Assembly (NCBI RefSeq): GCF_905475395.1
Contig: NC_058341.1
Coordinates: 64,983,501 to 65,047,500 of the forward strand
Origin: Chrysoperla carnea
Lineage: Eukaryota > Arthropoda > Insecta > Neuroptera > Chrysopidae
DNA: 64,000 nucleotides
Direction of reading: 5' to 3'
Every line of letters begins with the position of its first letter. The first letter of the stretch is position 1. A program made the position numbers and the translations under genes. Below the pieces are notes generated by a model. That model saw nothing but the letters and a program-made list of their open reading frames with translations, made no database searches and was not told where the DNA came from. This document shows positions 1-64,000 of this stretch, in pieces.

Positions 1-314
1 ATTAAATTCATTTATAATGCTCAATTCGTGACTCCAAGATACCATAGATAGCACTGTAATAGCGATTGAAAAGGTTGCAAACACTATCTTAGAACATATA
101 ATTAAATGATAAAAAAGGGGAATTTCTGCAGTTGTAAATGATATAAAATAGATTATATGTTCTATGATTTTTTGTTTATTTATCTATACCATGGAGATAC
201 ATGTTTAACTTACTTCTAGTCGTAGGGAAATCGCGGAATAAATGCACGCATCGCACGCACATAATGACATAACATTTTACATTTATATTAATATGTTATA
301 TTATGGTCATTTCT

Positions 315-515
315 TTGAACATTAGATAGCTGAGTGAGTTAAAGATGACTATGTACACTCACTGTCAAAAAAAGTGCCACAGTTAAAACATTCTAAGCGT
401 ACTCATCATATGTTATGTTATAATAGTAACACTTAGAATGTTTTAAAACGAGCATTTTTTGTGACATTGAGATACATATTTTGTTATTTTAGTGATTACT
501 TAGCTCGAATCCAGC
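315..515 (+). repeat. tRNA-derived SINE-like copy 1, split by a hairpin
   Basis: A box-A-like stretch (TAGCTGAGTGAGTTAAAG, about 326-343) and a box-B-like stretch (GCTCGAATCC, about 503-512) lie in the order and orientation of a Ser/Leu-type tRNA promoter. They are separated by an inserted hairpin at 351-472. The copy at 1150-1245 has the same two boxes without the insertion, and similarity extends about 45 bases upstream of box A. I read it as a SINE or tRNA pseudogene; a true tRNA is unlikely because the boxes are too far apart here. Confidence 0.5.
351..472. repeat. Inverted-repeat (hairpin) insertion
   Basis: The arms pair as ACTGTCAAAAAAAGTG with the reverse complement of CATTTTTTGTGACA, and AAAACATTCTAAG with CTTAGAATGTTTT, giving a hairpin of about 120 bases. 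It interrupts the SINE-like copy and is absent from the sister copy near 1.2 kb, so it is a later insertion. Confidence 0.6.
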
Positions 516-876
516 AACATTTATAATCATATATAACTATTGGATTTTTTAAATCTATTTCATTCTTGTTATCTTGAACGTTTCTTATTTTATTTTTTGA
601 TATCTTTGTATTGTTTTAAATACGAGTAAAATACGAGGTTTATTTTGTCGACTATAGAGACAGTTGTTTGGGTTCTGAAGTTTTTAGTGCTTGAGTTAAA
701 AAATGGGATACTATTACAGAAAACGGACATATTATCGTATACTATATATAAAATTGTGTTCCGCGTTTTCGCTGGGACTAGAATTAAGTGATGTTACCAT
801 CCTTTCCAATCGCCATTACATTCTTATCTATGGTAACACGGAGTTGCGAATTGGAGCATCTTTACAAGTAACATAC

Positions 877-1028
877 TTTTGTTCAAGAATATTGAGCACA
901 TTTTCATCCATAATTTCAGCTGCTTTAATCATAGTTTTCCAATCCGTTGTTGAGTTATAAACCTTTTCTTCGATTGCGTCCACGTCTTTATCGACATTAC
1001 AATAAGTGGTTGACGTATATAGGAAAAC
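877..1028 (-). CDS. FAR coding exon 3
   Basis: It encodes residues 180-229, starting VFLYTSTTYCN and ending IMDENVLNILEQ, which matches the usual FAR sequence between the STAY motif and the YTFTK motif. The acceptor is ggttag and the donor gtatgt. The exon is interior (phase 2 at its end), and no following exon is visible in bases 1-876. Confidence 0.8.
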
Positions 1029-2432
1029 CTAACCACAGAAAAAGAACTTTATAATTCGCTATCAAAGAAGTAGTCAATAGGGTATCTTGCAAAATATTAT
1101 CTTGTGGCTGCTTACTGTGACATGTATTTTAGCATGTTATATTAAAGTCATTACTTTGAACTAAGGATAGTTAAGTTAGTAGAAGTGTAGCTATATAATT
1201 GGTTATTTTAGTGATTACTCGGTTCGAATCCAGCAGCAGTGTAATCAGTCACATGCAGAAAAAAAACTATGGTTAAAAATATGGCCGCTTTATAATTATA
1301 CTGTCTCCTGTTTTAGTCCAGTAACGTATCAGTCATCAGTAATAAAACTCTGTGTATTGGCTACGCCCAAGCGAAGTGAGCTATACTGAGCCGAAATATA
1401 GTATTTGCACCTGATGTATCTTAAAGAAAAAATTGGATAATCTTGGACGTTTTCCGTAATATACATCAGTATACTGACCAGTAGTAATGGCGTCATGAAT
1501 CGTCATATTGTGCTTGTGATAAAAGTTTGACAAATAACTATTAAGCCGGCCATGTATGCATTAGATTGTGCGAAATAATAATAAAATAATAATTGAAAAT
1601 TATGTTTCAACAACATATTGTCGTAATATTGGCACTAACTTGTGATGAAGTCAATTTTACTGAAGGTTCAATATACGTTTTTATTAAATGATTACCTTTA
1701 AATTTTGCATTTGTTTAAGTATTTTTAACATTTCTCTAGTTCCTCGTGTGTTAATTAAAATAGCTTCCTTCAAAGAATCATCAAATCGAACAGATGCTGC
1801 CACATGGAATACAATATTTATTTCATGAATTATAAATTCCAAATCAGAATCAGATAAACCACATTCTAGTTCGCGGATATCTCCTTTAATTACTTTTACT
1901 TTTGATAATGATTCCGGGTATTCTGCTTTTAATCTGTCAAATAACTGAAATGAAGTTGAAATGAATACGTATATAAGTGCAAGGAGAAGTGGAACAAGTC
2001 AGGTAACAAAATATTTCTTATAAAATAAGTGATTAAACATTCCTCAGGCTTACGTTTTATCACAAATCTGTCATCCCTAATAAGTAAGCATCAGTATATT
2101 TCTCCAGAATCCTTACTATTCGTAGGAATAACATAAAAACTTACAGGTATATTAAACATTTTATTTAATCTTTCTTCATCCGTATAATTTTTCTTCGAAC
2201 GCAATAATAAATAAATCCCCTTAATTTTTGGACATGAACGGAGTAATTTTTCAATTAAAACTTTGCCCATAAAGCCAGTACCGCCAGTAACCAGAATGTT
2301 TTGGTCAGCATAAAATTCACTAATTGATGGTACATTCTTTGATAACTGCGATAGAGTTACTTTATCCACAAACACTTTCTTTGTCGGCTTAAGGATATTA
2401 TCTTCAACAATATAATTATTATTATCAAACAT
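877..2432 (-). CDS. Fatty acyl-CoA reductase, first three coding exons (runs off left edge)
   Basis: NAD(P)H-dependent fatty acyl-CoA reductase, which converts acyl-CoA to fatty alcohol, usually at ER or peroxisome membranes. Coding exons are 2432-2145, 1944-1696 and 1028-877. They join in phase 0, 0 and then 2, each with GT/AG borders, and give the first 229 residues. Residues about 41-80 carry the Rossmann motif VTGGTGFMGKVLIEKLLR followed by IYLLLRSKK. Exon 2 holds GDIRELECGLSDSD and FHVAASVRFDD, both hallmark FAR stretches. Exon 3 starts LYTSTTYCN, where FARs usually have VHVSTAYSN. The exon with the YxxxK active site (usually YTFTKALAE) and the C-terminal FAR_C domain are not in the window and must lie to the left. 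The start ATG at 2432 is the only one in frame before the conserved domain. The paralog (the insect family is large) cannot be named. Confidence 0.9.
1150..1245 (+). repeat. tRNA-derived SINE-like copy 2
   Basis: A weak box A (about 1165-1182) and a perfect box B, GGTTCGAATCC (1221-1231), with flanks related to the copy at 315-515. It sits in FAR intron 2. The spacing is near that of a tRNA, but the left half does not fold well by eye, so I call it SINE-like rather than a tRNA gene. Confidence 0.5.
1696..1944 (-). CDS. FAR coding exon 2
   Basis: It encodes residues 97-179. It opens LFDRLKAEYPE, joining exon 1 as NIP-LFDRL (typical FAR wording), and contains KVIKGDI, FHVAASVRFDD and NTRGTREML. 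The acceptor is atttcag and the donor gtaatc. Confidence 0.9.
2145..2432 (-). CDS. FAR coding exon 1
   Basis: It encodes residues 1-96: a lysine-rich leader, then the NAD(P)-binding TGGTGFMG motif. It ends at FNIP before a consensus donor, gtaagt. A diverged copy of its first 28 or so codons is found at 34.4 kb. Confidence 0.88.
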
Positions 2433-3480
2433 TTTAGAACAACCGGAACAAAGACCAATACAAAGAATAAAACTTATGCCAATTTTACTAAAATATTGAA
2501 ATATTGAGCAATATTGATTGTATTTAAATGAAATGATTTTTTTTTATATTTTCCTCGAAAATATAGACCTATGCGTTGTATCGAAAGTCTTTGGTGTGGA
2601 TTCGGGGTGTGTTATAAATATGTTTCATGATCTTTTGAACATTTCTATAGCATGTAAGGTTGTTCACTAAGTAAAACGGTGTTATACTATATTTTGAAGA
2701 ATTTCAACAATTTGGAGGAAATTCCCTGCAAAATATAAAAATACTGCTTATTTCGGCGAATTTTAATTTTTTACAGCGCATTTAATTTAGTCAGAGGGAG
2801 TTGTAAATTAGAATATAAACTGGGTTAGTAACAAGGAAGTGCCTTTTATTATTGTCTACTTTCCATACCCCTTCCCTCTTTTTTCTCTCGAAGTATCAAA
2901 AATTTCCGCAATTTTGGTGCTTTGTGTGTTTCCATAGTCTCTCCAAATTGAACTAAATAAAAATCTGTGTATAGGTTGAGTTAGTGAAAAGAAAGTGTCT
3001 TTTGCGAATGTAAACTTACCAACCACCCTCTCCATTTTTATTTTGGAAGAACATAGATTGGCGAGTGTTTTTAGACATTTGCTCATCTCTAAAGTTCTCT
3101 CAAATTGAGCTATAAGCTTGCAAATTTATCCAAGAATTGAGTAATAATAACGAACAGCCTATTGGTTGTGGCAATTTTCTGGCCGCTCTTCCAGCCACTT
3201 TATGTTAATGTTTCATGTGTTCAAAAACATGAAAAAACAAAAATTACATTTCAATAGAAGACATTAAATAATTAAATAGTGAAAGGAAAATATAACTTTA
3301 ATGGTGGAGCTCTGTTGCTCACGAGTGTTTTTTTTTGGTTATTTTTAAGAATAATTTTATTGAAATTGATCCAAATTTTGGTAAATTGATGCCAAATATA
3401 AGGTGATCCAAGTACAATAGTATTAAACAATTACAAAAAAAAAACTTTTTAAGGACTGTTAAGGAGATATGCAAGGATTG
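2330..3480. repeat. Segmental duplication, copy 1 (FAR exon 1 and upstream)
   Basis: The 5' part of FAR exon 1 and about 1 kb upstream reappear in the same orientation at 34375-35580 with scattered substitutions and small indels (for example the shared stretch near 2545/34745 reading ATATTTTCC then GAAATATAGAC). No coding potential is seen upstream of the FAR start; the stretch would hold the FAR promoter and 5' leader. Confidence 0.8.
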
Positions 3481-4630
3481 AATAATCTGAGGGATTTCAA
3501 TAAAACTTTATAAATACATTTTTTGATGAACACAGTTTTCAAAAATCACAAAAAATTCCTAGATCATCGGGCTTTTTATTATTATTTTATCGTTCAAAGT
3601 TGGCTGAAAAAATGATGACTCATATAGGTTATCCTTTTCAATTGGATATTTTTATATCAATAAATCTGGACAGTGTGATAAAAAACTATCTAAAATATTT
3701 AGACAATTTTGTAGTTTATAATAATACCATAAAAATATAAGGTTGTCGATGGCATATAAAAATTTTAATTTAATTTAATTATGAGTTCATCGAAGATCCA
3801 TTATTTGATGAACAGAGATGTCTATAGTTAGAGTATTGATGATTGAAGAGAGATATCTATATTTATCAAATTTATGAGCAGCACTTGCATACAATATATT
3901 TATAATTTTTGTAGTTGTGTATTGTAAAGCTAAAAATAACACATTATTTGACTACAAAGCATGTATTTGGTTTATATGTATGTACCGTGTAATAAACCAA
4001 AATTTTTATACAATACTGTAGGGAAACAAATACCTTAAGTAGTGGTAGCCGAACAGACGTTTGCCGAATCATTAAATATTTCCCAAAAGTCTTTGTCAAT
4101 TTAGCGATAAAGGAAGGAAATGAAGCCAAAGCACACTTGATGTTAGAACACACTTGATATATGAACTTTGGCAGAAAATCACTTACATTTGGCAGAAAAT
4201 CACTGACCAAATGAATTTCACACAGTCCAAAATAGTTATACGTCATCATGTTTGTTTTTCCTTACCTGTTCCCAGTTATTATCAACTTGAATATAAACCT
4301 TATATTACAATTTTGTGTGATGGGACGAATGTTGAATTTTGTACATGCGCATGAGAATGCGAATGTTTATTTCCAATATTCGCGAATGCGAATGTTAACT
4401 TTCAAATGAAACGCTCACAAATTCTAATGTATTAACTTAATTAATCCTTATATATTATTTCTTCAGCATGTTTTTTTTCTGCCCATACCTTTCCTTTCTT
4501 ATTTCTTTATCAGATTCCATGATTCACCTCTCATGCCGGCTTCCGATGAAAAATATAGGTACTCACGGACTAAAATTGTGCCGCTTAGGAAAAAACCGGC
4601 TAGACAAATAATAATTATTTAATTTTAACG
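3481..4630. other. Intergenic, no gene seen
   Basis: AT-rich sequence with no exon-like stretch and no clear repeat. The overlapping short open frames near 3.94-4.35 kb on both strands include a 2x direct repeat (GGCAGAAAATCACT, about 4170 and 4191) and look like chance. Confidence 0.5.
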
Positions 4631-4631
4631 A

Positions 4632-5220
4632 AAAACAAGTGAAAATAAACAATTGACTGAGTTAATTGTTGAAATACCATGTATAGACAATGTTGATTAC
4701 TCTATCACATTACACATACATACATGTTACACATATATGACTGATATACCCATATAATACTACAACTTGTGCATAATATGCGCTCTCACGGGTAAACAGT
4801 GATGTTTACGAAATGTTTTAATGTTTCAAACAAAAGTTGTTTATTTTTTGATAAGGAACATTTTTTGCATTTAAACTTTTTGTTCTATCTCTAACGGTTT
4901 ACAAGATGGGTCCTACGGACCCAAAACCCAATTGACCTATTTTACTCATTTACGAACTTGACCTCACTTTTTACGCCCTAAGCATGCTATAAAAATTTCA
5001 GCTTGATATCTCTTTTCGTTTTTGAGTAATCGTGATGACAGACGGACAGACAGACGACAGACGACAGACAGACAGACAACCGGAAATGGACTAATTAGGT
5101 AATTTTATGAACATCTACACCAAAATTTTATTCATAGCATCAATATTTTTAAGCGTTACAAACTTGGGACTAAACTTAATATACTATGTATATTTTATAT
5201 TTAAAATTATTTAAAAATAC
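4632..5220 (+). repeat. Repeat family A, copy 1
   Basis: Interspersed element of about 560 bases seen at least seven more times here. Its ordered landmarks are CAAGTGAAAA, then CAATTGACTGAGTTAATTG (partly palindromic), GGTTTACAAGATGGGTCC, a GACAGACGGACAG microsatellite-like run, CCGGAAATGGACTAATTAGG, GCGTTACAAACTTGGGACT, and an end near ATGGTATAAAA. It has no open frame of its own. The superfamily is not assigned. Confidence 0.85.
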
Positions 5221-5578
5221 GCGAATATTCGCGAATGCGAATATTCGTCCCATCACTATGTGAGGCAATGAATCTGACAAGAGTTAAGAACAAACAAAAC
5301 TAATGAAATATTTTGGTTTGTTAAAGAAAGGGTGTATAAAAGGTAAAATTAGTCACAGTTAAACCTTTTTAGAGACTCACTCACTTATTTAATAAACAAA
5401 CTATCAGCAACAGTAATATGCATATTTTTGGAATTCTAATTACTATACATGAGTATTTAAAAAAAGCCCTTGACCTAGACCAGAAGTGCAAGTGTTAAAA
5501 TATGAAACAATGCATGTTTACATTTAATTTTGCTGAAAAATTTTGTTTTCCTTGCTAATGATATAAATTTGAAAGTAA

Positions 5579-6335
5579 CACTGTCTGTCTGTTCTATAGT
5601 TCGTATATCGCAGTCGAAAGCTCGCTCCGATTTCGATGAAATTTTTTACGAGGACATGTGAAAATCTGAGGACGATATAAGGCTACACTTTATTTTTGAA
5701 AATACCACTTACATTTAAAAATTGCTATAAGCTTGCTTCTAAGCCATATTTAAAACATCTTAATTTTTTTTATGAATTAAGAAGGCTATTGGGGTCAAAT
5801 GTATATATTGTGAAGAGTGCTAAGCTGTTAAGGATGCTTTGTGATGTATTTAGAATCAGGGATCAATGCGAAAGTCTCTTTTTTGCATAGTTTTGTATGT
5901 ATCTATGTACATATATGCATGTAATGATTGCTTACTATACAGAATGTTCGATTTACATCTAGGCATATAAATATCACGAGTATGACAGAGTTAATGCGTT
6001 AAGCAACGCATCTAAGTAAGAGGTATTATAGGTGTTATATGAAATTGCAAAAGTGACTTGTATCATGGCTTATCTGTTGTAGTTCATCTATTCAACTAAG
6101 AAACTACCACTCTCCAAGCGTATTACAACTATCTCAACGCATATCGAAGCTTCAACATAGAAGAAGCATGTACCTCTCACTTAGATACATTGCTTAACGC
6201 ATGTATTCTCTGATATTCGTGATATTTATATGCCTAGATGTAAATTAAACATTCTATATATTAATTTCAAAAATTTATTATTTTTGAAAAAAAAAAATTA
6301 AAATCGGCCAATGAAGCAGGCGGGTCACGACTAGT
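5579..6335 (+). mobile_element. Non-autonomous Helitron, copy 1 (carries a MITE)
   Basis: The 5' end reads ACTGTCTGTCTGTTC and the 3' end GCAGGCGGGTCACGACTAGT (CTAG at 6331-6334 followed by T), the style of short insect Helitrons. A second copy lies at 35589-36097. The two copies share flanks, so they spread with the segmental duplication rather than by separate insertion. It has no Rep/helicase coding and is interrupted by the foldback MITE at 5937-6255. Confidence 0.6.
5937..6255. mobile_element. Foldback MITE family 2, copy 1
   Basis: Terminal inverted arms of about 90 bases begin CAGAATGTTCGATTTACATC and are mirrored at the right end (AAATTAAACATTCTATATA). The near-identical element at 8793-9113 shows it is mobile. 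The copy at 35.8 kb of the host Helitron lacks it, so it inserted after the duplication. It is non-coding. Confidence 0.75.
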
Positions 6336-6489
6336 TATTGAATAATTACAATAGCTACAATAGATTAATAAAATGCAAATCATTTAAACCATATTTTTTC
6401 TCACTATTGTTTTTTTTTTTACTGCATCTCAAAATAAACTTTTAAGTTCGATCGATTTAATCCTAGGTAGACTCCGAACAAAATTAATA

Positions 6490-8600
6490 TCCAACATTTA
6501 CATAAATATTTCAAATATTTGTAAAAATAAATTTTACTGTACTTCATTATCTAATTTCCATGTTCTAAACATCAAAATATGTAATATCTAGCCTAGTGTT
6601 AGTAAAATAAAATAGAATAAATTATAGAAAATACATTTTTCAGTTACTTATCAGTTAGGTAGAAAAGAAAGCTATTACGCCCACTAGGCGTAATATCACG
6701 ATTTATTTTTTTTTTTTGCGAAATAATAGATACATAAAATGTGTTAAGTCGTCTAACAATCTTAGAAAAGTGTTGTTTCAAACTGATTTGTTCAATAGGG
6801 AATATTCATGTATTTTTTTTTATATTTTTAATTCATTTACATTCGTTTACACCGTTATAACATAGTAAAAAATATAAATACTGTTTAAAAATGCTGTAAT
6901 TAAGTGTAAAAAAAATTTAAAATACAGAATAATTTTGAGATGTTTAAACGCACTCTTTTTGCGCTCTGTGCTGATGACGTATTAATATGTAACCTGTCAA
7001 TTGGTGACAGTTCAATGTATAATTTATACTTTAAAAAATGAATTTCCAACACAGAATTTACACTCGTTATTATTAAGTTTTCTAATAAAAGTCGTAGAAT
7101 AATATAACTCGATGTAATACCATACAAAACATACCATACAGTATGTCAAGGAATTTGATAAGCCAATACTATGATGTCCATTTTAAATTTGAATTTCCGC
7201 TTTACAAATTTTGCATTTCTCTCACTGAATTTGCACTTTTATTAATTAATTTTAAAATAACTTAAATAATGGTTTAGTTGAAATATCCATCCAATAAAGT
7301 AACGGAAAAAAAATTTTGAACCAAATTTAAATTTCATGAATATTCCCTATTAGATTATTTTATTTAACAGCCAATAACAGCTATCTGTTATAAGTGCAGT
7401 AACATAAAAAAATACTACCTCTGAATATTTCTATCATTTCTTATTTATAACAAATTTTAATGATAGCATTTTTGAACTTGAGCAAAATTATTTAAATTAT
7501 GTGAGAAAATTGAAAATTCATCAACTAATCATCCATGTAACGTACTAATTCGAATAAGTGTATCGCATACAATAAATGGTTCGGTTACGGTTCTTTTGGA
7601 GCCCAAATTTAACAGTTGATTCTAATAGAACTAGTATAAGTTAAATTAACGCATTTCGAATCGAACATCCTGTTTATGCTGCTAACAAGATACATAATTA
7701 GCAGCCCTGGTAACAAAAATTATATATAATCATATATAATTATATAAAATTATATATAATTATTATATATGAGTATATATAACTACGGGCTGACTGACCA
7801 GCCCTGTTCTAACACCTAAATTACTGACAATCATAACTGTTATTTATATGCAATATACAATCTGTATAACAATTTTCAGCTTTGGTAATTTCATTTTTGT
7901 ACCACGTAAAACTTAAACGTTTCGATAGCATATATCTGACCCCTGTTCTATCGTTCACTTGACTGACCGCAGTATATGTGTGTACACAACTACTGTAAAA
8001 AATCTTCAAATTATCAGCTTTAGTAAATTCAACGAATTTTTCTTGGCCTGGCTCTTAATCCATATTCTCTGCTACTATAGACTCGAGAAAACACTTTGAA
8101 ATTCTTAAAGTTGGCCTCTCTAAAATAATTCGATCATAGAAGTGAAGGTTGCCATAGTATTGATAGCAACAAAGTATTAACTAATAATTTCATTATGAAT
8201 TTTTAGTCTAATAAATTATATATTCTCAGTGAATATATAATTTATTAAAAAAATAAAATTCATCAGTGATTTTGTTGAAAATTTGTATTCATCATGATTT
8301 CATTACATCAAAATTACAATGGAACACATCAAATTAGGTACCTATAATTAATATAATGGCAATTTTGACATGCGATTACGATTTCCATGGCGATTGAACG
8401 TTGGTATTTTATAAAACATGTTCGAATAAACTGAAGAATAAATTGACTTCATATCCCGCCTGGTTTTAGAGATATTGAAGCCTAAAAGAGAGAATTTTAT
8501 AACTACTGATTAGTTATTGTACCCGCAAAAAATAAGGTAAACTAGGAATTTAGGTAAACACAAATATTAGTCTAAACTAAGGAGTGAAACTTCAAATAAG
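6490..8600. other. Intergenic, no gene seen
   Basis: AT-rich. The visible structure is a TA-rich run at about 7720-7785 and a short perfect palindrome near 8195-8245 (AATAAATTATATATTC with its complement). The short open frames here lack splice-flanked exon character. Confidence 0.5.
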
Positions 8601-8792
8601 GATGTAATAATACAATAAATACTCCAGTAAACGAGGAGAAAAAACTCTAAATTTTGACCTGTAGCACCAATTTCGATGATAATTTGTTCAAGTCAAGTTC
8701 ACAATCTAGATCAAAAGTTAAATGGTTCCGAGTCGTGCTTTTGTCCACGCGGTAGTAACCACTCCCACCCCTTCTAAGAGGTGGTTTAATGC

Positions 8793-9113
8793 AGAATGTT
8801 CGATTTACATCTAGGCATATAAATATCTCGAGTATGACAGAGTGTATGCGTTAAGCAATGCATCTAAGTAAGAGGTATTATAGGAGTTACATGAAATTGC
8901 AAAAATGACTTGTATCGTGGCTTATCTGTTGTAGTTCATTTATTCAATTAAAACTCCCACTCTCCAAGTGTCTTACAACTATCTCAACGCAAATCGAAGC
9001 TTCAACACATCTACATAATACCTCTCACTTAGATGCATTGTCTTAACGTATGTATTCTGTCATACTCGTGATATATATATGCCTAGATTTAAATCGAACA
9101 TTCTATATATGTT
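8793..9113. mobile_element. Foldback MITE family 2, copy 2
   Basis: Same arms and interior as 5937-6255 (CAGAATGTTCGATTTACATC at the left, AAATCGAACATTCTATATA at the right). The interior, with GTAGTTCAT and CTCCAAG landmarks, is largely identical between copies. It is non-coding. Confidence 0.75.
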
Positions 9114-10208
9114 GAAAATGACAACGGAAATCGGTAGAGGGGTGAATTCTTACCAAAAAATGTCATTTAACCATATTCCGAAATGTCTATAGTTCCCTGT
9201 TATTGGTGATTGAACTTCAGAGTATTTAAAGACTGAACTGAAAAATTTGACGCTTTTTAAAAGTAGGTATATCGTACGCTTATTAAAAGTAGTATAAAAT
9301 TCCTTGAAAAAATTTTCAAGCCATTTGCACGAAAATTAATGGATTTTAATGAAAATATGGAGGGTAAAGATAAAGGAGAACCATCTCTATATATAAAAAG
9401 TGTCCATCGAAAAGCAGCCAATGAGGGTGGCGCTGCTGTAGTAAAAGTGCAAGTTTTGAAAGAAGTGCTCAAAGTAATAAGAGTAAGATAAAGATCAAAA
9501 CAAGTTGTTCGAGAAGGATAGAGAATTTCACATCAAACACCTTCTGCTACACAAGAGCTATTCTGGTCAATTTTATAACTGTTATTTGCTTTTTTCAGAT
9601 TATTTTTCAGACACTTTTTTACTTTAACTTTATATTTAAGATAGTTCTCCTTACCTCTACCCTCCATAAATGAAAAGAACGAGAACTAAAATTACTGCTT
9701 GCCAATTTCCAATTTACATTAGTCAAGTATTGATAACATATGCTCAAAAAGTTCTCGCAGTTTTTTTAAATATTGCAATTTAAATGAAAAAAAATTTCTC
9801 GAAAAAAAAACAACAAAAAATGTCTTTATCGTTCAATAACTCGAAAAATAATAGAGTTGCGAAAAAAAGTTTTGTGGATAAAATATTCGGCCGAGGAAGT
9901 GTTAAATTTCTCCCTTTAAACTTTTTTTGTAACTTTATTATTTTTGTGCTGAATAAAACATTAAAAAAAGGTTCGGGCAACTTTCTGTTCATTATTAAAA
10001 TGACTTCAAAAATTTTCCTTTTCATGATATAGTACTTTAAAAAGTGTGTGTTTTCAAAAAGCGTCTTTTTCAGTTATTTGACGTTATAAATACTCCGAAT
10101 TTCAATCGCCAATAACTCGGCAAGAAATGACTTCGTAATATGATTGAATGACACTTTTCGTTTAGAATTCATCCCTTTTTCGATTCCCATTGTCATTTTC
10201 AACATATA
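9112..10208. repeat. Foldback element, about 1.1 kb
   Basis: The left end, TATGTTGAAAATGACAA (9112), is mirrored at the right end as TTGTCATTTTCAACATA (to 10208). The arms run about 190 bases (GTAGAGGGGTGAATTC pairs with GAATTCATCCCTTTTTC). The middle contains two overlapping short open frames on opposite strands that are products of the symmetry, not genes. Confidence 0.65.
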
Positions 10209-10524
10209 TTTTTCTTCCCCCTAGAAAGGATGGATATCACCCCCTGGAGAAAAGCATTACTTGGCGCCATATAACTTTTGTTTCTTTAGGTCTTATCTAC
10301 TTATCGTCAAATTTCCACGTCAATCTAAGCTATATACGAAAGAGTTTAGAGGTTTAATCCTCGTTTACTGGATTAAAAGTTTAATTCATTTGGAAGTATA
10401 TTATGTAACAAGTTAAACAATTTTGGAGGCGCGTAATTGTGAACTTATAGGAAATCACGGTGCATGGAAATCTTAATCTTATTTATTTCGATAATTCAAT
10501 TTTAAACATTTTGTTTTTTGAAGA

Positions 10525-10658
10525 ATGTCAAAAGATCATCGATATCGCTATAAATTCACCATTTTAAAAAAGAAATTGTCTGAACGGGGTCGTCTAGGGA
10601 TTGCAAATAGCTTAATACTTTTAAGTAATTATGGTGGACAAGATCAAGCTATAAAAAG
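10525..10658 (+). CDS. Unknown gene, exon 1
   Basis: It encodes residues 1-44 plus two bases of codon 45. It is rich in Lys, Arg and Tyr and then becomes hydrophobic (IANSLILLSNYGG). The donor gtaaga is near-perfect. Confidence 0.6.
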
Positions 10659-13600
10659 GTAAGAAATAGCTATAGGGAGATGTTTAAATGAATATGGGAT
10701 AGGCAGCGTCCCTGAGGGAAAAATGTTTTTCCGAATAAGAAGAAAGAATTTATCTTAATAAGTTTTAGAAATTCTGAATAACTCAAGTCTGGATAACTCT
10801 GAATTAGACAGTCCAAAAACGTTGTTATTCAGAGTTCCTAAGACTTTTTTTATAGTTTCTTCAAATATTTTTTCCACTAGAGAGGGGGGGGCAAGTTTAC
10901 CAAATGGTGAACTTGTTTTCTTAGGATCGATATTTTTCGATTACACTATAAATATTACACTATAAATTCATTAGTATTGAAATTTTAACAGAATAAATTA
11001 ATTAATAATTCATAATATCTAATGCTAGAACGAAATTCCATCACCAACAGTCTACCAGAGCGCAAAACGTGTCCGTGCGAGTACGAGCAATGCATATGGA
11101 AACCTGCGAGTTATGTATATATGAAACATACATAGTATATTAAGTTTAGTCCCAAGTTTGTAACGCTTAAAAATATTGATGCTACGAACAAAATTTTGAT
11201 ATAGGTGTTCATAGAATCAACACCTAATTAGTCCATTTCCGGTTGTCTGTCTGTGTGTCTGTCGTCTGTCATCACGATTACTCAAAAACGATTACAAGCT
11301 GAAATTTTGATAGCGTGCTGAGGACATAAAAAGTGAGGTCGAGTTCCTAAATGAGCAAAATAGGTCAATTGGGTCTGGGGTCCGTGGGACCCATCTTGTA
11401 AACCGTTAGAGATAGAACAAAAGTTTAAATGTAAAAAATGTTTCTTATAAAAAAATTAACAACTTTTGTTTGAAACATTTTTCGTAAACATCACTGTTTA
11501 CCCGTGAGAGTGCAAATTATGCGCAAATTGTATAGTATGTATGTTATGGCTATATCAGTTATATATGTGTGACATGTATGTATGTGTAAAGTGATAGAGT
11601 AATCAACACTGCCTTTACATGGTATTTCAAAAATTAACTCAGTCAATTGTTTGTTTTCACTTGTTCTTAATATTGTTGAAACATCACTTTGGAAAGATTT
11701 TTCTGTACCTTTGATGCAGATATTCTCTAGGTCATTTTCAAGGATACTGTGAGAAAATATTAAAACGCGTAATATTCTAGGTATTCTTTTGGGAGTTACA
11801 ATGCGTAGAAGGTCTATTGCTTTTACCTGTACCTGTGACGTACTTTTAAATTCTTTTCTTTACATTTCGAAGGCCGTATCATAGGTATGAACAAAAATCA
11901 GTAATCGTCTGACGGTTTGTGGTGATGCATACGATTCAACATCTCAGTAGTCGTTTACGAACATTTTCAAAGATCGTGACGACCAATATGATAGTGCACT
12001 ATTAAACAACTGAATAATTCCACAAACATAATTTTTTATTTTTTAATTAGATTAATAAAGTTTTTCTTCAATTGTATATATCCAGCTTATATATATATTT
12101 TACTCTCCACATGTGTTTTAATGACCTAGAGAATATCTGCTTCAAAGGTACAGAAAAATCTTTCAAAAGTGATGTTTCAACAAGATTAAGAAAAATCTAT
12201 TTCATTTTATATCATTCTAGATCTACGTCTAATGAAGTTCACAGATGCTCAATAAGCGCTCTCACTCTAACTAACAGGTTTCCATATGCATTGCTCGCAC
12301 TCGCACGGACACGTTTTTCGCTCTGGCAGACTGTTGGTGCTCGAATTTCGTTCTGGCATTAGATGATATTCAAGACTGATGAAGTGACAAAATTGGATTT
12401 TTTTTATAAATATTTATAGCGTTCTGTCAACAATTAGGAGAGATGTAAATGCTCTGCCAAAAATTCTATGAAATAAAAATACTGTCGAAAGTAATTTCCT
12501 AAAATTTTATGACTTATACTTTAACAAAAATAAATCTTATTTCTTATCCTCCTTAAAAATTAAGGGTAGTCCATCCCGGCCGCACAGGGCTGCCAGAAGT
12601 GGCTTTTCAGTTTCTGTAGGTATTGAGGTTTTACTACGAAAAGTTTCGTGACTTTTGAAATGACCTAAAATTTTTCACTGGCTCTTGGCCTATACAGAAT
12701 ATTTCCAAAACCGTGAAGTTAAATTTTGAGGTAAACCTTAATGAAAAACACCTTTATTTTGATTGTAGAGTCTGAATAAGAAATAATAAACAGGGTGTTT
12801 CATTAAAAAAATAAACAACTTTTATGAATTCCGCTTTTCGGTCACCCTGTATATTACGAAAATAATTTTAAAATGTACAGGCAATAACCCAAAGAAAGAA
12901 AAATTAAGCCGTTTAGCCATAATCTTCCGTTTTATATAGCGTGATCAATATATACTGTATACAGGGTCGTTGTAGCTCAGCAATTAGCTTCAATTTTAGT
13001 GGGCTTAAGTGCAATAGGATGGTCCACACAGTACTTTAACAAAATCATTGGTGTTTTTTCAAAATCATTGATGGGATTTTTTTTATTATTCGTAGAATTA
13101 GAATTATATTCTATCAATATTACTTCAGTGCACTTACGGATTGACCCAAAAGTTTTGACACTAGATTTTTTTATTTATTCATTCGATAAGGGATTGTTTA
13201 GAGACCTTCAATCTGATTTTGCGTATCCGGGAAATTAATGTAATAAAATTAATCGTAGAGTGTATTTTGACATAAAAGGGTTTGACGATAAAACGCAGGC
13301 AGGTCCAACGACATCAAAATCATCAATTTTAAATGAAAAGAATGCAAGATATAGGACAAAACGTAAAAAAAAATCGTTTTCCAAGATGGCGGCGAAAGGG
13401 TTAATTTTCCGAATACCCAAAATCAGATTTAAGGTCTCCAAACAACCCCCTATCGAATGAATAAAAAAAAAATCTAGTTTCAAAACTTTTGGGCCACACC
13501 TCTACGATTTATGAGTGCACTGGACTATATTGTGGCATAACTTTTTAGGTCATATTCTCCAGGTGAAGTTCGTTGCATATTTGGTATAAATAATATTAGT

Positions 13601-13798
13601 TGCGTACCCGAGTATAGCTCATTGAATCATGTTGCACAAATGGTTTGCGATCCAGTTGAATGGCGGCGAATGCTAGAAGATGATATTGCTCAGAAAATAG
13701 AAAATATAAATCGCTGGAATAATGAAACACAACAATTTAATCATCACTGCTACGATCAATCAGAATTAATGTCGTTGTGTATGTTATTTAAACGTTAA
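10525..13798 (+). CDS. Unrecognised two-exon gene, 127 residues
   Basis: I do not recognise the protein. Exon 1 (10525-10658) starts at ATG and ends with a consensus donor, AG|gtaaga. Exon 2 (13549-13798) follows ctttttag and ends at TAA; the split codon AG|G closes in frame. The N-terminal half is very basic (MSKDHRYRYKFTILKKK, SERGR). The second half has CIFGINNISCVPE, CDPVEWRRMLEDD, NRWNNETQ, five cysteines and a His-rich FNHHCYD stretch. There is no signal peptide or membrane segment. Codon use and the strict phase match argue for a real gene, while surrounding frames are chance. A 5' untranslated exon is possible because the ATG lies right after an acceptor-like ttttgaag. The 2.9-kb intron contains two foldbacks and a family A repeat. 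Confidence 0.6.
11010..12375. repeat. Foldback element interrupted by a family A repeat
   Basis: The left arm segments 11010-11104 and 11664-11760 pair with 12110-12375 (AATGCATATGGAAACCTG with CAGGTTTCCATATGCATT; GGTACAGAAAAATCTTTC with its complement at 11690). The gap in the left arm is exactly where the family A copy sits, so the arm predates that insertion. An open frame at 12072-12362 is part of the arm and not a gene. Confidence 0.7.
11105..11663 (-). repeat. Repeat family A, copy 2 (inverted)
   Basis: Reverse complement of the 4.6-5.2 kb copy with all landmarks in order, ending at CAATTGTTTGTTTTCACTTG. It is inserted in the left arm of the surrounding foldback, replacing about 80 bases judged from the intact opposite arm. 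Confidence 0.85.
12788..12860. repeat. Short terminal-repeat remnant
   Basis: ACAGGGTGTTTCATT and CGGTCACCCTGTATA form short inverted ends of the TACAGGGTG type seen in many insect MITEs. There are only about 70 bases, so it may be a solo remnant. Confidence 0.4.
13080..13548. repeat. Foldback element, about 470 bp
   Basis: The arms are about 140 bases: GTGCACTTACGGATT, CCCAAAAGTTTTGACACTAG and GAGACCTTCAATCTGATTTT are mirrored with few changes at 13395-13540. Overlapping open frames on both strands at 13.0-13.5 kb come from this symmetry. Confidence 0.75.
13549..13798 (+). CDS. Unknown gene, exon 2 (3' end)
   Basis: It encodes residues 45-127, from SYSPGEVRCIFG to CMLFKR and a stop. It lies immediately right of the foldback at 13080-13548, whose right arm ends about where the exon begins, so that element may have contributed the polypyrimidine tract of the acceptor. 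Confidence 0.6.
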
Positions 13799-13799
13799 A

Positions 13800-14808
13800 T
13801 CTAATAACAAAATTTTGATTAGTCTTTGGTTTGTTTCAAAATTTCTACATACTGTAATCAGAAGACTTCGTCAATCCAAATAGGGTACAATTTTTGAGTG
13901 TTCGAATTATCATTTAGCAAATCGGTGAAAATTGTATCCATTGAGACTAGAGAGGGAGGCCGAACTCAAGCGGGAGAATTGACAAAATTATGAACGTAAT
14001 CGTAGAAATTATAGTTACTTGGTAAATATAAATAAATAAAAATAAATAGGAGTGAAGCAAGAAATCAATTTTATTTTGAAAGTGATAAATTCGACCGTCA
14101 GCTCGTAACAGAAAAAGCCTCCCAACGTGGTGACACCTTTGAAAATTCACTACTGGAATTGTCAACAGAGTGAGAACCACGTCTCAAAGTAGATTGACAA
14201 GGATAATAAATGCCGAGGCCTGGTCATAATACGCATGTCTTAATATACAAAAAATATCCCGGCGCGTATTTAAAATAAGATTATAGCACTTTTAAATAAA
14301 GTTAAAACAGTATATTTTGAACAAATTACCATTTTATCATTAAAAAAAATTTTTTTCATAGAATTTAAACCAAATTATTTAACAATATTACTTGTTTGAA
14401 CGTTAAAACAAATTTTATTTATTTATTTTAAGCACATGTGAAAGTGAAATATAAAAACATCATTGAAGCAGCTGATTCCGGTCATACGATCATGCGCATT
14501 GAATACCAGGCCTCCAAAATGGTGTTTTCTCTGTCAGCTGTGTGAATATTGTATTTTCATCTTTGTTAATCTATTCTGTGACGCTAAAATATACATACTT
14601 GGTATACATTGGGCTTATCTATTTAAAATATATGATCTAAGGGTGACACCCCCCCCTCCTCCATGCACTCGGGCCTTTTTGATAATAATAAATTTGTTAA
14701 TATAATGTTTAGATCGTATGCAAAAGCAAATAAGTACCTACAGATAAATATATACATTCGATTTCCGTCGATTATAAGGTAATCTATAACCTTCGGACAA
14801 TCAAGACG
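13800..14808. other. Intergenic, no gene seen
   Basis: It would hold the 3' end of the 127-residue gene. An open frame on the minus strand (13947-14180) is not flanked by splice signals. There is a C-rich run at about 14650-14664. Confidence 0.5.
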
Positions 14809-15461
14809 CTTTAAACCAGGGTTGCCCAACCTTTTTTTGTCCGTGGGCCGGATTCATCATGACATACGATTTCGCGGGCCGGATTCTTTATAATTGCATA
14901 TCTTAGTAACACCTTTGAAAAAAATTCAACATTTTCAATGAATTCACGAATATGTTTGTGCTGATTCATTTTTTTTAAATATTTATAAATTTTATGAAAA
15001 AATATTCAATATTATAAAACTTTCACAAAATTAAATTTATATTTTTTAATAACTTATTTATCAAAAATTAACTTAAAGTTTTCACAAAAGTTAATGTAAA
15101 CATATGTGAGCATCTCCTATGAAATAATTACCACAAGTAACTCCATGATTATAACTAACTTCACTCTGTAGTCACCTCGACTATCGGCCACTCGCGGCAG
15201 CACTAGTCGACATCGGCATGACACACCGTGTCATGCCGATGTCATGTACAAATACAAATTATTCAATCAAAATACATATAACAATATCAGAAATATTGTA
15301 GTTAATAAAATTCACAGAAAATACTTTAATAAATTTAAAAAATAGGCGGTATTTGGTCAATAATTTACGAATATCCGACTAGGAGCTCGCGGGCCGGATT
15401 GAGCTTCTTCGCGGGCCGGATCCGGCCCGCGGGCCGTAGGTTGGGCACCGCTGCTTTAAAC
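14809..15461. mobile_element. Non-autonomous hAT element with 8-bp target duplication
   Basis: The element body is 14817-15453. It has terminal inverted repeats CAGGGTTGCCCAACC and GGTTGGGCACCGCTG, and the exact 8-base direct repeat CTTTAAAC on both sides (14809-14816 and 15454-15461). Subterminal GCGGGCCGGATT motifs recur near both ends. There is no transposase; the interior is AT-rich. The TIR start CAGNG and 8-bp duplication are hAT hallmarks. Confidence 0.9.
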
Positions 15462-15571
15462 GATACCTCATTTGTCAAATTATGATAAGTAGTTTAGAAG
15501 CTAGGTGGGAACAGATGAACATACATACATACTGGTCAAACACATAACCCTCGCCATAGTATAGTCGGGGT

Positions 15572-15690
15572 AAAAATTGATTGATTGGCAGACGGTTTTC
15601 TCGTGTACAAACTTTAACAAAACAAATTTTTTACTAATATTGCTTATGTTAAAGTTTGTACACGAGAAAACCGTCTATCAATCAATTTTT
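15572..15690. repeat. Long hairpin, possible small-RNA precursor or micro-MITE
   Basis: The arms are about 45 bases (GGTTTTCTCGTGTACAAACT and its complement, one or two mismatches) around a 27-base AT-rich loop. This is longer than an ordinary terminator-like hairpin and of pre-miRNA size. An open frame crossing it on the plus strand is a by-product. Confidence 0.6.
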
Positions 15691-17033
15691 AAGGTATTGG
15701 ACAGTCTTGCCTTTTATTCAAATGAATCGCAAACTGTTAACCCGTTTTCAGCTTTCTAAATTGAGTACCAATTGAAATTTCATAATTTTTTATAGATGGT
15801 ATTACAACTTGGCCAACCACTTAGAAGACAAAAAATACACAATAAAGAGGCGTCATAATAAAATTTGATTCTTTTAAGAAACATTCATATTAAAATCATA
15901 TATTTGTATATCTCAGAAACTCATAGAATAATCGATGATCAAAAAAATGGCATACATATTTGTTTATTGAATTATTAATATTTAATAAATATACAAATAA
16001 ATTTATAAGTTATTTTCTCATTATTTAATTTCTAAAGGTAATAATGTAGCCTCATGATGATGCTTGACGCTGGCTTTGATCGTCAAATTAGAGTTATCTC
16101 TATATATTATAAATGCGAAAGTAAGTATGTTTGTTTGTTTGTTACGCTTTCACGCTAAAACTAGCGAATGGTTTTTAATGAAACTGTACAGCAATTCGCG
16201 ATTAACTTTACCTATAGATGGCACTGCCAGCCTTTCATTTTTCATTATGGCCGACAGGAGTGATTCTCATTTAAATGTTTTATAAACAAGCAAGTGATTC
16301 AAACAGTGGTTAAAATTATAAAAACAATTGGAAAATGTATTCAAAATGTAATATAAATTCTGAAGACATTTTGTCATTGTCACGTGTGACGGCGCGGCCT
16401 GTCGATGAAGGAAAGGCCCTGTTTTTCGCCGACAAAATATTTCATTGTGTCTGCGAACAAAAATAGTGTAAAAATCCAAGCTTCTTGCGCGTCTACAAAA
16501 AATATGCATCAGAAACGCATACGATTCAAGTGAAAATCGAATTTTTCGGCAATGTGAAAAAAATTGTTTGTTTTTACTCTTGTGTGGCCGGGGCGGGAAA
16601 TCAATGCAAACATTCCTACACCACTTTGTTTTATTTGAACAGGTAAAATTTTAAACAATAATTAATAAATCGAAGGTATACCAAATCGAAAAACGCGTTC
16701 ATTGCATGACTTGGAACTTTACCAAAATAATCATAATGTGAGGCTATGAAACAAAGTTGAAAAATCTATTAAAATATTTTAAATAAAATTTTGGAATTTC
16801 AATTTCACACATACTTTTCGATTACTTTCGTTCTTTTTGCAGCTTGTTCAGCTCTTTCATTAGATTGGCGCTTATTCCGTTTTTTCTCGGCAAAAGAGTA
16901 CAGGGAAAATTGACAGTTGGAATCGCAATGGCTTTCAGTCGTTTAAACACTGTGTTTTCATTTTAAAATTTATCGTACCATTGTAGATGTTGTTATCAAC
17001 CATTTTTTGTTCATTTACAACAATTTTTCTTAC

Positions 17034-17273
17034 CTATAAAGTGAAAATCCTTTTTTTGAAAGGCTCACTGCATACTCGCATGCTCGGCTTGTACTCTTTA
17101 ATTTTCAAATTAAAGAGCCAAGATTGCTTAAAATTTTCGTCAGATGGGAAAAGGTGAAAGCTTACACTATCCAAATGTGTTTTTGGACACGCACTTACAC
17201 AGCAATATTTGATTTGTTTTAATTTATTCATTGTTCCAAAATGTAAACAATACGTCAGATCAATTGTAAACAA
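17034..17273 (-). pseudogene. Degenerate THAP zinc-finger exon
   Basis: It encodes about the first 75 residues of a THAP domain (C2CH zinc finger found in P-element-type transposases and many insect proteins): YCCVSACPKTHLDSVSFHLF, then SWLFNLKIKEYKPS and RVCSEPFKK. The last zinc ligand, normally His in CSEHF, is Pro. A one-base shift in the following A7 run leads to a stop just before a donor-like TATAG|gtaaga. It is therefore a broken first exon, probably from a transposase or captured by the surrounding Helitron. Confidence 0.6.
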
Positions 17274-17400
17274 TCACTCTTAATGTTTCTACAGAAGTCC
17301 ACTTGGCGGCGCCACGAGATTTGTTAATCGCGAACATAGCTCATACTTCAGAATAACACATGAGATATAATTTATAAAGATATATTAATAAAAAATATAT

Positions 17401-18042
17401 AAAACAAGTGAAAAGAAACAATTGACTGAGTTAATTGTTGAAATACCATGCATAGTCAGTGTTGATTTCTTTATCACATAACACATACAAAAATGTATAG
17501 ACAGTGTTGATGCGCAATCGTTTGTTTTTTTGACGTCACGTAAATAACAAAAGATATTCACTTTTAAATAGACACACACACAACTGATATTCCTATATTA
17601 ATACATACTATAAAATTTGCACCTAATTAACGCCCTCGTGGGTAAACAGTGATGTTTACAAAAAAATGTTTCAAACAAAAGTTTTTTATTTTTTTATAAG
17701 GAACATTTTTTACATTTAAACTTTTGTTCTATCTCTAACGGTTTACAAGATGGGTCCTACGGACCCCAGACCCAAGTGACCTATGATGCTCATTTACGAA
17801 CTTGACCTCACTTTTTACGTCCTGAGTACGCTGTAAAAATTTCAGCTCGATATCTTTTTTCGTTTTTGAGTTATCGTGTCCACAGACGGACGGACGGACG
17901 GACAACCGGAAATGGACTAATTAGGTGATTTTATGAACAGCTGTGACAAAATTTTTTTCCTAGCATCATTATTTTTAAGCGTTACAAACTTGGGACTAAA
18001 CTTAATATACTATGTATATTTCATATATGCATGGTATAAAAA
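17401..18042 (+). repeat. Repeat family A, copy 3
   Basis: Full set of family landmarks, from CAAGTGAAAAGAAACAATTG to the ATGGTATAAAA end, with about 80 extra bases near 17475-17575 (including GACGTCACGTAAAT) relative to the other copies. Confidence 0.85.
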
Positions 18043-18047
18043 TTAAT

Positions 18048-18135
18048 TTAATTTGACATTACTATAACTTACAGATTTCTGTAAAAGTAGTCATTTGAAA
18101 TTACCATAAATTACAGATTTCTGTAAAAATAGTCA
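18048..18135 (+). repeat. Two-copy tandem repeat with internal palindrome
   Basis: The unit TTACAGATTTCTGTAAAA with its TAGTCA tail occurs twice, about 50 bases apart, directly after the end of repeat A. TTACAGATTTCTGTAA is itself nearly palindromic. Confidence 0.6.
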
Positions 18136-18926
18136 ATATAACATATTTTACGGCCATCTTTTCAGATATACTCAATGAATAATTACGACTATTTTACATT
18201 TAAAAAAAAGAAAACCATACACATATTTTACCTGTGTAAAACAATCCTTACCATTATTTTCAGTGTTATAGAAAAGGGATAAACGAGAGCAATCTTTATC
18301 AATCTTTACTTTTAAACCCAGTGAAGCGGGTAGGTATCACTCTAGTTGTAAAAATAAAAATGAGCAACAAAAAAGTTGATTAATATAGAGGTAATAATAC
18401 ATCATTACCATGTGTTTTATTAAAATGAAGTTAGGGCTACTTTTTAGTATGTATATCTCGAGATATCGACTTTCGATATAAATAACGTTTTTGTGCCTGG
18501 CCATACAGATACGCTAAACTTATAGCAACCCTCTTTTTAGTCGGAGGTTAACAATAACAAATACATTATTAGCCGAGAATGCATCGTTTACTACAAGTGA
18601 CTGCAAAACTCAGCACTTCCTGAATAAGCGTATAAAGCCGAACAAAAATAGCTCCTTATCAAATTTCGATCTGAGTCCCAATTTCCGAGGTAATAAACCA
18701 AATAAATTAATAAAAAATAAAAAAAATTTTCAAATTACAGAGCACTTAGATATAGAAGGATCGTATGTATTTAAGATACATAGGATAGTGGGTGTAGCCC
18801 GAAGTTGAAATAGCTCCGTTTTCATGGATGGAAACTCGCTAATAAAAGAGATACTGCGCTAAATGCTGACCTCTATACTATCATTATGGTAATACATCTA
18901 ATTGGCCAGAGGATTTCAATTAAAAA

Positions 18927-20155
18927 TAAGTGGAAACAATTGACTAATTAATTGTTGAAATACCATGTATAGGCAGTGTTGATTACGCGTTTGTTTATTA
19001 CGTCATGTAAGTACAGAAATATAGCCACTCTCACACACAAAGAAATGAGAATATTCATACAGGTTATGTAGAAGATAGTTACTCTTGTCCCTAATGCACT
19101 AAATTACAGGAATCATTTTTTTATTTAAATGGGTTCATAATCAATCACGTACTGGATGTAAATGCACAAAATCCTTACAAAAATAGGCGGGGAGGTGCCT
19201 CCATTTTAAGGAAAAACGTTTTAGGCTATATCTCCATAACCGTGCACTTTAGATCAAAAATTATAATAACCTTTATTGTAGTTAGTTAAATTACCTACCT
19301 TTTTTGTAAAACAATTTTTTTTTGTGTCACTAACCGTTTATGACTTATATGACTATGACGATTTACTTATTGACTATTTGACCGATATTTCTTCTAATAT
19401 TTGTTTAAACAAGAATATAATAATAGAAGAGATATTGCTCAAATATTCAATAAGTAAATCGTCATAGTCGTATAAGTCAAAAACGGTTAGTGATACGAAA
19501 AAAAAAAAAATTTTTTTTACAAAAAAGGCAGGAAATTTAATTATCTACAATAAAGACTATTATCATTTTGGCCTAAAGTGCACAGTTGTGGAGATATAGA
19601 TTTTGTACATTTACAATTAAATTTAAATAAAAAAATAACTCCTGTAATTTAATGCAGAAGAAAATCCTCTGTAGTCTGAAGTATATCTTACTTCTTCGGT
19701 GAAATAGTAATAAACACACAAACATATCCATAATATATGTAATATGAATATGTTTTTAACCTTATTTAAACAATGTTTCAAACAAAAGTTGTTTATTTTT
19801 TCATTAGGAACATTTTTTACATTATTCTATCTTTTCATTTCTTTTCTATCTCTAACGGTTTACAAGATGGGTCCCACGGACCTAAGGCCTTGACCTATGT
19901 TGCTTATTTACGAGCTTGGCCTCACTTTTTACGTCCTAAGCACGCTATAAAAATTTAAGCTTGATATATCTTTTCGTTTTTAAGTTATTGTGGCGACAGA
20001 CAGATGGACGGACAACTGAAAATGGACTCTTTAGGTGATTTTATGAACATCTATACCAAATTTATGTTCGTAGCATCAATATTTTTAAGCGTTACAAACT
20101 TGGGACTAAAGACAATGTACCTTGACATACTTCATATATACAGGGTATAAAAAGT
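18927..20155 (+). repeat. Repeat family A, copy 4, split by a foldback
   Basis: The left part (18927-19015, AACAATTGACTAATTAATTG to the GTCATGTAAGTA region) and the right part (about 19745-20155, GTTTCAAACAAAAGTTG to CATATATACAGGGTATAAAA) are separated by about 730 bases that include the foldback at 19092-19656. The two parts are in the same orientation and order as in intact copies. Confidence 0.7.
19092..19656. repeat. Foldback element inside repeat A
   Basis: The arms of about 270 bases are mirror images: AATGCACTAAATTACAGGA with TCCTGTAATTTAATGC, and CTATGACGATTTACTTATTG with CAATAAGTAAATCGTCATAG. The turn is near 19380-19430. It is non-coding. Confidence 0.75.
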
Positions 20156-20159
20156 ATCG

Positions 20160-22070
20160 CAATAGTTTATTTATAATTTGTGAAATATTTATCTTCTTTT
20201 GTTACAACTTATTTGTAATCACAGATTGGAAGACACCCACCCCTTATGTGAGATTTACATGAGACTTTTTTTTCAACATGAGTCTATATACACACAAATT
20301 TTTACTGAATGCATACGTTTATATGCTGCATTTTTTTCTACTATCGAAATAAGCAATTTTAATAAAAATAATGAGTTTTTTTAACTGGGAAAAATGCACA
20401 TTCTGAATTATTTTTTATTAAGTGGGCATGAGATTTTTAGATTAGACCCTCCCCTCCTTTCAGGTGATATTGTTGAGATTTTCATGCCCCCCCCCCCCCC
20501 TTTGAACTCACGTAATTTATGAATGTCCCCTTGGTCTTCTTCTTTTGAAACCAAAATCATCTGAACCATCTTTTGGTAAAACAAATATTACATCTTCCAT
20601 TTGTTGGTTATTGTTCGGAATCATTTTTTTTGAACATAAACATTTCGCAAGGGTAATTTTAGTGAATTCTAAAAATAAAAAAAAAACAGACAGATATTAA
20701 AAAAATCAAATATTATAATAATTTAAAATTACAATTAAATAATCACTACAGTTACAATTAAAGATACCTTGATATTTAAAAAAAATTAAGAACATTAATA
20801 TTCCAATACGAAATTCTAAACGCTGCTCTTTTGGAACTTTCAAAGCTCACTTCCATCCTATCATCCTACTTGCAAATTTTTCCAAGATGTGCAAATTTTT
20901 GGGGACGAAAGCCACTTCTTTTTGAGGTAGGAATTCTGACCACAGTGTATTATTATTAACATTATTATGTCACTCACAACTGTTTTGCGAACATTTTTTT
21001 TTTCGGGCGTTTTCGTTTCTCTTTTGAAAAGTTCTTTTAAAACTCTCTTAACTTTATTAAAATTATCATAAAAAAATAAAAACAGTTTTGTTATAAAACT
21101 TATGTATGATCTTTCCATTTTTGTCAACAACAAAAATTTGGTTCAAAATCCCAATTATTACTTACCGAGTTATGTCTCACAGTACTTTATTTGTTGAAAA
21201 TATTCAATGTTTGAGGTAGTACGAGCGCTTATGCTTAAACAATTTTTGATTTAGGGTTGAAATTATTTGTACCTTATTTTAAAATTTGATGATAAATTTT
21301 ATTACAACTTCATAAATGTAGACAAAAAATAAGAATAAAATTTATCGATATCTGCCTCGGTTCCACTTTCGATATTTTGAAAATTACTTCCGATATCGAA
21401 AAATTTTATTTATTAATAAAATTTTATATTTTTTCACCATCAAAAATGGAAATATATATTTTTTAAAATTAGTATCCCCATTACGGTGCTCTTACATTCC
21501 TAATTAATTGGGCAAAACGGATTTCTTTTCAAAAAATTTATTAAGATTTTAATTTTAATTTAAATAATTTTTTTTTAATTTCCATCGACTAGTTTTGGAG
21601 AAATCTATGAAAACATATAATCCATTTACCGTTTTACCATAAAACCAATGTTAAATATGTCTCATATGAAATCATTTTTATTTATTTATATAATCAAACT
21701 CCCACCCCCCTAAAATTTTCAGGATTGATTTAGACTTGATCCAACTTCATATAAAAAAATCAAGTTTTTTTATTTAAAATTGTCTTAGTGTTCGTACATC
21801 CTTAATCAGGGGAAAATAGAAAATTACTCGGTGAAAACTCATAAGTATGTTTCTTTAAAAAAAGTATGGACATTTATAGAAAGCTTTACAGAATATTTTT
21901 AGCTTAGCGTTGTTTAAACGATTTCTGAGGTTAATTTGATTATCAGAATTTTCACATCCAAAAAGGAATGTTATTCGTCCCCAGATAGGCGGACGATCTG
22001 GGATCTTGGAACAGGATAAGTAATGAACTTTAACTGTTCTATGAAATAATGCAAAATACATAACTATAAA
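20160..22070. other. Intergenic, no gene seen
   Basis: AT-rich sequence with a C14 run at about 20487-20500 and several poly-T runs. The open frames on the minus strand at 20861-21133 and 21855-22151 have low-complexity Lys/Phe-rich translations and no exon signals I trust. Confidence 0.5.
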
Positions 22071-22074
22071 GTAA

Positions 22075-22890
22075 CGTAATCTATCTAGGAAAAGTTGGGA
22101 AACCGTATCGATTTTAATGAACATTTTTGTAAGGTGTTTATAGAACCGCAAGGTTCTGCCAATTTAAGGTCTCAACGGGGGCATATGTAGCAGAAATTTT
22201 TTTGAAATGCTTATTTTGGCTTAAAATTGTCATCTAGCGGGTATTTTTGATCAGTGTAATACGAATTCTGTCATGGATTCGTTAAAAAAATCGTGCCATT
22301 GTGGAACCGGAAATTCCACTTTTTGAAAAAAAAAATAAATAAATAAATAAAAAGTATTTATCGTCCAATCTGTTATCTAGGAAGTAGTTTTTTCCGCTGA
22401 TTACGAATCTGATTTCCGATTACACGGATTCAGCCACGTCTCCGGAAAATCGTGCCACTTTTTGGCTCAAAAACGGTAAACTAGCTATTTATCGTCCAAA
22501 TTGTGTTCCAAGGGGTTGTTTTGTTCGCCAATTACGAATCATAGAATCCGTGTAATCGGACATAGGATTCGTAATCAGCAAAGAGCAAAGTTTGGACGAT
22601 AAATACTAAGTTGACCGTTTTTGTGCCAAAAAAGTGGAATTTCCGATTAAAAATGGCACGATTTTTGGAATACTTGACAGAATTCGTGTAATCTGACATC
22701 GGTTTCGTTTTCAGCGGACAAAAATACCTACTAGATGACAATTTTAAGCTAAAATAAGAATTGCTAAAAAATTTGGGCTATATATGCCCCCCGTTGCGGC
22801 CCTATGCCTCTTATGACTAGGTTAACTTGGCTGAATTTTTCTTGGGGTTCTATAATCACTTTACAAAAAGTTTCCTTAAAATCGATGCTG
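22075..22890. repeat. Foldback element, about 0.8 kb
   Basis: The inner arms at 22163-22330 and 22610-22800 pair (TTAAAATTGTCATCTAG with CTAGATGACAATTTTAA). The outer arms near 22080-22145 and 22845-22890 pair around TTAAAATCGATGCTGTTTCC. The centre repeats the motifs CGATTACACGGATTC and CCGTGTAATCGG. The open frames here follow from the arms. Confidence 0.65.
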
Positions 22891-23249
22891 TTTCCCCACT
22901 TTCGACACTTTTTTCCGGCTTATTCATTGTATTATTCGCGGGAAAGGTGTTACAATTCATTACAAGACGGACAGTTGAGTTTATGTTGTATTTTTTAGAA
23001 TCTAAAAAAACAAATCATGAGAGTAACCGAGTAATACCACTAGCGCCTTTTTTTGTAGTAAACAATTTACTTAATCTAGATTTCACACTAAAAACGTTTT
23101 ACGCCATTGGCGTAAAGAGGATTGCGATTAGATTCTACGCGCATGAATTTATATTAACGTATTTCGATACCGCAAAAATGAAAATGATACAAAACATTTG
23201 AAATTTTATTGATCAATTTATATGATTATAATTTTTAAAAAACACTTCC

Positions 23250-23660
23250 AAAAAAAAATTTGTTCCGGTTTTTTTTGTCTTAATAGTTAGTTAAAGTCCA
23301 AAAAATGTCGTCTAAGCTATCGAAACCGTTTTTTAATCGTTCATTAATTAAAAATTTAATGTTAAAGCTCAATTTTTGCAAGGTAATATAAACATATTTT
23401 ATGAATGGTTTTGAATCCAAAGAGTTTATATACATAGAGAACGCGAGGGATCTGCTGACCTGTAAGTGGACGCGTAATGATGAATGAAAGAAAAGACTGC
23501 CAGTGAGTTCCCCTGTGTCCTTGCCATAGTAATATGTCATAATCATATGATGCATACAGATTTTGTGTCTGCTATTATATTTGTTTTGCACAAAGAGGTT
23601 ATATACAGTTTTGTATTTTTTTTTCTGAAAAATGAAAAAGTGTTTCATATACAGATTTTC
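23250..23660 (+). repeat. Repeat family R3, copy 1
   Basis: About 400 bases repeated at 28190-28600 in the same orientation: AGTTAGTTAAAGTCCAAAAA, CTAAGCTATCGAAACCG, GATCTGCTGACCTGTAAGTG, GACTGCCAGTGAGTTCC and CATATGATGCAT. Both copies keep an open minus-strand frame over the shared part (HHMIMTY, GSLF-HSSLRVHLQVSRSL). The conserved frame may be chance or a remnant of coding. Confidence 0.75.
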
Positions 23661-23784
23661 ATTTTTTATGCCTAATAAAATAGTTTCCCCATACCAAATT
23701 TTATTAAAACCGAGTATTCAAATGAATAAAAATTTCTTTTTAAACGAGCAACTTTGTAATGAAAAAAGTACACCATAATAAGCT

Positions 23785-24525
23785 GGAAAAGTGGTGGAGC
23801 AGGTCCGATTTTAAAAATTCTTGTTTGTACATGTTTATTAGACCTTCAGAAACATTCAGCCGTACAAACCTTTGCATTAATATGAAAAATGAGAAAATTA
23901 AGGTAGTTTTCTCGCTCCTCAAAGCCTTCCAAATAGTTTCAGTGAATAGAAATTTTAAAAAATCAAAATTTTACCTTGGAAATCGTCTCCCGAGGGTTTC
24001 CGAGGTCGCTGATCATGAATTCGAGGCTAAAAAGCAACTGGGTAAGAATATCCGAAAACCGCCAAGAGACAATTTCCGAGATGAAATTTAGATTTTTTTA
24101 TCAATGTCACTTCTAGGGGTGGTTTTAATAAGGTGGAGACTATCTTCAGTTACTTTTTACCTCGGATTCGTAATCAAAGATTCCAAAAACCCCCGAAAGG
24201 ATATTCGAGGAGAAATTTTTAATTAAACATTTTTTTATGCCTATCACTTCTAGGGGTGATTATCATGGGCATGCAACCACATTCAGTTACTTTTTAACCT
24301 CGAATTTGTGATCAGCGACCTCGTGAGACGATTTCCGAAGTGAAATTCAGATTTAAAAATTTTTTTCTACGGTGTTACTATTTAGAGTTTTTTTGGGGGA
24401 GGGAAAAATACCCGAATTTTCTCATTTTTCATATTAATGCGAAGGTTTGTGCGACTGAATTTTTTTTAAAGTCTAAGGAACACGTACAAACAATAATTTT
24501 TGAAAGCTGTTCACCACATTTAATG
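23785..24525. repeat. Foldback element, about 0.74 kb
   Basis: The arms of about 200 bases pair CATTAATATGAAAAATGAG (23876) with CTCATTTTTCATATTAATG (24423), and CCTCGGATTCGTAATCA-type stretches mirror each other around the middle. It is immediately downstream of the Cdk8 stop codon. Confidence 0.65.
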
Positions 24526-24679
24526 GTATTTTCCGGCTTATTTACTGCATTATTAGCTAACTAAGCTTATTTTGAACTGAAATTTATGTGGTAGAACGTT
24601 GTAAAGAACTTTTAAGAACATCCTGCAGTGCGTTTAGAAATAGGCACATTATGCTCTGATTGTGGTTTTTAAAATTAAT

Positions 24680-32909
<8,230 letters not shown>

Positions 32910-33563
32910 TATTTAATATAACAACAAAATATAAAATATTTATTTGGTTTTGTTAATTTTCCCTATATCATTTTCTTTTAATAACCAAAATAAATAATAT
33001 TGTGACTTGAGTAAGTTTTTAACGCTTAATGTGAGAATACCGAATACTACCTTAAAAACTTTATTAACTATCGTTTTTAAATTTAATGTTGCAAAAAATA
33101 GCTAAAATTACAAATGAAAATGTTTGTTTTGAAAACAGTTTTTGACGTATTTGACAACGTTCTAAAATCATTGGATACTATCGCCACGTAGCGTACATAT
33201 TTTGAACTAATGATTTAAAAATCACCTCGCTAATCACAGACGTATTTAATTACCGCTAGAAATATAGACTTCTAAAACAAGATTCCAAAATTGTAGCACA
33301 AAATATATTATCACTTTTCGGAAATCAATAAAATAACCTTACACCGAAACATAAGACTTTTGACACGGTGGATATTCGCTGTAGTTTTGATATTGTGTAT
33401 TTAAAGACTTATTGGTCAATTTTCAAATCGCGGCAACTCTCGGGAATCCATAACTTCATCTACTTGTACTCATAAACAGCTAACTTCGCAGATACTACTC
33501 CTTGATGACAGCGCGGCTGGTGGCTGAAAAATGAACTATAAATTCTACAAATTTTCAGGGACA
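32910..33563. promoter_or_regulatory. Upstream region of Cdk8
   Basis: Sequence upstream of the Cdk8 start and so the presumed promoter and 5' leader. No TATA box or initiator stands out; it is AT-rich up to about 33.2 kb and then mixed (ATCGCCACGTAGCG near 33180). Placement is inferred from gene orientation only. Confidence 0.35.
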
Positions 33564-34030
33564 GGTGCGCTCAGGGTTGCCAGATGGGGCGATTTATCGC
33601 GAATTGGGCGATTTTTTTCATGGATACGCTCCTTTTTTTGAGTTTGGGCGACAAGTCGCAAATTAGGCACTTTTCATTCCTCAGTACAGGTACCTACCGA
33701 TTGCATGAAAATCTGCTGTACTCTGTATTTTTTAGTATGAAAAGTAATAAATTTCACTTATTTAAATAAAGATATATATCAAATTCATATTCTTGAGTTT
33801 TCCATTGACTCTGAAATTATTATATTATAAAAGAGTATACAAAAATTTATTTTAGTTCTTCTCAGCATTTTATTTAGAAAAAATCAATTTCAAATTACCT
33901 GGTAAATTCAAGTTTGTTATGTCTAAGGTATTTTCAAACTTTTATTGGGCGACTGTTCAGAATATTTTGCGACTTTCGATCACAGATGGGGCGACTTGAA
34001 TGAAAACTTTCTGGCAACCCTGGGTGCCCT
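33564..34030. mobile_element. Non-autonomous hAT element, 8-bp target duplication
   Basis: The body is 33572-34022. TIRs are CAGGGTTGCCAGA and TCTGGCAACCCTG. The flanks GGTGCGCT (33564-33571) and GGTGCCCT (34023-34030) are an 8-bp duplication with one change. Subterminal GGGGCGA/GGGCGA motifs recur. No transposase. Confidence 0.88.
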
Positions 34031-34377
34031 AATGCTTTAGTACCTTCCTCCTTCTTTATAACCTTCATGGAACTGATATTCAGACTTATTAACAGTTTCG
34101 TTTTTCCACAAGGGCGTGCACTTTAGACCAAAAATACCTTTTATAAACTAGTTTTTTTATATCACTAACCGTTAAAAATAAATATGAATATATGTAATTC
34201 TTTTTAGAGTGTTTTTTTCGTTTTAATTTTTTTAACTAAAATATAAAAATTCTTAAACGCAATAGTTTTTTCTAAGCAGAATAAAAACATTTTATTTCTT
34301 ATTTGCAATAAGATAAATTTCAATTTTTCGCCCAAATTTTCTAGATCAGTTTTTATATTATATATATAGATAGTGGA

Positions 34378-34638
34378 GTTACTTTCTCCACAAACACTTT
34401 CTTCGCTGGCTTAACGATTTCTTCTTCAACAATAAAATTATTACTACCCTGGTGGAAAAAATATTTGAAGAAAGAATAAGAAATTCTGAAAAAGTCTTAG
34501 GAACTTTGAATTTCTCAACGTTTTCGGACTAGTCTAATTCAGAGTTGTTCAGAGCTCTTAATACTTTTTTAAAGTTTCTAAGACTTTTTCAGAGTTTCCT
34601 AAGACTTATTAAGACTTTTTCACCAGGGTATCAATCAT
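34378..34638 (-). pseudogene. Truncated FAR 5' fragment, interrupted by a MITE
   Basis: Reading on the minus strand and skipping the MITE, it opens with ATG and encodes NNFIVEEEIVKPAKKVFVEK, against NNYIVEDNILKPTKKVFVDK in the FAR at 2.4 kb. Homology stops after about 30 codons, before the NAD-binding motif, and no later FAR exon follows. It is a dead duplicate. It retains the putative FAR promoter region upstream. Confidence 0.8.
34447..34628. mobile_element. MITE family 1, copy 1 (TA target duplication)
   Basis: 182 bases with inverted ends CCCTGGTGGAAAAA and TTTTTCACCAGGG, flanked by TA on each side. The uninterrupted parent site is visible in FAR exon 1 at about 2425, confirming insertion. 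TA duplication fits the Tc1/mariner group. Confidence 0.88.
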
Positions 34639-35588
34639 TTTGGAACACCCCGAACAAAGAACAATACAAAGAATGCTGAAATATTAATATATTTATCTGA
34701 TATAAATTATAATTGTATTTAATTTCAATAGATTTTTTTGTTATATTTTCCCCGGAAATATAGACTTATGCGCTGTATTGAGTCCATGGTGAGGGTTTGG
34801 GGTGTTATGGGGTATGTTCACTAAGTAGTTTCGATGTTGTACTGCTTAGGATGTTATACTGCTTATGATTTCAATTTAATTTAATCTCTACAGTGCTTTT
34901 AATTCAACCAGAGGGTTATAAATTGGCATATAAATTTCGTTAGCATCAAGGAAGTGCTTTTTAGTAGTGTCTACTTTCATTCTTTCAAGACACCTTCCCT
35001 GTTTTTCCTCTCTAAACATCAAAGATTATCGCGCAGTTTTGAGGTTTGTGTGTTTCCCCAGTCTCTTTAAATTAAAGTCAAGAAAAATCTGTGTATAGGC
35101 TGAGATAGTATAAAAGAAGTGCCTCTTACGGGTGTAAACTTACCAACCATTCTCTCTCCATTTTTTACATGGAAAAACATGGATTTTCGAGTGTTTTAAG
35201 ACATTGTGAATTTCCAAAGATCCCTCAAATTGACGTACAAGCTTGGAAATTCAAGAGTTGGGTAATGTTTAGGAAGAGCTCCTATTGGTGGTAATTCTAC
35301 GGCCTCTTTTCCAGCCATTTTATGGGCGCCTCTCTTTTCCAACCAATGTTTCATGTGTTCAAAAACACGAAAGACAAAAATTACATTTCAATAGGAGTCA
35401 TTAAATAATTAAATAATGAAGGGAAAATATGACTTAAATGATGGAGCTCAGCCACTCACGGGTTTTTTGTAATATTTAAGAATAATTTTATAGAACTTGA
35501 TGCAATTTTCAATGTATTGATACCAAATATGAGGTGACCCAAGACCAATAGTGTTAAAAAAATTACAAAAAAACCTTTTGAGGATATA

Positions 35589-36097
35589 CTGTCTGTCTGT
35601 TCTTTGCTCGTATATCGCTCTTGAACGGCCGCTCCAATTCGATTAAACTTATTACGAGAATTCTTGGAAATGTGAGGACTAACAAATGCTTTACTTTATT
35701 TTGTTTTTGAAAATACTACTTACATTTAAAAACTTGCTATAAGCTTGCTATTAAGCCATATCTAAAACCTAAAAAATCTGTTTGTTGCATAGTTTTGAAT
35801 GTTTAATCAATCATTCCTTATATTTATTTCAAAAATTTATTACTTTCCTGGTGGAAAAAATATTTGAAAAAATAATAAGTCTTAATAAGTCTTAGGAAAC
35901 TCTGAAAATGTCTTAGAAACTTTAAAAAAGTATTAAGAACTCTGAATAACTCTGAATTAGACTAGTCCGAAAACGTTGAGAAATTCAAAGTTCCTAAGAC
36001 TTTTTCAGAATTTCTTATTCTTTCTTCAAATATTTTTTCCACCAGGGTTTTGAAAGAAAATTAAATACGTCCAGTGAAGCGGGCGAGTCACGACTAG
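35589..36097 (+). mobile_element. Non-autonomous Helitron, copy 2
   Basis: It starts ACTGTCTGTCTGTTC and ends GCGGGCGAGTCACGACTAGT. It lacks the family 2 MITE present in copy 1 but carries a family 1 MITE at 35846-36047. Confidence 0.6.
35846..36047. mobile_element. MITE family 1, copy 2 (opposite orientation)
   Basis: Reverse complement of the 34447 element, with nearly the same sequence over the 150 bases containing CAACGTTTTCGGACTAG. It has an extra TATTTGAA-type segment at its left end. Related degenerate pieces occur at 10745-10870 and 55970-56110. Confidence 0.85.
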
Positions 36098-36287
36098 TTA
36101 TTAAATAATTTAAAGGACTACAATAGTTTAATAAAATGCAAATCATTTAAAACCTTATTTTTTCACACATTGTGTATTTTTTTTACCACGTCTCAAACTA
36201 AAATTTTAAGTTCGATCGATTTAATATTAAAGAAACACCCTGAATAAAATTAATAATTTAAGCGACCCGAGTTATATCAAACGCAAT

Positions 36288-36595
36288 GCGATCATTACGC
36301 AATAATCATACACCGCAACCTAATCATCAAACGCAATAATCATACACCGCAACCTAAAGGCCTGTGGCAGTGTTTTCGATACTAACATGATGATATGAAA
36401 CCAGGTTTTTAAAGCCGGTTTTCCACTAAACGGGCAAACAAAAACAAAACAGAAACTCGTGCCGAGAAAAAGAAAACTGCAACTTCTTACAAACTTTTTG
36501 AAGACTGGCAATGTAATGGCCATTATAGTTTCAGTTTCATTTTTGTTTTTCAACAAAAACTCTAAACTGTCCGCTTAGTGGAAAATCAGCATTAC
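36288..36595. repeat. Short tandem duplication and hairpin
   Basis: CGCAATAATCATACACCGCA followed by ACCTAA occurs twice at 36297-36356. Then AGCCGGTTTTCCACTAAACG (36411) pairs with GTCCGCTTAGTGGAAAATC (36568), a hairpin enclosing about 140 bases. No gene. Confidence 0.55.
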
Positions 36596-36599
36596 GAAA

Positions 36600-37630
36600 C
36601 AACAAGTGTCTATCAGGAAATTAAGAAACTATTGAAATCTGTTTAGTAAAAAAGACGTTCTATGTTTCAAATACCGGGTGTACCGATTATGTATGTTTTA
36701 CAGCATAGATATAACCAGGTGCTTATCGTGCTCCTAAAAATAAAATAATTTATTTAAAAAACTTTCTAGTTTTTATTACTTACCTTTTTGCCATTTCTGT
36801 TACTAAGATTATTTGATTGGAGTTACGTTGAAAAATATTTTACACATTCTATTTTATGTAGATAATAGTACTATGATTCTCTTTGCCTATCATTTAACGG
36901 ATTGATAAAAGTTTGAATCACGATTCGAGTATCGAATTTATGGAAATTGACTTTTTCTGGGTGGACCTTCGCAGTATTCCGTTTTTTTTCCTTAAAAAGA
37001 CATCTTGTTGATGCTTAAGTTCTTCTAACATTGAAAAAATTATCTGGAAGTAAAATTATTCCTAAGAGACCTTGAGGACTCCTTTCTAATTTGACTTTAC
37101 AATAGTTATCCCACTAAGGTTTCGGAGAGAAACGTTTTTTGGGAGTTTGGAATGTCTAGATCCCCAGCATACAGCAATATGTGAAAATTGGAATACCAGT
37201 TTTATGCATAAGCATCCCGTGCACACATTTAAAGTTCTTAGAAAATTGTCTTAACTTTTTTCATCCTTTCAATCCTTGACACAAAGCGGTGGATGGTGAT
37301 AAAAAATTCGCCGCTTATTAAAAAACTACAAGCTTTTTTTTCGGAAATACAGATTTTTTTACTTTTATTAAGAATGTAAGTAAAATAAAAAAAAAAATTT
37401 TACTGGTTTTTCATTTTAATTATCTCAATTAAATTATAAAATAATGTGACAAATGTGACCATCTGTGACAATGGAGGGAGGGGGGGTTGCTAAAAATCGT
37501 AAAATTGGTGTGACTTGGTGTAATTTATGGATAGCCAGCCCTTAATGGTTCAAGTGGCCACTACAAAACTTGGTCCATATGCACTTACTTGGTCCATATA
37601 TTTTAGTGATCAAACCTATGCCAAATTGTA
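36600..37630. other. Intergenic, no gene seen
   Basis: Plain AT-rich sequence with a G-rich run at about 37473-37488. No reliable exon. Confidence 0.45.
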
Positions 37631-37637
37631 GAATTCA

Positions 37638-38361
37638 AAATTTATAAAAATGACATAAATTTATTGAGTAACTTTTCCGTAAAGAAGCATTAAAGTATTA
37701 CATTAGCAACTTTTCGGTGACTTCATACCTACACGCACCTGTATAGGAGAACAAAAGATAATCGTTAACCCCCTACTACCTCCCCCCTCCCCTCTAATGT
37801 TATGACGTTATAATTTTTTCACAACTTTTTTTAAACATCAAAATTTAAATTTTAACAATCAAAGTATTCTTCAGATAAAAGTCAAGCACCTACTTAACAA
37901 AGGCATAATTTTTTTTTACTAAAGTACGAAAATTATTGGTTTAAATTTCTTGTGTAAGTATCTTCTTAGTACTTCGCAAGTTTTCGGAATAGAAAAACGA
38001 ATCCAAAAATAAAAACTTGCGAAGTAAAATATAAAATAAATACATACTAAGGAGAAACTTACACAATAAATTTAAACCAATAATTTTCGTACTTAAGTAA
38101 AAAAAAATTAGGCCTTTGTTAAGTAGGTGCTTGACTTTTATCTGAAGAATACTTTGATTGTTTAAAAAAAGTTGTGAAAAAATTATAACGTCAGAACATT
38201 AGAGGGGAGGAGGGAGGTAGTAGGGGGTTAACGATTATCTTTTGTTCTCCTATACAGGTGCGTGTAGGTATGAAGTCACCGAAAAGTTGCTAATGTAATA
38301 CTTTAATGCTTCTTTACGGAAAAGTTACTCAATAAATTTATGTCATTTTTATAAATTTTTT
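37638..38361. repeat. Large near-perfect palindrome (foldback element)
   Basis: Two arms of about 330-345 bases are almost identical when inverted, differing by a handful of bases, one 20-base indel near 37840, and the turn at about 37985-38020. Landmarks: TTTATAAAAATGACATAAA at the outer ends, CGTTAACCCCCTACTACCTC inside. It is non-coding. Confidence 0.92.
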
Positions 38362-38689
38362 TCGAAGAATTTTTTCTCTACGAGATTTCACAACTTTTTT
38401 GGGCTGACGTAATTGAGTTTATTGGGATTCTGTGACATCTACGCCATTTTACACATTTATGTTTTTGGTGGGATTATTTATTATTGAACATAACAATAGC
38501 ATTGTTTTTAAGAAAATAAAATTCGTTGTTAGCAACGGTTAGTTGTGACCGCTACAAGAGATATGATCAAAATGGTTTAAAACTTCTTGTACGAATATAT
38601 TTATACTTTTTTTAAATTTAAGAACAAAAATAGTATGCTTTTGCATTAACGAAAAAAACAGGACTGATTATTTACTTTCTCGAGGGAAA

Positions 38690-38955
38690 ATGATTGTTTT
38701 TTCGAAAAAATGTTTCAAGCAAAAGTTGCTTATTTTTATGTAAGGAACATTTTTTACATTTAAATTTTTGTTCTATCTCTTACCGTTTTTCCGCAAATTG
38801 CAATTTAATATTATACTTTATTTGCTCTTCACGGGAAAACAATTACCTTTACAAAAAAATTTTACATACAGAATTGTTTAACTTTATGCAAGGAACATTT
38901 CTTACATTTAAACTTTTGTTCTATCTCTTACAGTTTTTGCTATAAAGGCAAATTA
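38690..38955 (+). repeat. Repeat family A, two partial tandem units
   Basis: The middle segment of family A (AAAAATGTTTCAAGCAAAAG to TTTTTGTTCTATCTCTTACC) is present twice in a row, with a degenerate CACGGGAAAACAATTACC stretch between. The outer landmarks are missing. Confidence 0.6.
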
Positions 38956-38959
38956 AAAT

Positions 38960-39608
38960 TTTCCTAATTAATGTGACAAAATCATTTTAATCTGTTTTCT
39001 ACATGGTACTTTGAATTTGATAGGGTCTTATTGTTTTGAAATATTTTATTTAATTTTTATAATATTTTAAGTTGGAAATATTGAAATACAGAATTAATTT
39101 TTAATTATTTATTTAATATTTATTCAAATTGAATCAAAATTTAATCAAAATTATATAAATAACAAATTTTTAAGCGTATTTTAGTTTTCCCAAACAAAGT
39201 GTATAGGAAAAAAAACTAGCCATCTGATTGGTTCATATTTTAACATTGATTTTTAAATGGGGTAAAAATGCACCTTTAATTAGCGAAATTTCCCATTTCC
39301 CGTTAAAAATTTTGATATTTGGTATTTTTTCTGGGGTATGATTTTTCTCTAATTTATTTTAACGAAAACCGCATCTTTATACCATTTCTCAGTTTTGCTG
39401 TGAATTTATATCAGTCAGTCACAAAATTTCGGGTCGTGGCCGTTTTTTGACGCGTTATTGCTCGGAAACGATGAGAGCTGTGAACGTGAAATTTGATTTA
39501 CGGCGTCCCAGAGTATATATCTACTTAAGTTGAAAATTTCAACATTATAGCTCAAGTAGTTTCTGAGATATAATAAGGGTGTGAAAAAGGGCTATTTGAC
39601 GTCCTGTA
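38960..39608. other. Intergenic, no gene seen
   Basis: AT-rich up to 39.4 kb. 39420-39600 has the short-repeat phrasing typical of insect foldback flanks (GACGCGTTATTGCTCGG), but no partner was found in this window. Confidence 0.4.
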
Positions 39609-40646
39609 TATACTGGGTGTTCCAAACCACCCGTCCAGGCTGATTATTCTGAATAGTTTTTAAAAAAAATTGAAACGAAAAAACACGTATCAAATATTTT
39701 TTGAAACTCTATCTAACCATACCAAAAACACCCTCCACCCTCAAATCCTGTTAGGGGTAGGGGGTGTAACTTGAAAAAATCAAATGGAAACCCCTATTTT
39801 TTTCTGCAGATTTGAATTCTTCAGAAGAAAAGACAAACATTTTGTCTAAGAAATTTTTCCCGATTTTCGGTAGATCGCGCTACAATCGACAAAAATCGTT
39901 CTTTTAGATTTGGCATAAGAATTGCGCCGTTCAATGACAAAAATCAAAACGAAAAAGTAAAAATAAAAATAAAAACACAAACACACAGAACCAAAACAAA
40001 AACAAAACAAAAGCAACACAAAAGTTAGAAATTCAACGAAAATAAAAGAGAAGCGAAAATGTCGAATTGCGGTAATTGAGGTAAACCACTAGACAATTGG
40101 GAGGATGCTAAATAAAGCTCTTAGAAAGAATTAGATATGAATCATTTTAGATTTAATTTTTTTTCAGACTTTCCAAAATAAAAAAAAACATTTTTACAAA
40201 AATAATTTTTCTAAATCATAATAAAATATGAAAAACAAAAACAGAATAGTCTTTTCTTCAAAAAAACAAAAACAAAATTGAAAATAACTATTCTCGACTC
40301 AAAAAACTTTTCTCGCCTTCACTTGAACTGCAATTCTAATGCCAAATCTAAAAGAACGATTTTTGTCGATTGTAGCGTGATCTACCGAAAATCGGGAAAA
40401 ATTTCTTAGACAAAATGTTTGTCTTTTCTTCTGAAGAATCCAAATCTGCAGAAAAAAATAGGGGTTTCCATTTGATTTTTTCAAGTTACACCCCCTACCC
40501 CTAACAGGGGTTGAGGGTGGAGGGTGTTTTTGGTATGGTTAGATAGAGTTTCAAAAAATATTTGATGCGTGTTTTTTCGTTTCAATTTTTTTTGAAAACT
40601 ATTCAGAATAATCAGCCTGGACGGGTGGTTTGGAACACCCCGTATA
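39609..40646. repeat. Large foldback element with about 330-bp arms
   Basis: The ends TATACTGGGTGTTCCAAACC and GGTTTGGAACACCCCGTATA are inverted, and the arms match over about 330 bases with few changes (GCGCTACAATCGACAAAAAT with ATTTTTGTCGATTGTAGCG). The interior 39940-40310 is strikingly A-rich on the plus strand. It lies about 630 bases past the fatty acid synthase stop codon. Confidence 0.88.
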
Positions 40647-40751
40647 GTCACAGCAAAAGCATACACATTTCACATATACATCATCATACATTACACTTTC
40701 AATTTTCGATTTTCCATTTTAAACTAATCTACGCTTCGCACTGCTGTGCTA

Positions 40752-40934
40752 TAGGATAAATTAAATTGAATTGAATACCAAAATTAAATATTATGATATA
40801 TCTTTTTTTAAATTATTCAATGTAAGGTATAGCAGTGCTTTGTCTTATACTTAAGACTTACTTCGAATAATTTAGAAAAAAGTATATCATAATAGATATT
40901 TGATTTTGGAATTCAATTCAATTTAATTTATCCT
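40752..40934. repeat. Hairpin MITE
   Basis: GGATAAATTAAATTGAATTG is mirrored by CAATTCAATTTAATTTATCC. The arms are about 55-60 bases with a loop of about 60. Confidence 0.75.
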
Positions 40935-40959
40935 TTTTAGTTATAAACAATACATATAT

Positions 40960-41250
40960 TGTACAGAACATGTCATTAAAAGGGAGAGGGAAATAAAAGA
41001 AGGAGCTGGTATGAAATAAAAAGAATACACCAAAATATTTTTTTTTTTTAAGTAATAGACTGGACAATCATTAATTTTAAATAATTTTATCAAACTGGAA
41101 TAATTAAGGAAAAAGTTTAAGTCAGCCATAGCTGCATACCCTGCCCTTGGTTTCATTTCCCCTGTCCCTTTTAAAGACATATTCTGTACAATGTTTGTAT
41201 AATATGTCATTAAAAGGAATAGGAAAAATCAAAGGAAGGGTGATGCATGC
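40960..41250. repeat. Short dispersed repeats past the synthase stop codon
   Basis: Three related pieces: AATGTCATTAAAAGG-type units at about 40970 and 41203 in direct orientation and one inverted at about 41155 (CCTTTTAAAGACATATTCTG). This is the presumed 3' untranslated region of the synthase. No AATAAA is obvious right after the stop. Confidence 0.45.
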
Positions 41251-41279
41251 AGCTATGAATATCAACTACAACCCTACAC

Positions 41280-41636
41280 TTAAGAAAAGAATTCATTTAC
41301 TAAATTTGGTAATGATACATTTTCTAAAACAGTGTAATGATCTCCTTCTAGTACAGTTACAGGAATCTCTGATGATTCCTTATCCACCAAGGTCGATAAG
41401 TCATAATCTTTTGACGATTCACTAATCACTTGAACAGTGGGTCGAACTAACGCAATCGGAATATTTAATTTAATTTCTTCGGATATTTTGTAATTTAAAA
41501 TTGAATGAAATCGTGCCAATAAACCATTACAAACTATGCGAATATATTTCTCAGAATATAAAGATACAACTTCCGGTTTTTTGGATAACAATAGATCCAC
41601 TCGTGATTTCCAATCAGGCAGAGTTTCGAGTTCATT
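41280..41636 (-). CDS. FAS exon 13: thioesterase end and stop
   Basis: Residues 2256-2373. VTVLEGDHYTVLEN provides the catalytic His2355; the chain ends VNEFFS and TAA. This completes a Ser-Asp-His thioesterase. Confidence 0.95.
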   Translation of the reverse strand, partial: NELETLPDWKSRVDLLLSKKPEVVSLYSEKYIRIVCNGLLARFHSILNYKISEEIKLNIPIALVRPTVQVISESSKDYDLSTLVDKESSEIPVTVLEGDHYTVLENVSLPNLVNEFFS

Positions 41637-44600
41637 CTATAAAAAAAAGTATTTGTTAATCACTAGATCAAGAATATCAATTTTAAAAAGAATTATATAA
41701 TAAATATGAGTCAGTAAATTATTAATTGTGTATATCTTTTGAAGTCGACGCTTATCATATCCTTATGACCTCCGCACATTGCTTCGCCAAAATTTAATTT
41801 AAAATCGAAGTGTATATAAAATTTAATTTAAAATACCAACGTATCCACTTTTGCATTTCATATATGTAATTGTTCGTACACAAATTTTTTTAATACAGCG
41901 GCAGACCGTTGTTCATGTTTTCGCTTGAATTTTATATTTAAGATTAAAAAATTATCTTATATCCGCTCTCAGCTTATTTTAATAATTTCTTCGTCATAAT
42001 ATTCTATTATCACACGATTTACATTCCCCCTTCGAACTTTAACTTTCTGTCTCAACGCTAAAGAGTTTCAAATAAAATATTTTTACCCGTTTGCCCGAAC
42101 TTAATAGTAACTAACACATAAACCAAGTTAATTAAAAGCTTCTTATAAAATAAAATATAATACTAAGTATGCCAAACTCACCAAAATACTTGAAATATCT
42201 TCTGTAGCAAACCACGACAATATCAATGCTATTAACCTTGATTCGATAGCGCTGGCTGGCATTTCTTCTGAAACTGAAAGTTGATTACGAGCTAGTGTTT
42301 TCAGAAATGTTGGCGATCCGTCAATAAATAAACAACGACCTTTATGGCCTAATTTTTCTAATACTATAGAAATTTCTGTTGCCAATATTGATCCAAATGA
42401 GTAGCCAATAATACCATACTCTTCACTTTTCGCTAGTTTGGATTTAATTAGCTGAAATTAAACAGGCTGATATAAATGTAATAGAATAGTCTCAATAAAT
42501 AACTTCGGTTCGTTTTTCATAGTGATATTTTAAATATTACTATTACAATTTTCATATAAATTATCAAAAATTATAGTTTGACAAAATTGGTTCCAATAAA
42601 CGAATTGGTGGAAAACAATTACTGAACTGTAAGAAATAGTTGGAGGTGCAGGACCAAAAATGTATAAAAATAAGATAAAATTAGTTAGTTTTTTGAGTAA
42701 AATAAACGTTGCTTCAAGAAAAGTAGTTGTAAAAATAAGTTTCGAAGACCCAAAAAAAAATTTTAAACTTTAAAGAAACGGAAAACTGCTTTGAAAAATG
42801 TTTTTGCGATTGCACTCAAATTAACCACCCATTAATATTTGGCCATGTGCAAGCAAAACAAGATGGTGGTATAATTTATTAAATAAAAATCTCGTGTCAC
42901 GGTATTTGTGTTTAACTCCTCGGAAAACTTGCCCGATTTTAATGAATTTTATGTTTTACTGAAGAACAAGTTAAACAACATAACAAACAGCAAAATTAAA
43001 TTGAATCAGCGATTGTTAAAGTGTAGGTCAACTGTGGTAACAGCAACAACCTTCGACTATGAATAAACTTTGTATTCATATCTTTCTTAATTACTTTTTC
43101 GCTATGGTTAGTCAACCATACTCTAGAACTTTCTTGAAAACAAATGTAATTTTGAAATACTATAGAATTGTCTAGACAATTCTAGACAATTCTAAAAAGA
43201 AAAGAACAATACCGTTTTATATTACTCAAACAGAGATAGAAAACATATAAAATATATGCAATAAATTACACGTGAATGTTCTAGAATTTGCTAGACTCTA
43301 CGGTAATAATTGACTGTAACTATATAAACGACGCACAGCGCGGCGTGCGATACGGTCAGATAACAATACAGACTCTTCAAGTTAACTACAGTACAATATA
43401 TAAGTTCATTTTAATCAAGTTAACAATCAAAAATAGTGCAAGCTCTTGTGAATCAATTATTGTAGTGAAATTTTTTAAACGTCAATAAAACAAATAGTTT
43501 TTTTTGTGATATAAATTGTTCACTACAAAAGATACAGAAAGTAGTGTATAAAATATTAATCAATATTGCCCGTTTAAAAATCGCTTTTTACTTTTACGGT
43601 TTTTATGTTTTAATAAATTGAGCAAAGAATATAAAATTTTATGTAGGTACACATTTACTTACGGAAACCATTTTTTGTGTTAGAGCATTAATGTTATCAG
43701 TAGTATCCTCAAACGAAGTTTGTAAACCATAACATTGATAATTCAATCTTGAACATAGTGCTTCAAACACTAAACAATTCCCTTCAATTCCAGGAATGAA
43801 GAATAGTGGCATTGATTTCGCTTTATTTTTGATTGATGACAATTTTATCATCGGTTCTATATGTTCATTTTCATCACCAAACGTACGAATAAGCATTTTA
43901 AATATATCTTCCGAGGACATCGACTTTTCTTTTATTGTAGCACCTGATTCAGCATTATCAACCCGTTCATTTTGTAATTCAATTAGTTTTGAGAAACTTA
44001 AATTTCGTATATCTTGTGGTGTTAAGAAAAGCTCAAATTCTCTTTCTAATGTTTGTTTAATTTCAACTGCCATCATTGAATCCATACCGATCTCCGTTAG
44101 TTTCGCATGCTTACTCACTGTTGTGTAATCTCTTATCCCCATAATAGATATAACAGAATCTAAAATACTTCCACCGGCGTTGAATCCATACTTTTTCTCA
44201 GCAACTACCATACTTGCAACAATAGGTGATGATTGTTTCAAGAAAATATCCATAGCATTGAAACAGCTGTTTAAGTTCTGTTGAAGTGTTCCGCCAATTT
44301 CTAATACCTCGTCATTATCTTGCATATCGGCAACAAGACCTACTTCACCAATAGCACCCCATTGTATAGCAAGAGCTGGATAACCACTGGCATGACGTTC
44401 TTCACATATACGTTCCATTACTGAATTTGCCATACCATAATTAGTCTGACCCACATTACCACGTCCGCAGGACACACTTGAGAATACAACAAAATGACGC
44501 AACTCTGGACAAAGTGTACGACTCACTTCATCTAAATATTTTGTACCCAATACTTTCCCACCAAAAGATGTTTGAAAATTTTCAATACTTTGATTTTCGA

Positions 44601-47600
44601 ACAACGCATCTCGTAATAATACGGCTAAGTTGTAAATACCATCAACTGGGCCAAAATGTTTGGCAAATTGCAATATTTCTATGCATCCTTCTTTTGTTAA
44701 AATGTTTGCAGTAGAAATTTGTACGTTAATACCAGCAGAGAGCCATTTTCTAAAAATTCATTTTAGTAAATTTATGAAGCCATTATTCAGGTTTTTGCAT
44801 ATATGTACAGCAATAAACTTTATGAGGTGGTAGGGGGGCAACAAAATCAACTTTTTGAGTCCAAAAATGTAGCTATTAAAATGCTTCGTTTTTGAAATAC
44901 AAAGTGTTAAACTTTGTGGAAACAAACCTTTTCTATTAATAATTATAAAATAATTTTATCTATAAACTAATCAGTTTATTGGACCAGGGACGTACTCAAG
45001 GAGCAATCTTTGAAACTAGTAGCATTGAATCACCTCTAGAAGATTGTCGGTTTGTCTGTTATTTTAATCGCTTATTTTATTATTTTGAACTTTGAGAATT
45101 TTTTACTATTTGGAACTTATTTCAAAGTTGACAATTTTTAGTCCCACTGCTCATCATCTCAAGCAAATCATTAATAATAAAATCCTCCAATCACTTTATG
45201 TATTCATTTGAGGCCAGCAACACTTAAATGTCGCTAACGGATATGAAGCAATACATCACATATTTTTTGGATAAAGTAATAGCCGCTAGATGTTTGCGAA
45301 AATAACATTTCGGAGGTTTATCCTTTTTTCAAAATAGAAGTTCGATAAAAATCTACCTCCTACAGGCTCCTACGGTCAAGCCAAACTCTCGAAAGATTTT
45401 TCCTTAGCCGCAAAATCCCCTCAAAATTCTAAAATTCCAAAGCTAAGACATTCAAGTCTTTCTGGACGATTCGCTTACCATTAAATGCAGCACTTAAAAT
45501 GAATCACTGCCTTGCAAATCGTCAACAAGATCTTCTTTACTCAATGTGCTTCTTAGTAAACAAAAAATGGACAATCTGTCGTTTAATTTACCGAAGGTTC
45601 GTTTTGAATGTGAATTTTCGTACAACGCAATTTACGCTCTAGTGTAAGATTTGAAAGGGACAAAATTATACTGTATAGATTACATTAATTTTGAGAATTA
45701 TAACTTACTGTATTCGAATTGATTGGTATCCCTTTCTTAAACCCTGTCTTGACGAAAGTATTAAATTTCTACAACCTCTCTGAATCAACCAATTTGCTAA
45801 TTCCAATCCAAATCCACCAAGACCGCCGATGATCACAATCGATTTATTTTGCTTTACGTATAACCTATCAATACATTGCATTGAGTTAGTTAATTCGAAA
45901 TTTCAGAAAGAAAATATATTACATACCTTGGAATTGCGGGTACTAATACTGTTTTCTGTGCTTCATTATCACGAATTTTGATCAATACTTTACCAATGTG
46001 TTTGCCAGCACTGAGATATCTAAAAGGTGCTTCTAAATTGTCAATCTCAAACACAGTTCTAGGCAAAGGCTTAATGGCTCCGCCTTGAATGCCTTTCGAT
46101 ATCATTGTACGAATTACTTCTTTCTCCTCGGGTGATGCCTCCATGGTATTATCCAACATGATTCCATGAAACGAAGCACCACGCATAAATACTTCCATTC
46201 CAAGTTTATTATTTTTGGATAAATCAAATTTACCAATTTCCATAAATTTTCCATATTCAGCTAGACACCGAACTGATGCTAGTAGTTTTTCTTCAGCCAG
46301 TGAATTCAACACAAAGTCGACACCTCGACCTTTTGTTTCAATCATAACCATTTGTTCAAATGATGTGTCACGTGAATTGCCAATATGACTTTCTAATCAG
46401 TTTTTAAAAAATTAGAATAATTAAAAAAATTATTTATTTATACGCTAGAAATTACCTTTAATTTGCGGAAACCGTTTTTTAATGAAATCCCGTTTCTCTT
46501 GCGTTCCAACGGTTGTAAATACTTCGCAACCATAATGTAACGCAACATGAATAGCAGCTAAACCAACACCGCCAGTTCCAGAATGAATAAGGACAGAGTG
46601 ACCTTTAGACATTCCAAATTTAATTAGCGATCCATATACAGTCGAATAAACCACAGGAACTGTTGCGGCATCTTCCAAAGTCCAATTATCTGGTACTGGC
46701 CACGTCAAGTTTTCGTCACATTCAACTCGAGTTGCTTGTCCAGCGCGTGGAATTAAACCCATATACCGTTTTCCATCCGGGCTTATTCCGGAAAATTCAC
46801 AACCTTGAACACAGTCTAATGGCAACACACAATCAGGATCAGTTTTAGCTCTATCTATAAAATCACTACTCAATTTTCCTGTAGCTAACATAACATCGCG
46901 AAAATTCATTGCTGAATAACAAATTTCAATAATTCTTCTAGGCTTTGTGGATAGTGGCAATTCTATCCAGGACATGCTCGATAAATCTCCTCGAGTTACG
47001 CAATTAATATAAGCTGTGTCAGTTATTATTTTTGTTTCTAACAATTTCAAATGACGATATCCACCCCAAACACCATTCTTGTATACATTTACAGCCAAAC
47101 CAAGATCTAACTGTTTTTTATAGAATGGATCGTTGATATCGAATCCTGGTGCATTCTTATCATTTATGAACACAGCTTGAATCGAATTACTTATGTACTC
47201 TTTTCGTAAACAGTTAACCAATCCAATTAAGCCACTAATTGGCTCATTTTGTGAATATAAAATTGTGGGTATTTTACTTTTCATTAATTGCTGTAATTGT
47301 TCCATCCAAGGGAATTCGATATCATTTGTAATTTTTATTATTTCTGTAGATTTGTTAATATTTAATTTCTGTTTTTTTCGTAGCATTAATAGTTTATCAT
47401 TTTCAGTAAATAGTTCGCACAATATATCGTAATCAGGTATACTACAAGTTTTTGTTTCCGGATTTTCCCGTGATATTACAAAACTAGCATTATTTTTTGA
47501 AACAGTACCAATGATTGACAATTTCTGTATCAAAGAAAAATAATATTTGTTTTAGAAAAGGATAAAAAGCTTATTTTAAATATGCAAAAAGAACACAACT

Positions 47601-49974
47601 AATTTAATACATTTTCGACAGCAAGTCTAATCTATCTCATCCAATTATTTTGTAGTTTTTAAGTGGATCGCAATTACCAACTTCAATTAAGTAATTCATG
47701 ATTTCATTTTTTAACAATATTATACATAAGCGAAAACAAACAATTGACTGAGTTAATTGTTGAAATATCATGTATAGAAATTGTTGATTAATCTATCACA
47801 TTACACATATACCTATACATGTCACACATACTGATATTACCATTTAATACATACTATACAATTATTTTTTTTATTTTTATAAGGAACATTTTTTACAATT
47901 AAACCTTTGTTGTATCTCTAACGGTTTACAAGATGGAGATTCTACGGACCCAAGACCCAATTGACCCATATTGCTCATTTACGAACTCGACCTCACTTTT
48001 TACGTCCTAAGCACGCCATAAAAATTCAACTTGGTATCTCTTTTCGTTTTTCAGTTATCGTGTTGACAGGCAGACAGGCGGGAATACAGAGGGTTAGGCA
48101 ACCGGAAATGGGCTAATTATATGATTTTGTGAACACCTATATCAAAGGTGTTCCATATTAACACTAATAAAATATGGAACAAAGGTGTATTACATATTAA
48201 CACCTATATCAAATCTTTAAGAGAGACCGCTATCAGAGTGCCAGTTTGCCTATCAAGCCGACCGGCCTTTCAGTGGATTCCGTACTTGATCGACTAGTAG
48301 GGTCGATTGAGGGGCGCTATCAGAAAAGGCAATGGCTTTAGGGATCTTCCTTGATATCGAGAGAACCTTCAATAACACCAACGTTGTGGGCAATACGCAC
48401 TGGATTAACCGTGGGCGGGGTAGAGTACATCTTGGTAAAGTGGATCTGCAACATGCTTGAAATGAAGTGCATTACTACAACTTTAGGCGGACAATCAGTT
48501 AGAGGCTTCATGAGTAGAGGGTGTCCGCAGCGTGTAATTCTTTCGCCGCTATTGTGGTGCCTCGTCGTGAACAGCTTTCTAATAGGTCTCAAGGAATTAG
48601 GGATATTTGCTCAAGCTACGCTGATGGCATATCCATACTTGTCAAAAGCAGAGACGAGGGGGTACGTGGAGCGATGACGCATTGACCAAAAACTCTGCCA
48701 AACCCGAAAAAATAGGCTGTGTGCTGTTTACAAGGAGACGAAGAGATGCTCAACGAATGATCAGTATATCTGGCATTAAAATTACACAAACCAGAACGGT
48801 CAAGCATTTAGGAGTCATCCTGGACGAAAAACTGAACTGGAGTGACCATTTGGATTGGAGATTAACCTAGGCAAATAGTGTCTTCTGGATGTGCAGGAGA
48901 ACATTTGGCCAGTCTTGTGGATTCCAACTACACATGGTGCACTGTTTATTTACAATAATCGTAAAGCCAATGCTCATATTTGGCTGTGTAGTATGGTGGA
49001 GAAGAACCTCTCTGGCCATAGCCAGAAAAAAATTAGACCACCTGCTCAGGGTTGTGTACCTTAGTGTCACTGGAGCCATGCGAAAAACACCTATCGCTGC
49101 TCTAGGTGCACTTCTAGGCATACCGCCGATTCACCTAAAGATTAGAGCGGAAGCCATGACAGCTGCTTACCGACTTACAAACACAGGTCATGCAAGTATA
49201 ATGAACAAGTTTAAGACTGTGAAACTACTTTTGGAAATGTTACAGGACTCCACTGCTCCGCTTTACCGTTTTGATCGCAAATTTCGAGTAATCGCCTCGT
49301 GAAAAATGGGACCTTCTAGATCATGTCTTTATTCTCTGGGTCAATATGCGACGGTTTTTTAATCGGAAATCTTTGCCCTGCTGATAGGTGCCCAGATCTG
49401 TAACTCGAAATATTACAGTGGGGGTATACCAGCAAGATTCCATTAAGGATAGTCTATAAATGCGTCGAAGAGCTGAATCACCTGGCACTGAACAACACAG
49501 TCAGGCTGATCTAAGTTCCGGGTCATTCTGGCGTTAAAGGGAATGGAGCAGCAGACTCGTTGGTTCGAGAGGGGTCGTGCCAAATGCTCCTTTTGCCTGA
49601 GCCTGTCCTTCCCATAGAAAGATTCTCTGTAATTTACCGAATCAAAGAATGGCTACATATTGATTACTAGGATAGGACGACAAGCCCATCTTTGCACAGG
49701 GTATGCGACAGGCCAAACTGTGTATAACCACAGGTAGGTCATTCGACTGTGCTCGTCTGAAACTTACTAGACCACAATTGAGGAGACCTTGGATACATCT
49801 ATCCTGGTAGTGATCCCGACTTAGAAGCACCGAGCTTTCAGTGCGGCGTCTGGCTTCGACGCGCCTCCTACCCGAAGACGTCTCATCTTCGGTTGACAGG
49901 TCTTTCTCAAGGAGCGTACAAATGACTCCTGATCTAGGTGCCAGAGACTCACTTGCGGTACTCCTCTTTTATTT

Positions 49975-50005
<31 letters not shown>

Positions 50006-51614
50006 TAAAATTGGCCGCAAGGCCACCATAATTGTGTTGGTTTTTTAATAACTTTTCTAATTTATTAAAAATAATTCAAAACCTGACTGTTTGTTTTCTC
50101 TTGTTTAAATTAAATTTAATACTTACATTTGGATTGTTTAGTAAATCATATGTCACAATATAATCAGCTTTGGATTCAGTTTCTAATGGTTTGTTAGAAA
50201 CTTGACAATTATTTGGCAATTGAATCGATCGATTTGAAAGAACTGTTATATCAGGTTGAATTAATGGTAGGTCGCTAAGAACTTCAAAAATTACAGGTGC
50301 CAATATATCGTTGACTTCATTATCAACTTCAACCACTTTTACTTTAACACTAGGGTTATTCTCTAAGCCGATTTGGAAAAATATTCGCACAGCGTCAACA
50401 ACCTAAAAAATTAAATAAAAGTAAATTGTTATTTATTGTTGTTGTTTAAATTTAATCATGCACACGATATTTACGTCATGGTCTATTCGACTAATTTTGA
50501 TGTATAATATGTTACACATTCGTAAACTAAATATTGACAAATATCTTGTCTAGTAATCTTCATTAAAGAGAATTGAAAAAAATACTCTCGAACCCGGACT
50601 TCTTGGATTCGAAAAGTAAATTGATTATTAAAATTTTCATTATTTGAACTATGCCCTTAAAACTCTTAGAGGGTGCATAAAGAGAACTCTTGGTTGGTGA
50701 AACTTTTCTAAAAGTTGTATTACCGACATAGATAGGTATAGTACTAGCAGTTCCGTACACCTTCCATAGACTTAAATTAAATGTTAGAATAATAAGTATG
50801 TATGGTGAAAAAAAAGTTTGTATTATTATATTTCCTGTCATCGCAATCAGCAAATATACAAAAAACGCGAAATTTCTTTCATTAAATATATATAATATTT
50901 GCTCGTATGTAACTTTGTTGTACTTGGTCCGCTCCTCTGTGCTCTGTCACAGCTGAATTAAAGATAAAGGAGTGAACTGCTCCAATATTACCTTGAACCG
51001 GAGTCAAGGCAAATGATCCAAACAGATTTAAAAAATGAAAAAGCTGAATGTTTGTTAACATTCAGCTTTTAAGTTAAGTCATATCGCCCATGTAACGCCC
51101 TTTTTATTGAAAACAGTTATATCCTTCAGAGCTCTGCTTTAACCTCCAATTTAATATATGTTTTATAACCATACGATTTTTAAAGTGAAACTTTTTATGG
51201 GACACTAGCGTTTTGTCATGAGAGTTAACTCGTCGAGCTAACAAAACTGTTAAACTCCTTGTCTCTTTCTTATTACCATTTACTCTAGCAGAGTGAGAGA
51301 GGCGGAAAAAATTATATATACATATATATCAATATATGTTCTGTATATGAGTCAAGCAGTATTGATGTTATTTATTTATATAAAATTTAGGACTAGTTTA
51401 GACTTGTACAATCTTACGTACGTAGAAGAGCAAGTAAGTCTCAGTTCATCAGAGAAAGTCGTTGTAACTAGTGTTGCTTTATTTATGGAAATATTTTTTT
51501 TTGTAATTGTAATTTAAAATTATTTTTTGATAAATGAAAATGAATGGACAAAAAACTTCAATTTCAGTCGTTCATCTATAGTTCTTTTCTTAATGTAGAA
51601 TGTTTATGTATATG

Positions 51615-51710
<96 letters not shown>

Positions 51711-54700
51711 GTATATTAAATTATTTCATATTAAAAATTTTTTAATATTGTTTTTATTCTCAGTTATTGTCAATGAAGATACAAAAATGTATGCGTCAGT
51801 CCAAAACTAACAGCGTCAAAAGTGAAACTTTTTATGTAATTCAAAAACTGTCAATGAGTGTACAAAAAAATACATTGCAGCAAAGAAAAATTGACTGGAA
51901 ATTATAATAAAAATGATTTATAATAAAAATCAAGAAAAATCTACAGACTATCCCGAATTAATTACTACGGAAGTTTCACTCGTACGTACTATTATTTACA
52001 TATACATAAAACTATATACATATACGTACAAGTGAAACTTCCGTAGTAATTAATTCGGGATAGTCTGTAGATTTTTCTTGATTTTTATTATAAATCATTT
52101 TTATTATAATTTCCAGTCAATTTTTCTTTGCTGCAATGTATTTTTTTGTACACTCATTGACAGTTTTTGAATTACATAAAAAGTTTCACTTTTGACGCTG
52201 TTAGTTTTGGACTGACGCATACATTTTTTGTTCTCAAAATGTTTTGTAAATCATTAGAGATAAACCGTTTTTCGTAAACATCTCTGTTTACTCGCGAGGA
52301 GACAAATGAGACTAGAAACATCATATAGTGCCATAGACATTTATATCTATGTATAGTGTGTATACATATGTATTGTATATATTTTAAATTTATACGTTAC
52401 ATATAATATGTATGTGTTTGTTTCTTATAGCATATACTATATATACATTGAGGCAGTTTTATTTACTTACATGACGTAAGAAAAAAACTAATTGAATTTG
52501 TTTTCGAAAAAATTAGTTGAAAACTTTTTCTAAAAATCATTCTGTATAAGTTTTTAAGGTGGGGCTGTGTCATAGCTAAGTGCCCTCCCCCTGGAAATAG
52601 TGATTGAAGCACAAATATGTTGTCAGCCTAAGCTGGCTTTATCAGCCAAAAAACGTTCAAAAACGCTGATATGTACATATAGTTTCATCGACCATAGAAA
52701 AGTGGACACGACCTAATTGCACAAGAGGATATTTGATTAGAATTTCCTGTTTCGTAATATAAACCGAAATGAATTGATTTTTTTGTAACCTCTCTTCCCT
52801 CCTCCCAAACCGCTTATTTTGTACATATCGTTTGTGGCAGATTTTTTATCACACCTTGAACGAAATCCGCAATTGATATCATCATTTGTTCACGAGAAAT
52901 TTTTGAAATAATGCACACACACCATACAAAGTTAAAATTATAAACATACCCGGGTTATTTTAGAACCGCTAACCTTGGGAACTTCAAAATGTGTTTACGT
53001 GCCTACTATAGGTAGTATCTACAATATAATTTATTCGAATTTATAATTTTGTTAAATGTAAGTTATTTTAAACCGGAATTGCAAGCAAGATCGAACCAGT
53101 TAAATTGTGTGCTTTAAAAACTTGCTTTGTTTTTTTTTTCAAGGTTGGCCTCTCAAAAAAACCCGAGTATATGCTTAAAATTTTTATTCAGTTTGTTCCG
53201 AAATTTTTTATGAATGTACGTCACATCAAGTTTTTATAATAGAGGTATAAACAAATTTGTATGTTACAGTAAGATTAATTTCGCCAAAAAAATTAAGGTG
53301 AGATTCTTTTCACAAAAATTACTAGGAAAAATTACTTCGATTTACTTTTGAATCAATCGTATGATTTAATTGTATACTATCAAATTAATACTTACAGTAT
53401 ATTTTTGGGAAATACAATTTATTAATGGAACAAATTCTTGTTTTTCTAAAACAGCATCAGCCAAAGGTTTACGACGATTTATTGATGTTGCCATTAAACC
53501 CATAATTTGGATGCCACCCCCTTGCAGCACTTTATATTCTTTGTAATTTGTGACGGTTATTGATTGTCTACCATCTTCGTGTTCATGGATATGTTTGAAA
53601 TGTTCATGCGGATATATTGTTAATTTTTGTACACTTGTCGGAACATACAGAAATCTGGCATCTTCTTGTAATATTTGAAGTTGTAGCATATTATCCATAA
53701 ATGCAGTCCACATGCCTGGTTTCCATTGAATTTGTCCAACAAAGCCACCATTATCCGTAGATATAATGCCCTTGAACTCATTTTGGTAATTGTAACCACG
53801 TAAGCGCAACTCTTTGTAAATGTCACGTGAGCTTAACGCTAACTTATCAGTATCATTGATAATTGGTTTTACTTCGGGCAGCTTTAGTAATTCTTTGGAA
53901 TTATGAGGTAAACGCTTAATTCGACCAGTGACTACAACTGAATCACCTTCTAAAATTTCAAAATTTCCTGTACCCTTTTGTATCATCGTTGTAAATGTTA
54001 TTTTATTTTTTGTGGAGATATTTGTAGCGCGTAAAAATTGAACATCTTCAAATTCCACTGCAATATTTTCCAATAATTCTCCTTCAATGTCTGATAAAGC
54101 GTGCCACATTAAAGCTAAGTAACCAGTTGCCGGAAAAAGATTACGACCTGTATAACGAAAACATTTTTTTCAAAATATAATTTAACAATTACTTCCTTAG
54201 GTCTTTTCAAAATCTACGCTCTGAATAGGGGTTGTTTGATTTATTAAAGTCTTCAATTTAATCTATTTCCTATAGGTATAAACCGAATTAAAACTCTAAA
54301 ATATACTATTAATACCAACAATGAAGGCCGAATATATGGCGCTATCATCTACAGTTCAAGAGGCGATGTGATTTGGATTAAACAGTTCGCGCAAGAAAAG
54401 CAAAGAAAAAGGTGCGATAACCAAAGTGCAATAAAACTTGGTGAATGTGATGGCTAGATCTAAACACATAGACATGCGTCACCACTGTGTACGGGAAAAA
54501 ATTCAAAATGGATCTGTGAATATTATGATAGTTGATAGTGTTACAAAAGCAGTCCCAAAAGATAAGCAAATTGTTTGCACTAAAAACATGGGACTAGTAA
54601 ATTGTAATTCAAATTATAATGAAACAAGTGAAAACAAACAATTGACTGAGTTAATTGTTGAAATACCATGCATAGTCAGTGTTGATTTCTTTATCACATT

Positions 54701-57700
54701 ACACATACATAACTGATAATCAAGTATAGTACATATTATAAAATTTCCGCCTAATTGGCGCCCTCACGGGTAAACAGTGATGTTTACGAAAAAATGTTTC
54801 AAACAAAAGTTGTTTAATTTTTGATAAGGAACATTTTTTATATTTAAACTTTTGTTCTATCTCTAACGGTTTACAAGATGGGTCCTACGGACCCAAGACC
54901 CAATTGACCTATGATGCTCATTTACGAACTTGACCTCACTTTTTACGTCCTGAGTACGCTGTAAAAATTTCAGCTCGATATCTTTTTTCGTTTTTGAGTT
55001 ATCGTGTCCACAGACGGACGGACGGACAACCGGAAATGGACTAATTAGGTGATTTTATGAACACCTATGACAAAATTTTTTTCTTAGCATCATTATTTTT
55101 AAGCGTTACAAACTTGGGACTAAACTTAATATACTATGTATATTTCAAATATACATGGTATAAAAACATAGGTTTGATAAAACTGAACTTTGTATACAAA
55201 CCATCAACTATGTGGCCTGTAAGATATTCATATTTTGGCGTAGTCACATCGATTACAATCGTTTTTTCCAACGATTTTTCGAGGAAACTAAAGCCCTCTT
55301 TTGTTACTGGCCATTTTCTTGAATGTTCCCATTTTACGGTGTGTCCGATCATTGGAGTACCACAGCTTACAGGAAATTGTACTTCCGGGTACAATGCTGC
55401 CAATTGTGGATTGAATCCTTTCGTATATAAGCTATAAATTGAAGGTGAAATGAGCACGAAATATTATGTTATTAATTACTATTTTATAAAGAACATACTT
55501 TCCAATAATATTAAATAATGTGTTTAAATTATGATCGTTCCTTTGCATCAGCGATCCAATAAATATATTCTTTTTATCAAAAACATCTTTTAATATGTCA
55601 ACAAATGAATTATCTGGTGATATTTCAAGAATAACTGTATTTGATTGAATATTTTTAAAATTTGTTTGTAAATTAATTGGAGTATTCAAAATATTTATTA
55701 GAGAATCTGCTGTACATAATTCTTCGTTCGTATTATTCTTCATGTTTGTTGATTCAGTTTTACTAATCCATTTCTTTGATCTAGACTTTGGATTTGGAAT
55801 TAATTTTCTTAATTCTTTTAGTAATTCCGGCTCTAAAATTTGTTTTATTTTAGTTCAATTTATTACGAAACAAATGAAAACTGTATATCTATTAGCTAAA
55901 ACTATATTATCTGTATAATCTTGAATTCCCTTGTGGAAAAACGAAACTGTTAATAAGTCTGAATAACAGTTCTTAAAGTATTACTTTCACTTAAAAACTC
56001 TGAAAAAGTCTCATAAACTCTGAATAAGTTTTAATAAGACATAAAAAGTCGGAATAATTCCATTTTTTGAGACTCTGCCAGAAGAGTTATTCAGAGTTAA
56101 TAAAACTTACTAAAATGTTAGTAAAAGTTAGTAAGACTTGTTAAAACTTTAAAAGTATTTTATTTTTAAAAATTTTTGTGATTGTATAAAGAGTTAGTAA
56201 GACTTATTAATACATGCATTTAAAAGAATTCCTTTTAAAAATATATTATGCGGCTGTATAAAGAGTTATTTAGAGTTTATTTAACTTATTAATAAAAATT
56301 CCTGTTGAAAATTTGTCCAGCTGAGAAAAGAGATAATTTGGAATTCTAATCTATGGTAATATTTATTGCGGATTACATTCCCCGTGTGCAAAATTAAATT
56401 AATGCTGGAACTTAATTAGATAATTTTCAACGGACGCTATTAAAAAATGTAATCGATAGATCTTTTCAATTCTTTTAGATAATTTTAAAATTAATATGTT
56501 GGTTGAAACAGAATGGTGCATTCTACATTTCGAATTCTTTCTTAGCTATACATCCGAGAATCCTAAGTAATCTTTTCTGCTGGTAGGGAACATGATTATA
56601 TACCCTAAATTTCATAAAACTAACTCAAGTTATGTAACACATATAAAAAACACTTATTAGAGCGTTTTAAAAATAGAAAAATGAAGCCAAAAGGACAGTC
56701 ACAACAGTTTAATTTTACATTGTTAATATTCATAATATCAATTTCTACAAAATGGCTTTTATTTACTACATTACTTTCAATATCTTTTATATAAATTTGC
56801 GAAGCAGTTTCTTTTAGCATACCTGCTAAACCAAACATTCCCAAGCTGTTTGTTTTTTTGATATGCTCACCACTATCGATTTCTATCGGATAATCATTTA
56901 ATATCTGCAATTAAAAAAAAGAAAATACCATAAAAATTACAAAAATTGAATAAAATCATATAATAGAAAATTACTTCATTTGAATTAAGATCACTCAAAG
57001 CCACAGACTTCCTAATCATTTTGGAATCAAACAGTGTTAATCCACGATAATATGCAGCTAAAATAGTTTGCTCAGCAGTTAAACAATAATCTGCATAGGC
57101 GCATGCGAATTCTCCAGTGGAATAGCCAATCATATGATTCGCTTCAATGCCAATTGCATTCAATACATCAACTAAACCAATTTGTATTGCTGTGGTTCCA
57201 AGGATTGCATACAACGGATTATCAAAAACTTTCGAATTTGTATCAGTAATCAACTTCACAATATTAACACAAAGTGGATCTAGATATTTATTTAATTTAT
57301 GCATTGTTTCCGCGAATTTTGGTATTTGCATTAATGTCATCCCCATGCCAGCCCATTGACTTCCTACTCCAGTGAACACATAGCAAATGGCTGGTGTTGC
57401 TAAATTTTTAATAAATTTCGTTGCATGACCAACATTACGTGGCTCACTTTTTTGTAATAGCACATATCCACGATATTCATGATTTTTTATATTCTTACGA
57501 TGAATTTCATGATATAATCGAACGTGCTCCACATCCAGAGAATGTTTTTGAAAATCATTAATGATAGTATTCACTGCATCTTGAGTTCTAAAAATTGAAA
57601 CAGTTGCTTGAATTGAACAAAATTTTCAAACTTCTGTTGATTTACTCACCTGCCAGACACACAAACAAGTCGTGATACGTCATCTGAGGGCCACCCATTA

Positions 57701-58977
57701 TTTTTTTTCATTTTTTTAAAACGCCTCAACAATAGATGTGCATTTGCTCCACCAAATCCAAATCCACTTAGAGCCATGTAATCGCCATCTAAAGGTGTTA
57801 TTTTGTCAACTACCGCAAATTTTTTTTCCATTAATCCTCGAATTTCTTTCCGTGGTTTATTAAAATGCAAATTCGGTGGGATCAAACCAGACTCCATGGA
57901 CAAAATACATTTTGCAATAGCACACAATCCAGAGGATGGTTCAGAATGCCCAAGGTTAGATTTAACCGAACCAATTTTTAGCGGTGCTTTACGATTTTTA
58001 CAAAATATTTCCTCAACTGAAATACATTCCTCTACGTCCCCGACTTTAGTACCAGTGCCGTGGCATTCAACGTAACCAATATCTTTCGGTAAAATTGTAA
58101 TTTCGTTATAGAATTCATTCAATAATTTGTATTGACCTTCTGCTGATGGAAACGTAATTCCTTGAGCTTTATATCCATCACAATTAGTCTTTGAGTGCTC
58201 AATATACGAGTAGATGCGTTTAGCATCTTTAGCACGCATTAACACCATGCATCCAATTGTTTCAGATCTTACATACCCATTTGCTTTTTCATCAAAAGTT
58301 CGACAAGCTCCTTCTTTTGATAATAAACCCAAGCGTGCAAATTGTAATGTTGTCATTTCAGATAAACATAAATTTCCCGTTCCAACGAGTGCACAATCCA
58401 CAATACCAGCTCTCAAATCTCTATACGCGTGCTCAACAGCATATAGGAAACTTGAACATGCTGTATCCAAATTATACGATGGGCCATGTAAATCTAACCA
58501 TTGACTTACGTGGTTGGCTAACATTGCTCTACTATTTCCAATCGCACCGTATCCATCAACCATTGCTGGTGTATGAATCCAATCATTGTCAGATTCGCAT
58601 ACTGATGAGGCTGTATAGACTCCACTTTTTGTTCCACGTAAATCGTCGGGATTTAATCCTGCATCAATTATGGCCTCATATGTTTTCTCTAAATGTATGC
58701 GAGTCATTGGATCCAATGAATAAATCTGTTCATCTGGTATATTAAAAAACTTATTATCAAACCCGCTGAGATTATTTGGTTTCACTCGACCCAAATATTT
58801 TGGTATGTCAGGATTTGTGGCTGAGTTGTCTTCTGATATCATGTCAATACCATTATATAAATTATACTTTAATTCGATCAAGTTGTCACATTTAGGAAAT
58901 AAACCTGAAATACCACAAATTGCAACTTCTTCTCCTGGCGCTGGATTTGGATATGAACACCAGTTTTGAACCATCAT
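41280..58977 (-). CDS. Animal-type fatty acid synthase, complete, 13 coding exons
   Basis: Cytosolic multienzyme that builds long-chain fatty acids from acetyl-CoA, malonyl-CoA and NADPH. Coding exons: 58977-57650, 57587-56975, 56904-56719, 55830-55499, 55431-55202, 54147-53396, 50402-50127, 47524-46456, 46392-45927, 45864-45709, 44749-43663, 42451-42182, 41636-41280; total 7,122 nt, 2,373 residues, the usual family length. Domain order: ketosynthase (1-430), malonyl/acetyltransferase (about 505-800), dehydratase (about 880-1150), non-catalytic methyltransferase and pseudo-ketoreductase remnants (about 1150-1400), enoyl reductase (about 1400-1740), ketoreductase (about 1750-1980), acyl carrier (about 2000-2060), thioesterase (about 2100-2373). 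The start ATG lies one base after an acceptor (ctatttcag), so a 5' untranslated exon is expected upstream. The thioesterase and domain order favour FAS over a polyketide synthase. Its divergence suggests an insect FAS paralog rather than the housekeeping copy. Confidence 0.97.
42182..42451 (-). CDS. FAS exon 12: thioesterase core
   Basis: Residues 2166-2255. The nucleophile Ser2183 is in IIGYSFGSILATE; a candidate catalytic Asp2209 is in LFIDGSP. Phase 0 at both ends. Confidence 0.95.
42500..43120. other. FAS intron 11, left part
   Basis: AT-rich sequence with no exon or clear repeat, preceding the heat-shock-type promoter on the plus strand. Confidence 0.4.
43126..43500 (+). promoter_or_regulatory. 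Heat-shock-type promoter and leader without a coding region
   Basis: Two perfect three-unit heat-shock elements (GAAnnTTCnnGAA) lie at 43126-43138 and 43274-43286, with partial units at 43165-43192 (GAATTGTCTAGACAATTC). A TATA box, TATATAA, is at 43321-43327, and TCAGA initiator-like sequence at 43356-43360. The 140 bases after it are A-rich and contain AGTGCAAGCTCTTGTGAATC followed by AATTATTGTAG, resembling the remembered fly Hsp70 leader (AAAGTGCAAG, GTGAATCAATTA). AATAAAA follows at 43481. No chaperone frame follows. It lies inside FAS intron 11 (43662-42452), opposite in strand. Confidence 0.7.
43663..44749 (-). CDS. FAS exon 11: ketoreductase, acyl carrier, thioesterase start
   Basis: Residues 1803-2165. 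Ketoreductase Lys1868, Ser1894 (FSSVSCGRG) and Tyr1907 (QTNYGMANS) keep family spacing. The acyl carrier Ser2027, which takes phosphopantetheine, is in LTEIGMDSMMAVEIK. The thioesterase starts at MPLFFIPGIEGN. Confidence 0.96.
44760..45700. other. FAS intron 10, no second feature seen
   Basis: Ordinary intron sequence about 960 bases long. No repeat family recognised in this window. Confidence 0.5.
45709..45864 (-). CDS. FAS exon 10: ketoreductase nucleotide site
   Basis: Residues 1751-1803, 156 nt, easily missed because it has no start codon: SIVIIGGLGGFGLELANWLI with the Rossmann GGLGGFG at 1764-1770, then RNLILSSRQGLRKGY. Flanked by gatag acceptor and gtaagt donor, with exact phase closure. 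Confidence 0.93.
45927..46392 (-). CDS. FAS exon 9: enoyl reductase, end
   Basis: Residues 1596-1751: SHIGNSRDTSFEQMV, GRGVDFVLNSLAEEKL, ASVRCLAEYGKFMEIGK and YLSAGKHIGKVLI. Standard end of the enoyl reductase. Confidence 0.95.
46456..47524 (-). CDS. FAS exon 8: pseudo-ketoreductase and enoyl reductase
   Basis: Residues 1240-1596. ISGLIGLVNCLRKEY belongs to the structural domain. Enoyl reductase signatures are YSAMNFRDVMLATGKL, VQGCEFSG, DAATVPVVYSTVYGSL and the NADPH-binding HSGTGGVGLAAIHVAL (1553 on). Confidence 0.95.
47716..48215 (+). repeat. Repeat family A, copy (FAS intron 7)
   Basis: Landmarks from ACAATTGACTGAGTTAATTG to CCGGAAATGGGCTAATTA are present. The 3' end is replaced by a short ACACCTATATCAAAGGTGTT palindromic stretch and the junction with the retrotransposon. 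Confidence 0.8.
48222..50032 (+). pseudogene. Dead non-LTR retrotransposon (reverse transcriptase and RNase H)
   Basis: A 5'-truncated copy with several frameshifts. Reverse transcriptase motifs seen in order: LGIFLDIERTFNN, TTTLGGQSVRGFMSRGCPQ, LSPLLWCLVV, YADGISILV (catalytic YADD is YADG), KHLGVILDEKLNW, FGCVVWWRRT and GAMRKTPIAALGALLGIPP. An RNase H piece near 49515 reads VPGHSGVKGNGAADSL after a stop. It ends in a (TTA)n tail at about 49975-50010, as in the I/R1/Loa-type groups. The endonuclease is absent. It is inserted in FAS intron 7, antisense to the gene; remaining open frames (48351-48677, 48889-49302) are pieces of it. Confidence 0.9.
50127..50402 (-). CDS. FAS exon 7: non-catalytic methyltransferase remnant
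   Basis: Residues 1148-1239: VVEVDNEVNDILAPVIFEVL, SDLPLIQPDITVLSN, LPNNCQVSNK. Animal FAS keeps this fold without activity. It lies between introns holding the palindrome (51.8 kb) and the dead retrotransposon. Confidence 0.92.
50410..51600. other. FAS intron 6, right part
   Basis: AT-rich sequence with a short AGCTGAATGTTTGTTAACAT hairpin (51039-51070, mirrored by ACATTCAGCTTTT). No gene. Confidence 0.45.
51618..51705. repeat. (TA)n microsatellite
   Basis: About 88 bases of uninterrupted TA. The long Ile-Tyr open frame across it is an artefact. Confidence 0.95.
51785..52226. repeat. Perfect inverted repeat, 196-bp arms
   Basis: The arms 51785-51980 and 52031-52226 appear identical when inverted over all 196 bases (for example GCGTCAGTCCAAAACTAACA at the outer side, TTACTACGGAAGTTTCACT inside), with a 50-base loop rich in TACGTA. 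It lies beside the (TA)n tract in FAS intron 6. It has no coding capacity. Confidence 0.95.
52235..52320 (-). repeat. Repeat family A remnant
   Basis: AACCGTTTTTCGTAAACATC, then CTGTTTACTCGCGAGGAG, matches the inverted middle of family A. Only about 80 bases remain. Confidence 0.5.
52330..53390. other. FAS intron 6, left part
   Basis: No exon, hairpin or known repeat recognised. Confidence 0.4.
53396..54147 (-). CDS. FAS exon 6: dehydratase
   Basis: Residues 897-1147. GRNLFPATGYL completes the HxxxGxxxxP motif. Asp1048 and Gln1052 lie in the second hot-dog motif, FMDNMLQLQIL. GGGIQIMGLMATSINRRK and LEKQEFVP are typical of the domain end. Confidence 0.95.
54622..55172 (+). repeat. Repeat family A, copy (FAS intron 5)
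   Basis: Near-complete copy from AACAAGTGAAAACAAACAAT to ATACATGGTATAAAAA. Its right end is 30 bases from the splice donor of FAS exon 5. Confidence 0.88.
55202..55431 (-). CDS. FAS exon 5: start of dehydratase
   Basis: Residues 820-897. YTKGFNPQLAALYP ends the transferase linker. VKWEHSRKW begins the dehydratase, and YEYLTGHIVDG holds the dehydratase His893. The donor follows GATG, splitting Gly897. Confidence 0.93.
55499..55830 (-). CDS. FAS exon 4: acyltransferase, last part
   Basis: Residues 710-820: PELLKELRKLIPNPKSRSKK followed by W and ISKTEST, then VILEISPDNSFVDIL and LMQRNDHN. These match the family pattern LIPNPKPRS..W and TIEIAPH..LQ..L, but EIAPH has become EISPD. The acceptor is ttttagag, chosen because every possible upstream donor is phase 0. 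Confidence 0.88.
55870..56600. repeat. FAS intron 3, with MITE family 1-like debris
   Basis: Degenerate repeats of ACTCTGAAAAAGTCT and AACTCTGAATAAG type at 55975-56120 and again to 56300 resemble the interior of MITE family 1, without intact ends. 56470-56620 shares the phrase GGAACATGATTATATACCC with 63020-63050. Confidence 0.5.
56719..56904 (-). CDS. FAS exon 3: acyltransferase, divergent segment
   Basis: Residues 648-709. It aligns without gaps to the family segment that normally reads ACHN, then TISGP, then KEV..AFHS. Here these are SGEH, SLGMFGLAG and IKDIESNVVNKSHF. The position of the catalytic His is Ser697, with His698 next to it. Borders: ttgcag acceptor and gtaaaa donor; both ends phase 0. 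The exon could be slightly shorter. Confidence 0.8.
56975..57587 (-). CDS. FAS exon 2: linker and acyltransferase, first half
   Basis: Residues 443-647. FTGVGSQWAGMGM starts the malonyl/acetyltransferase. The nucleophile Ser599 is in GYSTGEFACAYAD (most animal FAS have GHSxGE). AAYYRG retains the Arg that binds the malonyl carboxylate. Confidence 0.95.
57650..58977 (-). CDS. FAS exon 1: ketosynthase
   Basis: Residues 1-443. VAICGISGLFP opens the fold. The active-site Cys174 is in DTACSSFLYA, and the two catalytic histidines are His306 (ECHGTGTKVGD) and His344 (KSNLGHSEPSSG). ALSGFGFGGANAH ends the domain. All catalytic residues are intact. The donor is gtgagt. Confidence 0.97.
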
Positions 58978-58980
58978 TCT

Positions 58981-59590
58981 GAAATAGAAAAACGGAACAT
59001 TTTATTAGACGAATCATTAAATCGTAAGAAGGGGTAATCCACTTGTAGAGTTTTACCATAATAGCTGTATACAAATTTTGTATTTACGGACACAAAAACT
59101 TTAACACATAAACATAATTCAACATTACGGTTGGTTCAGTGGAATTTTTGCTTTAAGAATCGTCCATCCATAAGCCAGCTTTGCCAAGAAATTAATCCAA
59201 AATTTATCATTTTCACCTAAACACAACAGGGTTTACCTAACCATTAAGGTGTATTTGAATTATGTTACGGATAATAGTACAATTCGATCTGGGAAATCAA
59301 TACGGTTACTTAAAATAAAATTAATCTATAATAAAGATATGAATCGAGGAAATAAAACCGAAAAACAGTCTAACCAAGGAATTGCCCCCTCGTCAGAAGA
59401 TTCTTATGGGAGCCAGTGGAAAATATTTGCCTGAGTGTCCTCAACAAAGCCATATACATGTGTTCTTGTGCTTTTTCGATTTCTCACCATAAGGTGTGAC
59501 AGAGGTACCTACTGTACATCCGAACACCGAACATCCCATTCTCTTTATTTAACATTAGAAATATATATAAATAAATATATATATATATAT
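58981..59590. promoter_or_regulatory. Upstream region of FAS
   Basis: It must contain the intron before the start exon, and probably the 5' untranslated exon and promoter. I could not place them: no clear TATA box or sterol-response-type site stands out. Confidence 0.3.
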
Positions 59591-59594
59591 ATAT

Positions 59595-60076
59595 CAGTGG
59601 CGTATACAGGATTTCGTCCAGGAGGGGTGGGGAGAATATTTTACCATATTGTGAAAATGTGTGTTCCTATGAGGCACACTGGACACCAAACGCGTGGGTC
59701 GATTTTGATGATTCTGACGTCAATCGATTTGTCCTAACCTCGCAAGTGCTACTGAAGATATGAGGAATTACTAAAATTACTGAAGAAACTTGGAATTAAA
59801 ATTATCAATATTGATAATTTTAATTCCAAGTTTCTTATAAGGTTTCTAATAGGAACCAGCTCTCTGTGAATTAAAATTATCAATAATGATAATTTTAATT
59901 GAAACTTTGAATAAGTAAGTTGTTGAAAATTCACATTTTTGTTTTTCAAATGCTTTTATCTCTAAAACTGTGACGCTATGTAAACAATATTGATAATTTT
60001 AATTCCGTAAATTGTAATTAAAATTTCAAAAAAATAACTTGAGGTTTTAAAAAGTAAATCGGCGTACCATAACAAT

Positions 60077-60145
<69 letters not shown>

Positions 60146-60239
60146 GGTGTCCAGTGTGCCTCATAGGAACACACATTTTAACAATATGGTAAAATATTCT
60201 CCCCCCCCCCTCCTGGACGAAATCCTGGATACGCCACTG
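59595..60239. mobile_element. Non-autonomous hAT-like element with internal palindromes
   Basis: The ends CAGTGGCGTATACAGGATTT and the complement of GGATACGCCACTG are inverted. Arms of about 100 bases match closely (GGAATATTTTACC-type stretch, GTGTGTTCCTATGAGGCACA). It inserted into a TA-rich stretch, so the target duplication cannot be read. The interior has a 54-base perfect palindrome at 59783-59836 and a (TA)n tract at 60080-60141. Confidence 0.8.
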
Positions 60240-60813
60240 ATATGAATCATTACTATTAAATATTATTAGAGATTTAATTTCATTGCAGAAATACTAGATA
60301 TTCTCACATAGTTTTCTACTGTTATTTCAGTTTCTTTAGAAGTCAACCGTATACAATTTTTCACAAAACCCAGTGAACACAACGACGTAAATATAACGTC
60401 ATAATGACGTCAAACTAAGTCATGCAATGCCATAATTTATGTAAGATATGAGTCACAGATGAGTCAGGTCTGACTCATTATTTCCCACTGCCTGACGTAA
60501 GATTTTTACGTAATAGAATGACGTAAACATGACGTATATCTATATGACCTAATTGACATTAAAATGATCTAACAATGATATCACAGTGACGTCACGTTTA
60601 TGTCAAATATCTGACTTAAATATGATTTTTATCCTTACGTAAGGTTTACATAATTCTTACGTTATTATATGTCACGATGTTATGATTAAAATGACATGGA
60701 AATGATATCATAATGATGTCAAATACCTTCCTTAAATATGACTTTTCTGTACGTAAGGTTTACCTAATTTTTACGTTGCTCGATGTCACGAGATTAAAAT
60801 GTCATCGATATGT

Positions 60814-62883
60814 AGTTCCATGAACCTGGAACAGCCAAAGTAGCACAACCAGGTAAACAATACGGGGTTAATTAGTACTCGATTATTACTAATTAATTAC
60901 CCAAAAATTGAATTTATTACTCCATTTTTTAAAAAATTAACACTAGTTGTGCTGGCTTCCACCGAAAGCTAGCACAACAGCTTCAAAAAACTTCGTATTG
61001 GTACAAAAAATTAAAAACTCATTTATTACTAATTTATTAACATAAATTTTAATTAATTACTAATTAATTACCGAAAAATTGAATTGATTACTCCATTTAA
61101 AAAAAAAATTAAGACTAGTTGTGCTTTTTGGCTTCGACCGAAAGTTAGCACAAGTGCTTCAAAAAACTCCGTATTGGCATAAAAAATTAGAACTCATTTA
61201 TTACTAATTTATTACCATAAATTTTAATTTATTACTTGTAAAATTCTATAGTAATTAAAATTCTATTTTTCTCGTGAACCTGGAACAACTAGTTGTTTTA
61301 TTATTATTATTTTTTTTTCTTTGAAAATTATGCAAGATGGAAACATTCAGTAATGTTGGCAGGCATACACATAAAGTGACGATGGTTTTATCAAAGATTG
61401 AAGCTGTTGTGAAATCTGATCCCAAATTGGGTGACCTTTGCTAACGCACTTTTTTGTTTGTTTATCGAGCACATCATTCTTGTAACTCGTTAAAATAGAA
61501 ATTATCTTTTCTTTATCAATTGCAGCTTTGCATCCAACACTCATTTTTTAATTGTAATTGAAATGTCGTTCATAATCCAAACAATGAAAAAGCCGTTATG
61601 AGTTAAAAACAACAAATTGGTCTGCAACGCCACGGTGGTAAACAGATAAGTTGATGGGTTGTTCCAGGTTCACAAAGAAAATGAAACAATGTCAAATTAC
61701 TGGAAAATTATACCAGTAATAAATACATATAAATGTGTAGTAATAAATTAGTAATAAATGAGTACTAATTTTTTATACCAATACGAAGTTTTTTGAAGCA
61801 TTCGGTCGAACCAGCACAACTAGTCTTAATTTTTTTTTAAATGGAGTAATAAATTCAATTTTTGGGTAATTAATTAGTAATAATCGAGTACTAATTAACC
61901 CCGTATTGTTTACCTGGTTGTGCAACTTTGGCTGTTTTTTCGGTAATTAATTAGTAATAAATTAAAATTTATGGTAATAAATTAAAATTTATGGTAATAA
62001 ATTAGTAATAAATGAGTTCTAATTTTTTATGCCAATACGGAGTTTTTTGAAGCACTTGTGCTAACTTTCGGTCGAAGCCAGCACAACTAGTCTTAATTTT
62101 TTTTTTTTTAATGGAGTAATAAATTCATTTTTTTCGGTAATTAATTAGTAATAAATTAGTAATTAATGAGTTCTAATTTTATATCCCAATACGAAGTTTT
62201 TTGAAGCTGTTGTGCTAACTTTCGGTCGAAGCCAGCACAACTAGTAATAATTTTTTTTTAAATGGACTAATCAATTCAATTTTTCGGTAATTAATTAGTA
62301 ATAAATTAAAATTTATGGTAATAAATTAGTAATAAATGAGTTCTAATTTTTTATACCAATACGAAGTTTTTGAAGCTGTTGTGCTAACTTTCGGTAGAAG
62401 CCAGCACAACTAGTAATATTTTTTTTTTAAATGGAGTAATCAATTCAATTTTTCGGTAATTAATTAGTAATAAATTAAAATTTATGGTAATAAATTAATA
62501 ACAAATGAGTTTTTAATTTTTTGTACCAATACGAAGTTTTTTGAAGCTGTTGTGCTAGCTTTCGGTGGAAGCCAGCACAACTAGTCTTAATTTTTTTTAA
62601 AATGGAGTAATAAATTCAATTTTTCGGTAATAAATTAGCAATTAATTAAAATTTATGTTAATAAATTAGTAATAAATGAGTTTTTAATTTTTTGTACCAA
62701 TACGAAGTTTTTTGAAGCTGTTGTGCTAGCTTTCGGTGGAAGCCAGCACAACTAATGTTAATTTTTTTAAAATGGAGTAATAAATTCAATTTTTGGGTAA
62801 TTAATTAGTAATAATCGAGTACTAATTAACCCCGTATTGTTTACCTGGTTGTGCTACTTTGGCTGTTCCAGGTTCATGGAACT
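60814..62883. mobile_element. Mutator-like foldback element, 9-bp target duplication
   Basis: The ends AGTTCCATGAACCTGGAAC and GTTCCAGGTTCATGGAACT are inverted, and the exact 9-base direct repeat TCGATATGT flanks them (60805-60813 and 62884-62892). The arms contain tandem units of about 150-175 bases (landmarks GTGCTAACTTTCGGTCGAAG, CCAGCACAACTAGT): two in the left arm and six in the right arm. A short minus-strand frame lies in the centre. Long arms and a 9-bp duplication fit the Mutator superfamily. Confidence 0.75.
61347..61544 (-). CDS. Short open frame in the Mutator-like element
   Basis: 65 residues: it starts MSVGCKAAIDKEKIISIL, contains KCVSKGHPIWDQISQQLQS and ends LYVYACQHY, stop. 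It reads like the N-terminal part of a transposon-encoded protein rather than random AT-rich sequence, but I cannot assign a domain. It sits between inner copies of the terminal motif (GTGAACCTGGAACAACTAG at 61276 and its complement at about 61650). It is probably a truncated remnant. Confidence 0.4.
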   Translation of the reverse strand: MSVGCKAAIDKEKIISILTSYKNDVLDKQTKKCVSKGHPIWDQISQQLQSLIKPSSLYVYACQHY

Positions 62884-63157
62884 TCGATATGTAATGAATT
62901 GATCTATTCATTGCTGTCAGACAATGATACAAATTAATATATTGAATCAGAATGATGTATTTACTCATTGTGGGTTTGACCTTAGCTGTACAGCCGAAAA
63001 ATCAAAGCAATACCTACTGCTGGTAAGGAATATGATTATATACCCGAAATTACATAAAACTAACTCCGCAATAATACACAAAGTTCGAACTAGTAGAAAG
63101 AAGCAGTGATATTCTAGTTGAGATAGGCATATATATACATACAGAAGAGTATGAGTG

Positions 63158-63625
63158 TGTTTCTGAACTAAGAATATGATTCCCACATTACGTAAATAAT
63201 ACGTAAACTTTTGACTTTGATATGACGTCACAATGTGATTAAAATATGAGATCAGTTTTACGTAACAGTATCACCTGTTTCTGAGGTAAGAATATGATTT
63301 TCACATTACGTAAATAATACGTAAACTTTTGACTTTGATATGACGCCACAATGTGATTAAAATATGACATCAGTTTTACGTAACAGTATGACATATTTCT
63401 TAGGTAAGAATATCATTCCCAAATTACGTAAATAATACGTAAACTTATGACTTTGATATGACGTCACAATGTGACTAAAATATGACATCAGTTTCACGTA
63501 ACATTATGACATGTTACTGAGGTAAGAATATGATTCACATATTACGTAAATAAAACGTAAACTTATGACTTTGACAAGACGTCACAATGTGATTAAAATA
63601 TTACATCAGTTTTACGTAACATTAA
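63158..63625 (+). repeat. Tandem repeat, four units of about 117 bp
   Basis: Each unit reads AAGAATATGATT, ACATTACGTAAATAATACG, TTTGATATGACGTCACAATG and CATCAGTTTTACGTAACA. Units start near 63158, 63274, 63392 and 63507. This is the right subterminal zone of the element at 60369-63818. Confidence 0.85.
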
Positions 63626-63927
63626 AGTCATAAAAATGACATCATATCAAAATCAAAAATGTCAGTATGATATAATAGTGAGGTAATTCAATATGATATC
63701 ATATTGACATCATAAATTGAGTCACCATTATGTCATGTTTACGTAAAATATGTCCTATGACCTATTATCTCTATATGACCTATGTATGACGTCATATTAA
63801 GGGCATGTGTTCACTGGGAACCTAACTGTTACCTAAAAAACCGCAGCTTTAAATATTTGTATTTCAAATTTCTGGTATATTGCAATACTCAAAAGAAATA
63901 AAAATGAGAAAATTGAAATTTTTTATA

Positions 63928-64000
63928 CCATGCATATATGTAATATGCAAGGTATACTAAGTTTAGTCCCAAGTTTCTAACGCTTAAAAATATTGATGCT
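63928..64000 (-). repeat. Repeat family A, copy cut by the window edge
   Basis: It starts TTTTATACCATGCATATATG and continues with AGTTTAGTCCCAAGTTTC and ACGCTTAAAAATATTGATGC, the inverted 3' end of the family. Confidence 0.85.

Follow-up and report, generated by a model that had tools for sequence, protein, structure and literature searches.

An intron of the fatty acid synthase gene (FAS) of Chrysoperla carnea holds, in antisense, what reads as a heat-shock promoter and leader with no chaperone gene behind it, and the question is where such an arrangement came from and whether it could respond to heat. The initial annotation described two exact three-unit heat-shock elements (HSEs), partial units, a TATA box and an A-rich leader, and proposed either a relic of an Hsp70-type gene or the promoter of a heat-inducible non-coding transcript. 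Within the window, that is, the whole 64,000-nucleotide stretch that was analysed, positions 43022-43527 are best read as a Ty3/gypsy solo LTR carrying a heat-shock-type promoter layout (probability about 0.93), and of its identity as an LTR we are nearly certain. The heat-shock motifs are genuine, yet they are parts of this larger unit, the features of which are as follows.

42452-43662, minus strand: FAS intron holding the LTR in antisense, defined by splice signals and the domains of the flanking frames.
43018-43021, no strand: left target-site duplication AAAG, from flank comparison.
43022-43527, plus strand: solo LTR of 506 bp, TGTAG...CTACA, from copies with the same boundaries genome-wide and the LTR pair around gag-pol pieces at locus L046.
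43116-43138, plus strand: distal HSE array (HSE-A); it owes its exact three-unit form, 43126-43138, to a G at 43136 that is private to this copy.
43160-43197, plus strand: middle degenerate HSE array (HSE-B), 2 nt more than in most other copies.
43274-43296, plus strand: proximal five-unit HSE array (HSE-C), GAATGTTCTAGAATTTGCTAGAC, score 18, its first 13 letters unchanged in 24 of 31 copies.
43321-43327, plus strand: TATA box TATATAA, by motif.
43356-43359, plus strand: initiator-like TCAG, with a probable start near 43358.
43358-43505 (ends approximate), plus strand: probable R region, corresponding to the A-rich leader and placed from the TATA box, initiator and AATAAA.
43484-43489, plus strand: AATAAA, LTR polyadenylation signal, each letter present in 100% of the copies covering it.
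43528-43531, no strand: right target-site duplication AAAG, from flank comparison.

Most of the layout first described is borne out by the letters. The three-unit element GAAnnTTCnnGAA is present at 43126 and 43274, the degenerate units of HSE-B lie between these two exact elements, and TATATAA begins 35 bases after position 43286, at about the spacing reported from the nearer element. The absence of chaperone coding sequence after the leader also holds, the plus-strand Met frames of 43353-43658 being only two and one residues long. Antisense placement in the FAS intron is likewise confirmed, by minus-strand splice signals (donor GTAAGT at 43662, acceptor AG at 42452) and by flanking frames that match the KR and PP-binding domains; a Thioesterase match fell below its curated cut-off.

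To place this segment among its relatives, the genome was searched with 43020-43660 as query, which returned at least 53 matches, with 40 of 349 candidates scored. The segment itself has TG...CA termini and a short flanking duplication (AAAG/AAAG), as LTRs have. Among the 30 loci L016-L045, which include the window's own, both LTR ends were resolved in 22; an exact 4-bp target-site duplication flanks 15 of these, three more (L018, L034, L045) share three of the four letters, and four (L033, L035, L036, L043) have none. Three of the loci without a duplication, L033, L035 and L036, adjoin the integrase of the family, and the same ten letters follow L043 as follow L036; the sequence after the LTR at L036, L040 and L043 has a common start, AATT(G/A)GTGAC. 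Among the matches listed, all five places with GAATGTTCTAGAA are copies of one repeat spanning window positions 43022-43527, and at one of them, L012, the copy is interrupted by other sequence. Three loci (L010, L011, L013) were dropped from the copy counts, being the same places as L027, L041 and L045.

L046 is the one locus at which a direct LTR pair was found around gag-pol. Its two LTRs have the same orientation, with starts 4.7 kb apart, and enclose decayed pieces of gag, protease, reverse transcriptase (RT), RNase H and integrase. Pfam RVT_1, rve and Integrase_H2C2 were matched in these pieces, and the protease and RNase H pieces were identified by visual inspection; RVT_1 lies in the upstream piece and rve with Integrase_H2C2 in the downstream one, so that integrase follows RT. 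A gag piece at L040 matches DUF7041, and the rows of L033, L036, L038 and L043 were left out of this internal gag-pol reading. Furthermore, family integrase sequence occurs at 15 places, one of them weak (a 69% piece), and several of these places adjoin LTR copies from the genome search. Dispersed copies with LTR ends and duplications, together with the gag-pol pair at L046, thus identify 43022-43527 as a Ty3/gypsy solo LTR. The LTR pair of L046 differs by a K2P distance of 0.047 over 376 sites, and the nearest-neighbour divergence of the LTR copies is 0.012-0.047. Ten of the 15 integrase places are on contig C6 (38.6 Mb of 559 Mb), possibly a low-recombination chromosome. Three further loci, L047-L049, share only LTR positions 104-373 with the window copy, at 81-84% and with different flanks; they look like a second LTR-like family sharing the U3-R part, as if a promoter module had been exchanged.

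A full-length Ty3/gypsy element would have inserted antisense into the FAS intron, and recombination between its LTRs would then have deleted the interior and left the solo LTR. The leader without coding sequence corresponds to the R region of the LTR, which explains the missing chaperone. A search for structured RNA gave no Rfam match within 40000-47000 of the window.

The proximal array, the TATA box at 43321 and the AATAAA at 43484 are family-wide features. The seven copies in which the 13 letters of HSE-C are not exact differ by one change or gap. The perfect distal HSE at 43126, in contrast, is a variant private to the window copy: of the 29 other copies with letters at position 43136, none has the G and all have A. 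The distance from TATA box to initiator is 32 in all 17 of the 31 copies in which it could be measured, the other 14 having no match to the motif pattern, versus 37 in the window copy. The 31 copies were gathered by similarity or, in the case of L009 and L012, by HSE letters, and because the query itself contained HSEs, their retention among the copies is not independent evidence. In the copy alignment, agreement is 0.986 in the 23-base bin of HSE-C and 0.963 overall; since 4 of the other 21 bins match or exceed this value, no special constraint on HSE-C is evident and no selection on it was seen across the alignment bins. A genome search with the HSE-C pattern gave 180 matches within two mismatches and none with the reversed control pattern. 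Nineteen of these are exact and 19 carry one mismatch; among the 100 matches listed, 62 carry two mismatches, most of which read GTGACAGTTCTAGAATTTGC, as does L047.

The window contains eight three-unit HSEs in two registers, two of them inside the LTR, where 60 Markov simulations give 1.1 on average; the six outside the LTR are at 5223, 7333, 29751, 30252, 46786 and 55316. Three arrays scoring at least 14 within 200 bp were reached in 11 of the 60 simulations, so loose clustering of HSEs says little by itself. The array at 43274 is the sole score-18 array in the window.

For a comparison with authentic heat-shock promoters, one scheme was used throughout, the score being that of the best five-unit HSE array within 250 bp upstream of a TATA box. 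The window LTR scores 18, and a score of at least 17 was found in 32 of 34 LTR copies (31 of the family and three related), the remaining two scoring 16 and 15. Of the 32 PF00012 matches that a genome search returned, the nine at L050-L058 are full-length. Eight of the nine Hsp70 upstream regions (L050-L055, L057, L058, with L050/L051 and L054/L055 as near-identical pairs) likewise have an array of score 17-18 upstream of TATATAA, and L056 scores 11. A further stretch, L059 (score 12), contains the first exon of its own gene and hence no promoter. Among control TATATAA sites, 2 of 118 reach 17; the controls include stretches around other Hsp70-family matches. The array lies 15-206 bases from the TATA box in the Hsp70 upstream regions; that of the LTR ends 24 bases before it and is followed by the initiator and, downstream, AATAAA. 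Degenerate units such as GAC and CTC occur in both. The Hsp70 promoters drive Hsp70 open reading frames, unlike the LTR, and no leader in common was found. From Hsp70-like array scores in the LTR copies, set against the few control sites, we infer an HSF-driven LTR promoter for the family, and responsiveness of the family LTRs to HSF is somewhat better than an even prospect.

Under heat stress, HSF trimers would most likely bind the proximal array HSE-C, and the LTR so bound would start plus-strand RNA near 43358. This RNA would stop some 150 bases downstream, at the poly(A) signal of the LTR; alternatively, it may continue into the intron as readthrough antisense to FAS. In intact elements, the same control would couple retrotransposon transcription to heat stress. 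The heat-inducible transcript of the initial annotation thereby becomes plausible in the form of an LTR promoter. Activity of the window copy itself is rather doubtful, its odds being lowered by a TATA-initiator distance longer than 32.

If active, the LTR would work like heat-activated LTR elements such as ONSEN, the nearest known kind. Heat activates Arabidopsis ONSEN by way of HSFs that bind a heat-responsive element (HRE) in its LTR, according to the available part of PMC3907296, and the corresponding part of PMC5059998 describes repeated gain of HREs in ONSEN-related COPIA families of Brassicaceae. In the sections available, ONSEN/COPIA78 and other heat-responsive COPIA elements have LTRs with clustered nGAAn units, as here, and at least three contiguous HSF units are present in the LTR promoter at this locus. 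ONSEN transcription is coupled to the host heat response, as that of the present family would be if active. ONSEN is, however, a Ty1/copia element of plants for which HSFA2 binding and heat-induced transcripts are reported in those sections; the present family is Ty3/gypsy, lies in an animal genome and is described here from its sequence, and the window copy is a solo LTR. Membership of the ONSEN family proper is ruled out, as integrase follows RT instead of preceding it as in the Ty1/copia order.

Closer in host, though not in arrangement, are insect elements linked to heat stress. For Drosophila melanogaster, the available part of PMC10745035 tabulates predicted HSF sites for copia and gypsy LTRs, and that of PMC9032817 cites heat-induced retrotransposition in Drosophila. 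Read from their letters, the copia and gypsy sites listed there are not contiguous three-unit nGAAn/nTTCn arrays. Among the titles and abstract openings returned by a limited set of search terms, none described contiguous HSE arrays in an LTR retrotransposon of an insect, and the available text of PMC11125864, PMC11431837 and PMC6872716 adds nothing further on this point.

The alternative that survives best is that the solo LTR carries inert or silenced HSE-like units and is ordinary debris with no heat response, a reading we take seriously without favouring it. The case for a heat response is drawn from DNA letters, the conservation of HSE-C is unexceptional, and in A. thaliana, according to the part of PMC5059998 available, all 16 ONSEN fragments or solo LTRs lacked functional HREs and a heat response, which counts against the activity of a solo LTR. 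Against this, the array score is like that of Hsp70 promoters, and the TATA-initiator distance is 32 in each of the 17 measurable copies out of 31.

A more ambitious proposal is co-option of the LTR as an antisense promoter which, once induced by heat, would lower FAS. Its position antisense inside the FAS intron and its heat-promoter layout would fit. However, the LTR copies gave no sign of constraint, the spacing from TATA box to initiator is longer in the window copy, and intronic LTRs that are tolerated are usually antisense anyway. We therefore regard co-option as improbable.

Descent from an Hsp70 gene stripped of its coding sequence is less probable still. The HSE-TATA layout and the spelling of the units do resemble Hsp70 genes of the same genome, and one upstream region gives more than this. 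Comparison with the LTR took in ten stretches from the Hsp70 family, namely the nine Hsp70 upstream regions and L059. Eight of the nine upstream regions align with scores of 25-32, inside the range of their own shuffles; the top of these eight is L052, whose score of 32 is equalled by 3 of 300 shuffles. The upstream region of L057, in contrast, scores 57, where 300 shuffles reach at most 40 and 212 genomic pieces at most 34; of six other LTR copies tried, five match this region at the same position, with scores of 38-44. This alignment, of L057 positions 1102-1227 with LTR positions 134-258 over 128 columns, involves U3 and not the leader, and consists largely of HSE units. Outside these units it scores 30, which none of 177 window pieces reaches (maximum 27); yet 15 of 1000 shuffles do, with ten stretches tried. 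Moreover, a genome search with L057:1081-1330 returned a single candidate, L057 itself, and the LTR-like stretch is absent from the other Hsp70 upstream regions. A common origin of the LTR U3 and the L057 upstream region is suggested at most, and capture of U3 from L057 was dropped as an explanation on account of these shuffles and the single genome candidate.

The leader had been credited with Hsp70-like wording, and intact Hsp70 genes sharing it were accordingly sought in the same genome. None of the nine Hsp70 upstream regions matches the leader, and all 32 PF00012 matches lie outside the window. What had been proposed as a possible gene relic is instead a dispersed repeat, many copies of which have LTR ends and target-site duplications; the duplication and the gag-pol between paired copies rule out an Hsp70 relic as the origin of the locus. 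Equally remote is a DNA transposon, for which the 5-bp inverted repeat TGTAG/CTACA at the ends and the 4-bp duplications would speak, since the copies at L046 bracket gag-pol in direct order and copies adjoin integrase at several places.

Beyond the solo LTR, the window carries tandem arrays at 60885-61236, 62002-62814 and 63150-63621, with periods of about 176, 171 and 118 bp; the units of the first two have a common motif in opposite orientation. Genome-wide, GAAnnTTCnnGAA has 21314 matches (10576 + 10738), versus 5341 (2694 + 2647) for the reversed pattern and about 9,600 expected by scaling the window Markov model (1.1 per 64 kb). The excess is thus 2- to 4-fold depending on the control, about 2 by the Markov model and 4 by the reversed pattern.

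Dense HSE arrays are also borne by an unrelated Helitron-like family ending in CAGCGAAGCGGGTTTAACAGCTAG. Its ends number 302 genome-wide within two mismatches, with none for the control, and a T directly follows 22 of 22 ends. Copies of the family lie at the following places.

L014 (about 933-1370), L015 (about 880-1355), L081-L095, L097, L099 and L100, on contigs C1 and C2: Helitron-like copies.

All 20 sampled copies have exact ends and lie on C1 or C2; each of the 18 usable ones contains 9-34 three-unit HSEs, with a mean of 25 in both registers within 700 bp of the end. Extrapolated to 302 ends, this family would account for roughly 7,500 HSEs, and the LTR family adds far fewer. It resembles a case in Caenorhabditis, where Helitrons carry HSEs and HSF-1 occupancy is shown in the available part of PMC6927752. 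In both animals HSEs are dispersed across the genome by a mobile element; the Caenorhabditis element is a Helitron with demonstrated occupancy, whereas the element in the FAS intron is an LTR promoter read from its letters.

That the Ty3/gypsy LTR and Helitron-like families together spread HSEs by the thousand, mostly through the Helitron-like copies, and that heat could activate these elements as well as genes near them, the FAS intron being one such site, is a tentative proposal that we put at a little short of even. A convincing orphan heat-shock promoter can turn out to be a solo LTR. If the LTR is HSF-responsive, an animal gypsy element would be exploiting the heat response of its host, much as the plant element ONSEN does, and every dispersed LTR would be a potential heat-inducible promoter. 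Such an LTR, taken with the Helitron-like copies and their many HSEs, would allow a direct test, outside Caenorhabditis, of the rewiring of a heat response by mobile elements.
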